Part shown: positions 1-64,000 of the stretch, piece by piece
Position numbering within the stretch: the first letter of the stretch is position 1
Layout of the letters: the number at the start of each line of letters is the position of its first letter
From: Desulfocurvus sp.
GTDB taxonomy: Bacteria; Desulfobacterota; Desulfovibrionia; Desulfovibrionales; Desulfovibrionaceae
Assembly: GCA_020692325.1 (NCBI GenBank)
Contig: JAIMKR010000003.1
Span: 114,556-178,555, forward strand
Direction: 5' to 3'
DNA: 64,000 bases
Program-made: the position numbers and the translations under genes
The notes under the pieces: model-generated
What the model saw: only the letters and a program-made list of their open reading frames with translations
What the model was told of the DNA's origin: nothing
Databases searched by the model: none

Positions 1-423
1 CGATCCGGTGAGGAAGCGCACGCCGCGCGACTTCTGCATAGCGGCGTAGCGCTCCACGTCGCGGCAGGCGAAGGCCATGGTCTCCACGCGCGTGTGGGGC
101 AGATGCGCGCTCTTTGGGCCTGGCATTTCCCCGGCGAAGGGCGACACCTCCGCCCCGCGCGCCCGAAACACGAAGTCGGCCGAGCCCGGCAGGGTCAGCG
201 AGCAGCCCTCCCCCTGGGCATCGACAAAGGACGCGCCGAACCCATGCCCGGTGGTGTTCAGAAAGTCCGCCGCCGCGCTTTGGAGACGGTCCGACTCCAC
301 GCCCACGATCACCGCGACCAGCCCGCCAGTGAGGCCTTCCAGCCCGAGGGAGCGCCGCTGGCGCAGCACCGTGTCCACCCTGACGCGCAGGGCGTCGTCA
401 TCGTTGCGAAAGCGCGAGGTCAT
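1..423 (-). CDS. VOC/glyoxalase-like protein (N-terminal part, runs off window)
   Basis: An uninterrupted minus-strand frame of 141 codons starts at 423 and continues past position 1, so the C-terminus is missing. The start has a good Shine-Dalgarno (AAGGAGGAA) about 9 bases upstream. The visible part reads like the N-terminal half of a vicinal-oxygen-chelate (glyoxalase / hydroxyphenylpyruvate dioxygenase-like) protein. It contains the segment HTRVETMAFACRDVERY, in which a His is followed by a beta-strand and a DVE turn, as in VOC modules. The function and metal ligands cannot be fixed without the rest. It is divergent from the diguanylate cyclase gene at 603 and shares the upstream region 424-602 with it. 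The family call is tentative, but the frame itself is solid. Confidence 0.55.
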   Translation of the reverse strand, partial: MTSRFRNDDDALRVRVDTVLRQRRSLGLEGLTGGLVAVIVGVESDRLQSAAADFLNTTGHGFGASFVDAQGEGCSLTLPGSADFVFRARGAEVSPFAGEMPGPKSAHLPHTRVETMAFACRDVERYAAMQKSRGVRFLTGS

Positions 424-514
424 GCCGTGTTCCTCCTTGCCGTGCGCGGATGGGAAGCGTCCAGGTCATCCTCTCTCTGCCCTGTGGAGGCGCTGGGGTC
501 AAGCCGTCTGCGCA

Positions 515-543
515 TTGACATGGCCCGGGGTTTAACCTAGACA
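515..543 (+). promoter_or_regulatory. Sigma-70-type promoter for the GGDEF-PilZ gene
   Basis: A perfect TTGACA at 515-520 is followed by a 17-base spacer and TAGACA at 538-543. Transcription would start near 550, just upstream of the gene starting at 603 (or at the TTG at 564). The -35 is perfect and the -10 is weak. Confidence 0.5.
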
Positions 544-602
544 GTACGTAATAGCCGAGTCGATTGCGCAAAACTTTCAGCAATCAAACGAGTTGGCAGC
601 CA

Positions 603-1838
603 ATGACTTCGTCATTCCGACATGGGCGCGAGTTCTCCGCCAAGCTCAGGGACCTGTTGCAGCGCTCCAACGCTCTCAGCGCCATGACGCCCGAGCACTG
701 GGACGCCCTGGCCGAATCCTACGGCGATGTCGTGTACTCCGAGGCCATGTACCGGCTGGCCCGATTGGAAATACCCCCGGAAGAGGCCCGTCACAAACTG
801 CTGGGCATCCTCACCCACCAGCGTCAGCTCTCCGGGACACTGGGCCGGAGCGTCAGCCTGCTCACCGCCACCTGTGACTATTTCACCGAGGTGGAGCCCA
901 TGATGCACGAACCCGTGCTCGTGGGGGTGCGCCTGTTGCAGCAGAAGGAGGAATACGCCCTGCGCGACGAGCTCACCGGCTTGCTCAACCGCCGCTCCTT
1001 CAACCTGGAGCTCCCGCGCGAGATGGAGCGCTTCCAGCGCTTCGGCCAGTGCTTCACCCTGCTCATGCTCGACCTGGATCACTTCAAGGAATTCAACGAC
1101 TCCTACGGCCATTCCGCCGGCGACCAAGCCCTGCGCGACGTCGCCGCCCTGCTTACCCAGACCGCGCGGCTGTACGACCGCGTCATGCGCTACGGTGGGG
1201 AGGAATTCGCCATACTCCTGCCGCAAACCGACGCGGACGAGGGGGGCGCCGTGGCCGAGCGTGTCCGCGCGGCGGTGTCCGGGCACATGGTCATCTACGA
1301 CGGGCAGGCGCTGGAGCCGGTGACCGTGAGCATCGGCGTGGCCTGCTACCCCGTGGACGGGCTGGAGATGAAGAGCCTGGTGAGCAATGCCGACGGCGCG
1401 CTCTACGAGGCCAAGGCCCTGCGCAACACCGTTTGCCGCCACCACGACCCCAAACGCCGGCATCCGCGCTACATTTTGAGCGACCCGCTGCCGCTGACCC
1501 TGCACGATCCGCGGGGGGGCGACTTCCCGGCCGACGCGTTGGATGTGAGCTTCGGAGGCCTGTGCTGTCGCTCCAAAACGCCGGTGCGACCGCAAACCAA
1601 GGTACGCCTGCTGCTCACCGACGCCGCGCGGCAGGTTCAGCTGCCCCTACTCGCGAAAGTGCGCCGGCTCAGCCATGACGACGACGGAACCTATCATATG
1701 GGATTATCCTTCCGGCTGGACAGCCTGGAGGATCAAATGCGCCTCGTGTCCCTGCTCGAAGGGAGCCACAGCCACGCCTCGACCGCAGCGGCGGATGGAG
1801 CCACGGCCGAGCCAGCCGGACGCCCGAGCACGCACTGA
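603..1838 (+). CDS. Diguanylate cyclase, GGDEF domain with C-terminal PilZ domain
   Basis: Predicted cytoplasmic enzyme that makes cyclic di-GMP from two GTP. An N-terminal helical region of about 130 residues precedes a GGDEF domain with DELTGLLNRRSF, DLDHFKEFND and the active-site loop RYGGEEF. An RxxD product-inhibition site (RLYD) lies five residues before GGEEF, so the enzyme is probably feedback-inhibited. The C-terminus holds a PilZ-like domain with RRHPRY and DVSFGG, matching the RxxxR and (D/N)xSxxG c-di-GMP-binding motifs, so it can probably both make and bind the messenger. I chose the ATG at 603. A TTG at 564 would add 13 residues and cannot be excluded, because neither start has a strong ribosome binding site. 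Confidence 0.88.
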   Translation: MTSSFRHGREFSAKLRDLLQRSNALSAMTPEHWDALAESYGDVVYSEAMYRLARLEIPPEEARHKLLGILTHQRQLSGTLGRSVSLLTATCDYFTEVEPMMHEPVLVGVRLLQQKEEYALRDELTGLLNRRSFNLELPREMERFQRFGQCFTLLMLDLDHFKEFNDSYGHSAGDQALRDVAALLTQTARLYDRVMRYGGEEFAILLPQTDADEGGAVAERVRAAVSGHMVIYDGQALEPVTVSIGVACYPVDGLEMKSLVSNADGALYEAKALRNTVCRHHDPKRRHPRYILSDPLPLTLHDPRGGDFPADALDVSFGGLCCRSKTPVRPQTKVRLLLTDAARQVQLPLLAKVRRLSHDDDGTYHMGLSFRLDSLEDQMRLVSLLEGSHSHASTAAADGATAEPAGRPSTH

Positions 1839-2087
1839 CGCGCCCCGGCGGTCCGGGAATCCGGCTATCGGCGAGCTCTCCGACGGGAGCCCCGGCCAGC
1901 CGGCCCTGGCCCCATAAACGACGGATTTCCTCGACGGAACGGCCGAATGACAGCCTCGGCTTTCGGACAGCACGCCAGTGATTCGAAGAGTTCCGCCCAA
2001 TCCCACCAGCGGATGCCACAGGGGAAATGGCGGCCTCGGCTTTCAGCCGGGTGCGATGATCAATGACCTCGGGGAAAGGCCAAGCCC

Positions 2088-2167
2088 CAGGCCGGATGGT
2101 CCTCAGGCCGGATGCTCCTCAGGTCGAATGCCCCTCAGGCCGGATGCCCCTCAGGCCGGATGGCCCT
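2088..2167. repeat. Five tandem copies of a 16-bp unit at a gene 3' end
   Basis: The unit CAGGCCGGATGNYCCT begins at 2088, 2104, 2120, 2136 and 2152, and the array stops in the stop codon of the minus-strand glycosyltransferase gene. The third copy has two changes (CAGGTCGAATG). A 16-bp period is not a codon multiple, so slippage here would not simply lengthen a protein. The rest of the intergenic stretch from 1839 to 2087 shows no gene, RNA or clear terminator. Confidence 0.8.
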
Positions 2168-3834
2168 CAGCCCAGCTCCGCCATCTTGCGCAGCAGATCG
2201 TCCTCCAGCAGCTTCTCGCCACGCGCGCGCACCCGCGCCAGGGCCTCGGGCCCCAGCTTGGTCAACAGCTTGTGCGTATTGGCCTCGGCGTTGCCGATGT
2301 CCGCGCGTGAACGTTCGGCGAGTTCCCCGCTGCGCCGCTTGTGCCGCACCAGCAAATGTCCCTGGAAGGCCGCGCATCCGCCCGTCAGAACCACCCGCAG
2401 GTCGCGTTCCAGATCGTCGTACTGCGTGGGCGAGAAACGGATGTCGAAGCCGCCCACGGCGTCGATGTCCGCCGTGCGCAGCATGTGGCAGCAGCCCGTG
2501 ACGCTCACGCAGGGCCGCAGGTAGGCGTACCGACCCAGGTCCGGCCCTTGCAGATGCGCACGCGGCAGGACCAACGGCGCGCCGTCCTCCCCGGCGGGCG
2601 GCGGCAGCGGGCTCAGATCCACGCTCTGGAGCACGAGGGGATTGGCGTCGTCGGCCACGCGGCAGCCCCACACCGAGGCCTCGGGGCACTCCGTCGCGGC
2701 CGCTCCCAGCCGACGCAGCCAGTCTGCCGGCAGGTCCACATCGTCGTCGAGGAACACGACGAACGGAAAACGCCGCACTTCCGGCAGGGAAAGCAGCCAG
2801 TCGCGCGCGGCGGGAGCGCCCACGTTCACCGGCAGGCGGAGGACCGTGAGCCGTCCGCCCAGGCGCCCGCCCCAGGCGGCGAGCACGTCCCTGGTGGCGT
2901 CGGAGGAGCCGTTGTCCAGCACCCAGATCGGCGCGAGACCGACGTCCGAGGCGGCAAGCGAGGCCAGCGTCTCGTCCAGTTCGCGCGATTTGTTGTACGT
3001 GTACAGCAGGATGGCCACGCCCCCCTTGGGGAGCGCGCAGGCCTGCGACAGTCCCGAGGCCAGATCGTACAACCGCAGCCAGTGATTCACGCGCCACGGC
3101 TCCGCGCGCAGGCTCCGACGCAGCACCTGCATGGCATCATCCACGCCATGCGTCCGGTCCAGACGCAGCAGGCATTCCGCGCGCAGGTCGGCATCGCCCG
3201 CCGTGGAGGCCAACGCCGGGGCCGCGTTCAGACTGGCCAGCGCCGTATGCGCATCGCCCCGGGCGAGGTGGACCCACGCGGCGAAGCGATGGCGTAACTG
3301 CGCGAGGGTGCGAGGCCACGCGGATTCGGCCAGGGCCGCATCCACCAGCCCCCATTCGGCGGTTGGCCAAGCGAACTCCCAGGCCTCGCGCTTCCAAAAA
3401 AGATTCTTCGGCTCGTCGGCCAAGCCCTGGTGCACCAGGGCCAGCCGCGCCTCGCGCCCGGCGGCGGTGTGCCAGGAATGCTCCGGCGGCGGCGGACGCC
3501 AGAAATTCGCCTGCGCGCGCAGGATATTCTCCAGGGGCTGCGGCAAGGCCGGACAGCCCGGAAGGGGGGGGGCGAGCAACATCCCGGCCACGCGCCCATC
3601 CAGGGGATCCTCGCACCAGGCGGCCAGCAAAACACCCTGTGCCAGCGACAAAAGCCGCAGCCGAAAGGCCGGGTTCTCCGCCGGGCTCGCGGCCGCGACG
3701 AACAGCACGCCGGCCACGGCCAGCAGATGGTCGCGTCCATGCGCGGCGTGCAGCAGCAGGTGGCGGGCGGAAACGGGGATGTCCCGCCAAGGTATGGGGG
3801 CATGGGGATCGATGGGGGGAATGCTCGGGCTCAT
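2167..3834 (-). CDS. Glycosyltransferase family 2 protein with long N-terminal domain
   Basis: A 555-residue protein. The C-terminal part is a GT-A fold, family 2 transferase: VAILLYTYNKSRELDETLAS starts the nucleotide-binding fold, VLDNGSSD is the classic GT2 sugar-nucleotide loop, and FVVFLDDDVDLP supplies the DDD/DxD metal-binding motif. The first roughly 280 residues form an Ala/Leu/Trp-rich helical region of unknown family that may hold TPR-like repeats. No membrane segment is evident. The start at 3834 is chosen because GGAGG lies six bases upstream, whereas the longer frame to 3891 has no such site. The acceptor is unknown; a surface polysaccharide or protein glycosylation role is possible. 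Confidence 0.8.
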   Translation of the reverse strand: MSPSIPPIDPHAPIPWRDIPVSARHLLLHAAHGRDHLLAVAGVLFVAAASPAENPAFRLRLLSLAQGVLLAAWCEDPLDGRVAGMLLAPPLPGCPALPQPLENILRAQANFWRPPPPEHSWHTAAGREARLALVHQGLADEPKNLFWKREAWEFAWPTAEWGLVDAALAESAWPRTLAQLRHRFAAWVHLARGDAHTALASLNAAPALASTAGDADLRAECLLRLDRTHGVDDAMQVLRRSLRAEPWRVNHWLRLYDLASGLSQACALPKGGVAILLYTYNKSRELDETLASLAASDVGLAPIWVLDNGSSDATRDVLAAWGGRLGGRLTVLRLPVNVGAPAARDWLLSLPEVRRFPFVVFLDDDVDLPADWLRRLGAAATECPEASVWGCRVADDANPLVLQSVDLSPLPPPAGEDGAPLVLPRAHLQGPDLGRYAYLRPCVSVTGCCHMLRTADIDAVGGFDIRFSPTQYDDLERDLRVVLTGGCAAFQGHLLVRHKRRSGELAERSRADIGNAEANTHKLLTKLGPEALARVRARGEKLLEDDLLRKMAELG

Positions 3835-4038
3835 GGCTGCCTCCGGGCGCATCGTGCGCCGGGCTTCATCGACGTATCGACCATGCGTCATTCAAAACAC
3901 GAAGTGCGGTCCTTGGCAAGCACACGGCGGGGCGCTTCGGGCTTTGCGGCGCAAGACCTCGTCCTCCCGGTTCTCGACAGCGACCGGCGCGTGGGCCGGT
4001 TCCCCACGACAGAGGGACCGACAGAGGGAGGCCGATCC

Positions 4039-4785
4039 CTACTTCATGGGCCGGATGCGCGTCTGTACGCCGGGCACGTCCTTGAGGCGCGAGGCCACGG
4101 CGCGCATTACCGTATCCGTGGTGTGGTAGGGATAGAGGATCTTGGGCCGCAGCATGTTGGCAGCGTGGTCCAGCATGTCGATGTCCATGGTGTAGGGCAA
4201 ATCCACGGGCAGGAACGCCACATCGACGTCCGCCAGGGCCGACATTTCGGGGATGTCCTCCGTGTCGCCGGCGACGTAGAAGCGCGTGGAGCCGAAATGC
4301 AGCACATAGCCGTTGCCCACGCCCTTGGGATGGAAGGGATGGCCGGGCGAACGCATGTGCACGATGTTGTAGGCGGGCACGGCGTCCACGCGGAGCTGAC
4401 CCAGGAACTTGCGGCTGTCGCCGTTGCGCAGGGACACCGCGCCTGGCAGCTTGGCCGCCGCCAGGGCCGAGGCCGCGACCACTGTCTCCGGCTTGCTCAC
4501 GGCCTTTACGGCGTCAGGGTCGAGATGATCGGGATGCTCGTGGGTCACCAGGACGAGGTCGGCCTTGGGCAGCCTGGTGTAGTCGGCCTGCTCGGAACAG
4601 GGGTCGATGTCGATGACCTTGCCGTTCCACTGGAACATGAGGCTGGCGTGGCCGAGGAAGGTCACGGTCACCTTGCCCGCGTCGGTTTTGATGGTGTCCG
4701 CGGGCTTTTTCCTGCCGCAGCGGGTCAGCCCCAGGATGAGCAACAGCACGGCCGCCATTCCGACGAGGATAAGGATCTTGCGCAT
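4039..4785 (-). CDS. Membrane-anchored MBL-fold metal-dependent hydrolase (UlaG/UPF0173-like)
   Basis: Metallo-beta-lactamase fold protein of about 248 residues. An N-terminal hydrophobic segment (ILILVGMAAVLLLILGL) followed by a Cys suggests export or lipid anchoring. The catalytic metal motif is HEHPDH (HxHxDH), with further candidate ligands in GDTEDIP and YPYHTTD. The HASLMFQWNGKVIDIDP segment is typical of the UlaG / YtnP-like group of broad phosphodiesterase or lactonase folds. The start at 4785 has GGAGG five bases upstream. It is separated from ettA by a strong terminator, so it is probably transcribed independently. The substrate cannot be deduced. Confidence 0.82.
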   Translation of the reverse strand: MRKILILVGMAAVLLLILGLTRCGRKKPADTIKTDAGKVTVTFLGHASLMFQWNGKVIDIDPCSEQADYTRLPKADLVLVTHEHPDHLDPDAVKAVSKPETVVAASALAAAKLPGAVSLRNGDSRKFLGQLRVDAVPAYNIVHMRSPGHPFHPKGVGNGYVLHFGSTRFYVAGDTEDIPEMSALADVDVAFLPVDLPYTMDIDMLDHAANMLRPKILYPYHTTDTVMRAVASRLKDVPGVQTRIRPMK

Positions 4786-4800
4786 TCCCGCCTCCGGTTG

Positions 4801-4832
4801 AAAAAAGGGCGGGGGCATACTCCCCCGCCCTT
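4801..4832 (-). terminator. Rho-independent terminator downstream of ettA
   Basis: An 11-bp perfect stem (AAGGGCGGGGG paired with CCCCCGCCCTT) with a 6-base loop ends on the minus strand in a run of six T. It lies 7 bases beyond the ettA stop codon. Confidence 0.85.
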
Positions 4833-4838
4833 CCGTCC

Positions 4839-6515
4839 CTAACGTGTCAGGTGCCGGTACTTGATGCGGTGCGGTTGATCCGCAGCCGCTCCGAGCCTGG
4901 CCTTCCGGTCGGCCTCGTACTCGCTCCAGTCACCCTCGAAGAAACGCACCTGGCTGTCGCCCTCGAAGGCGAGGATGTGCGTGGCGACGCGGTCGAGGAA
5001 CCAGCGGTCGTGGCTGACCACCAGGACGCATCCGGCGAAGTTGATGAGCGCGTCCTCGAGGGCGCGCATGGTGTTCACGTCCAGATCGTTGGTCGGCTCG
5101 TCGAGGAGCAGCACGTTGGCGCCCTCGCGCAGGAGCGAGGCGAGGTGCACGCGGTTTCTCTCGCCGCCAGAGAGCACGCCGACCTTCTTCTGCTGATCGC
5201 TGCCGGTGATGTTGAACTTGCCGATGTAGGCCCGGGCGTTGACCTCGCGGTTGCCCAGCTTGATGACGTCGTGGCCGCCGGAGATGATCTCGAACACGGT
5301 TTTGTCCGGGTCCATCTCGCGCGACTGGTCCACATAGGCCAGCTTGACCGTGTCGCCCACGCGGAAGGAACCCTCGTCGGGCGTGTCCTTGCCGGTGATC
5401 ATGCGGAACAGCGTGGACTTGCCCGCGCCGTTGGGGCCGACGACACCGACGATGGCTCCGGGCGGAATGCGGAACTCCATGCCGTCGACAAGCAGATTGT
5501 CGCCAAAGGCCTTTTTGACGTCCTTGGCCTCGATGACCACGTCGCCGAGGCGCGGTCCGGCCGGGATATAGATTTCCAGCTCCGGCGCGAGTTTTTCCGT
5601 CTCCTGCCCGAGCAGGTTCTCATAGGCGCTGATGCGCGCCTTGCCCTTGGCATGGCGGCCACGCGGGCTCATGCGGATCCAGTCCAACTCACGCGCGAGC
5701 GTCTTCTGGCGCTCGGTCTCGGCCTTTTCCTCCAGAGCCAGACGCTGCCGCTTCTGCTCCAGCCAGCTGGAGTAGTTGCCCTGCCAGGGAATGCCCCGGC
5801 CACGGTCCAGTTCCAGAATCCAGCCGGCCACGTTGTCCAGGAAGTAGCGGTCGTGGGTGACGGCGATGACCGTGCCCTCGTACTGATGCAGGTGGTGTTC
5901 CAGCCAAGCCACACTCTCGGCGTCCAGGTGGTTGGTGGGCTCATCCAGCAGCAGGATGTCCGGCTTCTGCAGCAACAGCCGGCACAAGGCCACGCGGCGG
6001 CGCTCACCGCCGGAGACGACCTTGATGGGCGTGTCGCCCGGTGGGCAGCGCAGGGCGTCCATGGCCATCTCCAGCCGGCTGTCCAGCTCCCAGGCGTCGA
6101 GGGCGTCCAGCTTCTCCTGCACGGCCGCCTGACGGTCGATAAGCTTCTGCATCTCATCGTCGCTCATGGGCTCGGCGAACTTCTCGTTGATGCGCTCGAA
6201 CTCGGCGAGCAGATCGACGGTCTCCTGAGCGGACTCGGCCACAACCTCGCGCACGGTCTTGCTCTCATCGAGCTGGGGCTCCTGCTCCAAGAGGCCGATG
6301 GAATAGCCCGGCGTCGGGGCGATCTCGCCCTGGAAGTCGTGGTCCACTCCGGCCAGAATGCGCAGCAGCGAGCTCTTGCCGGCCCCGTTGAGGCCCAGCA
6401 CGCCGATCTTGGCGCCGTAGAAGTACGAAAGCGAGATGTCCTTGAGGACCTGACGCTTGTCGTAGAACTTGCTCACGCGCATCATGGAGTAGATGATCTT
6501 GTACGGTTCGGCCAT
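4839..6515 (-). CDS. ettA: Energy-dependent translational throttle protein EttA (ABC-F)
   Basis: A 558-residue soluble ABC-F protein with two ABC cassettes. Known members bind the ribosomal E site and gate the first elongation step according to the ATP/ADP ratio. Walker A motifs are GLNGAGKSS (about residue 43) and GPNGAGKST (about residue 355). Signature motifs are VSGGERRRVAL and LSGGERNRVHL, and Walker B motifs are LLLDEPTNHLD and LLLDEPTNDLD. The cassettes are joined by a charged P-site tRNA interaction linker (RQKTLARELDWIRMSPRGRHAKGKAR region) typical of EttA. Length and start MAEPYKIIYSM match the family. No transmembrane domain is present, so it is not a transporter. The S1-repeat gene lies directly upstream on the same strand. 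Confidence 0.95.
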   Translation of the reverse strand: MAEPYKIIYSMMRVSKFYDKRQVLKDISLSYFYGAKIGVLGLNGAGKSSLLRILAGVDHDFQGEIAPTPGYSIGLLEQEPQLDESKTVREVVAESAQETVDLLAEFERINEKFAEPMSDDEMQKLIDRQAAVQEKLDALDAWELDSRLEMAMDALRCPPGDTPIKVVSGGERRRVALCRLLLQKPDILLLDEPTNHLDAESVAWLEHHLHQYEGTVIAVTHDRYFLDNVAGWILELDRGRGIPWQGNYSSWLEQKRQRLALEEKAETERQKTLARELDWIRMSPRGRHAKGKARISAYENLLGQETEKLAPELEIYIPAGPRLGDVVIEAKDVKKAFGDNLLVDGMEFRIPPGAIVGVVGPNGAGKSTLFRMITGKDTPDEGSFRVGDTVKLAYVDQSREMDPDKTVFEIISGGHDVIKLGNREVNARAYIGKFNITGSDQQKKVGVLSGGERNRVHLASLLREGANVLLLDEPTNDLDVNTMRALEDALINFAGCVLVVSHDRWFLDRVATHILAFEGDSQVRFFEGDWSEYEADRKARLGAAADQPHRIKYRHLTR

Positions 6516-6557
6516 GCGTCTCCCGTGCTCGCTGATTGGTAAGGGCGTTGCCGCCGG

Positions 6558-8045
6558 CTATTTTTTGGCCTTCATGGCCTTGGCGAGGGCCAAGCCCAGG
6601 CTGCCCATGGACCTCTCCTCGCTCTTGGCGGTGCGGGCCTGCTTGGCGTAGGCCTTCCAGTCGCCATTTTCGCGGCCGGCCTGACCAGCGGTCTCGCGCA
6701 CCTCCAGCGGCGAAAGGGCGATGCGCCGCTCGCTCGCGCGCAGGTCCTCCACCACGAGGGTCACGGAATCGCCTTTTTTGAGGGCGTCGAACGGCTTGGG
6801 ATCGACGGCGATGGCCATGCGCGATTTGGGCAGCAGCGCGGTGACGCCGGGCTCCAGGTTCACGAAGATGCCAAAGGTTTCGCGCTTCTCCACCGTGCCG
6901 GTCACCTGAGTGCCGGGGGTGTACTTGCCGGCGGCCTCGATCCAGGGATCGCCCTCGGCGTCCTTGAGGGACAGCGAAATGCGCCGCTTGATCGGATCGA
7001 TGTCCTTGACGACCACGGTGACCATGTCGCCGGGGTTGACGATCTCCGAGGGCTTGTTCACGCGCTTAGTGTAGCTCATCTCGCTGATATGCACGAGACC
7101 ATCCACGCCGGGCAGCAGCTCCACGAAAGCGCCGAAATCGGCCAAGCGCACCACCTTGCCGGTGACTTTCTCGCCGGCCTTGAGCTTGGCGGGAACCTCC
7201 AGCCAAGGGTCGCCCATGGTCTGCTTGCGCGAAAGGGAAATCTTCATCTGCCCGGGCTTCTTGCCGGGCTCCACGCCGAGCACCTTGACGCGGATCTTGT
7301 CGCCCACGCTCACGGCCTCGTCCGGCTTGGCCACGCGGGAGTAGCTGATCTCGCTCACGTGGACCATGCCTTCCAGACCCGGGGCGATCTCCACGAAGGC
7401 GCCGAAATCGGCGAGGCGCACCACGGTGCCGTCGATCTCGTCGCCAGGGTTGACCTTGGCCAGGAACTCCTCGGTGGCGGCCATGCGCTCACGCTCGAGA
7501 AGCGCGCGGCGGGTGACCACGATGTTGCGGCCGCGTTCCTCCAGCTTGCTGATGAGGAAGGGGAGGGTCTGACCGACATACTCCTCCGGATTCTCCACGA
7601 AGCGCGCGTCGATCTGGCTCACGGGGCAGAAGGCGCGGCGGCCCATTATCTCGACCGAGAAGCCGCCCTTGCAGGTCTCCTTCACGTGGCCGTCCACGGG
7701 CAGACCCACGTCCTTGGCGTTCTGGAGCATCTCCAGCCCGCCGGCGCCGGCCAGCGCACGGGAGAGGATGATCTCGCTGCGGGTCTTGGAGACCACGTAG
7801 AGATCCACGGAGTCGCCTTCCTTGTAAGGGAAGTTGCCGTCGGCATCCAGCAGCTCCTTCTTCTCGGCCACGCCATCGACCTTGGTGCCGGTGTCAAGGT
7901 AGACGCTGTCCTCGCCCACGCTGATGATGCGGGCGGAAATCTTGTCGCCCACGTTCAAGGGCTCGGCCTGGCCGGCGTAGCTGGCCTCGAAGAGTTCGGC
8001 GAAGCTCTGCTCCTGCTCCCCGTTGTTCTGTGCCTGATCCGTCAT
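6558..8045 (-). CDS. S1 RNA-binding repeat protein (30S ribosomal protein S1-like)
   Basis: A 495-residue protein with about five consecutive S1 (OB-fold) repeats. Recognisable cores are [40 protein letters not shown] and [20 protein letters not shown], plus two more divergent N-terminal repeats. E. coli S1 has six repeats, so this is a shorter variant. It may be the organism's ribosomal S1 or a second S1-like RNA-binding protein, and the sequence does not decide which. It has its own sigma-70-type promoter and lies 42 bases upstream of ettA, another ribosome factor, so the two may be cotranscribed. Confidence 0.85.
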
Positions 8046-8102
8046 CTGCTGCTCCTAGTGTTCCGCAAAGATATTTGGACGGCGCACCGCCGCCTGGGGG
8101 CT

Positions 8103-8130
8103 GTATTATCGAAGGGGCCGCGCTTGTCAA
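8103..8130 (-). promoter_or_regulatory. Sigma-70-type promoter of the S1-repeat gene
   Basis: On the minus strand TTGACA (8130-8125) is followed by a 16-base spacer and TAATAC (8108-8103). The start codon at 8045 lies about 55 bases downstream. Confidence 0.6.
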
Positions 8131-8623
8131 ACAGAGAGGACCGTTTTCCCGGTCCGGCTTCGATTTTTTCGAGCGATGGCCGGGGCGACGCGAAAAGGGC
8201 GTCCAGCAGCAAAAGCGCGGGGAGCCGGGCCATGCACACCCTAACGCAACACGCGCGAATGAGGGATTCCTTCACCCCCGGGGGCATCCTCCGGCTTCAT
8301 CTTGAACAACACCCCGGATCAGGGGTATACCCCCCGGACAGGCTCGAATCGCCGACGGAGGGGAAAAGCCGCCGCGACCGCGGCGATGGGCGTGATGGAC
8401 GAAACGCCGGCGGCGGCGCGGAACCGGACCGCCGAGCCCGGCGAAGACCTTCCCGGCGGCCACGCGGACACCCAGGCGCGCCCGCGGACACCGAAAGACC
8501 ATTCCCCGGCACGCGGACACCACGACGCCGGCATCACAGCGAAAACGCGCGCGGGTTTCCGCGGCCACGCCACCAGAGCGGGCCGGGGCCAGCACACTTG
8601 CCAGACGCCTCAAGAAAGGCTAA
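8131..8623. other. Gene-poor stretch between divergent S1 and accC genes
   Basis: Roughly 490 GC-rich bases with no convincing gene. Open frames on both strands are Arg/Ala/Pro-rich and lack ribosome binding sites. A short hairpin (GGACCG facing CGGTCC) lies near 8137-8155. The accC promoter must lie here but no clear hexamers are visible. Confidence 0.5.
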
Positions 8624-10090
<1,467 letters not shown>

Positions 10091-10108
10091 GCCGGCAGGG
10101 ACGGTAGC

Positions 10109-12361
10109 ATGGATATAGAAAAAAATCTCGACGCCCTTACCCAGCGCGTGGCCTACGCGCGCGACATCCTCGGCTCACGCGTCAGCGACCGGCTGGAAAA
10201 CATTAGCGAGGACATCCAGAACCTCGCCAAGGTGGCCGATGGTCTGGACCTGGAGGTGGCGCTGGCCAAGACCGGCGAGATCGCCCGCCGGTTGTCCCTC
10301 CTGGAGGCCGACCTGGATCCCCTGCTCACGCCGATGGACAAGGTGCGCATCGTGCGCCATCCGCAGCGCGTGTGCCTGAAGGACATCCTGGAAAACGTCT
10401 ACGACAACTACACCGAGATCGGCGGCCGCGACGAGGTCTCCATCGATCCCGGAATGCTCATCGCCCGCGCCTACATCACCCGCCGCGTGGGCAAAAAGGT
10501 CATGCACCACCCCGTCATGGTGGTGGGCCAGGAGAAGGGCCACGGCCAGGAGTTCCGCAACGGCGGCTCCATCAAGCCCTGGGGCAACGCCAAGGCGCTC
10601 AAGTACATGAAGGTCGCCGCGCGGGAGAACATCCCCATCCACGCCTACGTCTCCACCCCCGGCGCCTACCCGATCGAGGACTACCCCGGCGCGGCCCAGC
10701 AGATCGCCGAGAACATCTACGAGATGTGCGGCATCGACGTGCCCATCGTCGCCGTGTTCTCCGAGGGCGGCAGCGGCGGCGCCGAGGCCATCGCCATGGC
10801 CGACAAGCGCCTCATGTTCTCACACGGCTATTATTCCGTCATCTCCCCCGAGGGCGCGGCCGCCATCGAATGCAAGTTCCACGGCCTCACCCGCGCCACG
10901 CCCGAGCTCATCGAGCTGTGCGCCAAGCACCAGCAGATCACCGCGCAGGACAACCTGCGCAACGGCTACATCGACCAGATCATCCAGGAGCCACCGCTGG
11001 GGGCGCGCAACGAGCATTTCGACTTCTTCAAGCAGCTGTGCGCCCAGGTCATCCGCGCCACGGACGAGGTCGCCGTGAGCGTGCGCAGCGTGAGCGTGCT
11101 GCGCAAGCTGGCCATGCGCGGCGGCAAACAGCGCAAGCGGGTGGGCGAGGACGTCATCGTCCGCTGGGAGCTGGACCCCGCCGAACGCGAGCTGCTGGTA
11201 TGGAGGCGCTACCAGAAGTACCGCAAGATGTCCCTCGGGGCGTTCATCGACAAGCGCGGCATCTTCGAGCGGCTGGCCGCCAAGTACATGGAGTTCCTGT
11301 TCAGCGTCTACTCCACCGTCCGCTTCGAGATTCTCAAGCATTTCCAGAAAAAAATCGTTCGCGTGGCCACGGACTTCACCGATGAGATCCACGTGGTGAC
11401 GAGCAAGATGGACCGCATGACCTGCCAGGCCATGGAGCTGCTCGGCATCTCCTCCGGCGGCGGCGGCGACGAGTCCTCCCTGACCTGCCTTTCCAAGCCG
11501 GAACGCGAGACCCGCGCCTCCAGCGGGCAGAGCTACGTGAGCCCCAAGTCGCTGGAGGACCGCGAGATATCCTGCCCGCACGCCGCCACGCGCGGCTGCA
11601 TGGACATATGGGCGCGCGACCTCTACGGCGAGTTCGGGGGCGTGTGCCCCAACTGCGGCCATCACTTCCCCATGGAATACCAATGGTACCTGGCCAACGT
11701 GTTCGACCGCGGCAGCATCCGCGAGTTCAACCAGTCCATCGCCGCCGGCAACCCCACGAACTTTCCCCACTTCGACGAGCGCATCCAGCAGGCCAAGGAA
11801 AAGACGCACCTGCAAAGCTCCTGTGTCACCTTCAACGCCAGCATCATGGGCATTCGCCTCACCTGCGGCATGCTGGTGGCCAACTTCCGCGGCGGCTCCG
11901 TCGGCTCCGCCGAGGGCGAGAAGCTCGTCCGCGCCCTCGATCTGGCGCGCAAACGCCATCAGCCCTTCCTGGCCTACATCCATGGCACGGCCGGCATCCG
12001 CATCCAGGAGGGCGTCAACGGCCTCATCCAGATGCCGCGCGTGACCATGAGCGTGCGCCGCTACATCGACGAGGGCGGCCTGTACATCGTACTCTACGAC
12101 ACCAACTCCTACGCCGGCCCCGTGGCCAGCTTCCTGGGCTGCTCGCCCTACCAGTACGCCGTGCGCAGCTCGCGCATCGGCTTCGCCGGCCCGGGCGTCA
12201 TCCGCGAAACCACGGGCATGGACATTCCGCCCAACTACCACAGCGCCCACAAGGCCCTCTCGCACGGGCACATCCAGGACATCTGGGACCGCCGCGACGT
12301 GCGCGCCAATCTGCATCAGGCCTTCCTCACCATGGGCGGCCGCAACCTGTACTACCGCTAA
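10109..12361 (+). CDS. Fused acetyl-CoA carboxylase carboxyltransferase (AccA-AccD fusion)
   Basis: A 750-residue protein carrying both carboxyltransferase halves, in alpha-then-beta order. The N-terminal half is AccA-like: a helical lead, then GQEKGHGQEFRNGG, PGAYPIEDYPGAAQQIAENI and SEGGSGGAEAIAMADK (oxyanion-hole glycines). The C-terminal half is AccD-like, with FRGGSVGSAEGEKLVRA, GTAGIRIQEGVNGLIQMPR and the crotonase-type core. Between them lies a Zn ribbon, CPHAATRGC then CPNCGHH, in which the first cysteine pair is spaced by seven residues instead of two. It would transfer CO2 from carboxybiotin to acetyl-CoA or a related acyl-CoA, paired with the upstream biotin carboxylase. The biotin carrier must be encoded elsewhere. 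A strong terminator follows. Confidence 0.9.
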   Translation: MDIEKNLDALTQRVAYARDILGSRVSDRLENISEDIQNLAKVADGLDLEVALAKTGEIARRLSLLEADLDPLLTPMDKVRIVRHPQRVCLKDILENVYDNYTEIGGRDEVSIDPGMLIARAYITRRVGKKVMHHPVMVVGQEKGHGQEFRNGGSIKPWGNAKALKYMKVAARENIPIHAYVSTPGAYPIEDYPGAAQQIAENIYEMCGIDVPIVAVFSEGGSGGAEAIAMADKRLMFSHGYYSVISPEGAAAIECKFHGLTRATPELIELCAKHQQITAQDNLRNGYIDQIIQEPPLGARNEHFDFFKQLCAQVIRATDEVAVSVRSVSVLRKLAMRGGKQRKRVGEDVIVRWELDPAERELLVWRRYQKYRKMSLGAFIDKRGIFERLAAKYMEFLFSVYSTVRFEILKHFQKKIVRVATDFTDEIHVVTSKMDRMTCQAMELLGISSGGGGDESSLTCLSKPERETRASSGQSYVSPKSLEDREISCPHAATRGCMDIWARDLYGEFGGVCPNCGHHFPMEYQWYLANVFDRGSIREFNQSIAAGNPTNFPHFDERIQQAKEKTHLQSSCVTFNASIMGIRLTCGMLVANFRGGSVGSAEGEKLVRALDLARKRHQPFLAYIHGTAGIRIQEGVNGLIQMPRVTMSVRRYIDEGGLYIVLYDTNSYAGPVASFLGCSPYQYAVRSSRIGFAGPGVIRETTGMDIPPNYHSAHKALSHGHIQDIWDRRDVRANLHQAFLTMGGRNLYYR

Positions 12362-12379
12362 CCATTCGCGATCACTCAA

Positions 12380-12423
12380 CGAAAACGCCCGGAGGGAGAA
12401 CATCCCCCCGGGCGTTTTCGCTT
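12380..12423 (+). terminator. Rho-independent terminator after the accC-accAD operon
   Basis: A 13-bp perfect stem, CGAAAACGCCCGG paired with CCGGGCGTTTTCG, with a 15-base loop and a short T-rich tail. It lies 18 bases beyond the stop codon. Confidence 0.8.
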
Positions 12424-12543
12424 TCCCCGATCCCGGCAATTTCTTTCGCGTTCGTCACCCGTCCGTCACACGTCCGTTTCGGCCGTGGCCTAGGCTTCCG
12501 CCCCGTCAGCACAACGCAACACATCGTCAAACGAGGCCAAGTC

Positions 12544-14898
12544 ATGCTCAAAACGGTTCTCAAGCGCCTGCGCGCGGGCACCCTGCACAGCGCATTCCCC
12601 GACCCAGCCCTGACCACGCCGCCGCCCAGCCGCCTGCGCGAACTGGTGCGCAACGGCCAGGACTTCGACATCCTGCTCATCAACGTACGCGACTTCGCCC
12701 TGCTGCGCGAACTCTACGGTCGTGAGCTGTCCCAGGAGATCGAGAACCGCCTGACGAACGTCCTGCGCGAGGCGGTGAACGAACGCCTGCACCTCATCCC
12801 CACGTGCATGCCGCTGGAGCCCGGCGAATACCTGCTGTGCTGGCCCAGCCGCGGCGGAGACCCGCGCTCCCAGCACGACACGGCCTATGAGATCAAGCTG
12901 CTGGCCCAACGCGAGGCCAACGCCCACCTCCTGCGCTGGGCCGGCCGGGAGCTGGACCTGGGGTTCGGCTGCGCCAGGCACGAGGGGACGAAGGCCAAAG
13001 ACGCGCCCACTCGCGAGGCCCGGCTCTTCCAGGCCGTGAGCGAGGCCCGGCTGCGCGCCAAGATGCGCCTGGACCTGAGCCAGCTTTCCCTCTCCTCGGA
13101 ATTCAACACCATTCTCCTGGAGAAAAACGTCCGCGCCGTCTACCAGCCCATCGCCGACTTCACCACCGGAACCATCATGGCCTGGGAGGCCCTCACCCGC
13201 GGACCGGAGGACAGCGCCTTCCAGTCGCCCTCCGTGCTCTTCGACTTCGCCGAGCAGAGCGGCAAGCTCTTCGCCCTGGAGCGCCTGTGCCGCGAAAAGG
13301 CGCTGCACGGTCTGGGCGCCATGGGGCAAGGACAAAAGCTCTTCCTGAACATCCATCCCAAGACCATGGCCGACCCGGAGTTCACCCACGGCAAAACCCT
13401 CGAACTCATCAAGGAGGCCGGCCTGTCGCCCGAGAACGTGGTCTTCGAGATCACCGAGCGCCACAGCATCAACGAGTTCGCCCTGTTCCACCGCACCCTC
13501 GACCACTACCGCAGCCAGGGCTATATGGTCGCCGTGGACGACGCCGGCGCGGGCTACTCCGGTCTCACCAGCATCGCGCAGATACGCCCCGAGTACATCA
13601 AGATCGACATGTGCCTCATCCAGGGCATCGACAAGGACCCCGTCAAGCGCGCCCTCATCGAGACCCTCGTCACCTTCGCCGACAAGATCGGCACGAAAAT
13701 CATCGCCGAGGGCATCGAATCGCAGAGTCAGGCCGCCTGCCTCATCGACATCGGCGTGCACTACGGCCAGGGGTTCTACCTCGCCCGGCCGGAGGCCCCC
13801 AAGCCCCCCCTCGCCGTGGACACCAGCTACCTGCGCAAACCCCAGCAGGACCAGGGGCGCATCGTCGCCTCCTGCCTCATGCCCGTGGGCAACCTCGTGG
13901 AGGCCGTGCGGACCAGCCGGCAGGGCTCCCTCGTGCCCGACGCCCAGCACTATTTCGAATCCAGCCGCCAGCACGCCAGCCTCGTCGTCGTCGGCGAGGA
14001 CGAAACCCCCGTCGGCCTCATCATGGAATACCAACTCAACCGCCAGCTCTCCGGTCAGTTCGGCGCTGCCCTCTACTCCAAACGCCCCATCGAAGCCATC
14101 ATGGACCGCCACCCGCTCATCGTCGCCGAGACCACGCCCGTGGAACAGACAGCCAAGGCCGCCATGCAGCGTGAAATCATCAAGGCCTACGACGACATCA
14201 TCATCACCCGGCAGGGCAAGGTGCTCGGCATCGTCACCGTGCAGCGCCTGCTGGACACCCTGGCCCACATGCAGGTGGAAATGGCCAAGGGCACCAATCC
14301 CCTCACCGGCCTGCCCGGCAACGTCACCCTGGAACGCGAGGTCGAGGCGGGCATCGGCTCCGGCAAGCGCTTCGCCATCGCCTACGCCGACCTCGACAAC
14401 TTCAAGGTCTACAACGACACCTACGGCTTCAAAAACGGCGACCGCGTCATCAAACTCGCCGCCGGGATACTCGACCACAGCATCCGGCGGCACGGCGACA
14501 CCAGCTCCAAACTCTTCCACATCGGCGGCGACGACTTCGTCCTCGTCACCAACCCCGACCACGTGGAGCGCATTTGCCGCGCCGCCACCCGCGTCTTCAA
14601 GCGGCTCATCCGCACCTGCTACTGTCAAAAGGACCGCGACCAGGGCGAAGTGCTCGCCACCGGCCGCGACGGCGTGGAGCGCCCCTACCCGCTCGTCTCC
14701 CTGTCCATCGGCATCCTGGCTATCGGCGGCCCCTGCACCCTCATGGAAATCGGCGAGCGCGCCGCCCACGTCAAGAAATACGCCAAGTCCATGCTTGGCA
14801 ACGTCTACGTCTGGGACCGGCGGCCGCCCCTGGGCACATCCAAGACGGACGACCTCCCCCCCGCCTGCCCTGGCGACGACATCGTCAAAGCCGGATAG
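12544..14898 (+). CDS. c-di-GMP phosphodiesterase/cyclase: EAL, CBS pair, GGDEF
   Basis: A 784-residue cytoplasmic protein. An N-terminal region of about 190 residues of uncertain fold precedes an EAL domain (about 195-440). The EAL domain has YQPIADF, WEALTRG (the EAL motif), ITERHSI and VDDAGAGYSG, whose Glu and DD residues bind the catalytic metals. A CBS-domain pair (about 445-575) follows, and then a GGDEF domain (about 585-760) with NPLTGLPGN and IGGDDF. The EAL catalytic residues look complete. The GGDDF variant of GGDEF may still be active or may serve as a GTP-sensing domain. CBS pairs usually sense adenine nucleotides. The ATG at 12544 is chosen because the longer open frame upstream is the shadow of accAD. 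Confidence 0.88.
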   Translation: MLKTVLKRLRAGTLHSAFPDPALTTPPPSRLRELVRNGQDFDILLINVRDFALLRELYGRELSQEIENRLTNVLREAVNERLHLIPTCMPLEPGEYLLCWPSRGGDPRSQHDTAYEIKLLAQREANAHLLRWAGRELDLGFGCARHEGTKAKDAPTREARLFQAVSEARLRAKMRLDLSQLSLSSEFNTILLEKNVRAVYQPIADFTTGTIMAWEALTRGPEDSAFQSPSVLFDFAEQSGKLFALERLCREKALHGLGAMGQGQKLFLNIHPKTMADPEFTHGKTLELIKEAGLSPENVVFEITERHSINEFALFHRTLDHYRSQGYMVAVDDAGAGYSGLTSIAQIRPEYIKIDMCLIQGIDKDPVKRALIETLVTFADKIGTKIIAEGIESQSQAACLIDIGVHYGQGFYLARPEAPKPPLAVDTSYLRKPQQDQGRIVASCLMPVGNLVEAVRTSRQGSLVPDAQHYFESSRQHASLVVVGEDETPVGLIMEYQLNRQLSGQFGAALYSKRPIEAIMDRHPLIVAETTPVEQTAKAAMQREIIKAYDDIIITRQGKVLGIVTVQRLLDTLAHMQVEMAKGTNPLTGLPGNVTLEREVEAGIGSGKRFAIAYADLDNFKVYNDTYGFKNGDRVIKLAAGILDHSIRRHGDTSSKLFHIGGDDFVLVTNPDHVERICRAATRVFKRLIRTCYCQKDRDQGEVLATGRDGVERPYPLVSLSIGILAIGGPCTLMEIGERAAHVKKYAKSMLGNVYVWDRRPPLGTSKTDDLPPACPGDDIVKAG

Positions 14899-14990
14899 GA
14901 CGAAACCCGGGAACGCCAGCCATGCCCACGCCCCCCCGAAGGACGCGCGCGGCTCGACGACCGCCGGCGACCAGAGAGCCAGCGGGAGCT

Positions 14991-15093
14991 CCAGGGGCTC
15001 CGCCCCTGGACCCCGCCAGAGGACATTCGTCCTCTGGACTCCTTATGCCGAGGTTGGTCTCCGGGCGCGAACGCTCCCGGAGACCAACCTCGG
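14991..15093. repeat. Cluster of three perfect hairpins (REP-like extragenic element)
   Basis: Three perfect inverted repeats lie in a row. CCAGGGGC/GCCCCTGG spans 14991-15009 with a 3-base loop. CCAGAGGAC/GTCCTCTGG spans 15016-15037 with a 4-base loop. An 18-bp stem, CCGAGGTTGGTCTCCGGG with its complement, spans 15048-15093 with a 10-base loop. They fill the gap between the convergent EAL-GGDEF and ferritin genes. Similar GC-rich extragenic hairpins are common in this bacterial group. The rest of 14899-15203 shows no gene. Confidence 0.8.
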
Positions 15094-15203
15094 AAAGGGG
15101 CTTCAAGGAAACGGTGAGGGGGAAATTCGGAAACAGGCTCTGGGAATGGCGACGGAGCGCAGACCCGCCCGTGTCACCGATAAAAGCCTTTGGAAGAGGG
15201 GAA

Positions 15204-15241
15204 CGGGGGGAGAACCTTTCCAGCGGAAAGGGTTCCCCCCG
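15204..15241 (-). terminator. Terminator-like hairpin after ferritin
   Basis: An imperfect stem-loop, CGGGGGG(A)GAACCTTTCC facing GGAAAGGGTTCCCCCCG around an AGC loop, lies 14 bases beyond the ferritin stop on the minus strand. The tail is only moderately T-rich. Confidence 0.45.
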
Positions 15242-15255
15242 ATTGGTCTCCGCTT

Positions 15256-15768
15256 TTACGCCGCGGCGATGGCCGGCTGGGTGTAGACGCGGGTGGCGAG
15301 TTCGCGGTCGAGCATAAACAGCCCGCCGCCGTCGCCAACGAGTTTGAGCTTGTTGACGGTGTCGCCGAAGTTGGCTTCCTCCTCGACCTGCTCGGTGACG
15401 AACCACTGCAGGAAGATGGCGGAGGCGTGGTCGTTCTCCTTCTGCGCCAGGGTGACGAGGTCGTTGATGCGCCCGGTGACCTGATACTCATGGTTCAGGG
15501 CGAACTGGAAGGCCTCCAGGGGCGATTTCCAGGTGTTCTCGGGGGCGTCGATGGCCTGCAGGAGAACGCGGGCGCCCTTGGAGTTCACATAGTCGAACAT
15601 GCGGCGGGCGTGGAACTGCTCCTCCTGAAACTGCACGTCCATCCAGTTGGCGAAGCCCGGCAGCCCGAGATTCATAAAATAGGCGGACAGGGAGAGGTAC
15701 AGGTAGGCGGAGTAGTATTCCCATTTGATCTGGTCGTTGATGGCCTTTTCCATGGTCTTGCTCAGCAT
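15256..15768 (-). CDS. Non-heme ferritin
   Basis: A 170-residue four-helix-bundle ferritin that oxidises Fe(II) and stores iron in a 24-mer shell. Ferroxidase-centre residues are visible: the first-helix Glu in KWEYYSAYLYLS, the E..H pair in QEEQFHARRMFDYV, the Glu in EAFQFALNHE and the Gln/Glu in WFVTEQVEEE. It has no haem-binding or C-terminal calcium motif, so it is FtnA-like rather than bacterioferritin or Dps. RBS AAGGAG lies eight bases upstream of the start. It is a single gene facing the EAL-GGDEF gene. Confidence 0.94.
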   Translation of the reverse strand: MLSKTMEKAINDQIKWEYYSAYLYLSLSAYFMNLGLPGFANWMDVQFQEEQFHARRMFDYVNSKGARVLLQAIDAPENTWKSPLEAFQFALNHEYQVTGRINDLVTLAQKENDHASAIFLQWFVTEQVEEEANFGDTVNKLKLVGDGGGLFMLDRELATRVYTQPAIAAA

Positions 15769-15872
15769 GACGACGCTCCTTTTGGATGTGATGCGGGGGG
15801 ATCCTACAAGAGCGAGAGATACGCATCGCCGCGCGAAATGTGAAGGGGGCGGCGGAAGGAAAGGCCGGGGAA

Positions 15873-18065
15873 TCAGTGCAGGAGGTTGCTGGAGAAAATC
15901 TGCCGGATGCGCTCGGCGAGGTAAGTCATGCGCGCACCGGAAGTGACATTTTTGAGGCCGATGTCCAGGGCTTTTTCCGAGCCGATGAACACGGCGAGTT
16001 TGCGCGCGCGGGTGAGGGCCGTGTAAAGCAGATTGCGCATGAGCAGAACGTAGTGCTGGGTCACCACGGGCACGACCACGGCCGGGTACTCGCAGCCCTG
16101 GGACTTGTGCACGGAGACGGCGTAGGCCAGGGTCAGGTCTTCCAGCTCGGTGGCGTCGAAGGCCACAAGGTTACCGTCGAAGTCCACGGTCAGCGTCCCC
16201 TCCTCGGGATCGACCTCCCGCACCCAGCCGAGGTCGCCGTTGAAGACATCCTTGTCGTAGTTGTTGCGCAGCTGAAGCACGCGGTCGCCGGGGCGGAAGG
16301 TGGCGTAGCCGCGCTTGAGTTCCGGCCGGCCGGCGCGGGGATTCAGACGCTCCTGAAGCAGCTGGTTGAGAGCGGTGGTGCCCACCTCGCCCTTGTGCAT
16401 GGGGGTCAACACCTGCACATCGCGCACGGGATCGAGGCCGTAGCGTTCGGGAATGCGCTCGCACACGGTCTCCAGAATGGCGTGCTGCACGCGCATGGGG
16501 TCCTCCTGCGGCACCCAGTAGAAGTCGGCCTCGGGCGGCTCCTTCCCGCTGTTGACGGGGAACTGCCCGGCGTTGAAGCGGTGGGCGTTGACCACGATGG
16601 AGCTTTCCTGCGCCTGGCGGAAGATGTGCGTGAGCACCGCCTTGGGCACGCGCCCGCTGTGAAGGAGATCGGCGAGGACGTTGCCCGCGCCCACGCTGGG
16701 CAGCTGGTTCACGTCGCCCACCAGAATGAGCCGGCAGGTGACGGGCAGGGCGCGCAGCACGGCGAGGAAGAGCTGGGCGTCCAGCATGGACACCTCGTCG
16801 ATGAGCAGGACCTCGGCGGTGAGCTTCTGGTCCTCGCAGTGATAGAAGCCGTGCTCCGGCGAGTAGAGCAAAAGGCGGTGCAGAGTCTGGGCCGGCTCGC
16901 CCGTGGCGTCGGAGAGGCGCTTGGCGGCGCGTCCGGTGGGGGCGGCCAACTTGACCTTGAGCTTGAGCTGCGAGAGCGCGGCCACGATGGCGCGGGTGAT
17001 GGTTGTTTTGCCGGTGCCGGGCCCGCCGGTGATGATGAACACCTTGTTCACACAGGCCTGGAACACGGCATCGCGCTGTTCTGACGAAAGGTCGAAGCCC
17101 AGCGCCGATTCGATTTTCGGCAGGGCGCGCTTCACCGCCGCGCTGGAGACCGGCGTGGGGTGGCTGATGAGTCCGTAGAGCCGCTGGGCGATCTCGCGTT
17201 CGGCGCGGTAGTTGGCCATGAGGAACACCGCGCGTTCCACGTTCAGCTCGGGCAGGTTCTCCATGTGGACGCGCTTCTTGCGTTCGAGGGTCTCCAGCCC
17301 CTCCTCCAGCAAGTCGGTGTTGTCCACGCCGATCATGCGCGCGCACTGCTTGAGCAGCGTTTCGGCGGGGCAGAACATGTGGCCGCCGCGCTCGCCCTGC
17401 ATGATGAGGGCGTAGCCCAACGCCGCCTCGATGCGCTCGGGCGAATCCGGCTCGAAGCCGAGCTTGAGAGCCATGTTGTCCGCGGTGCGGAAGCCGATGC
17501 CGCGGATGAGGTAGGCCAGCTCGTAGGGGTTGGCGCGGAGCTTCTCCTCGCTCTGCGCGCCGAAGATCTTGAAGATGCGCGCGGCGTAAGTGGGCGGGAC
17601 CTCGTGACTGTGCAGGAACACGATGAGGCTTTTGACCTCGCGCTGGGAGCGCCAGGACTCGACCATGCCCTCCAGGCGTTTTTTGGTGATGCCCTTGATC
17701 TCGAGCAGACGGTCGGGATCGGTGTCCAGAATGTCCAGCACGGCCACGCCAAAACGCTGCACCAGCGCCTCGGCCGTCTTCTCGCCCACGCCCTTCAGCG
17801 AGCTTTTGAGAAAGCGCACCACGCCGTTGACCGTGGCGGGATAGGTCTGCTTGAAATTTTTGGCCTCCAGCTGGCGGCCGAACTTGGGATGCGTCTTCCA
17901 CTCGCCCTCGATCTCCAGAAATTCGCCGGGGGTGAGCTGGCCCAGACAGCCGACGACGGTGACGACGCCGGGCTCATCCTTGGCGCGCACGCGCACCACC
18001 GCGTAGCCGTTGTCTGGATTGTGGTAGACGACGGACTGGACCTCGGCCTTGATGCTGGCGGTCAT
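15873..18065 (-). CDS. recD2: RecD2-type ATP-dependent DNA helicase
   Basis: A 730-residue superfamily 1B 5'-3' helicase of the RecBC-independent RecD2 family. The long N-terminal region begins MTASIKAEVQSVVYHNPDNGYAVVRV, which is characteristic of RecD2, and contains helix-hairpin-helix-like repeats (GVGEKTAEALVQRFG, EIKGITKKRLEGMVESW). The motor has Walker A GGPGTGKTTITRAI, motif II LLIDEVSMLDAQLF, GDVNQLPSVGAGNVLADLL, and a C-terminal UvrD_C_2 module with LAYAVSVHKSQGCEYPAVVV and YTALTRARKL. The gene lies 7 bases downstream of recR in the same transcription direction, so it probably shares its repair operon. Confidence 0.95.
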   Translation of the reverse strand: MTASIKAEVQSVVYHNPDNGYAVVRVRAKDEPGVVTVVGCLGQLTPGEFLEIEGEWKTHPKFGRQLEAKNFKQTYPATVNGVVRFLKSSLKGVGEKTAEALVQRFGVAVLDILDTDPDRLLEIKGITKKRLEGMVESWRSQREVKSLIVFLHSHEVPPTYAARIFKIFGAQSEEKLRANPYELAYLIRGIGFRTADNMALKLGFEPDSPERIEAALGYALIMQGERGGHMFCPAETLLKQCARMIGVDNTDLLEEGLETLERKKRVHMENLPELNVERAVFLMANYRAEREIAQRLYGLISHPTPVSSAAVKRALPKIESALGFDLSSEQRDAVFQACVNKVFIITGGPGTGKTTITRAIVAALSQLKLKVKLAAPTGRAAKRLSDATGEPAQTLHRLLLYSPEHGFYHCEDQKLTAEVLLIDEVSMLDAQLFLAVLRALPVTCRLILVGDVNQLPSVGAGNVLADLLHSGRVPKAVLTHIFRQAQESSIVVNAHRFNAGQFPVNSGKEPPEADFYWVPQEDPMRVQHAILETVCERIPERYGLDPVRDVQVLTPMHKGEVGTTALNQLLQERLNPRAGRPELKRGYATFRPGDRVLQLRNNYDKDVFNGDLGWVREVDPEEGTLTVDFDGNLVAFDATELEDLTLAYAVSVHKSQGCEYPAVVVPVVTQHYVLLMRNLLYTALTRARKLAVFIGSEKALDIGLKNVTSGARMTYLAERIRQIFSSNLLH

Positions 18066-18072
18066 GAGACGC

Positions 18073-18684
18073 CTACACCGACTGCCGGTGCATGAGGGAC
18101 TGGCGCAGAGTCTCGCGATCCATGTACTTCACCTCCGCACCCATGGGGATGCCCTGGGCCAGGCGCGAGACGGACACGCCCGGATACCCCCGCGTCACCA
18201 TATTCTTGATGTGCGAGGCGGTGTTCTCGGCGTCGAGTGTGGAGCCCAGGGCGAGAATCAGCTCGCGCACCCCGCCCTCGTCCAGGCGGCGGCGCAGCAG
18301 CTCGAACTCCAGGGTCTGCGGGTCCACGCCGTCCAGCGGCGACAACAACCCTCCGAGCACCAGGTACAGGCCCCGGTACAGACCCATCTCCTCCAGCGCC
18401 AGCAGCGAGTCCCACTCCGAGACCACGCACAGCTGCGCGTGGTCCCGACCGGGATCGGAGCAAATGGGACAGGGGTCGCTCTCGGCCAGGCTGGCGCAAC
18501 GCGAGCACAGGCACAAACGCTCGCGCAGAGTCAGCACCGAGCGCCCCACGGCCTCGGCCTGTTCACGCGGGAGCTTGAGCAGGGCGAGCGCGGCGCGCAG
18601 GGCGCTTTTGGGGCCCAGGCCGGGCAGGCGCGAGAGGTGCTCGGCCACCTCGCGCAAGGGGGCGGGCAGCCGGTCGGCGACCAT
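18073..18684 (-). CDS. recR: Recombination mediator protein RecR
   Basis: A 203-residue RecR of usual length, which acts with RecO (and RecF) to load RecA on gapped DNA. An N-terminal helix-hairpin-helix (LSRLPGLGPKSALRAALALL) is followed by a C4 zinc finger (CLCSRCASLAESDPCPIC), a Toprim domain (LCVVSEWDSLLALEE) and the C-terminal Walker-B-like part ending YMDRETLRQSL. It follows ybaB by 3 bases and precedes recD2, within the widely conserved dnaX-ybaB-recR order. Confidence 0.96.
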   Translation of the reverse strand: MVADRLPAPLREVAEHLSRLPGLGPKSALRAALALLKLPREQAEAVGRSVLTLRERLCLCSRCASLAESDPCPICSDPGRDHAQLCVVSEWDSLLALEEMGLYRGLYLVLGGLLSPLDGVDPQTLEFELLRRRLDEGGVRELILALGSTLDAENTASHIKNMVTRGYPGVSVSRLAQGIPMGAEVKYMDRETLRQSLMHRQSV

Positions 18685-18687
18685 GAG

Positions 18688-18999
18688 CTAGAACAGGCCG
18701 GGGATCTTGAAGCCCCCGGTGATCTTGCCCATCTCGTCCTCCATGAGAGAGCGCGCCTTTTTGAGGGCGTCGTTGGCGGCGGCCAGCACGAGGTCCTAGG
18801 CCATCTCCACGTCGCCGGACTCCAACACGCTTTTGTCGATGGTGACGGCAAGGAGTTCCTGGCTGCCCTTGGCGCGCACGGTGACCATGCCGCCGCCACT
18901 GGTGCCTTCCACCTCGCGGTTTTTGAGCTCCTCCTGCAAGTTGGCCATTTTTTTCTGCATCATCTGAGCCTGGCGCAGCATGTCCTGCATTCCGTGCAT
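18688..18999 (-). pseudogene. ybaB: ybaB/ebfC nucleoid-associated protein gene with an in-frame amber codon
   Basis: YbaB/EbfC proteins are small DNA-binding dimers of about 100-110 residues, usually between dnaX and recR, as here. The frame opens MHGMQDMLRQAQMMQKKMAN, reaches SVLESGDVEMA at codon 67, and meets TAG at 18798-18796. The same frame then continues [18 protein letters not shown] and ends [12 protein letters not shown] at 18688, which is the normal family C-terminus. The frame is therefore intact except for one codon, where family members usually carry an acidic residue. A single GAG-to-TAG change explains it. It may be a genuine nonsense mutation, a sequencing error or a recoded codon. 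I label it a pseudogene because the stop truncates the C-terminal helix. Confidence 0.85.
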
Positions 19000-19058
19000 A
19001 TGAAATCCTCCGAATTGTCGTCGTTATGTGTGTGGGCGCGAAACCGCGCCGGAAATGA

Positions 19059-21350
19059 CTACCGCCGCGGGACCACCAGGGCCGGGTCGCGGCATTCGAA
19101 CGTCTCGCGCACGCGCCGCACGAGCGGATGATCCTGCATCTCGCGCTGGAGCGCCCCCTCCGTCTTGAGGGGGGCGTGCTCCGGGCAGACGAAGGCGACG
19201 GTCACGTCCGGGCCGAAGTACTCGGCCACGAGCCGGCGCAGGCGGGTGTTGTTGTCGCCCTCCTCCATCATGTGGATATGGGTCTCGTTGTGGCAGGTGA
19301 GCACCAGCTCCGCATCGCAGAGTTCCCCTTTGGCCTGCATGAGTCCGGTGACGAAGCCGTTGCCGTTCTGGGCCGTGACGAATTCGACGAAACCCTCCCA
19401 GGTGCGCGATCCCGAGGGCCGGGGCCGCCGCTCCGTCACGGAGGCCGGGGAGTCCGGCGCGGCCCCCGACTCGGCGGCCTGCGCATTGACGAAATCGTCA
19501 GGCTGACCGTCCGCCGCTGGCGGCATCGGCGCGTCCGCCCCGGCCGGGGTGGCAAAAGACTCGGTCGGCGCGGCGGGCGCATCGTTCCCGGCAGCCATCG
19601 GCGCGGACTCATGGGACGCGGCCGGGGCGACAGGCGCGGGCTCGAGGGATGACGCGGAATGCGCCGGCGTGGCGCTCTTGCCGGTCATCGATGAGGCCAT
19701 GGGCACGCGCTCCGATGACGACGAGCCCGACGGCGCGGATGAAGCGGCCTCCGCCGGTTTGCCGGTGGCGGAAGAATCGCCCGCCGAATGACCGGCAGCC
19801 GACTGAACTGCCGTGGAAGCGTCCCTGGCCGGATGGGCCGCGACGGAGGCGTCAACCATCGAGTGGTCGCCGACCGGATGGGCCGCGACGGAGGCGTCAC
19901 CGGCCGGATGGTCACCGGCCGGATGGTCACCGGCCGAATGGCCCGCCGGCGCGCGCCACGGTGGAGGCGGCGCGGAAGCCGACGACGCGGCGTCGGCGCT
20001 CGTGGGAGACTCCGACCCGGCCGACGAGGACGGTGAAACCGACGACGAGGCCGATGGCGCGGCCAAAGCGGCGGACGACGGTGTCGCGTCGCGTGCAGGA
20101 AAATGCTGCGGCCGGCCGACATGCGCGGCGGCGGAACGCCCTCCCTGCCCGCTCGCGGGGCCGCCGGGCGTCCCATGTGAAGGGCCGCTCGCGGGACCGC
20201 CAGCTGGAGATGGACCACCTCCGCCATTCGCGGAGCCGCCACCGAGCACGGAGAGCGGCAGCAGGTCCGGCAGGCAGGCCAGGTTGAGCAGCAGCAGTTC
20301 CAGCGCCTGCGCGGGCTCCAGGCTCTTGATGACGCGTTGCTGGCCGTCCAGCGTCATCTGCCAGCAGGCGTGGATGTGCGCGGGCGTGAACCGGCCGGAC
20401 CAGTCGAGCCACAGCCGGACCTCCTCCTCGGGCAGGCCCAGTTCCGAGGCCATGGCCTCGCCGCCCTGGCGCAGCAGGAACATGTTGCGCCAGCAGCCGG
20501 ACAATTCGCGCAGGAAGAAGCCCAGGTCGAGCCCCTGGTCCAGCACCTGCCGCAGGGTGCGCGTCAAAAGCGGCAGGTCGCGGCCGGCGATGGCCTCCAT
20601 GAGCGCGAGGAAAACCTCCTGACCGGCCAAGCCCAGGCAGGCGCGCACCTCGCTCTCCACAAGGCTGCCCGCGCTGTAGGCCAGCGCCTGGCCCAGCAGC
20701 GAGATGCTGTCGCGCACGCTGCCCGCGCCGCGCCGGGCGATGATGCGCACCGCGCCGGGCTCGTACTCCACGTTCTCGGCCTTGAGGATCTTTTCCAGAT
20801 GCGCGGCCAGCTCCGCCTGCGGCAGCATCTTGAACACGTAGTGCTGGCAGCGCGAAAGGATGGTGGCCGGAAACTTGTGCGCCTCGGTGGACGCCAGGAT
20901 GAACGTGACGCGCGCGGGCGGCTCCTCCAGCGTCTTCAGCAGGGCGTTGAAGGCCGCCGTGGAGAGCATGTGCGCCTCGTCGATGATGAAGACCTTGTAA
21001 CGGCCCTCCAGCGGGGCGTACCCCACATCCTCCTTGAGGGAGCGAACGTCGTTCACGCCGCCGTGGCTGGCGGCGTCGATCTCCACGATGTCCACGGCGT
21101 TGCCGGCGTTGGCCTGCCGGCACAGGCGGCACTCGTTGCAGGGTTCGGCCGTGGGGGCCTTCTCGCAATTGAGCGCCTTGGCGAAAATACGGGCGATGGT
21201 GGTTTTGCCCACCCCGCGCGTGCCGCTGAACATGTACGCGGGCGCGATCTTGCCCGTGGCCGCCGCGCGGGAGAGAATGGACTTCACCGCGTCCTGGCCG
21301 GCGACATCGGCGAAGCGGCGGGGCCGGTATTTTGCGGTGAGGCTCGACAT
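19059..21350 (-). CDS. dnaX: DNA polymerase III subunit gamma/tau
   Basis: A 763-residue clamp-loader ATPase. Walker A is FSGTRGVGKTTIARIF (about residues 42-57). A Zn-binding module follows (CEKAPTAEPCNECRLCRQ), then Walker B FIIDEAHMLSTAAFNALLKTLEEPP and sensor 1 FILASTEAHKFPATILSRCQHY. The region from about residue 390 to 650 is a long low-complexity Ala/Ser/Gly/Pro/His linker. It includes near-repeats of the type HPAGDHPAGDASVAAHP, and a conserved tau-like C-terminal domain follows. I saw no slippery A-run giving a gamma form, although translation of this linker is GC-rich throughout. It heads the dnaX-ybaB-recR-recD2 cluster. Confidence 0.94.
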   Translation of the reverse strand: MSSLTAKYRPRRFADVAGQDAVKSILSRAAATGKIAPAYMFSGTRGVGKTTIARIFAKALNCEKAPTAEPCNECRLCRQANAGNAVDIVEIDAASHGGVNDVRSLKEDVGYAPLEGRYKVFIIDEAHMLSTAAFNALLKTLEEPPARVTFILASTEAHKFPATILSRCQHYVFKMLPQAELAAHLEKILKAENVEYEPGAVRIIARRGAGSVRDSISLLGQALAYSAGSLVESEVRACLGLAGQEVFLALMEAIAGRDLPLLTRTLRQVLDQGLDLGFFLRELSGCWRNMFLLRQGGEAMASELGLPEEEVRLWLDWSGRFTPAHIHACWQMTLDGQQRVIKSLEPAQALELLLLNLACLPDLLPLSVLGGGSANGGGGPSPAGGPASGPSHGTPGGPASGQGGRSAAAHVGRPQHFPARDATPSSAALAAPSASSSVSPSSSAGSESPTSADAASSASAPPPPWRAPAGHSAGDHPAGDHPAGDASVAAHPVGDHSMVDASVAAHPARDASTAVQSAAGHSAGDSSATGKPAEAASSAPSGSSSSERVPMASSMTGKSATPAHSASSLEPAPVAPAASHESAPMAAGNDAPAAPTESFATPAGADAPMPPAADGQPDDFVNAQAAESGAAPDSPASVTERRPRPSGSRTWEGFVEFVTAQNGNGFVTGLMQAKGELCDAELVLTCHNETHIHMMEEGDNNTRLRRLVAEYFGPDVTVAFVCPEHAPLKTEGALQREMQDHPLVRRVRETFECRDPALVVPRR

Positions 21351-21423
21351 GGGGCGGTGTCCTTTTTGCGTCTCGTTTCCGGCAGGGGAGCTCGCGGTGC
21401 GGGCCCCCCGACCGGGTATACGG

Positions 21424-22347
21424 CTAAATCGAATACTCGTGCAGCCAGGCGGCGTAGTCCGGGTTCCCGCCCGTGGCGATGCGGAAGAACTCCTTCTGCA
21501 GCAGCTGGGTGATGGGGCCGGCGTGCCCCTCGCCGATGGTGCGGTGGTCCACCTCGCGGATGGGCGTGATCTCGGCGGCGGTGCCGCTGAAGAAGGCCTC
21601 GTCGGCCACGTAGAGTTCGTCGCGGGTGAAGAGCTGTTCCTGCACCTCGTAACCCAGCTCGCGGGCCATGGTCATTATGCTGTCGCGGGTGATGCCGGCC
21701 AGCACGCTGGTGAGCGGCGTGGTCTTGATGACGTCGTTCTTGACGATGAAGATGTTCTCGCCGGAGGCCTCGGAGACGAAGCCCTGGGTGTCGAGCATGA
21801 GGGCCTCGTCGTAACCGTCGGCCACGGCCTCGGTCTTGGCCAGCACGGAGTTGACGTAATTGCCGCAGGCCTTGGCCTTGGTCATCATGGTGTTGACGTG
21901 CATGCGGCAGAAGCTGCTGGTCTTGACGCGGATGCCCTTCTGCAGCGCCTCCTCCCCCAGGTACGCGCCCCAGGGCCAGGCGGCAATGGCCAGCCGGATG
22001 GGGTTCGAGCCCGGGTTCACGCCCATGGCCCCCGCGCCCACGAACACGAGCGGGCGAATGTACCCGGCCTTCATCTTGTTGGCCGTCAACGTATCCACCA
22101 CGGCCTGGATCATCTCTTCGAGGCCGAAGGGGATCGTCAATCCCAGAATGTGCGCGGAGTCCATGAGGCGCTTCATGTGCTCGCGCAGACGGAAAACGGC
22201 GCTGCGGCCGCCGACGCACTCGTAGGCGCGGATGCCCTCGAAGACGCCGCAGCCGTAATGAAGCGTGTGGGTCAGAACGTGCACGTTGGCCTCGTCCCAG
22301 GGAACGAGCTTGCCGTCGAACCAGATCTTTTCCGCTTTCTGCACCAT
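21424..22347 (-). CDS. ilvE: Branched-chain amino acid aminotransferase
   Basis: A fold-type IV PLP aminotransferase of 307 residues, transferring amino groups between glutamate and the 2-oxo acids of Ile, Leu and Val. Visible motifs are [26 protein letters not shown] (family start), [15 protein letters not shown], the lysine-containing [21 protein letters not shown], and [17 protein letters not shown]. The last is the class-IV ExSGxNxF signature that binds the PLP phosphate. The start at 22347 has GGGAG upstream. An ATG at 22395 would add 16 residues without family similarity. It is a single gene divergent from a small hydrolase gene. Confidence 0.94.
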
Positions 22348-22513
22348 GTCGGGTCTCCCTTGCTCGGCTTGGCGATGTGGCGGTTCCATGGGCACGCCTG
22401 CGCGGCGACCCGGGAACTCGCGAAGTCTGCAACGCTAAAAAAAACGCCGGGCGAGGTCAAGGCCGACGCTGCGCGGCGCTGGACATGCCCCGGCGGCATA
22501 AGTACCATTCGCC

Positions 22514-23092
22514 ATGCCGGAAAAGTCCCGCCCCACACTCCTCGTCGCCGCCGACGTTTTCGGCGCGACCGACGATATGCGCCGCTTCACGGCATCCCTC
22601 ACGGCCGACGCCATGGTGGTCTCCCCGCACGCGGCAGGCCGCGTCTTCGACGACGAGACGCAGGGCTACGCGGCCTTCATCGGAAGCGGCGGCGTGGCGG
22701 CCTACGCCGAACGCCTCGCCCGAACCCTGGCGGCGCGCCCCGCCTTCGATCTGGCTGTGGGCTTCAGCGCCGGAGCCAGCGCCCTGTGGCTCTGCCTGGG
22801 CGATCCCGATCTCCGCCCACGCATCGCCACGCCCAAACGCGCCGCGCTCTATTACGGCTCGCGCATCCGCGACGCGGCGCACCTGCGTCCATGCGTGGCG
22901 ACGCGTCTGGTCTTCGCCGAGCGCGAGGCCAGCTTCGACCCAGTGCCGCTGGCCGCCACGCTGCGCGCGGCCGGTCTCGACGCCACGGTGATCGACGGCA
23001 GCGCCCACGGGTTCATGAATCCCCTGTCGCCCGGATACGACGCGCGGCTTTGCGCCCGGGAGACGGCGCGCCTCGCCGCCCTCCTCGCCTAA
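22514..23092 (+). CDS. Dienelactone-hydrolase-like alpha/beta hydrolase
   Basis: A 192-residue cytoplasmic alpha/beta hydrolase. The nucleophile elbow is GFSAGA (GxSxG) near residue 84, and the likely catalytic His is in DGSAHGFMNP near residue 172. A candidate acid residue lies in the preceding strand. The size and the HGFMNP segment match the dienelactone hydrolase family, although those usually have Cys as nucleophile and this protein has Ser. The substrate is unknown. It is alone between ilvE and the carbonic anhydrase gene. Confidence 0.7.
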   Translation: MPEKSRPTLLVAADVFGATDDMRRFTASLTADAMVVSPHAAGRVFDDETQGYAAFIGSGGVAAYAERLARTLAARPAFDLAVGFSAGASALWLCLGDPDLRPRIATPKRAALYYGSRIRDAAHLRPCVATRLVFAEREASFDPVPLAATLRAAGLDATVIDGSAHGFMNPLSPGYDARLCARETARLAALLA

Positions 23093-23221
23093 CGTCTTTT
23101 CCCCGGCTTGAACGAGGAAGCGCCCGCATCGCCGGAATTCACCCCGAACCACGCCCGCGGGGGCAGGGTTCCGCCCCGACGACAACCTCGCCAAGTGCTC
23201 GCCCCTTCCGCCGTCCGCATG

Positions 23222-23255
23222 AAAAAAGGGACCGGCGCGCGGCCAGCCCCCTTTT
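23222..23255 (-). terminator. Terminator of the carbonic anhydrase gene
   Basis: On the minus strand AAAAGGG pairs with CCCTTTT around a GC-rich inner hairpin (CCGGCGCGCGG), ending in six T. It lies about 25 bases past the stop codon and could work in both directions, also serving the hydrolase gene. Confidence 0.65.
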
Positions 23256-23280
23256 CTGCGATGCCCGGCGTTCGCCAGGA

Positions 23281-24372
23281 TTACTTGTGCTTTTTCTTGG
23301 CCGGGGCGACATCCAAACCCGGGCCCAGCAGCGAACCATCGCCTTCGGAATGCCCGCCGGGATTCACCGCATCCGGGTTCGCCGGAGCCTGGGCCTGCTT
23401 GGCGTTTTTGACCGCCTCGGGCGGCTTTCCGCCGGCCTTCGCCTCGACCTTCGCGGCCTTGGGCTTCGGCTTCGGCTTGGGTTTGGGCTTCGGCTTGGGC
23501 TTGTGCACCACACTGGCGCTGGCGAGAATCCTGCCCTGCTCCGGGTGCTGACCCAGCCACTCCACCTTGCCGGTGGTCAGGTTGTAGATGCCACCGATGA
23601 GCAGCACACGACCGTCCTTCACCGCGTCGCGCACTTCCGAACTCTTACGTATGATGTTCTCCATGACAAGCCAGACGTTGGCCTTGATCGCCTTGCTCAG
23701 GATGTCGCCGCTGCCGGCGGTGGGAGTCCAGGCCTTGGCCTTGGCCACGGCCGGACGGATCTGATTGATCAGGGCCGGAAGGTTGCCGTGGACGTGGGCG
23801 TTCTCCACAGCGGCGGTCACCGCGCCGCAGCCGGTGTGTCCAAGCACGAGCACGACCGGCGTGCCCAGATGGCCGACGCCGTATTCAATGGTGGCCAGCT
23901 CGTCCGGCCCGGCCACATTGCCAGCCGTGCGCACCACGAAAAGATCACCCACCCCCTGGTCGAAAAGCATCTCCACGGGCACGCGGGAATCAGAACAGCC
24001 CAGCACCGTGGCGAAGGGATGCTGCCCGTTTTTCGCGGTATCTGCGCGGCGATCCGCGCCCTGGTGCGCGCGTTTGGCGTCACCGGAGGCATAGCGTTCG
24101 TTGCCGGCTTTGAGCAGCCGCAGGGCGTCGTCCGCGGCGATGGGGCCGGGAGGGAGTTCCAGAACGGCCGGCTCCGGTTTGGCCGCCGGAGGCTCGGACG
24201 CCTCGGCGACGGTCTCGCCCTCTCCGCCCTCCGGCTCCGTCGCGTTCGCGGCGGCGGGTTCGGCCGTGGCCGCGGCGACGGAGGAAGCGGACTTCGCGTC
24301 CTGCCCGCCAACGGTCGGCGCGCACGCGCACAGCCAGAACAACATGGTGGCTATGGCCAGAAATCTTTTCAT
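23281..24372 (-). CDS. Exported (lipoprotein-type) beta-carbonic anhydrase with Lys-Pro tail
   Basis: Converts CO2 and water to bicarbonate. The beta-class zinc site is complete: CSDSRVP (Cys and the Asp-Arg dyad) and HTGCGAV (His, Cys). The protein begins MKRFLAIATMLFWLCACAP, a signal peptide with a plausible lipobox, and an Ala/Glu-rich linker of about 90 residues precedes the enzyme. After the catalytic domain comes an alternating Lys-Pro run of about seven repeats, then a charged tail ending KKKHK. Typical cytoplasmic beta enzymes are about 200-230 residues, so this 363-residue envelope form is unusual. The start at 24372 follows GGGGGGG. The Lys-Pro run could span peptidoglycan, as in TonB. 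Confidence 0.88.
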   Translation of the reverse strand: MKRFLAIATMLFWLCACAPTVGGQDAKSASSVAAATAEPAAANATEPEGGEGETVAEASEPPAAKPEPAVLELPPGPIAADDALRLLKAGNERYASGDAKRAHQGADRRADTAKNGQHPFATVLGCSDSRVPVEMLFDQGVGDLFVVRTAGNVAGPDELATIEYGVGHLGTPVVLVLGHTGCGAVTAAVENAHVHGNLPALINQIRPAVAKAKAWTPTAGSGDILSKAIKANVWLVMENIIRKSSEVRDAVKDGRVLLIGGIYNLTTGKVEWLGQHPEQGRILASASVVHKPKPKPKPKPKPKPKAAKVEAKAGGKPPEAVKNAKQAQAPANPDAVNPGGHSEGDGSLLGPGLDVAPAKKKHK

Positions 24373-24529
24373 GGGTCCCCCCCACTTGTTACGGCCGACG
24401 ACCGCGAAGGAAAAGGCCATCAGCCTGCGGGAATAGCAAAAGTCCGCCGCGCGGGCAAGCCACGCGCCTTTTTCACGTTTAAAATTCCATCCACGTAGAA
24501 TAATAGAATATTAAAATATTGGTCAAATC

Positions 24530-24557
24530 TAAAGTACTATCAGTTTTTGTCCGATAA
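24530..24557 (+). promoter_or_regulatory. Sigma-28 (FliA)-type flagellar promoter for flaG
   Basis: TAAA at 24530-24533 and TCCGATAA at 24550-24557 closely match the sigma-28 consensus (TAAA, about 15 bases, GCCGATAA), with a 16-base spacer. The flaG start codon is 64 bases downstream. The surrounding 80 bases are AT-rich. Confidence 0.65.
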
Positions 24558-24620
24558 AACTTACGTAGTGGACGAATCCCCCCCCACGAGGATGAAGGCC
24601 CTAACAACGAGGTAGACATC

Positions 24621-25055
24621 ATGAACGTCAACCCCTCGGACACGGATGTCAGGCAGGGGTATGCCCTGGCCGAAAATGTGACGACGACCGGCAACGACGC
24701 GGTCGCGCAGTCGCAGCAAGCCACGGCGCCGACAGACGCCACAACAGTGGGAACCACGGGACGAACGGACGCGCCCCCGGCGGAAGAACAAACCGACAAG
24801 CGCTCCAAGGCCGCGCAAAACGCCGCGGACAAGACCGCGGCCCGCGAAGCCGCAGCCAGATTGGACGAGCAGTTTCAGAACAAGGCCACCGGCCTCAAGA
24901 TACGCGTGCTCGACGATTCCGCGCACACGATCCAGGTGGAGGTTGTGGATACCAAGAGCAACAAGGTGCTGCGACAAATTCCGCAGGACGAGATGCTCAA
25001 GATCTCCGCCTCCATGCGAAAGATGACCGGCGTTCTGGTGAACAAGCCCGCCTGA
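24621..25055 (+). CDS. flaG: Flagellar protein FlaG
   Basis: A 144-residue FlaG family protein. Members influence flagellar filament length or assembly and usually sit beside flagellin or fliD genes. The first about 75 residues are Thr/Ala/Gln-rich and disordered. The conserved C-terminal domain holds NKATGLKIRVLDDSAHTIQVEVVD, KVLRQIPQDEMLKI and the terminal MRKMTGVLVNKPA. Here it stands alone, with its own sigma-28-type promoter and a terminator. Confidence 0.88.
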   Translation: MNVNPSDTDVRQGYALAENVTTTGNDAVAQSQQATAPTDATTVGTTGRTDAPPAEEQTDKRSKAAQNAADKTAAREAAARLDEQFQNKATGLKIRVLDDSAHTIQVEVVDTKSNKVLRQIPQDEMLKISASMRKMTGVLVNKPA

Positions 25056-25098
25056 TCCTTTCCCCAAGGATCACGGCCAAGAGGCACCCCTCCGCCTT

Positions 25099-25124
25099 CC
25101 CCCGCTTGCGGGGGGGCCTTTTGT
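25099..25124 (+). terminator. Terminator after flaG
   Basis: The stem CCCCCG/CGGGGG around a CTTG loop is followed by GGCC and TTTTGTG, about 45 bases past the stop codon. Confidence 0.65.
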
Positions 25125-25328
25125 GTCGTCCGCCTTTTCCCTTTTCGGCGCGCCCGCCAGGCGGGCGCGCCGACACGGTCAAATCGCCCGGCGGGTGGAG
25201 GTTGCGACGCGGCTTGACTTCCGGGCCGCGATGTTCCAATCTCCCTCGTTCATAGAACCCGATTCCCGGGGGCTTTTTTGCGCCCTCGGCCCAGCAGATC
25301 ACGCCTCGCGCGGAGGAACGAACACCCC

Positions 25329-28142
25329 ATGAGCGACTACAAGCATACCCTCAAGCTGCCGAAGACCGGCTTTCCCATGAAGGCCAACCTGAAGCAGAAA
25401 GAGCCTGATACCCTGAAATTCTGGGAAGAGACCCACGCCTACGAGGCCATGGTCCAGGCCAACGAGGGAAATCCCACCTACGTGCTGCACGACGGCCCGC
25501 CCTACGCCAACGGCCACATTCACATGGGCACGGCCATGAACAAGACGCTGAAGGACATCATCGTCAAATCGCGCAACATGGCCGGCAAGCAGGCGCAGTA
25601 CGTGCCCGGCTGGGACTGCCACGGCCTGCCCATCGAGCACAAGGTGGAGACGGAGCTCAAACAGAAAAAGAAGGAGCTGCCCACCAACGTGGTGCGCAGG
25701 CTGTGCCGCGAATACGCCCTCAAGTTTCTGAACATCCAGCGCGCCGAATTCAAGCGCCTGGGCGTGCTCGGCACCTGGGACAATCCCTACCGCACCCTGA
25801 ACCCGGAATACGAGGCCGCCACCGCGCGCGAGCTGGGCCGCTTCATGGAGAAGGGCTCGGTCATCCGCGGCAAGAAGCCCATTTACTGGTGCTGCTCCTG
25901 CCATACGGCGCTGGCCGAGGCCGAGGTCGAATACGCCGACCACTCCTCGCCCTCCGTCTACGTGCGCTTCCCCCTCGCGGACAAGCGCGTGCAGGGGCTT
26001 TTGCCCGCCGGGACCAAGTGGGATCCGGCCAAGACCTTCGTGGCCATCTGGACCACCACCCCCTGGACCCTGCCGGACAACATGGCCGTGTGCCTGCACC
26101 CGGATTTCGACTACGTCTTCGCCGAGACCGGCGGCTGCCTGTACCTGCTGGCCGAGCGTTTGCTCGCCCCCTGCGCCGAGATCTTCGGCTGGGACGCCCC
26201 CAAGGTGGTCGCCCGGCTCACCGGCGCGCAGCTGGAGGGGCTGGAGGCCACGCACCCGTTCTACAAGCGCAAATCGCCCCTCATCCTGGGCGGCCACGTG
26301 ACGCTGGACGCCGGCACCGGCTGCGTCCACACCGCCCCGGGCCACGGCCGCGAGGACTACGACATGGGCGTCAAGTACGGCCTGGAGGTTTACTCCCCGC
26401 TCAACGACGCCGGGTGCTTCCTGCCCGACGTGGAGTTCTTCGCCGGCATGAACGTCTTCGAGGCCAACCCCAAGGTCATCGAGAAGCTCAAACAGGTGGG
26501 CAACCTGCTCGCCAGCGAGAAGATCAGCCACTCCTACCCGCACTGCTGGCGCTGCAAACAGCCTGTCATCTTCCGCGCCACCACGCAGTGGTTCATCGGC
26601 ATGGAGCAGAACGACCTGCGCAAGAAGGCGCTCTCCGCCGTGCACAACGACGTGCGCTGGATTCCCTCCTGGGGCGAGGAGCGCATCGGCAACATGATCG
26701 AGAACCGCCCCGACTGGTGCATCTCGCGCCAGCGCACCTGGGGCGTGCCCATCGTGGCCCTCATCTGCGAGGACTGCGACACCGCCTATTTCGAGCCCTC
26801 ATGGGTATTCGACATCGTGGATCGCTTCGCCAAGCATCCCAACGGCTGCGACTACTGGTTCGAGGCTCCGCTGGAGGAGATCGTGCCCAAGGGGCTCAAA
26901 TGTCCCAAGTGCGGCCGCGAGCACTGGCGCCGCGAGACCGACATCCTCGACGTGTGGTTCGACTCCGGCACGAGCTTCGCCGCCGTGCTGGAGCAGCGCC
27001 CGGAGCTGTCCTTCCCCGCCGACCTGTACATGGAGGGATCGGACCAGCACCGCGGCTGGTTCCACAGCTCGCTGCTCGCCGCCATCGGCACGCGCGGCCG
27101 CGCGCCCTACCGCACCGTGCTCACCCACGGCTACGTGGTGGACGGCGAGGGCCGCAAGATGAGCAAGTCCATCGGCAACGTCATCGCCCCGCAGGAGATC
27201 ATCGACAAGTACGGCGCGGAGATTCTGCGCATGTGGGTCAGCGCGGTGAACTACCAGGAGGACGTGCGCATCTCCGACGAGATCCTCAACCGCTTGGTGG
27301 ACGCCTACCGCCGCATCCGCAACACGGTGCGCTTCCTGCTGGGCAATCTGAACGGCTTCGATCCCGCGAAGGACGCGGTGGCCCCCACGGACATGCTGCC
27401 GCTGGACCGCTGCGCGCTGGATCTCTTCGAGCGCCGGCACAAGACCATCGCCCAGGCCTACGAGGACTTCGAGTTCCACAAGGTCTACCACACCTTGCAC
27501 AACCTGTGCACGGTGGACCTCTCGGCCTTCTATCTCGACATCATCAAGGACCGGCTGTACGTGTGCGCCGGGCTGGAGCGCAAGAGCGCCCAGACCGTGC
27601 TGTGGCGCGCGCTGCTGGTGCTGCTGCACGACATGGCCCCCATTCTCTCCTTCACGGCGGAGGAGGCTTGGCGCAACCTGCCCGAGGACTCGCGCCCGGG
27701 CGGGAACACCGTGTTCACCATGCGCCTGCCGGCAGCCGCCCCGGCCATTTCCGACGCCGGACGGCAGGCCTTCGAGACCATGCTCGCCGTGCGCGGCGAG
27801 GTGACCCGCGCCATCGAGCCCATGCGCAAGGCCGGCTCCATCGGCCATTCACTGGAAACCTTCGTCACCCTGTACGTCGAGGGCGACGTGGCCGCCGCCA
27901 TCGAGGCCGCCGGCTTCGACCTGCGCGAGTTCCTCATCGTCTCCAAGACGGAGGTGAAGCCGCTGGCCGAAGCGCCCGCCGACGCCTTCACGCCCGAGGA
28001 GCTCTCTGGACTCAAAGTCGGCGTGACGCGCGCTCCGGGAGATAAATGCCAGCGCTGCTGGCGCTACGACGAACATCTCGGCGAGGACGCGGCGCACCCG
28101 GACATCTGCCCGCGCTGCGCCAAGGTCGTACGGGAGCTGTAG
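25329..28142 (+). CDS. ileS: Isoleucine--tRNA ligase
   Basis: A class I aminoacyl-tRNA synthetase of 937 residues that charges tRNA-Ile. The signature [11 protein letters not shown] is the HIGH motif and [11 protein letters not shown] is the KMSKS motif. TTPWTLPDN marks the CP1 editing domain that removes misactivated Val. The C-terminal zinc finger ([20 protein letters not shown]) is present, so this is the bacterial type I enzyme. The ATG at 25329 follows GGAGG. lspA begins 3 bases after the stop, so the two are cotranscribed, a common bacterial order. No T-box leader is seen upstream. Confidence 0.97.
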
Positions 28143-28145
28143 AAC

Positions 28146-28652
28146 GTGGATACCCGTTTGCGGACTGCGGCGACCCTCGCCGCCTGCGTCATCGTGCCGG
28201 ACCAGATCGTCAAGGCGGTCATCCAGCGCAAGTACGAACTCTGGGCCACGGACCCGATCATCCCCGGGGCCTTCAACCTGGTGCACGTGCGCAACATGGG
28301 CGTTGCCTTTGGCTTTCTGAACAACCCGGACAGCACCTGGCAAATCTGGTTCTTCGCCATGGTGACACTGTTCGCGGTGGGATTCATCTACTATCTGCTG
28401 ACCACCGCGGACAAGGGCGACCGCTTCTTCATCTGGGGTCTGGGGCTGGTTCTGAGCGGTGCGCTGGGCAATCTCATCGACCGCATGCGCTTCGGCTTCG
28501 TGGTGGACTTTCTGGACTTCTACGTCGGCCCCCACCACTGGCCGGCATTCAACATCGCGGACATCGCCATCACCTGTGGAGCGTTTCTCATTCTCATCTC
28601 CATGTACACAAAGAACCGGCGCGAAAAACGCGCCGACAAACGCCCGGCTTAA
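28146..28652 (+). CDS. lspA: Signal peptidase II (lipoprotein signal peptidase)
   Basis: An inner-membrane aspartyl protease of 168 residues with four transmembrane helices that cleaves prolipoprotein signal peptides. The conserved blocks are present: NLVHVRNMGVAFGF, LGNLIDRMRFGFVVDFLDF (first catalytic Asp) and FNIADIAITCG (second catalytic Asp). It starts with GTG, 3 bases after ileS. Several lipoproteins in this window, such as the YgbF-like protein, the carbonic anhydrase and the DUF1318 protein, would be substrates. Confidence 0.95.
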   Translation: MDTRLRTAATLAACVIVPDQIVKAVIQRKYELWATDPIIPGAFNLVHVRNMGVAFGFLNNPDSTWQIWFFAMVTLFAVGFIYYLLTTADKGDRFFIWGLGLVLSGALGNLIDRMRFGFVVDFLDFYVGPHHWPAFNIADIAITCGAFLILISMYTKNRREKRADKRPA

Positions 28653-28661
28653 GGAGGGCGC

Positions 28662-28883
28662 ATGTTCGGGATTCCGCACCTCGCCCTCTCGCAGTGGGCG
28701 CTGATACTGGGTATCGTCGGCGTGTTCGTCGCCGTGAGCATCTACGCCATCTGGGACGCCTTCCACCGCGACTTCGGCTCTAACAACGCCAAGCTGGGGT
28801 GGATCGAATTCGCTGTGCTGGTTCCCTTTTTGGGGGGACTGGCGTATCTGATTTTCGGCAGAAAAAGGGGGAGGAAAATCTGA
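28662..28883 (+). CDS. PLDc_N-domain small membrane protein
   Basis: A 73-residue protein with two predicted membrane helices (WALILGIVGVFVAVSIYAIW and WIEFAVLVPFLGGLAYLIFG). It matches the phospholipase D N-terminal-like (PLDc_N) family, which is the short helical hairpin found in front of cardiolipin synthases. No catalytic HKD domain follows, so it is not an enzyme on its own. RBS AAGGAGG precedes the start, and its stop overlaps the start of the next gene by one base (TGATG). The role is unknown. Confidence 0.8.
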   Translation: MFGIPHLALSQWALILGIVGVFVAVSIYAIWDAFHRDFGSNNAKLGWIEFAVLVPFLGGLAYLIFGRKRGRKI

Positions 28884-29773
28884 TGAAGCCGTCCAAGAGC
28901 CGCAATATCGTCCTGGCCCTCTCGCTGGCGGCCCTTCTCTCGGGCTGCGCCACCAAATCCGATATGGAGACGCTGCAGAATCAGGCCTACCGCGACCGGC
29001 AGGAAAACCGCCGCACGGTGGAGAAGCTGCAGGACCAGCTGGCCCAGGCCCAGGAGAATCTGCGCACCGAGATCCAGCAAAGCACCTCGCCCGTGCAGGC
29101 CAAACAGGCCAACACCTGGGCGGAGCTTGAGTCCGTGCGTAGCCAGGTGGCCCAGCTGCAAAACAAGATAGACACGCTGACCATGCGTTTCAACGCCATG
29201 ACCAACGCCACCGAGGGCGGCCCCAACCTGGTCGATGTGGCCGGCGACATGCAGAACATCAAGACCGCCCTGCACAGCCAGTTCGGCATGAACATCGAGA
29301 GCGCCGGCGGCGCTTCCACCAGGGCCGTCGCGCCCACCACCACGGACGAGTCCACGCCGGGCAAGGCCGCGCCCACGGCCAAGGGCAAGGCCACCACGGA
29401 CACGGCCGAGGCCCTGCTCGCCCACGCCGACCAGGCCTTCAAGGCCCACAAGTTCGATGAGGCGCGCCAGGATTACTCCGAGTTCGCCACCACCTTCAAG
29501 AAGCATCCGCAGCGCTCCTCCGCCATCTACTGGGTGGGCGAGTGCTCCTACAACATGAAGGACTATGGCAAGGCCGTGCTGGCCTATCAGGAAGTCATCG
29601 AGAAGTACCCGCGCAGCCCCAAGTACCGCTCGGCGGTGCTTAAGCAGGGCATGGCCTTCTATCAGATCGGCAAGGACAAGGCCGGCCGCGCCGTGCTGCA
29701 GGACCTCGTCGACCGCTTCCCCAAGTCGCCGGAGGCCACCGTCGCGAAGAAGTACATGAAGGAGCACAAGTAG
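28883..29773 (+). CDS. Tol-Pal system protein YbgF/CpoB-like lipoprotein
   Basis: A 296-residue envelope protein. The signal peptide ends ALLSGC, a canonical lipobox, unlike the soluble E. coli CpoB. A coiled-coil region (residues about 30-130, rich in Gln/Glu/Arg/Leu heptads) leads to a linker of Ala/Thr/Lys. A C-terminal TPR domain follows, with ADQAFKAHKFDEARQDYSEF, WVGECSYNMKDYGKAVLAYQ and FYQIGKDKAGRAVL. In E. coli CpoB links peptidoglycan synthesis with Tol-driven outer-membrane constriction. No tol or pal genes are adjacent here, so the exact role is inferred. Confidence 0.85.
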   Translation: MKPSKSRNIVLALSLAALLSGCATKSDMETLQNQAYRDRQENRRTVEKLQDQLAQAQENLRTEIQQSTSPVQAKQANTWAELESVRSQVAQLQNKIDTLTMRFNAMTNATEGGPNLVDVAGDMQNIKTALHSQFGMNIESAGGASTRAVAPTTTDESTPGKAAPTAKGKATTDTAEALLAHADQAFKAHKFDEARQDYSEFATTFKKHPQRSSAIYWVGECSYNMKDYGKAVLAYQEVIEKYPRSPKYRSAVLKQGMAFYQIGKDKAGRAVLQDLVDRFPKSPEATVAKKYMKEHK

Positions 29774-29809
29774 CCCCGGCCGCGCCGGGTCAAGCCCAGA
29801 GGCCTTAGT

Positions 29810-30256
29810 ATGACGGACGAAGTTCCCGGATTCCGCAAGATCATCTATCTCTCCTTCCCGCCGGAGACCTGCGGCCGGCCGGTGGTGTGCAACCTGGCCA
29901 TGCTGCACAACCTGAGTTTCAACATCCTCAAGGCGGACATCAGCCCCCGCCACGAGGGTTCGCTGACGCTGGAGGTTTCCGGCCGCGAGGACGACTACCG
30001 CAAGGGCCTGTCGTACCTCAAGGAGAACGGCGTCAAGATCACCCCCGCCTCGCAAAAGGTTTTCCGCGACGAGGATTTGTGCATGCACTGTGGTGTATGC
30101 ACCTCGCTTTGCCGCACCAAGGCCTTGTCCGTGGACATGGCCACGCGGCGGGTGGTTTTCGACGTGGAGCGCTGCTCGGCCTGCGGCATGTGCACGCGCG
30201 TGTGCCCCGTGCATGCCATGATTGTGGATATGGACGACGCCGACGAGTTGAACTGA
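29810..30256 (+). CDS. NIL-domain ferredoxin (two 4Fe-4S clusters)
   Basis: A 148-residue protein. The N-terminal NIL/ACT-like domain (residues about 8-80, RKIIYLSFPPETCGRPVVCN) is the type found in methionine transporter ATPases and in anaerobe ferredoxins. The C-terminal bacterial ferredoxin has CMHCGVCTSLCRTKA and CSACGMCTRVCPVHA, supplying eight Cys for two 4Fe-4S clusters. NIL-ferredoxins have been linked to homocysteine/methionine synthesis in anaerobes and methanogens. That role is family knowledge, not shown here. The gene lies between the YbgF-like gene and cheZ. Confidence 0.87.
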   Translation: MTDEVPGFRKIIYLSFPPETCGRPVVCNLAMLHNLSFNILKADISPRHEGSLTLEVSGREDDYRKGLSYLKENGVKITPASQKVFRDEDLCMHCGVCTSLCRTKALSVDMATRRVVFDVERCSACGMCTRVCPVHAMIVDMDDADELN

Positions 30257-30271
30257 CCGGAGGAGGACGCC

Positions 30272-31006
30272 GTGCCCGAGGAGAACGAACTGCCGCGTGA
30301 GCTCATGCGCCGCGTGGCCGACAAGCTGACGGACGACCTGCGCGAAACCCTTTCCGCAGCGGTGGAGCGGGAAATTTCCAAGACGCTCTCCAGCGCGCTG
30401 CTCGAGGGTGAATTCTACCGTCGCGTGAACGAGGACCTGCAAAAGGGCTTCAAGGAAATCTATCAGGAGATCAAGACCGCCAAGGGCGGCGCCGTCCCCC
30501 TCGCCCCCACGGCCGAGGACCCCAACGAACTCTTCAGCCGCGCCTCCAACCAGCTCGACGCCATTATGCAGACCACCGAGAGCGCCACGGTCAAGATCAT
30601 CGACACCATCGAGAAGCTGCAAAACCTTTCGGACACGTTGGGCGGCATCGTCAAATCCTTCGAGAAGGGCGGTGTATCCAAGGCCGAGCGCGAAACCCTG
30701 GCCGAGATCAACAGCTCCCTCAGCCAGGACCTCATGAGCATCATGACGACCTTGAGCTTCCAGGACCTCACGGGCCAGCGCATCAAAATCATCATCGAGA
30801 CCATCAAGAAGATCGAGAAGATCGTGCTCGACGTGTACATGACCACGGGACTCATGATAAAGGCCCGCAGCGAGGCCCCGGCCGAGGACGCCAATTTCAC
30901 CCAGTTGCAGGCCAAGGCCAAGGACCAGCTCTCCACGCTCAAGGGACCGCAGATGGAGACGGATCAGGGATCCGTGGACGATCTGCTCTCCAGCCTGGGG
31001 CTTTGA
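30272..31006 (+). CDS. cheZ: Protein phosphatase CheZ
   Basis: A 244-residue chemotaxis phosphatase that dephosphorylates CheY-P. It begins with GTG (RBS GGAGGA). The long helical hairpin contains LSFQDLTGQRIKIIIETIKK, where the Gln of DLTGQ is the catalytic residue equivalent to E. coli Gln147, with the Asp nearby. The C-terminal tail GSVDDLLSSLGL matches the amphipathic CheY-binding helix of E. coli CheZ. CheZ outside gamma/beta proteobacteria is less common but known in Desulfovibrio relatives. It lies away from other che genes and directly upstream of tRNA-Arg. Confidence 0.9.
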   Translation: MPEENELPRELMRRVADKLTDDLRETLSAAVEREISKTLSSALLEGEFYRRVNEDLQKGFKEIYQEIKTAKGGAVPLAPTAEDPNELFSRASNQLDAIMQTTESATVKIIDTIEKLQNLSDTLGGIVKSFEKGGVSKAERETLAEINSSLSQDLMSIMTTLSFQDLTGQRIKIIIETIKKIEKIVLDVYMTTGLMIKARSEAPAEDANFTQLQAKAKDQLSTLKGPQMETDQGSVDDLLSSLGL

Positions 31007-31019
31007 GAGCCGGGTCTTC

Positions 31020-31048
31020 TTGACAGCACCCCGCCAAAAAGGTAGCTA
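31020..31048 (+). promoter_or_regulatory. Promoter of tRNA-Arg
   Basis: A perfect TTGACA at 31020-31025 and TAGCTA at 31043-31048 with a 17-base spacer lie 12 bases upstream of the tRNA. The start of transcription is expected near 31055. Confidence 0.55.
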
Positions 31049-31060
31049 TGCTCCCCCTAC

Positions 31061-31137
<77 letters not shown>

Positions 31138-31189
31138 TTTGATATTCCTTGGGATTTTGTTCAAAATCCCTTCGCCTCCAAAGGTTCAT

Positions 31190-31239
31190 GGATAAGCTAT
31201 GGATAAGTTCCTTGCGAAAGGAGCTTATCCGGCTTATCC
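31190..31239. repeat. Cluster of GGATAAG heptamers in inverted arrangement
   Basis: GGATAAG occurs at 31190-31196 and 31201-31207, and its complement CTTATCC at 31224-31230 and 31233-31239. The two pairs are part of a larger imperfect inverted repeat (GGTTC...GATAAG facing CTTATCC...GAACC). A further palindrome, GAACTTATCC A GGATAAGTTC, lies at 31445-31465 inside the integrase gene. Position just inside the tRNA end suggests integrase or excisionase binding sites. Confidence 0.6.
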
Positions 31240-32407
31240 GCGAACCATGGGCAGGGGCAGAAATTTCATAAAGACACGCTACCGGGGCGTTTACTACCGC
31301 GAGAGCTCCGCGCGCAGCGTGGGCGGCCGAGCCGATCGCTGCTTCGTCGTCTGGCTGACCGACGACGAGGGCAAGGGGCATTGGCACACCGTGGGATGGG
31401 CCAGCGACGGCGTCACCGAGCGCATCGCCCAAACCAGACGGCAGGAACTTATCCAGGATAAGTTCGTCGCCCACGAACGCGCCCAAGCCGCCCACGTGAC
31501 CATTGCCGGCGCTGTCGATGCCTACGCGATCTGGGCGCGGGCCGAGAGCAAGTCCATCGACACCGAGCTGTCCCGCTACAGGAAGCACCTGGAAAGCCCT
31601 CTGGGGGCCCTGGACGTCGAAATGATCACGGGAACGATGCTCACCGGCCTGAAGGCCGACCTGCTCACCAAACTCGCTCCTGAATCCGTCCACCATTGTT
31701 TCGCCTTCCTGCGCCGCGCCGTCAATTACGCCATCGCCGAGGGACTCCACACCGGCAGGAACCCTTTCGCCTCGGATCACAGGGGAACATTCACCATGCC
31801 CAAGGTGCAGAACGCCTGCGAGCGCTTTCTCACCCCCGACGAGGCCAGACGCCTGCTCGACGAGCTGCGCCTGCGCTCTCCCCAGCTGCACGACATGAGC
31901 CTGCTGTCCCTCAAAACCGGGTTGCGCGCCGCCGAAATCTTCACCATCCGCGGCCAGGACGTGAAGAATGAGGCCGGTGAGATCTGCGTTCGGGCCAAGG
32001 GCGGCGAGCGCCAGCGCGTCCACGCCCCGCCCGAGATCATCGACATGCTGCTGGCCTACAGACGGCTGCCCGGTGAATTCGTCTTCCAGTCCACCACGGG
32101 CGGTCCCATCAAGTGGGGCGTGTCCGACGCCTTCGGCCGCGCCGTGGACAAGCTCGGGCTGAACGAGGGCATCACGGACCGCCGGAACCAGGTCTGGTTC
32201 CACACGTGGCGGCACACCTTCGCTTCGTGGCTCGCGCAGAGCGGCAAGGTGACGCTCCTTGAGCTCAAGGAACTCATGCGCCACAAGCGCATCGAAATGA
32301 CGGAACGTTACGCGCATCTCATCCCCGGGCATCAAACCCGCTCGTTGCCGATTATTGACGAGACCCTGCGCCAGGGACTGCCACCTTCCGACGGGGAAGC
32401 ACGGTGA
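31199..32407 (+). CDS. Tyrosine-type site-specific integrase
   Basis: A 402-residue phage-type integrase. A short N-terminal arm-binding-like domain (residues about 18-90) precedes a SAM-like core-binding domain (about 98-200) and a catalytic domain. The catalytic residues are the Arg in KTGLRAAEIF, the Lys region RAKGGERQRVHAP, HTWRHTFASWL (HxxR), the His in ELMRHKRIEMTERYAH and the nucleophile Tyr of that same segment. It reads away from the tRNA-Arg gene it presumably targets. The ATG at 31199 lies inside the GATAAG repeat zone, and an ATG at 31247 (MGRGRNF) is an alternative start. Its 3' end overlaps the convergent HTH gene by 56 bases. Confidence 0.93.
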   Translation: MDKFLAKGAYPAYPRTMGRGRNFIKTRYRGVYYRESSARSVGGRADRCFVVWLTDDEGKGHWHTVGWASDGVTERIAQTRRQELIQDKFVAHERAQAAHVTIAGAVDAYAIWARAESKSIDTELSRYRKHLESPLGALDVEMITGTMLTGLKADLLTKLAPESVHHCFAFLRRAVNYAIAEGLHTGRNPFASDHRGTFTMPKVQNACERFLTPDEARRLLDELRLRSPQLHDMSLLSLKTGLRAAEIFTIRGQDVKNEAGEICVRAKGGERQRVHAPPEIIDMLLAYRRLPGEFVFQSTTGGPIKWGVSDAFGRAVDKLGLNEGITDRRNQVWFHTWRHTFASWLAQSGKVTLLELKELMRHKRIEMTERYAHLIPGHQTRSLPIIDETLRQGLPPSDGEAR

Positions 32408-32681
32408 TCGACCGCAGGTACTCCTCAACGCCCGCACGCGGGTAGAACACCGTCTTGCCCGGCTTCGCCCAGGAAGGACCGATGCCCTTCTTGCGCCAGT
32501 CGCCAAGGGTGGCGACGGGCACGCCGAGCAGCGCCGAGACCTCTTTCGTCGTCAACGCCAGCCGCTCGCCGGGAAAGTGAACCACCTGAACCTGTCCGTC
32601 GCGGACGGCTTCCGCCAGAACGATGGGCACCAGCTCGCGCACGAGCGCCGCCAACGACTCCGTCAAATTGTCATAGGCCAT
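32352..32681 (-). CDS. Excisionase-like helix-turn-helix protein
   Basis: A 109-residue protein with a MerR/excisionase-type winged helix in the middle: LALTTKEVSALLGVPVATLGDWRKKGIGPSWAK, followed by a turn and YPRAGVEEYLRS. Such proteins bend DNA and direct excision, or act as repressors. An excellent RBS (GAGGGAGGAG) precedes the ATG. It converges on and overlaps the integrase gene, which may provide antisense control. The N-terminal 40 residues are helical and of unknown function. Confidence 0.78.
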   Translation of the reverse strand: MAYDNLTESLAALVRELVPIVLAEAVRDGQVQVVHFPGERLALTTKEVSALLGVPVATLGDWRKKGIGPSWAKPGKTVFYPRAGVEEYLRSITVLPRRKVAVPGAGSRQ

Positions 32682-32752
32682 GTTCTCCTCCCTCTTTGCT
32701 ACGCAAATGACGAAAACCCCAGGACGAAGGACGGCATGGCCGCCCTCCTCTG

Positions 32753-33178
32753 CTATTCCTCCCGCCCTCCGTTGAGGGTAGGAATGAGTTCAGGATGCGT
32801 GCGGAACACGATGAGCCCGATCTCGGCCGACGCGCGGATGAAGCGCGACTGCTGCCCCCGGGAGGTCAGCAGCACGCGGCCGGCCATGGACTCATCCACC
32901 CAGACCGTGACGTGGTGCTTCTGCGCGCCGCGCAGATCGAAACGCCGCATCAGCTCCGGGCACTCGCCAAACACGCCCAGCCCCAGCTTGAGGCTGGCGC
33001 GCAGCAGGCTGCTCATGTCGCAGCCGCCGGCGAAATGCCGCAGGTCCTCGTACAGACTGTTGTTGACGTAGAACGACAGGCTCGCCTCGCGCGGGCTCCG
33101 GCGGCGGGCGAACAGCACCTCCCCCGCCACGGATTCCGGCCGCCGCGAACGCGCCAGCAAATCCCGCAACCAGCCCAT
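32753..33178 (-). CDS. Protein with two tandem ribbon-helix-helix-like modules
   Basis: A 141-residue protein of no family I recognise by name. Two internal modules align with each other: ASLSFYVNNSLYEDLRHFAG then SSLLRASLKLGLGVFGECPEL, and HHVTVWVDESMAGRVLLTSR then SRFIRASAEIGLIVFRTHPEL. Each has a beta strand and two helices, like the ribbon-helix-helix fold, so one chain could mimic an RHH dimer. The start at 33178 is chosen for AGGGAGGGGG upstream. A longer open frame to 33427 overlaps the upstream gene. It is 14 bases downstream of the HTH gene, so they form an operon. A DNA-binding regulatory role is inferred. Confidence 0.65.
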   Translation of the reverse strand: MGWLRDLLARSRRPESVAGEVLFARRRSPREASLSFYVNNSLYEDLRHFAGGCDMSSLLRASLKLGLGVFGECPELMRRFDLRGAQKHHVTVWVDESMAGRVLLTSRGQQSRFIRASAEIGLIVFRTHPELIPTLNGGREE

Positions 33179-33192
33179 GGTCGCCCCCTCCC

Positions 33193-33486
33193 TTAGCGCC
33201 GGAACGCGGCCGCGAAGAATTCCTCGTGCAGGCCGCGCCTGGGTTTGCGGCCCGGCTTCTGGTCCACGCCGGGCGGCAGCAGCGCCGCGGGAACGCCCAG
33301 CGCCAGCAGCTGCTTTTTGCGGATGGTCGGCATGGTTGCACCGTCGCACAGGCGCGCCACGGAGACGCCGGAGAGGCCGAGCGTGCCGCCCATGTGGCGG
33401 AATGAGCAGTGGTTCCGCTCCAACCACAAACGCAGCAGTTCTTGCCTCGTGGGTTCAAATGGGGTAGCACTCAACGTTGATTCCAT
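33193..33486 (-). CDS. Small helix-turn-helix phage-type regulator
   Basis: A 97-residue protein, beginning MESTLSATPFEPTRQELLRLWLERNHCSFRHMGGTLGLSGVSVARLCDG, with a predicted helix-turn-helix around residues 25-50. It is similar in layout to the decayed HTH gene at 41300-41601 (LWLxRxxxxSxxxLAxxxGxxxxxxxxLL). It faces the CI-like repressor gene across a 102-base intergenic region, the position of a cro-type gene. The exact family is unknown. Confidence 0.6.
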   Translation of the reverse strand: MESTLSATPFEPTRQELLRLWLERNHCSFRHMGGTLGLSGVSVARLCDGATMPTIRKKQLLALGVPAALLPPGVDQKPGRKPRRGLHEEFFAAAFRR

Positions 33487-33588
33487 ATGTCGATTCCCTT
33501 GGTCTTTTTTGTTCCGTGCGACCTCATTTAATCGGCATATCCGAAATTTGCCAACGGTATTACGAAATATTTTTAGGATAAACGGGCG
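33487..33588. promoter_or_regulatory. Divergent operator/promoter region of the element's regulatory switch
   Basis: An AT-rich 102 bases between divergent HTH genes. ATATGTCGAT (33485-33494) and ATCGGCATAT (33531-33540) form inverted half-sites with one mismatch, suitable as operators for the CI-like or cro-like protein. No exact sigma-70 hexamers can be assigned with confidence. Confidence 0.4.
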
Positions 33589-34059
33589 ATGAACACCCTT
33601 GCGTCTCGACTAAAATCTGCGATCTCAACGCTTAAAGTCAGCAAGGGTGACTTTGCTCTTGAGGGCGGTGTCCGCGCAGCAACGCTCACCGGGTACCTCA
33701 AGGGTGAGACGCTTCCTAATCAGGAAACGTTGGCTAGATGGGTAAAAAAGTATTGTATTTCTGCCGATTGGCTGTTGACCGGTGACGGAGAGATGCTGGC
33801 CGACCACCAGAATCCACCGCTGCAACACCCCCTTGCCCAGCGCGTGAACCAAGTGGCCCTGCTCATGAGTGAATCCGGTGTGGATGAACTAGAACTGCTG
33901 CGCGCGGTGCGCGCAATGGTTGATGGCGAGATAGACAAGCTCGCCCAAAGGCGGGGAGGTAATGGAGCCTCCACGCCGCCTGGCGGTGCCTGCCGGGCGG
34001 AGGAAGAAAGCTCGCCGGCCTCCGCCACGAGGATGGCGGCGGGCGACGATTCCGAGTGA
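33589..34059 (+). CDS. CI-like phage repressor HTH protein
   Basis: A 156-residue protein whose first 70 residues form the Bacteriophage CI repressor helix-turn-helix domain: LASRLKSAISTLKVSKGDFALEGGVRAATLTGYLKGETLPNQETLARW, then ISADWLLTGDGEML, a signature of this family. The rest is a helical segment (LAQRVNQVALLMSESG) and a disordered tail, without the S24 peptidase domain found in SOS-cleaved repressors. It probably controls the divergent early genes. The protein's own composition is mixed: lower GC at the 5' end, higher at the 3' end. Confidence 0.75.
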   Translation: MNTLASRLKSAISTLKVSKGDFALEGGVRAATLTGYLKGETLPNQETLARWVKKYCISADWLLTGDGEMLADHQNPPLQHPLAQRVNQVALLMSESGVDELELLRAVRAMVDGEIDKLAQRRGGNGASTPPGGACRAEEESSPASATRMAAGDDSE

Positions 34060-34099
34060 TCCTCGGCGGGAAGGCTTTCAAAAAATAAAGGGGCTGCAA

Positions 34100-34183
34100 A
34101 TGCTCGCCCGGACTTCACACACCACTCTCGCAGCGCTGCTGCTCTGCCTTCTGCCACTGGTCATTCCCAATACGCAGTCTTAG
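34100..34183 (+). CDS. Possible 27-residue hydrophobic peptide
   Basis: AAGGGG seven bases upstream of ATG precedes a 27-codon frame, MLARTSHTTLAALLLCLLPLV then IPNTQS, which looks like one membrane helix or a signal peptide. It lies between the repressor gene and the AT-rich cassette. It may be a small membrane peptide or chance. Confidence 0.3.
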   Translation: MLARTSHTTLAALLLCLLPLVIPNTQS

Positions 34184-34209
34184 GTTTGCTAATGACAACA
34201 GGAGTAATC

Positions 34210-34629
34210 ATGGAATATTGTTGCAAGCCTGACTTCTATAGTGCACACAAGCGGCACAACACCGATGCCGATATGCTTTTCAAGGAACATAGCCTTGCAA
34301 ATGCCGATCAGCTTTACGGAATTTCAGCAGAGTGTGGACTAAAAACACTGATGTCAAAATGGGGAATGCCTCACGACGAAAACGGAAATCCCCGAAAAAA
34401 AGACAGATTACATATTGATCAAATATGGGAAAGGTATGAGACCTATAGAGCAGGGAAGATTAGTTCGGATTACGGGTTATCTTCAGGTAATCCGTTCTCG
34501 GATTGGGATGTAAGCCAACGATATGAAGATGACGCAAAGATTACAATCAATGTAGTTCAAGAACATAAAAATGCGGCAAAGGAAGTGTGTTCTTTAGTTC
34601 AGAAAGCAACTCTGGATGGTATACTATAA
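34210..34629 (+). CDS. HEPN-like small protein, first gene of a three-gene conflict-type module
   Basis: A 139-residue, mostly helical protein. ANADQLYGISAECGLKTLM (residues 30-48) resembles the AxxLxGxxxECxLKxL helix typical of HEPN-fold proteins, which are often RNases or RNase-like toxins in bacterial conflict systems. R62 and H68 in RKKDRLH fit the RxxxxxH spacing of catalytic HEPN motifs, but a chance match is possible. The conserved-looking NPFSDWDVSQRY follows. The start at 34210 is chosen because GGAG lies five bases upstream. The longer frame to 34186 lacks this. Its stop overlaps the next start (TAATG), and the GC content is clearly lower than in the chromosome. The fold assignment is an inference from the motif. 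Confidence 0.55.
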   Translation: MEYCCKPDFYSAHKRHNTDADMLFKEHSLANADQLYGISAECGLKTLMSKWGMPHDENGNPRKKDRLHIDQIWERYETYRAGKISSDYGLSSGNPFSDWDVSQRYEDDAKITINVVQEHKNAAKEVCSLVQKATLDGIL

Positions 34630-35909
34630 TGAAAACCTTTGATGAAATTATCCCTACCCTTAAAAATATTTTTATTAAACACCCAGTAGATTTTGAAATT
34701 TATGTAAACCGTGATCTTAATGGACGCGTTAGGTTGGTGATTGATGATAAATACAATAACGACAATGAGATTAACAGTTGTCTAAGTGAAATTGCTATTG
34801 ACATTAATAACGAGCTTGAAGGGCATGCTTTTCCTCCTCTCCAGGGAGTTCTTTATGAACATGATGTGAACCATCTTTTTAAAAATGAACTTTCATCATC
34901 TCTTGATGCCACTTTACCAAAAATCAGAATTGTTGATCGATTGGTAACAGCGTCTGGATGGACAAGATGTACCCCAGCTTCCCCCAACAGCTCTGCGATG
35001 AGACTTGCCTTTTATTCGATTAAAGGCGGAGTTGGAAGATCAACCGCATTGGCTATTACGGCGAGAGAACTCGCAGAGTCAGGAAAACGTGTTCTAGTGA
35101 TAGATCTTGATCTTGAGTCCCCTGGCCTTTCGTGCTCGTTGTTGCCGTCTGATCGATACACTCGCTACGGTATCGTCGATTGGCTGGTGGAAGATCTTAT
35201 AGGAAACGGCAATGCAGTAATTGCTTCTTTGCACGCTCTCAGCCCAATTTCACACGATGGAGAAGTTTTTATTGTACCAGCCTATGGATCGTCTAAGGAA
35301 TACATCGAAAAGCTTGGCCGCGCATGGATGCCCAAATTAGATTCTAATGGGATAAATGAAAAGTGGCAATTTCGATTAGCACGTTTTTTGTCAAGCATCG
35401 AAGATGAGCTCAAACCAGATATTGTTTTGCTAGACTGTCGTGCTGGAATTACAGAGACAGCGTCAGCAGTTCTGACAGGACTGAACATTTCGCTTGCTCT
35501 TCTCTTTGCGATTGATACTGAACAAACGTGGGCAGGTTACCGTACGCTATTTGATTATTGGCAAAGGACTGCCACATTAGGTAAGATCAGAGATAAACTT
35601 CAGATAGTTGGGGCAATGATCCCTGAAGACAATACAGTTGACTACACGAGGACTCTGCGTGAACATTCCTGGAACGTTTTTTTGAATCATATATACGATG
35701 ACCTACCTGCGGGGAATGATGGAATTGATGCTGGAGATAGTTATGATCTGTCAGATGAATCCGGCCCCCATTATCCGTGGCCGATTATGTGGAATCGTAG
35801 CTTTCAATCCCTTTACAAGCTGGAGGGATGCATAACTTCTCTCGATCAGAATCGGATTACTAGTTGTTTTGGCGAATTTACTAAAAGAATTGTTGAATAT
35901 ATAGGCTAG
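34629..35909 (+). CDS. KGGVGR-motif variant ParA/MinD-like ATPase
   Basis: A 426-residue protein. Residues 1-120 form an N-terminal domain of unknown fold. From about 125 it is a SIMIBI-class P-loop ATPase: RLAFYSIKGGVGRSTALAIT (deviant Walker A, K132-T139), LVIDLDLESPGLS, and DIVLLDCRAGITETASAVLT (Walker B/switch). The Walker A lysine is replaced by Arg137, a hallmark of a group of ParA-like ATPases seen beside other conflict genes, known from database naming as KGGVGR variants. It has no partition context such as parB, so it is not plasmid segregation. It is translationally coupled to the HEPN-like gene by a one-base overlap. It may be a sensor or switch in the module. Confidence 0.8.
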   Translation: MKTFDEIIPTLKNIFIKHPVDFEIYVNRDLNGRVRLVIDDKYNNDNEINSCLSEIAIDINNELEGHAFPPLQGVLYEHDVNHLFKNELSSSLDATLPKIRIVDRLVTASGWTRCTPASPNSSAMRLAFYSIKGGVGRSTALAITARELAESGKRVLVIDLDLESPGLSCSLLPSDRYTRYGIVDWLVEDLIGNGNAVIASLHALSPISHDGEVFIVPAYGSSKEYIEKLGRAWMPKLDSNGINEKWQFRLARFLSSIEDELKPDIVLLDCRAGITETASAVLTGLNISLALLFAIDTEQTWAGYRTLFDYWQRTATLGKIRDKLQIVGAMIPEDNTVDYTRTLREHSWNVFLNHIYDDLPAGNDGIDAGDSYDLSDESGPHYPWPIMWNRSFQSLYKLEGCITSLDQNRITSCFGEFTKRIVEYIG

Positions 35910-35917
35910 AGGTTCTT

Positions 35918-37372
35918 ATGAACAATTTGGAAAACGTAAAGTCCCTGCGACAGGCAATAGCATCAGCTCTTCCTTTTGAAACCTCAAACTTCGGTCACCC
36001 CCCAAAAGCGGGGGAAGTTTTCATTCCGATGTCTCATACCAAGGCTTTAAAGTTAGAAGCGAGCCTTGTCGTTGGTGCTCGTGGTGTTGGGAAAAGTTTT
36101 TGGTGTTCCGCCCTATACGATGATAGTATCCGCAAACTATTATCTTCTTATATTTCAGGAATTGAATCAAGTAAGGTTTTTATTGGATACTGTGAACGAC
36201 CTGATATCAATAATTTTCCAGACAAAGCAACTATTGCTTCTTTGCTTTATCAGCATGCGAAGCCTCTTCATATCTGGCGCGGAATCATTCTAAGGTTTAT
36301 TGCAAACATTGTTAATCTTCCTGTTCCTACATCAAAGTGGATTGAAACAATAAACTGGGTTAAAAACTCTCCGGAGCAATGTGCACAGGGATTAGAAAAA
36401 TTAGATGGTTTGTTGCATAATAAAAATTTACACTATTTATTTTTATTTGATTCGCTAGACCGCTGTAGTGACGATTGGCATATAACAGACACCCTTGTTT
36501 CTGGATTATTGCAGCTTGCTTTAGATTTTAAATCTTTTCGCCATATTCATGTAAAAGTTTTTTTACGAGAAGACCAATTCGTTGAGAGAGCTGTCTTAAA
36601 TTTTCCAGATGCCTCTAAGCTTAATGCGACTCGCGTTGAATTAACTTGGTTTCTCCATGATCTTCACGGTTTGCTTTGGCAATATCTGATTAATGCTTCA
36701 GGCGATTATGGGCAAACATTCCGCAATATTATCACGGATGTCGCGCATGAAAAAATCAAAGAATCTTCAAAGGATGTATGGATTCTTCTAATGCTCTTAA
36801 GACGTTCTGAGGAAGCTCAACGCGCATTATTCACTCAACTTGCAGGTAAATGGATGGGGCGTGATCACCGACGCGGCGTTCCGTACCACTGGGCCGTTGG
36901 ACATCTCGCAGATGGCAGAGGAAGAACTTCTCCTCGTTCTTTTCTAGCCGCAATTCGCGCCGCAGCCGAGGATAGCAGTGAGCGTTACGATGACCAACCT
37001 ATCCCCCTACATTTCGAAAGCATTAAGCGAGGAGTTCAAAAAGCTTCGCAAATCCGTGTAAATGAATTAGCAGAGGATTACCCATGGATTCGCACCTATA
37101 TGTCTCCGCTACAAGGTCTAACTGTCCCTTGTGTTTTTCCAGATATCAAGTCGCGCTGGGACGAATCCGAAGCATTTAAGAAAAACCCCTCGGGCACTTC
37201 GGGGTTGCCACCGGAGCATTTGAAGGACGGTCCTGACGGTTTACGTCTTGATTTTGAATCGTTAGGAATTTTTGAAATGATGCGAGATAAACGCGTTAAT
37301 ATTCCTGACCTTTACCGGGTTGGTTTCGGGCTTGGCAGACGTGGTGGTGTAAAACCATTAATGCGCGAATAG
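35918..37372 (+). CDS. P-loop ATPase partner (STAND/KAP-like NTPase)
   Basis: A 484-residue protein. Walker A is LVVGARGVGKSFW (G53-S60), with an early region of about 45 residues preceding it. The candidate Walker B is LHYLFLFDSLDRCSDDW (D178/D181), followed by a helical region with HVKVFLREDQFVERA. The C-terminal half (about 230-484) includes WVAVGHLADGRGRTSPRSFLAAIRAA-type sequence and is conserved in look but of unknown function. The Walker layout fits STAND or KAP-like NTPases that act as sensors or effectors of phage defence. It starts 8 bases after the KGGVGR gene and is the last gene of the unit. AT-rich codon use matches its neighbours. Confidence 0.72.
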   Translation: MNNLENVKSLRQAIASALPFETSNFGHPPKAGEVFIPMSHTKALKLEASLVVGARGVGKSFWCSALYDDSIRKLLSSYISGIESSKVFIGYCERPDINNFPDKATIASLLYQHAKPLHIWRGIILRFIANIVNLPVPTSKWIETINWVKNSPEQCAQGLEKLDGLLHNKNLHYLFLFDSLDRCSDDWHITDTLVSGLLQLALDFKSFRHIHVKVFLREDQFVERAVLNFPDASKLNATRVELTWFLHDLHGLLWQYLINASGDYGQTFRNIITDVAHEKIKESSKDVWILLMLLRRSEEAQRALFTQLAGKWMGRDHRRGVPYHWAVGHLADGRGRTSPRSFLAAIRAAAEDSSERYDDQPIPLHFESIKRGVQKASQIRVNELAEDYPWIRTYMSPLQGLTVPCVFPDIKSRWDESEAFKKNPSGTSGLPPEHLKDGPDGLRLDFESLGIFEMMRDKRVNIPDLYRVGFGLGRRGGVKPLMRE

Positions 37373-37614
37373 TTTTATCCGGCTAGATTTCAAAATATTA
37401 GTCAGTATTCTGCTGTGATGGCATCCGCCCAGGACATTTTTTGTATTTTGGAAATGGGGTTTGCCTCCGCGTTTACTACGATCGGAAAAGTCTACTGAGT
37501 GTAAACCAATGACGTTACTGTGTCGGAGGCCCTCCCGCTTTCTGGACAGGCGATAGCGATCGTGTCACGACCTTTCGACCGCCGAATTGTTTTTCCAAGA
37601 AGGTAGAAGCACGC

Positions 37615-38046
37615 TTGAAGCCAGAACTGAGATCAGCCGACGCTGACACCCTTGGGGCGCTTGCCCCAGACCAGCACCGCAAGGCCAACCTGGGCCAGTA
37701 CATGACCTCGCAATCCATTGCGGACTTCATGGCCTCGCTCTTTCCCCCAAGCGCTGTAGACACCTGCCGCCTGCTTGATGCCGGCGCGGGCCGTGGCGCG
37801 TTGTCATGCGCCTTTCTGGAACGCTGGGAACGACGGGACGGTCTCACCTTCAACGCCATCGACCTCGAGGCCTTCGAGTTCGACCCGCGGATGCGGTCCG
37901 CCCTTCAGCCGACTTTGGCCGCGCACGCCGCGCACGGGCAATTCCGCTTCCAGATCCTGGACGGCGATTTTGTGTTGCGCGCCGCGCAGCGCTGCGCCGT
38001 CGCACCTGATGCACTTCAATGGCTCGAGGTTCCTGGGCCCCTATGA
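37615..38046 (+). pseudogene. Truncated adenine-specific DNA methyltransferase (N-terminal fragment)
   Basis: A 143-residue fragment starting with TTG. LGQYMTSQSIADFMASLF followed by RLLDAGAGRGALSCAFLERW (SAM-binding motif I) matches the start of type II/IIG adenine methyltransferases such as Eco57I/PstI-type enzymes. The catalytic (N/D)PPY motif, expected about 60-80 residues later, is absent because the frame stops at 38046. The overlapping reading frame ends HLMHFNGSRFLGPYERPKTPEA just before a terminator at 38088. This suggests that an unrelated 3' gene end was joined here by deletion. The composition is high GC, unlike the adjacent AT-rich cassettes. Confidence 0.65.
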
Positions 38047-38087
38047 GAGGCCCAAAACGCCCGAGGCGTAAAAAAGACTCAAAGACA

Positions 38088-38121
38088 ACGGCCGGGGCGG
38101 TGACGCTCCGGCCGTTTTTTT
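38088..38121 (+). terminator. Strong Rho-independent terminator, copy 1
   Basis: A 12-bp stem, ACGGCCGGGGCG paired with CGCTCCGGCCGT, capped by a GTGA tetraloop (GNRA type) and followed by seven T. The same hairpin recurs at 38815. Confidence 0.88.
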
Positions 38122-38345
38122 GTTGGAGAAGCCCGGACGAGGCCGCCGCTGGGATTCTGTTCACAGGAGCGGCGAGATGCGGTAGGTGTTGATGAAGACG
38201 ACGTGGCCGGGGTGATGGACGAACTTGGGACAAGACCTTTCCCCGACAGCCTTCCCCCAGGGCGGCCAGAGGGAAAAGCCCGTGAGCAGTACGCGAAATT
38301 CTGGCGGGCAATGGTATAGTGGGGCACAACCCGTAGCGGACGCAT

Positions 38346-38807
38346 ATGCAGTGGCATACTGAAAGGCGGCACCTTTTGTTGCTTGCCGTGGGTGTTCTTG
38401 TCGCGGCGCTTTTGGCCTTGGCGTGGAATTATGCCGCGCGAAAAATCCGTCCCCCCAAAAGCGAGAAAGACGGCTATCCCGTTGTTCTCGCGTTCACCAA
38501 GCCGGATATGGTCGAGGGCGCGACCTATAGCTATCACCTTCTGAAAATCACGGCGTTGGAAAACGGCCGGCGCAACCTAGAAATTGAGCTAAGCAAGCCG
38601 ATCTCGGAGCAGGGGCTCAAAACGCTTGCCCTGCGCCTTAAAAAGATGGACAGGGGCCAGTCTCCGCACCTTTTTATCGGGTATTATCTCCCGCAGATGA
38701 AGCACAACGGAAGCTACTGGGCGACGACAAATTTTGCGCCGGAGTTGACCGTCCACATCCTGGGGCCAAAGCCAGGCACGACCAGAGGCGCGCCGAGCAA
38801 ACCATGA
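38346..38807 (+). CDS. Small membrane-anchored protein of unknown function
   Basis: A 153-residue protein with an N-terminal membrane helix (HLLLLAVGVLVAALLALAWNYAA, residues about 9-31), then a charged extracytoplasmic domain with YSYHLLKITALENGRRNLEIEL and LFIGYYLPQMKHNGSYWATTNF. I recognise no family. It is bracketed by two copies of the same terminator hairpin, at 38088 and 38815, so it forms its own insulated transcription unit. A weak TATAGT lies near 38313. It could be a superinfection-exclusion-like membrane protein, but that is only a guess. Confidence 0.55.
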   Translation: MQWHTERRHLLLLAVGVLVAALLALAWNYAARKIRPPKSEKDGYPVVLAFTKPDMVEGATYSYHLLKITALENGRRNLEIELSKPISEQGLKTLALRLKKMDRGQSPHLFIGYYLPQMKHNGSYWATTNFAPELTVHILGPKPGTTRGAPSKP

Positions 38808-38814
38808 AATGACG

Positions 38815-38845
38815 ACGGCCGGGGCGGTGACGCTCCGGCCGTTTT
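38815..38845 (+). terminator. Strong Rho-independent terminator, copy 2
   Basis: The identical 12-bp stem and GTGA loop as at 38088-38115, here with four T, lies 7 bases past the stop of the membrane-protein gene. The two copies are 727 bases apart in direct orientation. Confidence 0.85.
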
Positions 38846-38910
38846 GTGTAGACTCTGGCGCTCAAGGGCCGGAGTTCCTCCCCTGCTCACTGTACAAGGA
38901 GCAAAGTCCT

Positions 38911-39027
38911 ATGCAAGGAATTCGCATAAAACTCCGCTCAATTCGTCTGCACAATAAAAGAGTTAAGCTTTGTCGAACTGCTATAAATGTGGCGAAAGCC
39001 ATCTGTTGGGCTCTAACCTTTTCATAA
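38911..39027 (+). CDS. Possible 38-residue basic peptide
   Basis: AAGGAG at 38896-38901, nine bases before an ATG, opens a 38-codon frame, MQGIRIKLRSIRLHNKRVKL and then CRTAINVAKAICWALTFS. It is strongly basic at the front and hydrophobic at the end. It lies at the edge of the second AT-rich cassette. No family is recognisable and coding is uncertain. The remaining gap to 39098 shows nothing else. Confidence 0.3.
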   Translation: MQGIRIKLRSIRLHNKRVKLCRTAINVAKAICWALTFS

Positions 39028-39098
39028 CGCCAAAGTACTTGGCACCAAGCGTCTAAAATTTAACTAAATATCCAATAAGAAGTACAGGGCCGGTAAAA

Positions 39099-39629
39099 TT
39101 GAAAATTCAAAATTTCAAAGATATCGTGGATAATACACCAATATGTATTAAAGATTGCCAAGGTGACCTTTGCAAACTATATGCTTACGTTGGAATAACA
39201 TTCCAAAGCAGCTATCATGCAAAGAGTATTACCGAAGCTCTTCATAAAAAAATAAATCTTGCCTTCACTACAGGGCATCAAAAAGTACGTCAGAATTGCA
39301 AAAGAATGATCACCGATCTAATCCGCGAATATGTAATATATGACAAGCCATTAAGTCCATACTTTGAGATTCTTTCATGCCTTTGTGATGCGCTGAGATC
39401 AGAGACATCAAATATAGGAGTGGACATTATTGGCGACTGGAAGACAGCAATAAAATCGGCACGCGACGAAGTAGAATTCACAAATGTATGGGAAATTGGA
39501 CTTAAAAACCTGGCACAGACACGTGACTTTAATGTCGCACAAGCAGCGCGTTCACTTAAAGAAGATGGTTTTACTGTTCTTCTCACTCCAGGAGAAATTG
39601 CCTTAGACGAATATTCCGAAAAAAAATAA
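39099..39629 (+). CDS. Unknown 176-residue protein, partner of a nuclease-like gene
   Basis: The first gene of a two-gene AT-rich cassette. It starts with TTG (MKIQNFKDIVDN), with AGGG about ten bases upstream. The protein has four cysteines in the first third, then a mostly helical body containing VRQNCKRMITDLIREYVIYD and FEILSCLCDALRSETSNIG. I recognise no family. Its stop codon overlaps the start of the next gene (TAATG), so the two products are probably made in fixed proportion and work together. Confidence 0.65.
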   Translation: MKIQNFKDIVDNTPICIKDCQGDLCKLYAYVGITFQSSYHAKSITEALHKKINLAFTTGHQKVRQNCKRMITDLIREYVIYDKPLSPYFEILSCLCDALRSETSNIGVDIIGDWKTAIKSARDEVEFTNVWEIGLKNLAQTRDFNVAQAARSLKEDGFTVLLTPGEIALDEYSEKK

Positions 39630-41173
39630 TGAAAAAGATAGATCAGCTCATGGCAAATATCAGAGGAGTTAACTTTTTACAAGTATATTTCAAGATGCTA
39701 TCGTCAAAAATATACAGCAAAAATCTTCAACGGTATCTTCTCGTCCCGCATGCCTCCCTAGGAACAACTAACGTCTCTCCACAGATTCCGTGGGGTTATC
39801 TTTTGCAACTAGCAGTAAAACATATCCCTGGACGAAAGCCCTTCAAGAATACTGAAGAAAATTTTCACAGACTATTTACGTTGGCAAAAAACTATGCTGC
39901 TATCATTGATGTACAGCAATATACTCCATTAGCTTTCTTGCATTATGGAGCAAAAGAAATTCTCCATTACCTGCAAGAATGTGCAATTTATGATACGATA
40001 TTTCGTTTTCCTCAGATGCGTCCAAGCGATGCAGTACATTTGTGTTCTGGACTTTTCAATTTTCTTGACTTGAATAAAATAAGGGTAGGCGGGTGGAGTT
40101 TTGCTCAACTCATTAAGATGGTAGCTGCTTTATTCTATTCTACCCCCGACATTCGAGGGCCAGTCACCGTCAGTAAAAATGTTTTTTATCAGGCCTTGGT
40201 TGGTATTCCTCATAGTACGATTGATTATATGTTGGATAAACTATTAAGCCATAAAAGGAACAAAGCGAATAAGGATTTTTTGACCCCTTACACTGCCAAT
40301 AGCATTGATTTTCAATTCGCGCCATTGCTTCAAACAAACTCGAATACATTTATAATGATTGATCGATCTGTTTGTGCTCCAGCGTGCATAGAGGCATTAC
40401 TGACAGCAGCACGATGTATAGACAAACAACTCGACAACAAAATGGGGAAACAGGCAGAAAATTTTTTAAAGTCCGAATTCGCTCATAAAGGAATTGACGT
40501 CCATTGTGGTAATTACAAAACGGATGGGAAAGACGGCGAATGTGATTTAGTTTTAGAAACACAAGACACAATTTTTTTCCTTGAACTTAAGAAGAAACCG
40601 TTAACCCGCGCTGCTCGTGGCGGACTGGACTCCAAACTTCTACTTGATTTAGGAAGCAGTCTTCTCGCTGCTTTGGTGCAGGCAGGAGAGCATGAACGCC
40701 GGTTACGCAAGGCTGTTTTTTTGCGACTTAATGACAATGGAAATTTTTACACTTTAGAGCACAGAGGGCGTGCTATTGAAAAAATTGCTTTAAGCATGTT
40801 GGAATATGAACGCTTTCAAGATCGTCTTTTTGTTCAGCGTTTTCTGGAGAGTACTGTTGGAGCTCGTTATACCCTCAACGACGAAAAATCCGCTGACTTA
40901 AAAAAATTCTCCGTTTTGAATAAAAATTTACAAAAAATTGTTATACAATACAAAGAGCTTCCCCAGGCTAAGACACCAAACAAATTCTTTAACTGTTGGT
41001 TTTTAAGCCTACCCCAGTTACTTGTTTTGCTTAGCAATTGTTCAAATGCTAAAGATTTTCAAACTGCCATTATGAGCACAAAGTGTGTAACATTTGGCAC
41101 TTCTGACTTTTACTATGAGTACGCTAGGTCACTAGAATTATCTAAGAATCAAAAAGTCTCTTCCACAAGCTAG
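39629..41173 (+). CDS. Putative PD-(D/E)XK nuclease-fold protein of an AT-rich cassette
   Basis: A 514-residue protein. The N-terminal 260 residues are helical, of unknown family, and resemble a sensing or DNA-binding region. The nuclease core lies at about 265-350: E277 in MGKQAENFLKSEF, D306 in GECDLVLETQD, and E319-x-K321 in FFLELKKKPLTR. This E, D, ExK spacing over strands is the PD-(D/E)XK fold common to restriction and defence nucleases. The C-terminal portion (350-514) contains LERGRAIEK-like helices and an NCWFLSLPQLLVLLSNC segment. It is coupled to the upstream 176-residue protein by a one-base overlap. It would cleave nucleic acid. The substrate and trigger are unknown, and no methyltransferase partner is intact nearby. 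Confidence 0.62.
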   Translation: MKKIDQLMANIRGVNFLQVYFKMLSSKIYSKNLQRYLLVPHASLGTTNVSPQIPWGYLLQLAVKHIPGRKPFKNTEENFHRLFTLAKNYAAIIDVQQYTPLAFLHYGAKEILHYLQECAIYDTIFRFPQMRPSDAVHLCSGLFNFLDLNKIRVGGWSFAQLIKMVAALFYSTPDIRGPVTVSKNVFYQALVGIPHSTIDYMLDKLLSHKRNKANKDFLTPYTANSIDFQFAPLLQTNSNTFIMIDRSVCAPACIEALLTAARCIDKQLDNKMGKQAENFLKSEFAHKGIDVHCGNYKTDGKDGECDLVLETQDTIFFLELKKKPLTRAARGGLDSKLLLDLGSSLLAALVQAGEHERRLRKAVFLRLNDNGNFYTLEHRGRAIEKIALSMLEYERFQDRLFVQRFLESTVGARYTLNDEKSADLKKFSVLNKNLQKIVIQYKELPQAKTPNKFFNCWFLSLPQLLVLLSNCSNAKDFQTAIMSTKCVTFGTSDFYYEYARSLELSKNQKVSSTS

Positions 41174-41177
41174 TTCT

Positions 41178-41283
41178 GCCTACCCTAGCGCCCGCTGGAC
41201 GAGATAGCTGGAGCGGCTCATGCGATGCTCGCGCGCGGCCTCGTCGATGCGCCGCAGATCGGACTCGCGCAAGGTGAGATTGC
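41178..41283 (-). pseudogene. Remnant of an RHH (HicB-like C-terminal) domain gene
   Basis: The minus strand here reads the segment NLTLRESDLRRIDEAAREHR, then MSRSSYLVQRALG and a stop. This is the same C-terminal ribbon-helix-helix end as in the gene at 43126. The DNA matches 43126-43231 at roughly nine of ten positions. It has no start or N-terminus, so it is a fragment left by recombination. Confidence 0.75.
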
Positions 41284-41299
41284 TGCGCAGGCCCTGTTC

Positions 41300-41601
41300 T
41301 CATCGGGCGTGGCGACGGGCACCCACGATGAACGCCACGGCCCCGCGCGCCAGTTCGTGCACCATGTCCGCCCCCTCACTCCAAGCAGCTCTTCCGGGCA
41401 GTCCCTCGCCCGCAGCCACTCGCGGCGCTCCGGCGTCAGCTCCTCGGTGCGGCTCAACAGCAGCTTGCCGGGATAGGTGGGATGCACGCCCATGTCCCGG
41501 GCCAGGGCGGCCAGGGATGCGTAGCCCCGCCGGCGCAGCCACAATTTGAGGCGCGCGCGGCGGGGCAGACAGGCGTCGTCGAAGGGAAGTTCGCCCTGCA
41601 C
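41300..41601 (-). pseudogene. Decayed HTH regulator gene
   Basis: A GTG-started frame (GGAG/AGGA upstream) reads FDDACLPRRARLKLWLRRRG and then LAALARDMGVHPTYPGKLLLSR, an HTH-type domain. It continues to ELLGVRG and then runs out of frame. The apparent intended continuation, ADMVHELARGAVAFIVGARR and a stop, lies in another frame, so a frameshift occurred near 41400. Part of it is repeated at 44144-44225. It follows the large-polyvalent-protein remnant by 5 bases. Confidence 0.65.
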
Positions 41602-41606
41602 CGGTC

Positions 41607-43054
41607 CTACTCCCGCAGGCGCTCGCGCATCCGGTCATGCACGCGGTTCACGAATGCGTTGCGCCGCTCGGTCAGGGCGTCCAACCGCTGGCGCTTCTCC
41701 CCGGCGTCCAGGGACGGATCATCCGTGATCCGCCGGTTCGCCTTGGCGAACGCCGCCAGCCGCCGCTCCACCCGGGCGGCCACGCCATGCAGCCCCAGCA
41801 CCCCGCGTTTCTCCTCGATGATCTCTTGCGCGCGGTCCCGGTCGCCCGTGCGGCGCAACTCCATGACGGTGTTATACGTGGTCTCCACGTCGCGCAGCCT
41901 GTCGTACAGTTCCGCGCCCTGCCGGGTGTTCCTGGGCGGGCCGTCGCGGTAAAAGCTCCGCAGCACGGGCCAGTCCGAAAGACGCGGCGCGGGCTGCTCC
42001 GGCGCGTCCGTGGCCGCGCGCACGGCCAGATCCGTGGCGGCCAGCACGTACATGCCCAGCGTGCCGAAGAAGGCATTGACGAGGTGCTCCAGGCGCTTGG
42101 GGCTCACGTCCGCCGCGCGGCCGATGGCCGAGACCGTGGCCCCGGTCCATGGATCGCGCTGCTCGCCGGGTTCCAGGCGTTCCAGCCGGCGGCTCACGAT
42201 GGGCCGGTCGGTGAAGAAGCTCCGGTTGGCGTATTCCTCCACCCACGGCCCGGCGCACTGCGGAAAGCCGACGTTGAAGGTCTGCGTGAGCATGTAGCCC
42301 ATGCGCTGGGCGAAGAGCTCGCCTGTGGCCTCGTCATCCACGAACAGCTGCGTCAGCCGCTCCGGCACGGTGCCGAAGAGCGCCCCCACCTCGAAGGGCT
42401 TGAGCAGCCGGTAATGCCCGCCGCCCACGAAGAAGTGGTAGTAGTTGTCGCGGTCGAACTCCTCCAGTTCCTCGTATTCCGGCTCGCGCCGGTTGGCCAG
42501 GAACAGCGCGACCGAGGCCAGCGCCACACCACCGCGCCCTTGACGAGGAAGGCCCGGCGGTCGGCCTTGTAGCCCTTGTACAGCCGGTGCAGGCCGGTGA
42601 GCCGCGCGCCGAAGAACGGCACCGTCTCGCAGAGGAAGCGGATGGCCGGCCAGTCACCGCGCTTGGAATAGTCCATGATGTTCTTGGCCGTGTAGGCGGC
42701 GGCGAGGTGCGAGGCCCCGCGCCCGCGCATCCGCGCGTAGATCTCCGCGCGCGTGGCGTTCTCCCCGGCCTGGCCCTTCTCCTCCCACCAGCGCCAGCCG
42801 CTTTCGAGGAAGCGCCCCAGCTTGCGCGGCGTGTTCAGCACGCCAGCCTGCGCGATGCCGTGCTTGCGCAGCAGCCGGTCAACCAACAGCCGCGCGGCGG
42901 CGGGATCGTGCCCCATGGCGTAGCCGCCCTGGAAGCTGGCCCCGGCCGCCAGCATGTGCACGGTGTCCTCGTCCTCGCGCAGGGTCTTGGTGAGCCCGCG
43001 CCGGTCGCGATTGCTGTCGCCGTCACCACGCCTGTCCCCCTGACGGACTCCCAC
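41607..43054 (-). pseudogene. Frameshifted remnant of a phage large polyvalent-type protein (LPD38-like)
   Basis: Two minus-strand frames join into one protein: 43054-42530 ending KADRRAFLVKGAVVW, and 42527-41607 starting LASVALFLANRREPEYEELE. One missing base near 42530 changes the frame. The combined text (YTAKNIMDYSKRGDWPAIRF, FGARLTGLHRLYKGYKADRR, FDRDNYYHFFVGGGHYRLLKPFEVGALFGT) resembles the large polyvalent protein-associated domain 38 found in very long phage or element proteins thought to be injected or packaged. The upstream part of that giant protein is missing. It is therefore a dead fragment of a resident or past phage. Confidence 0.72.
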
Positions 43055-43125
43055 GTGAACGTAAACGGCCTGGGCGGTGACATCCAGGCTTTTTTGCGGA
43101 GCTCCCAGCGGACCCGAAACTTCCC

Positions 43126-43365
43126 CTACCCCAGCGCCCGCTGGACGAGGTAGCTGGAGCGGCTCATGCGGTGCTCGCGCGCGGCCTCGTCGATGCGCCG
43201 CAGGGCGGACTCGCGCAGGGTGAGGTTGATGCGCATGGTCCGGTCCTCCACGGGCGTGGCGTCGGACGCCACAAAGTAAAGTTCCCCGCTGATGTGATCC
43301 ACGGGGAGCACGTGTGGCGTCTGCACGAGGGATTTGGTACGCCGGAGCGATGGGGCTGTGCCCAA
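43126..43365 (-). CDS. HicB-like ribbon-helix-helix antitoxin-type protein
   Basis: A 79-residue frame ending MRINLTLRESALRRIDEAAREHR and MSRSSYLVQRALG. This C-terminal part fits an RHH DNA-binding domain of the HicB antitoxin type. The front half (HVLPVDHISGELYFVASDA) looks like a shortened HicB N-terminus. No HicA toxin gene is adjacent. Its 3' 105 bases are duplicated at 41178, so the region was rearranged. A start within the frame at 43236 (MRINL) would leave only the RHH domain. It may be functional or a leftover. Confidence 0.5.
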   Translation of the reverse strand: MGTAPSLRRTKSLVQTPHVLPVDHISGELYFVASDATPVEDRTMRINLTLRESALRRIDEAAREHRMSRSSYLVQRALG

Positions 43366-43558
43366 TATAAATTAGTAGGCACGGAATAGGTACGTCGCAA
43401 GGTGAGATAAACAGCTGGACGAAGGTTGAGGCGTTGAAGTGCTAGACGGGACATCTTGGAATATTGCATGATTGCTATAGACATGCGACAACAGCTACGG
43501 TAAGATTGAGGGATAAGCCCTAATCACCTGTAATTGTAAAAGAGAAGGGAACGAGTCG

Positions 43559-44032
43559 ATGGAGTATGTCGAACGGAATTTGCTCCCCGGGGAAGAGGTT
43601 GTTTACCATACCAAACTGCATACCATAATTTTTTTGCGTCCAGTCATATATGCTATGCTTTGTTTTTTGTTCGCGCAGCTCAGCTCGCCAGCTCAAGATA
43701 GCGAGACGACAGGTGTCATTGGTGGTTTGCTTGTTATTGTGGTAATAGTGAGCTCCATCAGCAGGTTTCTAAACTTCACTTCCTCTGAATTTGCCGTAAC
43801 CAATAAGCGTGTACTTCTAAAAATAGGCGTTTTTCGTCGGCACACGCTTGAGCTGCTGCTGACAAAAGTGGAGGGGTTCGGCGTCGATCAAAGCATCTTG
43901 GGCCGTATGCTCAACTACGGGACAATCTTTGTTTCCGGCACTGGGGGGACACGTGAATCTTTCAAAACTATTCATGATCCGCTCGAGTTCCGCAAATACG
44001 TCCATACGTGCGCAGAAAAATTACAGAAGTAG
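43559..44032 (+). CDS. bPH2-domain membrane protein (YdbS/YdbT-like)
   Basis: A 157-residue protein with an N-terminal cytoplasmic start (MEYVERNLLPGEEVVYHTKLH), two membrane helices (FLRPVIYAMLCFLFAQL and VIGGLLVIVVIVSSISRF) and a bacterial pleckstrin-homology-like bPH2 domain. The domain carries FAVTNKRVLLKIGVFRRHTLELLLTKVEGFGVDQS and GRMLNYGTIFVSGTGG. The family is widespread and of unknown function, often paired with a second such gene, which is absent here. The GC content is intermediate. RBS AAGGGA precedes the start. It could be cargo of the element or chromosomal. Confidence 0.8.
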   Translation: MEYVERNLLPGEEVVYHTKLHTIIFLRPVIYAMLCFLFAQLSSPAQDSETTGVIGGLLVIVVIVSSISRFLNFTSSEFAVTNKRVLLKIGVFRRHTLELLLTKVEGFGVDQSILGRMLNYGTIFVSGTGGTRESFKTIHDPLEFRKYVHTCAEKLQK

Positions 44033-44143
44033 CCGTATCCCCTCGCGTCATGTTCTCTTGTTCTGTGCTTTCTCCTCTTATTAATAGAGCACGTAACGGG
44101 GCGGGCCCCGGTCTTTTGGCGAAGCTCCAGCACGGCCAGCGGC

Positions 44144-44225
44144 GCGACTCAGCAGTAGCCTGCCGGGATAGGTAGGATGCACACCCATGTCCCGGCCAGG
44201 GCGGCCAGGGACGCATAGCCTGCCG
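44144..44225 (-). pseudogene. Second HTH-gene fragment
   Basis: The minus strand reads RDMGVHPTYPGRLLLSR, nearly the same as at 41440-41545 (RDMGVHPTYPGKLLLSR), in a disrupted frame. About 80 bases of DNA are shared. The flanks 44033-44143 and 44226-44308 hold no gene. Confidence 0.65.
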
Positions 44226-44308
44226 GCGGATAGACGCGGAAAAGGCCGACGAGTCGCCCCGCCGGCCGGATGAACACGTTTTGCGGCGGCGCGCCGCCGC
44301 ATTTCGAC

Positions 44309-45385
44309 CTAGCGCTTCACGTAGGCGTCCAGCGGCTTCACCCGATAGCTATTGACGGGCATGCGGTCGGTGGTGACGTAGCCCGGCTCGGCGTTGATGA
44401 GGTCGGGGATGCGGTTGACGATGGTGGCACAGGTCAGCTCCACCGTGGCCGGGCGGTTGATGACCACCTCAGTGTCCGGCTCGCCGCAAAGCGTCCAGTC
44501 GTTGCGGTCGAACTCGTCCGGCGCGTAGACCTTGCCGATGCACTCGGACTCCAGGACGATGCCCTCGGCCGTCTGACTAGTGACCACGGCGCTCATGCCC
44601 GTGGCGTGCCCGGCCGGAATGGTCATGCCCAGGGTCGAGGACACGAGATCGGTCTTGTGGGTCTGCGGCACGCACTTCTGCACCTGGCTGGTGATGGTGA
44701 GACCGAGGCGGCCAGCCAGCCAGCCGTTCACGTTCCACATGTACGAGGGCAGGAACTCGCCCTTGTCGATGAGCTTTTGCCGTTCCGCCGGCGAAATGGC
44801 GTCGGCCGCGGCGATCTCCTTCTCGAAGGCGGCGAGGTCCAGCCCCGCGCCATGCACCTTGGCCAGCGCGATGCCGTAATCCTCCACGTTGTAGCTGGAG
44901 CTGCCCTTGATCTTCTTGATGGTGTGCATGGCCCCGGCGAGCGTGGCGATGAGGTTGCCCCAGAACACGTCCTGATAACCGGAGCCGCAGATGGTGCAGC
45001 CTGTTTTTTTGGCCAGGGCGTCCACCTCGGCGGTGATGGCCGGGGAGGAGTTGCCGGGGAAGATGGCCTCCTCATTGGTGGTGATGGCGTTGACGCCGTT
45101 CTTGGCACAAAGCAGCAGCGCCGCCTTGATGTCGCGCATGAGGCTCATGGTGGTGATGATGCACGCGTCGGGCTTGAGCTGACCGAGCACGGCGTCGGCC
45201 TTGGCGGCGTCCTGCACATGCACGCCCTTGGGGCCGCAGCCCATGATCTCGCCAATGTCCTTGCCGATGACTTTCGGGTTCATGTCGAAGGCGGCGACGA
45301 TCTCCGCCCCCTTCTCGAACACATAGCGCATGGTGTACCTGGACATTTTGCCGCAACCATACTGGGCGATCCGCAATGCACGCAT
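44309..45385 (-). CDS. NAD(P)-dependent amino acid dehydrogenase-like (2,4-diaminopentanoate dehydrogenase / DapB-like)
   Basis: A 358-residue oxidoreductase. An N-terminal Rossmann fold (LRIAQYGCGKMSRYTMRYVF, AFDMNPKVIGKDIGEIMG) is followed by a dihydrodipicolinate-reductase-like body with TTMSLMRDIKAALLLCAKNGVNAITTNEEAIFP. Such enzymes, exemplified by the clostridial ord product, oxidise 2,4-diaminopentanoate or related amino acids. Others are annotated only as DapB-like reductases. The start at 45385 is chosen with GGAGGG five bases upstream. An ATG at 45388 is an equally possible alternative. It is the first clear chromosomal-type gene right of the element and stands alone. Confidence 0.75.
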   Translation of the reverse strand: MRALRIAQYGCGKMSRYTMRYVFEKGAEIVAAFDMNPKVIGKDIGEIMGCGPKGVHVQDAAKADAVLGQLKPDACIITTMSLMRDIKAALLLCAKNGVNAITTNEEAIFPGNSSPAITAEVDALAKKTGCTICGSGYQDVFWGNLIATLAGAMHTIKKIKGSSSYNVEDYGIALAKVHGAGLDLAAFEKEIAAADAISPAERQKLIDKGEFLPSYMWNVNGWLAGRLGLTITSQVQKCVPQTHKTDLVSSTLGMTIPAGHATGMSAVVTSQTAEGIVLESECIGKVYAPDEFDRNDWTLCGEPDTEVVINRPATVELTCATIVNRIPDLINAEPGYVTTDRMPVNSYRVKPLDAYVKR

Positions 45386-45602
45386 CATATCCCTCCGTTG
45401 GCAACATGTTGTACAGGAAATCCGAACACCGCCGGGCACAGCCCGCCAACATTTATGTCGTTAATTCCAACATACTGAAATGACAAGCCTCTCTGGTGAC
45501 CCTCTCGCTGCCGACCTGGGGTATTTGAATTGAATGACGCGGCAAGCTCCATTTTTCCCACCAGGTTACGCAAACAACTTGATTATATTTGTGACAAAAA
45601 TA

Positions 45603-45617
45603 ATTATGAATCATAAT
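45603..45617. promoter_or_regulatory. Perfect 7-1-7 palindrome, candidate FUR/PerR-type operator
   Basis: ATTATGA A TCATAAT is a perfect palindrome with a 7-1-7 layout, as in Fur and PerR boxes, inside an AT-rich 80-base block. It lies between the divergent dehydrogenase (start 45385) and SOD-like gene (start 45829). Otherwise the 440 bases 45389-45828 hold no convincing gene. Confidence 0.45.
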
Positions 45618-45828
45618 ACCACTTCAGGACATCCACCAACGAGAACGATGGCGCGTTCCGTCCCGTCCGCCAACCGTTGAACCATGACGCGAAAGCAGGT
45701 ATGCGGACAATGCGCGGTCCTCCCGACGATCGCGGCCGCGCCCGCCACTCGAGAAAACGCGGCCGAGCGTCTCATCCAGACCTCCAGCCCCGGCGCGCGC
45801 CGCGCGCCCAAGCCCGAAGGAGCACACC

Positions 45829-46386
45829 ATGCGCCGCAGCGACTTCCGCCACGCGTCAGCAGTCCAAACCACGGCGCTGTTTTTCGCCCTGGCCGTTCTC
45901 GGCGGCTGCGCCCCGGCGCGGCATGTCCTCACCGTTCCCCCGCGCGAGGCCATGGCAAAACTTTCGCCCGTGCGCGGGCACACGGCCTCCGGCCTCATGA
46001 CCTTCCGGCCGCAGGGACGGCTGTTGCTCATTCAGGGGGATTTCGCGGGGCTCACGCCCGGAGCGCACGGCCTGCACATCCACGAGGGCGACGATTGCGG
46101 GGGACGCGGCGCGCGCGACGCCGGCGGACACTTCAATCCCACGGGTGCGCGCCATGGCAGTCCTGGCGCTCCCTCGCACCACGCCGGCGATCTGCCCATG
46201 GTCACTGCCGGGGCTGACGGCACAGCCCACTTCCAGGCCGCCATGGACGGCCTGGACCTTGGCGACGACACGCGCGGAATCATCGGCCACACCGTCATCG
46301 TCACCGCCCGGCCGGACAACTTCACCACCCAGCCCGACGGCGGCTCCGGTCCGGCGGTCGCCTGCGGCGTTATCCGCGAACGTTAG
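45829..46386 (+). CDS. Cu/Zn superoxide dismutase-like lipoprotein
   Basis: A 185-residue exported protein. The lipobox LGGC places acylated Cys27 at the start of the mature protein. The SOD fold is clear: GAHGLHIHE (H83, H85), GGHFNPTGARHG (H101, H109), HHAGDLP (H118, D121) and the disulfide pair C90/C179 in ACGVI. The zinc ligands (H101, H109, H118, D121) and three copper ligands are therefore present. But the fourth copper ligand position reads VIVTARPDN, with T159 instead of His, and the conserved active-site Arg before the ACGVI motif is A176. Dismutase activity is thus doubtful. It could bind copper poorly or have another role. RBS AAGGAG precedes the start. Confidence 0.85.
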   Translation: MRRSDFRHASAVQTTALFFALAVLGGCAPARHVLTVPPREAMAKLSPVRGHTASGLMTFRPQGRLLLIQGDFAGLTPGAHGLHIHEGDDCGGRGARDAGGHFNPTGARHGSPGAPSHHAGDLPMVTAGADGTAHFQAAMDGLDLGDDTRGIIGHTVIVTARPDNFTTQPDGGSGPAVACGVIRER

Positions 46387-46394
46387 CGGCGATT

Positions 46395-47306
46395 CTAAAG
46401 CGCCCCGCCGCGCGCCAGAAGACGATGCACGTCCGTGAGCGGCGGCGCGCCGAACATGCGGGCATACTCCCGGCTGAACTGCGAGGCGCTGGCGTAGCCA
46501 ACGCGAAAAGCCGCCCCCTCGGCGTCGGCCGCGCCGGCAAGCATGAGCCGCCGGGCTTCCAGCAGACGCAGCCGCTTGACGTAGCGCAACGGGGTTTCGG
46601 CCGTTATAGCCTTGAAATGCTCGAAAAACGTGGAGGGACTCATGGACGCCATGCGCGCCATGTCCTCCACGCGCACAGGTCGAGCGATATCGGCCCTGAT
46701 GGCCCGAATGACCGCGCCGATGCGCCGGGATCGACCACCAGGCAGCGCCGCGCGCGCAACAGCCGCGCCATCCGCTCCGTGCAGGAGACGGTAGCCGATC
46801 TCCCGCGCGATGAGCGGGCCGAGTTCCGGAATATCAACCGGCGCGTCCAGCAACGCGGTCAACCGCAAAAGACAGTCGGAGAGGGCCTCATCCACCTCAC
46901 CCACGAAGAGTCCCCTCGGTTCGCGGCCACACCGGAGGCAGGCGGAACCAGTCCGATCCTCAACGCCATCCAGCAGCTCGTTCACCCGCAGCGCATCCAA
47001 ATCCAACTGCAGGCATAGATAAGGCTTTTCCGCGCTGGCCACGGTCACCCGGCACACCAGCGGCAGGTCCACCGTGACCACGAGGAAGCGGCCAGCCGCG
47101 TAGCGGTAGGACTCCAGGCCAAGCATGGCCAGCTTCTCCCCCTGCGCCACCACGCACAGAGAGGGCTCGTAGGCCACATGGAAAGCCCCCCCAGGGGAGG
47201 ACTGCCGGAAGAAGCGCAGGCCGGCCATATCCGAATCGCACAACCCCTCGCCCACGCAACGGGCGTCGATGCGACGCGCCAGTTCCCGACAGGAATTCTC
47301 GTTCAT
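46395..47306 (-). CDS. AraC-family transcriptional regulator
   Basis: A 303-residue regulator. The N-terminal AraC-type ligand domain (FHVAYEPSLCVVAQGEKLAMLG, the CVxxxG segment of the AraC_N cupin-like family) is followed by two helix-turn-helix modules in the C-terminal 100 residues: VEDMARMASMSPSTFFEHFKAITAETPLRYVKRLRL and AAFRVGYASASQFSREYARMFG. The start at 47306 follows GGGGAGGG. It is divergent from the short-chain dehydrogenase gene at 47457, which it probably activates. This AraC-SDR pairing is common. Confidence 0.88.
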   Translation of the reverse strand: MNENSCRELARRIDARCVGEGLCDSDMAGLRFFRQSSPGGAFHVAYEPSLCVVAQGEKLAMLGLESYRYAAGRFLVVTVDLPLVCRVTVASAEKPYLCLQLDLDALRVNELLDGVEDRTGSACLRCGREPRGLFVGEVDEALSDCLLRLTALLDAPVDIPELGPLIAREIGYRLLHGADGAAVARAALPGGRSRRIGAVIRAIRADIARPVRVEDMARMASMSPSTFFEHFKAITAETPLRYVKRLRLLEARRLMLAGAADAEGAAFRVGYASASQFSREYARMFGAPPLTDVHRLLARGGAL

Positions 47307-47456
47307 GCGCCCTCCCCGATTTCCTCGATGCCTACACGCAAGCCGGAGGATCAGGCAAGGGATCCGGAGAAGCGGGTATTCATAACGGTCTCGCGGTGGG
47401 GGTATAATGACCGGACCGGCCAAGAAACGCCGGCCGAAACGACAAGGAGAACCGAT

Positions 47457-48209
47457 ATGAGCATCACACTCATCACCGGCGGCAGCCGGGGACTCGGCAG
47501 AAGCATGGCCCTGGCGCTAGCCGCGCAGGGTACGGATGTCATCATCACCTACGTGGGTCGGCGCGAAGCGGCCGAGGACACCGCAGCATCGGCCGAAGGC
47601 CTGGGCCGCAAGGCCGCGGTGCTGCCGCTGGATGTCGCCGACACGGCGAATTTTCCCGCCTTCGTCGATGCCCTGCGCGGGACTCTTGCCGTGAGCTGGG
47701 GCGGGGCCAGTCTCGACGCGCTGGTGAACAACGCCGGCATCGGCGTCAGCGCCCCCTTTGAAAAGACCACGGAGGAGCAGTTCGACCGTCTCATGAACAT
47801 CCATGTGAAAGGCATGTTCTTCCTCACCCAGCATCTGCTGCCGCTGCTGCGCGATGGCGGCTGCATCGTCAACGTGTCCTCGGGGCTGACGCGATTCTGC
47901 CTGCCGGGATACGCAGCCTACGCGGCCATGAAGGGCGCGGTTGAGGTGCTGACTCGCTACATGGCCAAAGAACTCGGCGAACGGGGCATCACCGTCAATG
48001 CGGTGGCGCCGGGGGCCATAGAGACGGACTTCGACGGCGGCACCGTGCGCGACACCCCGGCCGTCAACGCCTTCATCGCCTCGCGGACGGCCCTTGGCCG
48101 CGCGGGCAGGCCCGAGGACATCGGCGGAGCCGTAGCCGCGCTGCTCGCGCCCGGCGCTGGTTGGATCAACGGGCAACGCATCGAGGTCTCCGGCGGGATG
48201 TTCCTATAG
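47457..48209 (+). CDS. Short-chain dehydrogenase/reductase
   Basis: A 250-residue classical SDR that uses NAD(P)H to reduce or oxidise a carbonyl or hydroxyl. The nucleotide-binding TGGSRGLG motif is at the N-terminus, NNAG is in LDALVNNAGIGV, and the catalytic triad is Ser in VNVSSG plus Tyr-x3-Lys in YAAYAAMK. The final portion (GRAGRPEDIGGAVAALL...INGQRIEVSGG) is standard. RBS AAGGAG precedes the ATG. The substrate is unknown. It is divergent from the AraC regulator across 150 bases, which should hold both promoters. Confidence 0.92.
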   Translation: MSITLITGGSRGLGRSMALALAAQGTDVIITYVGRREAAEDTAASAEGLGRKAAVLPLDVADTANFPAFVDALRGTLAVSWGGASLDALVNNAGIGVSAPFEKTTEEQFDRLMNIHVKGMFFLTQHLLPLLRDGGCIVNVSSGLTRFCLPGYAAYAAMKGAVEVLTRYMAKELGERGITVNAVAPGAIETDFDGGTVRDTPAVNAFIASRTALGRAGRPEDIGGAVAALLAPGAGWINGQRIEVSGGMFL

Positions 48210-48290
48210 GGCGTCGGGAACAGCGGACGGGGGAGCTGCCGAGGCTTCCCCGCCGCCGGAGGATTCAGCGACGCGGGAGGACGGCCGGGG

Positions 48291-50045
48291 TTAGTCGGTC
48301 CGGCCGCCAGCCGCCCGGCCCAGGTTCACGTCCACGGCCAGCACGCCGAGCTTCTCCCGCGCATCCGAGAGGATGGGAGTGGAGACGGTGATGCAGTTCT
48401 CGCCCGTGGCGCTGGAGACGTAGACCTCGGACACGGCGGTGCCGCCCGTTTCGGCCGGCTGGACGTACCAGGCCCGGCCGGACCAATCGCGACCCACGGT
48501 GCTCTTGTCCGCCACGGGACCGGACGGTCCGCGGCCGATATTGGCCACGGGTTGCCGACCGGCGGCGTCGGTGAGGTAGACGAGTTCGAGCGAGGGCTCG
48601 CGCAGCACGGCCTCGCGCATGGCGGTCTCCTGCTCCGCGCGACTGAAGGAGCGGATGCGCGGATCGGCCGCGAGACGCTCGGCGATGCCCTGCACGCGAC
48701 CACCGCCGATGAGCTGGAACACGGCGTTCATGCTTTCCAGCTCCACCACGCGCCCCAGCAGCCCGGCCACCGCGTTCAGGGAGGACTCGGCCCCGTCGTG
48801 GCTGCGCTGGCTTATGCCGCGCACCTGCCGCACGATATCCGACATGCGGCTGCTCGTATCGGCCTGGGCGCCGGCCGCGTCGGCGAATTCGCCGATGTGC
48901 CGGGCCGTGCCGCCGGCGAGTTCGACGATCTCCGCGAGGCTCGCGCCCGAGCCCTGCGCCAGCTCCACGGCGCGGTTCACGCTGGCCGCGGTCTCCTCCA
49001 TGTCGCGTCCGGTGCGCTCCACGCCCTGCCGGATGCCCAGCGTGCGCTGGGCCACTTCCTTGGTGGCGGCCATGGTCTTCTCGGCGAGCTTGCGCACCTC
49101 GTCGGCCACCACGGCGAAGCCCCGGCCGGCCTCACCGGCCCTGGCGGCCTCGATGGCGGCATTGAGAGCGAGCAGGTTCGTCTGATCGGCGATGTCGCTG
49201 ATGACGTCCATGATCTTCTCCACCGCGTTGGCCTGGCCGCCCAGCTCGCGCACCACGTCGGCGAGTTCACGGGCCTTGCGCTCCACCTCGCGTATGGCCT
49301 CCACGGTCTGGCCCACGGCCTGGGACCCGCCGCTGGCGCGATCCTGCGCGGTGCGCGCCTGCTCCACGGCGGAAGTCGAGCGTTCGAGCATACGGCGCAC
49401 GGCCTCGTCCAGGCCATCCATGGCCACGCCGGCGTCCCCCATCAGCCTCTGCTGCTCCTCCGCGCCGGAGGCGCTGGATTCGGAAAGGCCGCGCAGCTCC
49501 TCGCAGGAGGAGTGGATGCCGGAAATGGCCACGCCCAGCGTGCGTGAGGCGGACAACAACCCCTCGCGCCGGGAGACCTCGGCCCGCTCGCGCGCGAGCA
49601 CGGTTTCATCGCAGGCGTCGCTGGCGATCCTCGCCTCGTCCTTCACGCGCTGCCGCAGTTCGACCTCGCCCGCGCGCAGCCGCACAACTTCATTAACAAT
49701 ATTGTCTACATAATTCAGAATGCTAACAAAAATGTCCTTATCATTTTCAGCCAAGCTCCGCTGTCCATCAGCGCCGACGACACCAGCGCCAGCAAGTGAT
49801 GATTTCATTTTACGCATGAAATTTCGCTGCATTACATAGCTACGCAGCAAAAAAATGATTCCAAGAAGAAACGTCGTTCCGATGAGCGGCGCGCCATAAT
49901 TCAAAGCGATTTTTCCCAAACCCGTTACATTGCCTGCCGTTCCGCCGAGATCCTCCGCCCCCGGAAACGCGAGGAAAAGGATGACCGGAATTACAATAAC
50001 CATGGATAATACCACAAAATTTAAAATATTCTGCCGAGAATTCAT
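48291..50045 (-). CDS. Methyl-accepting chemotaxis protein with C-terminal Cache-like sensor
   Basis: A 584-residue receptor. Two membrane helices near the N-terminus ([18 protein letters not shown] and [19 protein letters not shown]) enclose a short periplasmic loop. A long coiled-coil signalling domain follows, with the tip [37 protein letters not shown], the classic CheA/CheW-binding hairpin. Instead of ending there, the protein continues for about 150 residues into a PDC/Cache-like domain ([22 protein letters not shown], then [17 protein letters not shown] and [20 protein letters not shown]). This sensor would be cytoplasmic. The start at 50045 follows a weak GGAG. Confidence 0.88.
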
Positions 50046-50221
50046 ACGGTGCTGCGCTCCTTGACCATAACCTGCGTTTTTGATGCATCCAGCAAGAAGC
50101 CGGCCAGCAGGACGCAAAGGGATGTCGGAAAAAGCGTTGCAACCAACGTCCGATTACTGCAAAATCCCGTAGGGACGCGGAGATGCGCCGAATGCACTCC
50201 ACGCGCCCGCTGCGAGGCGGC

Positions 50222-53200
50222 ATGTCCTACAAAAAAATTCTGAAAGAGCTACGCAAACGCGCCCGCAAGATTATTCTGGGCGTCCTCGCCGCCATTGCGA
50301 CGCTGCTCGTTCTGTGCGCGCTTCTCGTCGCAGCCCTGCCCTCCCTCCTCTCCTCGGACTTCGTCCGTACGCGCGTGACAGCGCAAATCGCCAAGACCAC
50401 GGGCAAACCGACGCGCCTGGCCGCCCTGTCCCTCGGCTGGACGGACGGTCTGCGGCTGCGCGGCCTGGTCATCGGTCAGGGTGCGCTGGCCGATCCGGCG
50501 TTCCTGCTGCGCCTGGATACACTGCACGTCACCCTCGACCTGCCCGCCGCCCTGCGCGGGAACATCCACGCCGGCATCGCACTGCACGGCCTGCGTCTGC
50601 ACGCGCCGCCGAGCAAGGAGCCACCCAAGCCCCTGCCCGTTCTGCTGCAAACCATCTTCACCGGCCTGAGCGCCGCGCTCACCCCCATCCCCCTGCCCCT
50701 TGACGCCGGCCTGAACGCCGATCTGTCGGACATGGACGTGCGCCTGGAGCCCAGGCCCGGCGAGGGCGGCAAGGCCATTGAACTGCGCGGCGCGAGCCTG
50801 CGTCTGACGACCGACGGCATAAAAAGCACGCCCGTGCGCGTGGCCGCCGCCGCCACCCTCTGGGTCGATGGTCGCGCCATGGCCCCCGTGCGCTGCGACG
50901 CCGCCCTCTCGCGCCTCGTCGACGCCTCCGGCCGGGTGAATCTCGGCTGGGCCGATCTCTCCGCCAACGCCCGGCTCCCGGGCGCGACGCTCTCCGCCTC
51001 CGGCGGGCTGGCCTCCGCGCTCAAGGTCGACCTGCGCGCGGACCTGCCGACCCTCGCCGACACGGTCCGTCCGCTGGCCCAGCTGCCCGGTCTCGACGGC
51101 AAGCTCGCAGCCGCCCTCACCCTCACACGCCCGGAGCCGCGCCGGATCAACGCCGGTCTCGTTCTGTTCCTGGACGGCCTGCGCGTCACGCCGACCGGGG
51201 AAAAGGACGCCAAACGTCTCGGACCGCTGTCGCTGCGCATGTCGCAGGAGGCGCGGCTGGACCTCGATGGTCATTCAGCGCTGCTGCCCGGCGGCCTGGA
51301 CCTCGGACGAGGCGGCGAGGCGCGCTGGGAGCTGCGCGTCACCGGCGTCGGGGGGAACAAGCCCACGGCCGTCCTCGCCGTGTCCAACGTGAACCTGCAT
51401 CTCGGCGCGCTCACGCCCGCGCTCGCGGACGCGCTGCCCAAGGGCCTGCGCCTGGGCTCCGGCGAATTGTCGCTCGCCGGACTCGAGGCCACCACGGACA
51501 TCGTGGGACCGGACAAACGCCCCGGCGTCGCGGCCAGCGTGCGCGGACTGCATGTGACGCTCGGCGGACTCGCACGCGAGGGCGGCGGCAAGGCCCTCAG
51601 TCTGAACCGCACGGAACTGCGCGTGGACGAGGCGTCGGCCACGCTGCCCGGCGGAGCCAAGGGCGCGGAGCCCGTCGGCTCGGCGCGGGCGGTGCTCTCG
51701 GCCAAGATTTCCGGCCTGCGCCAAAGCGGCGGAGGACAAACGCTCGCCCTCGGCGAGGCTGGCGTCCCCCGCGTCGAGGCGCGCGCCGACGCCGTCACCC
51801 GCGATTCCGCCGCCCTGTTCGGCTTGACCGGGAAAATCATGCTCAAGGCCGAGGCGCGCGCCAGGGGCCTCGAAGTCCGAACGAAGCCGGCCGCCGCGAA
51901 AATCGCCGACCTGCGCGCAGCGACGGAACTGCGCGTGGAGCTGCCGCGCGCGAAACGCGCCACGGCGTCGCTCGCGTCCCTGGAGATTTCCTCACCAGCC
52001 GTCGGCGTGACGCCTGTGGGTGGGAAGACCATGACCACACCGCTCGACCTGCGCGCCAGCGCCCCATCCATCGTCCTTGGGGCCGACACACTGAAGGGCG
52101 GAATTCCCGACGTGCGCGGACTCAACGCGAGTCTGAACCTCGGCCGGGCGCTCGGGACGAAGCTCACCGCCGACGTGAACGCGGCCGCAGTGCGCACCAG
52201 CGGCGACGCGCGCATCGACGCGGGCGCGCTCTTCGCCCTGGCCGCGCCGCTGCTCCCGCCAGGAGCCAGGGCCTCCGGCTCCATCGCCGCCGACTGGCGC
52301 GTGAACGCGACCATACCGCACACGGCTTCCACGCCCCCCGCCGCGGACATGGCCCAGGCAGCCCGCCAGGCCATGAGCCGGCTCGCCTTCCTGCGCGAGA
52401 CCGACGCCACGTTGCGCCTGAGCGACCTGAACCTGCGCTGGCCGGGGACGGACGGCGGCGCCCCGCTCGCCCTGCGTGGCCTCTCCACGCCGCGCCCATT
52501 TCATTTGCAGACACACAACGGAGCGGAACGAACCAGCCTGACCGGTTCGCTGGCCTTTGGGCCGCTGGACACGCTGCCCGGCGCGGGCCGGACGGGCAAG
52601 CCATTGCAGGGGCTCCTGACCCTCAACGCGGCAACCCAGGGCGTGCGCTCCGTGCAGATTTCCGAGGCCCTGCACCTCGACGGCCCGGGGCTGGACCAAA
52701 ATCTCAGCCTCACGGCGGACAGGCTGGACAAGCTGCTGACGGGCGACGATCCGCTCACGACCGCGCTTTCCGGTGTGGACGCCCACGTGACGTTCAGTCT
52801 GGCCGCCGGCGACATCGGAGCCGCGCTGGCCAGCGCGCCGGGCGGCGGGGCGGCGGACGGCCCGCACGGACGGGGCGCGCTGAAAGCCCGGGCCGAAGCG
52901 CAACTCGCCGGCGGGCGTTTCCTGAACGTTTCGGCGCGGCTGAACAGCCCTGGTGTGGACTTTTCGCTGGGACCGGATCTGGCCGTCACCGGCCTGACGA
53001 GCGACGTGGCCCTGTCCCGCCGCTTCGTTCTGACGCCGGATCTGCGCTGCCCGGGCGAAGCGCCGGCGGTCGAACCCGCGCCGCTCTCCGAGCAGGTCTT
53101 CGGCATCCTGTCCGAGGACGCCGGGCAAAACCCCGCCATCGAGGCGCTGGGCTCCGCCAGCCGGACCGGATCCATCGGCGCGCTGCTGCGCCCCGTGGCG

Positions 53201-53947
53201 CAGGGCCGGGGCGGCGGCTCCATCACCATGAAGCGCCTGCGGGTGAAGGCCGGCGGCCGGCCGCTGGACCTCCACGACATCGCCGTGCGCCTCGACGACA
53301 GCGGCGCTGTCCCCGGCGTGCGGTCCTTCCGCGCGGGGTTGCTGGGCGGCGGCGTGCTGGGCCGGGCCATGCTGCGCAAGCAGGCCGGAGGCTACGCCCT
53401 GGACGCCGACGTGGCCTTCTCCGGCATCGACCCCGGCAAGATGTTCCCGACCGGCGCGGCCCGCGACACCGGTTCGAGCGCGGAGACATCGGGCCGCGTG
53501 CGGGTGTCCGCGCCCATCACGGCCGACGCCGAAACCCTGCTGCGCCGGCTGACCCTGAACGCCGACATCACGCGCATCGGCCCGCGCACGCTGGAGCGCA
53601 TGCTCTACGCCCTCGATCCGCAGGAACAGAACGAGACCATCGTGCAGCAGCGCCGCCTCCTGGGCATGGGCTACCCGCGCTTCTTGCGCGTGGCGGCGGC
53701 ATACGGCAATCTGAGTCTTTCCGGCGCGGTGACGGTGAAGGGCTTCGACCTGGACCTGCCGCGCGTGGACCGGCTGGCCATCGCCAACCTGCCCCTCCGC
53801 GACAAGCTCGCCGCGCCGCTGGCCCGCGTGCCGGAACTCGTCCGCCTGCTCGACGCGGCGGGCGGCGACCGCATCTGCCGCGATGGGGGGAAGTCCGGCT
53901 CGGGAGCGCTGCGCATCGTGCAACAACAGCAAGGAGCATCGCGATGA
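50222..53947 (+). CDS. AsmA/YdbH-like envelope protein, first gene of CHAT operon
   Basis: A 1241-residue protein. One N-terminal membrane helix (ILGVLAAIATLLVLCALLVAALP, near residues 17-39) anchors a very long beta-rich domain on the periplasmic side. LPSLLSSDFVRTRVTAQIAKTTGKPTRLAALSLGWTDGLRLRGLVIG matches the start of AsmA family proteins. The C-terminal part (AYGNLSLSGAVTVKGFDLDLPRVDRLAIANLP) is AsmA-like too. AsmA/YdbH/TamB relatives form lipid-conducting bridges between the inner and outer membranes, and E. coli YdbH works with YnbE and YdbL. The adjacent gene is YdbL-like, which supports the YdbH comparison. Its stop overlaps the next start (ATGA). Size exceeds E. coli YdbH (879). Confidence 0.75.
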   Translation: MSYKKILKELRKRARKIILGVLAAIATLLVLCALLVAALPSLLSSDFVRTRVTAQIAKTTGKPTRLAALSLGWTDGLRLRGLVIGQGALADPAFLLRLDTLHVTLDLPAALRGNIHAGIALHGLRLHAPPSKEPPKPLPVLLQTIFTGLSAALTPIPLPLDAGLNADLSDMDVRLEPRPGEGGKAIELRGASLRLTTDGIKSTPVRVAAAATLWVDGRAMAPVRCDAALSRLVDASGRVNLGWADLSANARLPGATLSASGGLASALKVDLRADLPTLADTVRPLAQLPGLDGKLAAALTLTRPEPRRINAGLVLFLDGLRVTPTGEKDAKRLGPLSLRMSQEARLDLDGHSALLPGGLDLGRGGEARWELRVTGVGGNKPTAVLAVSNVNLHLGALTPALADALPKGLRLGSGELSLAGLEATTDIVGPDKRPGVAASVRGLHVTLGGLAREGGGKALSLNRTELRVDEASATLPGGAKGAEPVGSARAVLSAKISGLRQSGGGQTLALGEAGVPRVEARADAVTRDSAALFGLTGKIMLKAEARARGLEVRTKPAAAKIADLRAATELRVELPRAKRATASLASLEISSPAVGVTPVGGKTMTTPLDLRASAPSIVLGADTLKGGIPDVRGLNASLNLGRALGTKLTADVNAAAVRTSGDARIDAGALFALAAPLLPPGARASGSIAADWRVNATIPHTASTPPAADMAQAARQAMSRLAFLRETDATLRLSDLNLRWPGTDGGAPLALRGLSTPRPFHLQTHNGAERTSLTGSLAFGPLDTLPGAGRTGKPLQGLLTLNAATQGVRSVQISEALHLDGPGLDQNLSLTADRLDKLLTGDDPLTTALSGVDAHVTFSLAAGDIGAALASAPGGGAADGPHGRGALKARAEAQLAGGRFLNVSARLNSPGVDFSLGPDLAVTGLTSDVALSRRFVLTPDLRCPGEAPAVEPAPLSEQVFGILSEDAGQNPAIEALGSASRTGSIGALLRPVAQGRGGGSITMKRLRVKAGGRPLDLHDIAVRLDDSGAVPGVRSFRAGLLGGGVLGRAMLRKQAGGYALDADVAFSGIDPGKMFPTGAARDTGSSAETSGRVRVSAPITADAETLLRRLTLNADITRIGPRTLERMLYALDPQEQNETIVQQRRLLGMGYPRFLRVAAAYGNLSLSGAVTVKGFDLDLPRVDRLAIANLPLRDKLAAPLARVPELVRLLDAAGGDRICRDGGKSGSGALRIVQQQQGASR

Positions 53948-54534
53948 AACGTCTCGCCGCCGCCGTGTGCTGCCTGGGCCTCGCGCTCACCGGCTGCACC
54001 CTGGCCAAGGTCAACGTCAACGTCGCCAGCGAGCGCACCTCGCTGGAGAACCAGATCCTCGGCTCCTACAACTCCCTTTCGCAGGAGACGCTGCTCGTGG
54101 CCTCGGTGCGCGGGGTGGACCCCCTCGGGCGCATCCGTACCCCGCCGAAGAAGAGCGGCGAACAGCAGGACGCCGTGACGGCCATGCAGGTCATCTCCTT
54201 CCACGCCGACGATGTGGACGCATTCAAACGCCTGGGCTGGGTCGGCGAGGACAACCGGGGCCTGCTCAGCGCCCTCGCCATGGACAAAAACAATGTTCCC
54301 GCTGACCTGAAGGACTTCGCCACGCGCTACGGCCGCAAGGAGTTCGACAGCGTGCTCGGCGAGGTCAACGCCGCGCGCGAGGTCGTCATGCGCCGGGCCA
54401 TCGAGACCAACGCCTCCCTCACCCCGGCCGACATGCCCAGGGTGCGCGCGGTGTTCGCCAAGCTCGCGGCGGACACGGCCCGCCCCGGCGACAAGCTGCA
54501 AACCGCGGACGGGCGCTGGACGGTCAAGAAATGA
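53944..54534 (+). CDS. YdbL/DUF1318-like lipoprotein
   Basis: A 196-residue lipoprotein. The signal peptide ends LALTGC (Cys18), and the mature start TLAKVNVNVASERTSLENQILG resembles the short YnbE-like/DUF1318 N-terminus. The C-terminus AADTARPGDKLQTADGRWTVKK closely follows the end of E. coli YdbL (AKPGEYVQG..GQWLRK in memory). In E. coli YdbH-YnbE-YdbL form an intermembrane phospholipid-transport complex in which YdbL modulates the YdbH-YnbE pair. Here both the upstream AsmA-like gene and the downstream CHAT gene overlap it by four bases (ATGA), so all three are translationally coupled. Confidence 0.75.
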   Translation: MKRLAAAVCCLGLALTGCTLAKVNVNVASERTSLENQILGSYNSLSQETLLVASVRGVDPLGRIRTPPKKSGEQQDAVTAMQVISFHADDVDAFKRLGWVGEDNRGLLSALAMDKNNVPADLKDFATRYGRKEFDSVLGEVNAAREVVMRRAIETNASLTPADMPRVRAVFAKLAADTARPGDKLQTADGRWTVKK

Positions 54535-57500
54535 ACGCGCGCGCCCTGCGGGAACTCCTGGCCGGACGGACGACAGGGGCGGCGGGGGAAGCGCCCGCGC
54601 GATCGGCCACCCCTTTGTCGCTGCTGCCGACGGCCTCGCTGCTGGCCCCCCTGCTGTTTTTCGGCCCTGTTTTCCCGCTCACGCCGGCTCAGGCCATCGA
54701 GAACGCCGCGCAGACCGTCGTCGGGAATGACGCGCAAGGCGCGACGCTCCCCCCCGCCGCCACGGCGACGGCCCAAAAGCGCACCGGGAAATCCGCAGCC
54801 GCCCCAACCAAGCGGGCCACGCAGACCGAACAACAGGAGCGGGCCGCACGGCAAACGGCCTCGGCCAAGGCTGTCGCGGCGGAGGCGACGCGGGACCAGG
54901 CCAAACGCTTCACCCCGCGCCGGCTCGACCTGAACGTCGCCCGGCAGGAGAGCTTCGAAACCGGGGCCGTGCAGCAGGCGGACGTGACGCCGGACGGCAA
55001 GTGGCTGGCCTACACGCGTCTTTCCGGCGGCTACGCCGAACTCTGGCTGCGCGGGCTCGACCCCGGCTCGGGGGCGCTGCCCCGGCGGCTCGCCCCGGGC
55101 CTCGCCGACCGTCTTTCGCCCGCTCTTTCGCCCGACGGACGGCGCATCGCCTTCGTTGGGCTGGACGATGACGTCAAAGGCGACATCTATCTGCTGGACC
55201 TGACCAGACCCGACGCCGCGCCCACGCGCCTCACCGGCCGCGATGCCGAGGACGGCGCGCCCGCGTTCTCGCCCGACGGCGGCACACTGTACTTTCACCA
55301 GCGCCTTCCAGGCGAAAACGCCCGGCGCATCGTGGCCGTGGACGTCTCCGGCGCAGCTCCCGCCAGCCTCCATGTTGTTTCCACCGGCGGCGACGCGGCC
55401 GAGCCCGCCCTCTCGCCCGACGGCAAGCGTCTGGCCTTCGTCTCCACGCGCGGCGGGCCAAGCGCGGTCTACGTCATGGACCTGCCGTCCGGCGCGCCCC
55501 ACAAACTCACGGATACGGCCACGGATGCGGCCGGGGCCGAGTCCTCGCCGCGCTTCGGACCGGACGGCCACACGGTATGCTTCACCCTGGCCCCGGCCGC
55601 ATCGGCGGCCGGCAAAATGCGCTCCGTCATCGCCGCCGCCGACGCCGCCCGCCCCGGCGGTTCCGCCCGGCGGCTCACCTCGGCCCGCGACGCCGACATG
55701 GAGCCGGTCATCGCCGGTTCGGGACAGGACGCCCGGCTCTATTTCCTCAGCGCGCCAAACGGCCCGGCCAACCTGTGGTCCCTGCCGACGACGGGCGAGA
55801 TCCCCGAGCGGCCGGCCCCGGCCCTCGCCAAGCTGGCCGACACCCTGGCCGGGCAGACGCCCGTGGACCGGCAGCTGACCATCCTGGCCTACTCCCGCAC
55901 GGCCGAGGCGGCCCAAACCGCCAGCGCCGCGGCCATGGCCACGGCCGCGCGCTACGCCGCCGGCCGGCAATACGAGCTTCTCGGTTTGCCGGAGCAGGCG
56001 CTGGCCGAGCATCGCGCGGCGGCCGCCCTCGGCGTGGAGCCGCAGGCCGGGTATGCGCGCATCCGCGCCATATTGATCGAGGAGGCCGACGCGCGCGGCA
56101 AGGCCGTCAACGACGCCGGCCGGGCCGGAGCGCTGGGGCATGCGCTCTCCGCGCTCTCCACCCTGCGCTCGTCCGGCGCATCGGACGCCTCCGTGCCGGT
56201 GCAGACGGGGTTGGAGCGCGCGCGGTTGCTCATGACGCAGGGCGGTGCCGCGTCCATCATGAACGCCATCCGCCTGCTGGATGCTGAGCTTTCCGCGCCC
56301 GGGGCCACGCCGGAGCAGGCCGCCGAGGCGCTCTTCCTCAAGGCCGAGGCCTATGACCGCATCGGGCAGCTTCAAGCCGTGCTGCCGCTCTACGCCAAAG
56401 TCATCCGCGAGCATCCCGAGGACGGCCGGTGGGCGGACCAAGCCGTGGCGCGCGTACTGGATCAAAGCGTCAGGGACGCCGGCGAAAAGCCGGAGGACCG
56501 CGCCCGGGCGCTCATGCTGGTGGCCGAGCATTATCGCGGCGACCTGCCCAAGCTTTCCCTTGGCGCGCAGAACAGACTGGGCGACGTGTATTACGCCGCC
56601 GACGAATGGGCCAAGGCCAAGGACGCCTACAGGCAGACCATCGAAGCCGCGCGCGGCAAGGAAAAGGTGGCCACGCAGCTGGCCGCGGCGCGGCTGGCCC
56701 TGGCGGAAATTCTGTACAAGGAGGAGCGCTTCCATCAGGCGCTCGACCTCTACGAGACCGAAATGGCCGACCGGCCCTACGAGGACCGGCTGTACCGGCT
56801 GGCCAAGGCCGCGCACCTGCGCAAGTCGGTCGCCGCTGGCGACTATCTGCTGCGCATCGGCGAGGTGCCCTCGGCCCGGGCCATCTTCGGCTCGCTGCTG
56901 CGCGACGACCCGGACTTCGTGCCCGCGCACCGGGGCATGATCCGCGCCGCCGCCGCGATGGGGACCATTCCGGCCACGCTCGCCGACTACCGGGCCCAGC
57001 TGGCGCGCAAGCCGGACGACGCCTCCCTGCTCTACGCCACCGGCCTCACGCTGACCTACGAGGACGGCAAGGGACCGCTGATGGAGGCGCGCGGGCTCAT
57101 CGAACGGGCCATCGCCAAGGACGGGCAGGTCGAGTATTTCCACCAGACCATCGGCTACATCGATGAGGTCTTGGAGACAGTCCACCACGAATCCGGCAGG
57201 CTGGAGGCCGCGCTCACGTCCTACGAGCGCGCGCGCATCCTCGACGCCCGCGACCAGAATCCCGAGAACGCCGCCAACCTCGACCTGAACATCGGCAACG
57301 CGCACTTCCTGCTGGGGCAGTACGACGCCGCCTTCGAGGCCTACCAGCGGCGCGCGGCCTCCACGGTCGCCTTCGACAATCCAGAGACCGAGATCGTCTT
57401 CTACCAGCGCTACGGGGCCGCGGCCTTCCAGGCACGCGAGCCCAAGACGCCCATCGAGGCGTACGCCAAGGCGCTCGCCCTCGTGGAACAGCGCATGGAT

Positions 57501-60500
57501 CCCAAGTACGCGAGCGAGGTCTTCGGCCGCATGGGCAAGTTCGTGTTCGACCGCGTGCTAACCCCGGCCATGGGCGGCGGGACGAACGCCCAAAACGACG
57601 GCGGCGAATCCGGCGGGGGGAACGAACAGAACGGACGCGACGGGCTGGCCGAACAGGCCAAGGTCATCGCCGCGCGGCAGAGCGAACTGAACAACGCGCT
57701 TTTCGAGGCGAGCATCAAGCCCGTCGGCGCGCCGCCGGACCCGGCCTGGAAAACCTACAGCGCCACGGTCTCCTCCCTGCTCGCCGAGCAGGAACGCATC
57801 GACCACGACCTGCCCCCGCTCATGGGCGCGAACGCGGACGCCTACGGGCAGAACCTCACGGCCATGGCCGCCAACGTGCGGCAGGCCCTCGGCTTTCCCC
57901 CGCGCTTCGCCCAACTGCGTGCGGAGCTGAACGACCGGCTCGGTCTGGCCTATCAGGAGGCGGAGCGCTGGCGCGAGGCGCACGACTGCTTCCAGAAGGC
58001 CCTGGACCTGAACACGGCGCTGGGACTGACGAAAAACCTCGCGGCCAACCAGCGTTCCGTGGCCCACGCCGCATACATGCAGGCGGGGCTCACCACCGGC
58101 GAGGACCGCGACCGCCTGCTCGAGGAGGCCGAGGCGGGTTTCCGCCGCGTGCCGGAGCTGGTGGACAGGTACGGCGTGGCCGACAAGCGCGGAAACACGC
58201 GCGGCGGCGGGCTCATCAACCTGTCCTTCGACGTGGCCGTGGACAAGGGCGCGGCCTCGCAGGCGGCATACGGCTTCAGTCCCGCGCAGGAGAAGCGCCT
58301 GGCCGAGACGTTTCTTTCACGCATCGCCACCGAACGCGGACGCCCACGCGAGGCGCTTGGGCTCGTCACGCGGCAGTCGGCCAAATTCGAAAAGGGCGAC
58401 GTGGCCCCGCAGGACGTTTTCGGCGCGGCGCTGCTGCTGCACCGGGCCGGACTGTTGGAGAACGCGCTTGGACGCGACGACGCGGCCTTCGCGCGCTTCG
58501 CCCGCTCCGCCGAACTCGCGCTGGAGCTGAATAATCCGGTCAGCGCCGCGCGCAACGTGGAGGACATGGCGCGCACGCTGGCCGTGCGGTCCCCCGCCAC
58601 CAAGGACTTCGCCGCCAGGGCGGCCGAACTGCGCCACATGGAGGACGCCACCGACCGGGCGCTGCGCCGCGCCGCGCCGGGAGCCGCTAGCTTCGATTTT
58701 CCGGCCTTCCAGAACATCATGGCTGCTCACGACATGGCGCTGGCCGACAGCATCGGACGCGACGCCCCCGTGGACGCGACGAAGGCCGCCCTGGCCATGG
58801 ACGCTCTCTCCCGCGCGGGCCAGCGTGTGGCCGAGGGGCTGCGCTGGTTCACGGAGCACCCGGCGGCGAACCACGGCGCGGCCACACGGCAGGCGCTGGC
58901 GCTGAACGCCGCGCTGCGTCTGAACGAGGCGGCGCTCTCCCTGCGCCTGGGCGAGGACGGACGGCGCGCGGAAAGTCTGCGAAGCGCCCTCGACCTCGCG
59001 GATCGCGGTCTGCTGCCGGACGTGCGTTGGCGCGCCCTGGCCGGACTGGGCAGCCTGCCCGAGGCGCTGGCCCAGGTGGAGGCGCTGCCGCCCGACGCCA
59101 TGGGCTGCGGCCCCGGCGAGATCACCGACGCGTTCGCCCCGCTCGTGGCGCGGCTCATGGACGCGGGCAAGGTCGAGGACGCCTTCAACCTGAGCGAGCG
59201 TCTGGCCGAGCTGGAACGCGTGGGCCGCATGAGCCGCCTCGGCGCTCCTGAGCCGGCGGGCGCGGAACTGAACCTTTTGCGACGCTCCGGGCTGCGGGTG
59301 CTCGCCCTGCGCGATTTGCGGGCCCGGCTGTCCCAGCTGCCGAAGAACGCCGACGACGCGCGTCTGGACCTCACCCGGCGCATCGCCCAGGAGGAGGAGA
59401 TCCTCAAGGGGGACCTGGGCGCGCGGCGCGAATTTTTACCCGCCGTGGCGCGGCTCGGCGCAAGCGATGCCGAACAGGACTGGCTGCTCATGCTGCACGG
59501 CCTTTCGGCGGAGCTCGCCGCCACGGCCGACGCGGCGTCCGCCGCCGGAGACGCGCCGAACGGCGCGGAGCTGCGCCGCCGTCACTCGGAACTGGCGCAA
59601 CGCCTCGCCGCCCTCAAGGCCGAGGCCGCTCGCACCCTGGGCGGCCAATCAGCCCCCGGCGGCCCCGGGCTGCTGCTGGCCGCGCCCGCTCAGGCCATGG
59701 ACCTCATGGACGCCCTGCCCAAGGGGACCAGCGCCCTGCGCGTGGTGCTCCTGCCCGGCGGCCGCTGGGCGGGCTTCCGGCTCGACGCCGACGCCATCCA
59801 CTCCGTGGAGCTGGGACGCGGAACACGTCCGGCCCTGCCCGCGGCCAAGCCCGGCGAAAAGCGACTGCTCCTCGTCGCCGACCCCTCGATTCTCGCCCCG
59901 GCGGACCTGCGCGGAGCCGCGGCCATCGGCTTCTCCGGCACGCACATGCGGCGCAGTCTGGCCGCGCGCAAGCCCTTCCGCCGCAACCTCGTATTCGTCT
60001 CGGCCGACAAGACGCTCCCCGTGGCGCCGCCGGCCTTCGCCGTGAAAAACGTCGCGCCCGACTCGCCCAAACTGCCGGAGGCCGTGGCCGACGCCCACAC
60101 CCTCGTCGCCGACGCGCCCGTGCGCACGGCCGAGACCGCTCCCAGCCGGCGCGACGAACCTCCCGCGCGTTTCGTGGTGCTGGCCGCGCCGAATGGCGAG
60201 CCGCGCGATCTGGCCGCCCTCGCCGCCAATCTTGAGGACGCCTCCCTGGCAGTGCTGCCGTCGGCGGACGCGGACGACTTGCCGCTCACCGCGCAGCTGC
60301 TGTCACTCTACGGCGTGCCCTCCGTGCTCGCCGGACCAGGCGCGGGCGCGTCGAAACCCTTTGTCGAACCTTTCCTCGCGGCCTATGCCGAGGCCCCGGC
60401 CTCCGGCGCGCGCGCCACGGCGTTGGCCACCGAAAAGCCCGACGCCGCCCCCTGGCTGCTCATCGGCGATCCCGGTCTGAGCGCCGCCGAGGCCAAGAAC

Positions 60501-63365
60501 TTCGCGGCGGCGCGCTTCGCCATCTACGTGCGCTCGGGCGTGGCGGCCTACAAGGCGGGCCAGGCGGAACAGGCGCTGACCCAGTTCGAAAACGCCCTGC
60601 GCGTGGCCCGGGCCGACGCCCCGGGCGGACAGTTCGCCCGGCATCTGCCCGATCTGCTGGCCTACGGCCGCGAGAGCGCCTACGCCGCCGGCCGCTACGA
60701 CCGGGCGCTGACCTTCGCCGCCGAACTCGCGGCGGACATCGGGAAAAGAAGCCCGGACACGGCGGCCCACGCCGAGGCGCTGCTGCGCCTGGGACTGGTG
60801 CAGGCCAGACTGGAGAGATACGCCGAGGCCGTGCCGAACCTGGAGCGCTCGGCCGAGATGCTGGCCAACCTCGAACTCGCGCCCAAGCAAATCGAGGCCC
60901 TGTCCAGTCTGGGCGCGGTGCTGGAAAACTCCGTCCAATACGGCAAGGCGCTCGGCAGCTTCGAGGGCGCGGCGAAACTCTCGCAAAAGACCGGCGCGCG
61001 CGAGCTGGCCGCCCGGCAGTTCATGAGCATCGGACGCATCCGCGACATGCGGCTGGCCCAGTACGCCACGGCCAAGGCCGCTTACGGACAGGCCCTGCGC
61101 ATCTACACGGAGCTGAACCGCCCCGCCGAACGCGCCGAGGCGCTGCTGAACATCGGCCGCTGCGACCGCCTGCTGGGCGACTTCCCCGCCGCCGAGGCCA
61201 AATACGCCGAGGCGTTGACCCTCGCCGGCAAGAACGCCGAGGGCGAACGCCTGCGCGACCGCATCGTCATCGAGCAGGCCAACGACGCCTGGTTCCAGGC
61301 GCGCTACCAGCGGGCCTTCGACCTGACCCGGCAGGTGCTGGGCAGCGCCGAGAAACACGGCTGGGCCCTGGAACAGGAGATCGCCCGCAACACCAACGGG
61401 CTGTTGTGGTGGAGCCTGGGCGACCACGAGCGCGCCCTGCGCGAGTTCGACGCGGCCCTGCCGCTGGCCGAGGGATTGCGCATCCGCCAGGACGAGGTGG
61501 CCACCACGCTCAACAACCGGGGGCTGGTGCAACGCGACATGGGCAAGGGCGGGGACGCCCTCAAAACGCTGGACAAGGCGTTGGCCATCGACCGCACCCT
61601 GGGCTCGCCCTGGGCCATCGCCTACGACCTGCGCAACATCGCCCAGACCCACGCGCGCATGGGCGCGCCGAAAAAGGCCCTGCCCCTGCTGGACGAGGCC
61701 CTTTCCATCGTGGCCGCCACGGGCGACCGCGTGAACGAGACCAAGATCCTCCTCGCGCGCGGCGAGGCCGAGCTGACCACGGGCGCCAACACCAAGGCCG
61801 GCGCGGACTTCTCCCGCGCGGAGGGACTGGCCCGGCAAATGGACCTGCGCGACGGCCTGTGGCGCGCCCTGCACGGACGGGCCAGATTGTCGCTCGCCGC
61901 CGGGCGCAAACCCGAGGCGCGCAAACTTCTGGAGGAGGCGGCGGGCGTCATCGAGGCCATGCGCGCCGAACTCAAGGTCGATCAGCTCAAGGACGGCTTC
62001 ATCGCCGACAAGACCGTGGTCTACGAGGACCTCGTCACCGTGCAGGCCGACCTGGGCGACACGGCCGAGAGCTTCCGCACCGCGGAAAGATCCCGCGCGC
62101 GCAACCTCATCGACCTGCTGGGCAACCGCAAGCGCGATCCCAAACGGCCGGAGGAGCGCGCCATGTACGAACGCATCGACATGCTGCGAGCGCGCATGGG
62201 CGAGCAGGAGGCGCTTCTCGCCCACGCCCAGAGCCCGGCCGAGCGAGAGGTGTACGGCCGGGCCGCCAAACAGGCCGCCGACGAATACCGCGACGCCCTG
62301 CTCGACCTGCAGGCCAGGCGGCCGGACATCGCCAGCCTCGTCTCCGTGAAACCGCTCTCGCTCTCCGAGACGCAGAAGCTGCTGGAGCCCGGCATGGGCC
62401 TGCTCACGTACTACGTGACGGGGAGTGAGGTTTTCTGCTGGGTCGTGACGCCGGACAAGGTGGCGCTTTCGCGCACGCGCATCGGCCGCGGCGCGCTCGA
62501 CGCGGACATCCTGACCTATCGACGCATGTTGCAGAACCTGGAGCCGGCCGAAACGTATTCCAAGCGCTTGTACGACCTGCTCGTGGCCCCAGCCCTGCCC
62601 GCCCTCACCGGCGTCTCCACGCTGGGCGTGGTGCCGCACGGCTCCCTGCACACGCTGTCCTTCGCCACGCTGTTCGACGGCAGCGACTACCTGCTGGACC
62701 GCTACCCGCTCTTCGAGCTGCCGAGCGCCAGCGTCTACCGCTTCACGCTGTCCCGCCGCAAGGCAGTGCGCAACACGCGCGTGCTCGCCGTGGGCAACCC
62801 GGACCTGCGCGATCCGTCCATGGAGCTGCCCTTCGCCGAACGCGAGGTGGCGGCCATGGCCTGGAACTATCCGGGCATGACCGTGCTGACGCACGAGCGG
62901 GCCACCCGGGACTGGATCAGCGCGCACATCGGCGAGTTCGGCGTCATCCACATGGCCGCCCACGGCGAATTCGACCCCGTGAACCCGCTCTTCTCAGCCC
63001 TGAAGCTCGCCGGCGACAAGAAGGAAAAGGACGGCGATCTCTCGGCGGCGGAGGTCTTCGACCTGAACATCAACGCCGACCTCATCGTGCTTTCGGCCTG
63101 CCAGACGGGCCTGGGCAAGGTCACCGAGGGCGACGAGGTGCAGGGGCTCAACCAGGCCTTCCTATACGCCGGAACCCACGCCCTCGTCTCCAGCCTGTGG
63201 CGGGTGAGCGACATCTCCACCGCCATGTTGATGAAGCAGTTCTACCGCGAGTACCAGACCCGGTCCAAGGCCGAAAGCCTGCGCCGGGCCATGCTGCATG
63301 TGAAAACGCGCTTCCCGCATCCCGGCTACTGGGGCGCGTTCACCCTCACCGGGGACTACAAGTAG
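54531..63365 (+). CDS. Giant exported protein: PD40 propeller, TPRs, decayed CHAT, TPRs and CHAT protease
   Basis: A 2944-residue protein. A hydrophobic signal segment (LSLLPTASLLAPLLFFGPVFPLTPAQA, about 28-55) suggests export or anchoring. Residues about 145-430 contain at least five TolB-like PD40 repeats (LSPDGRRIAFVG, FSPDGGTLYFHQ, LSPDGKRLAFVS). About 460-1600 is TPR-rich. About 1720-1985 resembles a CHAT domain that has lost its catalytic residues. About 2000-2520 holds further TPRs (EALLNIGRCDRLLGDFPAAEAKY). The C-terminal CHAT caspase-like domain has H2811 in HMAAHGEF and C2857 in LIVLSACQTG. CHAT proteases are usually cytoplasmic regulators or effectors. An envelope version with a YdbH/YdbL-type operon partner is unusual. 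Confidence 0.85.
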   Translation: MNARALRELLAGRTTGAAGEAPARSATPLSLLPTASLLAPLLFFGPVFPLTPAQAIENAAQTVVGNDAQGATLPPAATATAQKRTGKSAAAPTKRATQTEQQERAARQTASAKAVAAEATRDQAKRFTPRRLDLNVARQESFETGAVQQADVTPDGKWLAYTRLSGGYAELWLRGLDPGSGALPRRLAPGLADRLSPALSPDGRRIAFVGLDDDVKGDIYLLDLTRPDAAPTRLTGRDAEDGAPAFSPDGGTLYFHQRLPGENARRIVAVDVSGAAPASLHVVSTGGDAAEPALSPDGKRLAFVSTRGGPSAVYVMDLPSGAPHKLTDTATDAAGAESSPRFGPDGHTVCFTLAPAASAAGKMRSVIAAADAARPGGSARRLTSARDADMEPVIAGSGQDARLYFLSAPNGPANLWSLPTTGEIPERPAPALAKLADTLAGQTPVDRQLTILAYSRTAEAAQTASAAAMATAARYAAGRQYELLGLPEQALAEHRAAAALGVEPQAGYARIRAILIEEADARGKAVNDAGRAGALGHALSALSTLRSSGASDASVPVQTGLERARLLMTQGGAASIMNAIRLLDAELSAPGATPEQAAEALFLKAEAYDRIGQLQAVLPLYAKVIREHPEDGRWADQAVARVLDQSVRDAGEKPEDRARALMLVAEHYRGDLPKLSLGAQNRLGDVYYAADEWAKAKDAYRQTIEAARGKEKVATQLAAARLALAEILYKEERFHQALDLYETEMADRPYEDRLYRLAKAAHLRKSVAAGDYLLRIGEVPSARAIFGSLLRDDPDFVPAHRGMIRAAAAMGTIPATLADYRAQLARKPDDASLLYATGLTLTYEDGKGPLMEARGLIERAIAKDGQVEYFHQTIGYIDEVLETVHHESGRLEAALTSYERARILDARDQNPENAANLDLNIGNAHFLLGQYDAAFEAYQRRAASTVAFDNPETEIVFYQRYGAAAFQAREPKTPIEAYAKALALVEQRMDPKYASEVFGRMGKFVFDRVLTPAMGGGTNAQNDGGESGGGNEQNGRDGLAEQAKVIAARQSELNNALFEASIKPVGAPPDPAWKTYSATVSSLLAEQERIDHDLPPLMGANADAYGQNLTAMAANVRQALGFPPRFAQLRAELNDRLGLAYQEAERWREAHDCFQKALDLNTALGLTKNLAANQRSVAHAAYMQAGLTTGEDRDRLLEEAEAGFRRVPELVDRYGVADKRGNTRGGGLINLSFDVAVDKGAASQAAYGFSPAQEKRLAETFLSRIATERGRPREALGLVTRQSAKFEKGDVAPQDVFGAALLLHRAGLLENALGRDDAAFARFARSAELALELNNPVSAARNVEDMARTLAVRSPATKDFAARAAELRHMEDATDRALRRAAPGAASFDFPAFQNIMAAHDMALADSIGRDAPVDATKAALAMDALSRAGQRVAEGLRWFTEHPAANHGAATRQALALNAALRLNEAALSLRLGEDGRRAESLRSALDLADRGLLPDVRWRALAGLGSLPEALAQVEALPPDAMGCGPGEITDAFAPLVARLMDAGKVEDAFNLSERLAELERVGRMSRLGAPEPAGAELNLLRRSGLRVLALRDLRARLSQLPKNADDARLDLTRRIAQEEEILKGDLGARREFLPAVARLGASDAEQDWLLMLHGLSAELAATADAASAAGDAPNGAELRRRHSELAQRLAALKAEAARTLGGQSAPGGPGLLLAAPAQAMDLMDALPKGTSALRVVLLPGGRWAGFRLDADAIHSVELGRGTRPALPAAKPGEKRLLLVADPSILAPADLRGAAAIGFSGTHMRRSLAARKPFRRNLVFVSADKTLPVAPPAFAVKNVAPDSPKLPEAVADAHTLVADAPVRTAETAPSRRDEPPARFVVLAAPNGEPRDLAALAANLEDASLAVLPSADADDLPLTAQLLSLYGVPSVLAGPGAGASKPFVEPFLAAYAEAPASGARATALATEKPDAAPWLLIGDPGLSAAEAKNFAAARFAIYVRSGVAAYKAGQAEQALTQFENALRVARADAPGGQFARHLPDLLAYGRESAYAAGRYDRALTFAAELAADIGKRSPDTAAHAEALLRLGLVQARLERYAEAVPNLERSAEMLANLELAPKQIEALSSLGAVLENSVQYGKALGSFEGAAKLSQKTGARELAARQFMSIGRIRDMRLAQYATAKAAYGQALRIYTELNRPAERAEALLNIGRCDRLLGDFPAAEAKYAEALTLAGKNAEGERLRDRIVIEQANDAWFQARYQRAFDLTRQVLGSAEKHGWALEQEIARNTNGLLWWSLGDHERALREFDAALPLAEGLRIRQDEVATTLNNRGLVQRDMGKGGDALKTLDKALAIDRTLGSPWAIAYDLRNIAQTHARMGAPKKALPLLDEALSIVAATGDRVNETKILLARGEAELTTGANTKAGADFSRAEGLARQMDLRDGLWRALHGRARLSLAAGRKPEARKLLEEAAGVIEAMRAELKVDQLKDGFIADKTVVYEDLVTVQADLGDTAESFRTAERSRARNLIDLLGNRKRDPKRPEERAMYERIDMLRARMGEQEALLAHAQSPAEREVYGRAAKQAADEYRDALLDLQARRPDIASLVSVKPLSLSETQKLLEPGMGLLTYYVTGSEVFCWVVTPDKVALSRTRIGRGALDADILTYRRMLQNLEPAETYSKRLYDLLVAPALPALTGVSTLGVVPHGSLHTLSFATLFDGSDYLLDRYPLFELPSASVYRFTLSRRKAVRNTRVLAVGNPDLRDPSMELPFAEREVAAMAWNYPGMTVLTHERATRDWISAHIGEFGVIHMAAHGEFDPVNPLFSALKLAGDKKEKDGDLSAAEVFDLNINADLIVLSACQTGLGKVTEGDEVQGLNQAFLYAGTHALVSSLWRVSDISTAMLMKQFYREYQTRSKAESLRRAMLHVKTRFPHPGYWGAFTLTGDYK

Positions 63366-63376
63366 GAGTCCGAGAC

Positions 63377-64000
63377 ATGTCCAGAAGAATCGTCCTGCTG
63401 GCCGCGCTGCTGCTTATCCTCTCCGCCACGTCCACGCATGCCGAACAGGCCCTGTGGATCGACGCCGATCAAAGCGCCATGCGCGCCTGGCGCTCCGCGC
63501 AGTCCGACGTGACCCTGCGCCTGACGCGGGGAACCATGGTGCTGCCGCTGTACGAGCAGCCGCCCTGGACCCGCGTGCGCGAGCCCGGCGGCCAGGAAGG
63601 CTGGGTGTACAGGGCCCAGCTGACGGACCGGCCGCCCGCCCCGGCGGTGAACGGCCTGTTCCACCCCGCTCCGGCGAGCATGATCCTGGCCGAGGACGAG
63701 GACGCCGAACGTGGCCCGCAGCAGGCCAGCCAGGGCCGCGAGTGGGCCGAACAGGCCCTGCGCTCGGCGCTGGACCTGCACCTGGGACCGGACGATCTGG
63801 ATGACTTTCTCTCCGACGGAGGCGTGGGCGAATTCGCGCCCGCCGACGAGGACAATCCTACGGCCTCGGGGGAGGCCCTGGCCAAGGCGAGCTTCCCGCG
63901 CTTCGCGGCCACGGCTGTGAGCGGCGGCGAGGCGGAGCGGCAGGTGGGGTTGAATCTGGCGGCGCTGGCCCTGCGCCGCGTGGGCCGGCCCGACGGCAAC
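63377..64000 (+). CDS. Exported SH3-like domain protein (partial, runs off window)
   Basis: The first 208 codons of a frame still open at the window end. It begins with a clear signal peptide (MSRRIVLLAALLLILSATSTHA), with AGGAG upstream and 11 bases after the CHAT gene. Residues about 35-75 read like a bacterial SH3 domain (LRLTRGTMVLPLYEQPPWTRV, then GGQEGWVYRAQL), often used for peptidoglycan or protein binding. The rest is Asp/Glu/Ala-rich. The fold and the C-terminus are unknown beyond that. Its place in the operon suggests it works in the same envelope system. Confidence 0.75.
   Translation, partial: MSRRIVLLAALLLILSATSTHAEQALWIDADQSAMRAWRSAQSDVTLRLTRGTMVLPLYEQPPWTRVREPGGQEGWVYRAQLTDRPPAPAVNGLFHPAPASMILAEDEDAERGPQQASQGREWAEQALRSALDLHLGPDDLDDFLSDGGVGEFAPADEDNPTASGEALAKASFPRFAATAVSGGEAERQVGLNLAALALRRVGRPDGN

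Follow-up and report, generated by a model that had tools for sequence, protein, structure and literature searches.

We have analysed a locus of Desulfocurvus sp. at which two AT-rich ORFs lie on the plus strand of a genomic island bounded on its left by a tRNA-Arg gene. The DNA examined is a stretch of 64,000 nucleotides, hereafter the window, and homologous loci in other records carry L numbers, L045 being the copy on an IMG/VR viral contig. The features on which the analysis rests are the following.

31061..31137, plus strand: tRNA-Arg(CCG), the left boundary of the island, where homology to same-genus loci ends
31199..32407, plus strand: tyrosine integrase (Pfam Phage_integrase, E 4e-20)
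34186..37372, plus strand: PDC-M28A, B and C candidate defence genes (PADLOC E 6.8e-49, 6e-147 and 1.4e-187, nearly whole profiles)
37615..38046, plus strand: type II DNA methyltransferase fragment, N-terminal part only (PADLOC MTase_II, E 5.5e-26)
39099..39629, plus strand: ORF 1, the N-terminal piece, 176 aa, TTG start
39619..39626, plus strand: A8 tract, followed by TAATG, the site of the frame change as placed by tblastn of L045
39629..41173, plus strand: ORF 2, the C-terminal piece (middle region, nuclease domain and C-terminal region), 514 aa, ATG start
40079..40363, plus strand: possible winged-helix segment, residues 151-245, from a low-confidence model
40421..40798, plus strand: YraN-like PD-(D/E)XK nuclease domain, residues 265-390
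40457-40459, 40544-40546, 40583-40585 and 40589-40591, plus strand: codons of the invariant motif residues E277, D306, E319 and K321, respectively

An initial annotation of this locus had described two ORFs of 176 and 514 aa overlapping by one base, a description that is accurate in both coordinates and lengths, as the stop of the first ORF and the start of the second have one base in common in TAATG. The AT-rich composition it had noted is equally evident, with GC contents of 37.3% and 38.6% in the 176-aa and 514-aa ORFs, respectively, compared with 61-75% in 1-kb windows outside 34-44 kb. Library searches with the 176-aa piece (Pfam, PADLOC, NCBIfam and PHROGs) returned best matches of E 0.02 or worse.

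Homology to five same-genus loci ends at 31137-31140 and resumes at 45954-46025, delimiting an island of ∼14.8 kb. The flanks are only 214-304 bp apart in four of the five loci and the fifth (L051) holds ∼5.6 kb of other DNA, which gives the site the look of a hotspot; a search with 14-mers for an att repeat of the tRNA yielded none. All three PDC-M28 components are present in this island together with the nuclease gene; one of the three is small, one resembles ParA (Pfam AAA_31, CbiA) and one is a P-loop protein whose match to the NCBIfam Sll1717 family falls below the cut-off. The methyltransferase fragment encodes 143 aa corresponding to profile positions 20-127 of 494 and is the only such match among the 11 larger ORFs of 31-44 kb scanned. 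No methyltransferase common to the neighbours of 12 loci was found, and the earlier statements that no intact methyltransferase lies nearby and that this is not a standard restriction-modification system are both supported. Two 38-nt repeats (38081-38118 and 38808-38845, 95%), terminator-like by eye, flank a small ORF at 38346-38807 in the interval that separates the methyltransferase fragment from the nuclease gene. Downstream, an ORF of LPD38 phage type (41607-42527, minus strand) overlaps a second minus-strand ORF (42353-43054), which may be the rest of the LPD38 gene in another frame, and direct repeats are present at 41179-41289 and 43125-43235 (93%).

Comparison of the two ORFs with homologous proteins altered the reading of the locus. 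In a tblastn search of the window, residues 1-173 of L045 matched 39099-39626 and residues 173-679 matched 39623-41128, which places the frame change at 39623-39626, inside the A8 tract. The 176-aa piece corresponds to residues 1-173 of L045 and 1-172 of a Xanthomonas protein (41% and 39% identity), and the 514-aa piece to residues 173-679 and 176-688 of the same two proteins (44% and 41%). When a -1 step is introduced at the A8 tract, the translated window can be aligned gap-free to SETRLIGDIEKL of L045 and to SETALVAAIEDL of the Xanthomonas protein. Both parts are read in a single frame in all 18 homologous loci that span the junction (L003-L012, L043-L045, L061 and L064-L067), ∼14 of which are distinct once the near-identical groups L003/L004, L010/L011 and L043/L044/L064 are taken into account; L062, a second copy of L007, the repeats of counted loci L046-L049 and L063, and L068, a fragment ending short of the junction, were excluded. 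Sequence comparison thus shows common ancestry with single-ORF proteins, and the feature is, on this evidence, a single gene of a ∼690-aa protein with its frame broken here in the A8 tract. The initial annotation had proposed two genes, a nuclease and an unknown partner; however, in all 18 spanning loci the supposed partner forms the N-terminal region of the nuclease protein itself, and conserved pairing of two genes fails as a test since the parts are fused in every other locus examined. A two-gene cassette or defence pair was therefore rejected, separate side-by-side genes being observed in 0 of the 18.

The single-ORF relatives define a family. A tblastn search of 72,556 plasmid records identified 15 with a relative, to which a second query added one. 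Of these, 11 of the 15 and the added record were examined. A single annotated ORF of 646-700 aa is present in nine of the 11, annotated as hypothetical protein or, once, as YraN family protein, and two of the 11 are interrupted; the added record, although unannotated, contains a 674-aa ORF (L061). Members measure 646-700 residues from the start codon and up to 800 from stop to stop. L045, a single 690-aa ORF 44% identical to the window protein, is a closer relative than the Xanthomonas protein; most homologues are 21-26% identical. The gene is located on plasmids, in the island of the window, on the IMG/VR viral contig and on contigs of Burkholderia-like genomes, the ∼14 distinct loci besides the window coming from, among others, alpha- and gammaproteobacteria (by record) and from Burkholderia and Paraburkholderia. 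The two interrupted copies are those of Xanthomonas LMG930 and Shewanella: for the former, the annotation gives two ORFs that part at a later point than in the window, and the latter, on a Shewanella plasmid (L012:3296-6624), carries an IS3-like element (ISSba3). L045 adjoins ORFs read as phage late genes and the window copy adjoins the LPD38 ORF; a common prophage cargo slot was nevertheless rejected, as only the nuclease among nine L045 ORFs searched matched the window, leaving a common phage origin unsupported.

Distribution of the family is rare and patchy. With the query genome counted in each case, a single genome had a member among the 288 of the bacterial family of the window, as was also so among the 348 of its class and the 399 of the order to which a Burkholderia belongs; for Paraburkholderia relatives the figure was 6 of 296, one of the six being a fragment. 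In the phylum of the window, E <= 0.001 was reached in 2 of 395 genomes, in one case through a match confined to 58 residues of the nuclease domain. A looser profile search matched 53 of 198 relatives but, apart from the window genome and two others (G372 and G401), these matches extended over 91 positions or fewer, mostly ∼50-60 in the nuclease domain, which is what YraN itself would be expected to give. No match was obtained in 50,697 phage records with either the window piece or the Alteromonas protein.

The nuclease domain carries the strongest signal of conservation. Aligning nine distinct full-length homologues gives 690 columns, of which 18 are invariant; these include E277, D306, E319 and K321, corresponding to a hypergeometric P of 3.3e-7, a rough figure as columns are treated as exchangeable. 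The four residues are also invariant in 11 of 11 rows of a larger family alignment, and the motif is retained in all six members outside the nine-homologue set (L061 and L064-L068). Of these six, L064 shares 94% identity with one of the nine, and the search that yielded L064-L068 used a profile containing the motif. In the interrupted Shewanella copy, only E277 and D306 are alignable and both are retained. The residues had been named by the initial annotation from one sequence and the homologues were collected by whole-protein tblastn, so that their conservation constitutes a fair test; the annotation had held that homologues without the residues would speak against a nuclease, and they are kept. 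The nuclease region is the most conserved of the protein, with a mean pairwise identity of 0.32 compared with 0.18-0.22 elsewhere, the N-terminal 173 residues being the least conserved (0.18).

Library and structure searches point in the same direction, with weak or partial sequence matches only. The 514-aa piece matched NCBIfam YraN (NF009150) with E 4e-4 at residues 269-323, below cut-off, scoring 20.4 bits against a family cut-off of 81. Pfam UPF0102 (PF02021) was matched by one of eight members (E 0.015), Pfam DpnII (PF04556) by one of eight (E 2.7e-4), and PADLOC PDC-M29B by the window (E 0.0014) and by two of eight members, with a best value of 0.00034. Scattered weak matches in single members among the eight scanned comprised Pfam DpnII, NERD and UPF0102 and PADLOC Csx1 (E 6.4e-4) and HEC-02B. 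Searched against solved structures, the family profile detected one, the UPF0102 protein PDB 3fov (E 0.0048, or 0.012 when built from the larger alignment), the motif being part of the aligned stretch. At the level of single sequences, the window piece matched no PDB sequence at E <= 1 and the best match of L045 (E 0.3) was unrelated to nucleases. YraN proteins have been described as PD-(D/E)XK members whose typical motif is ID-EVK (PMC1189080). Membership of the PD-(D/E)XK superfamily is supported here by the E, D and E-x-K residues, which fall in register and agree with 3fov.

Models of the protein are weak, mean pLDDT being 50.1 for the 514-aa piece (4 sequences) and 47.9 for L045 (5 sequences). 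The element order in the 514-aa model (H268-286, E290-295, E304-310, E314-320, H335-361, E365-370) fits an alpha-beta-beta-beta-alpha-beta core, at a model mean pLDDT of 50 or less. Thus, of the claim that the motif residues stand in strand context, the order of elements is right, as weakly tested by a model of mean pLDDT 50. Three Foldseek runs gave no match at E <= 0.001 (best 0.0045, 0.031 and 0.073). VIA-align, whose own note cautions that Z < 8 may reflect just a common arrangement, matched the 514-aa model to Upx (Z 7.3), LmuA (7.1) and Cdn1 (6.4), and the L045 model to Nt.BspD6I (9.2), McrBC (7.3), Card1 (6.4), Shedu SduA (6.1) and Upx (5.9). For the L045 model, each of the top 14 rows is a McrBC chain or a nuclease of the restriction or CRISPR-associated kind, and unrelated proteins appear further down. 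Residues 146-271 of the model resemble AF1382, the Cdt1 C-terminal domain and MarR-type regulators, all of which we take to be winged helices (Z ∼4-6, block pLDDT 39-74). The family layout would be a variable N-terminus, possibly a winged-helix middle, a YraN-like PD-(D/E)XK domain and a C-terminal region. The earlier nuclease call is supported by the invariant E-D-ExK residues, the weak in-register matches to YraN/UPF0102 and 3fov, and the nucleases among the structural matches.

No full-length model of the family was found in Pfam or PADLOC (8 members scanned) or in NCBIfam or PHROGs (window pieces scanned). A literature search whose coverage left out preprints and most subscription papers returned nothing for six family protein accessions, no link between YraN and anti-phage activity and nothing on PDC-M28; the titles and opening parts of abstracts in the UPF0102 and phage literature contained nothing on the nuclease family. 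The feature is genuine and in part new, as the scans made gave no full-length model for this large nuclease family. In a genome of the bacterial family of the window, a 722-aa protein (L014:646-2814) with NERD nuclease and SEC-C matches also matches the nuclease-family profile over 210 positions (E 7.7e-13).

Components of specific defence systems are found close to the family gene in several loci. BilB, BilC and BilD are present near the gene in Xanthomonas 85-10, a CBASS-type cyclase and a WYL protein in Xanthomonas LMG930, Dsr1 and PDC-S15 in Rhizobium jaguaris, HmaC in Bradyrhizobium, AbiEii in Alteromonas, PDC-M30A/B in Methylobacter and a partial PDC-S11 match (E 3.7e-7) in R. phaseoli. 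These derive from 20 neighbour proteins picked by annotation, none of them from beside the Paraburkholderia copy; 12 matched and eight did not, the latter including the one neighbour scanned for each of the IMG/VR and Burkholderia copies. Beside the Bradyrhizobium gene, three minus-strand genes in a row (L007:545-4741), one with a CHAT domain annotation, have no PADLOC match at E <= 0.001. In a control drawn from the same six plasmids at a distance of roughly half the plasmid, 55 proteins matched 48 PADLOC models at E <= 1e-6, compared with 33 models for 38 neighbour proteins, and by raw model counts enrichment near the family gene is not seen. The 25 of 48 control models listed include mad8, mad3, AriA, ZorD, DpdE, typeIV_RecD, RecD_like and PDC-S68, and by region annotation, the matching protein being unspecified, the control matches look like ABC ATPases, other ATPases and helicases. 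The control is not clean, and one of its regions ends within an annotated Hachiman gene that was outside the scan; genes cut at an end, most of those below ∼110 aa and IS3 genes annotated as frameshifted were excluded from both sets, and a type III effector gene from the neighbour set also. Among ORFs of at least 100 aa within 8 kb of 12 loci, with L045 covered on one side only, just two cross-locus pairs were detected at 1e-6, read as IS21-type transposase and tyrosine-recombinase ORFs. As no neighbour is conserved, the gene product most likely works by itself or together with host factors. The neighbours are suggestive of defence, a hint and not proof, and as raw model counts show no enrichment over the control we infer rather than demonstrate a defence role, which is plausible from context. 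Thus, of the proposed phage-sensing nuclease pair the nuclease stands and the pair, being one gene, does not, while defence is plausible from context with a control that by raw counts shows no enrichment.

We consider it probable (roughly 0.62) that the locus holds one gene of a family of standalone defence nucleases and that the window copy is frameshifted and most likely silent or nearly so. The protein would be an anti-phage or anti-plasmid DNA nuclease acting without a partner gene, in which the variable N-terminal part, perhaps together with the winged-helix-like middle, would sense incoming DNA or an infection cue and the YraN-like domain would cut DNA at a metal-dependent E-D-ExK site. 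The window copy, beside the PDC-M28 set in the same island, would have been put out of frame through a one-base slip in the A8 tract. TAATG coupling could still allow both pieces to be made from it.

The family could instead be a nuclease with a function in repair, recombination or plasmid maintenance. In sequence its domain is most akin to YraN/UPF0102, the fold matches include Holliday-junction resolvases and raw counts against the PADLOC control show no enrichment near the gene; nevertheless, the patchy distribution, the mobile locations and the defence components close by in several loci make a role outside defence unlikely, if the most credible of the alternatives.

A second alternative concerns the break itself, which might be a sequencing or assembly error in a genome with an intact ORF. 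The break lies in a homopolymer and the assembly is in 27 contigs. Against this, the window contains 28 homopolymers of at least 7 nt, two of them A8, and only the A8 at 39619 is within 3 nt of the end of its longest ORF (>=120 aa; ORFs were called mechanically and one of the 28 runs falls in none). The other A8 (22437) and the G9 run (3564) are both inside long ORFs, which argues against a general homopolymer fault in the assembly rather than against a local error. Furthermore, the gene is broken elsewhere too, in 2 of 11 examined plasmid records, by other means or at another place. An error is on balance distinctly unlikely.

Alternatively, full-length protein may still be made from the window copy through ribosomal -1 slippage on A_AAA_AAA or through RNA-polymerase slippage, either of which would limit the dose of a toxic nuclease. 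An in-phase heptamer A AAA AAA directly precedes the stop, -1 leads into the right frame, and apart from the A8 point both pieces are open. However, the 84 nt downstream of the run fold no better than shuffled sequence (z -0.16), on which basis a programmed frameshift with a stem-loop was rejected, and none of the 18 other spanning loci is broken at the A8 position, indicating that no such signal is needed elsewhere. We regard continued synthesis by slippage as improbable. A related and more speculative idea, to which we give little credence, is that the A8 tract is a functional switch, slippage in replication (phase variation), transcription or translation turning on a costly standalone defence nuclease, of a family not otherwise described in the searches made, in a minority of cells. 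A promoter scan was unremarkable, with 7 sites compared with 5.1 expected.

Genuine fission into two TAATG-coupled polypeptides forming a two-subunit nuclease would agree with the one-base stop/start overlap and the otherwise open pieces, but is very improbable as all 18 spanning loci are in one frame, none of four homologues compared has an ATG at the position of the second start of the window, and the break is in the longest homopolymer of the gene, which points to slippage.

The preferred reading, a single frameshifted gene, carries a caution, as an apparent two-gene system from one genome may be one frameshifted gene and conserved pairing should consequently be checked before a system is named. 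What the ∼14 distinct loci besides the window have in common is one large protein whose nuclease site is invariant, and as the proposed family travels as one gene it is easy to test for phage defence.

Compared with known proteins, the family most closely resembles YraN/UPF0102 (PDB 3fov; PF02021; NF009150), with which it has in common the E-D-ExK register of the PD-(D/E)XK core over ∼55 residues; however, the YraN-type profiles matched span 108-134 positions whereas this family has ∼440 residues before the domain and ∼120 after it. The weak match to PDC-M29B, presumably one part of a several-gene candidate judging from the letter suffix of its name, covers the same ∼55 residues as the YraN match but only positions 37-93 of a 164-position profile. 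One member matches the DpnII restriction endonuclease, but the window protein has no Pfam match at all at E <= 1. Matches to Nt.BspD6I, Lamassu LmuA, Can2/Card1, McrC and Shedu SduA are centred on the nuclease domain (Z ∼5-9) and the likeness seen concerns that domain, none of these proteins being found by sequence. Upx (PDB 9wuf) also has no sequence match to the family, and its chain is 1212 residues long; residues 151-467 of the 514-aa model match its C-terminal part (970-1272, Z 7.3) with an rmsd of 10.2 over 225 residues and 15% identity, a resemblance of low-confidence models that may serve as a lead only.
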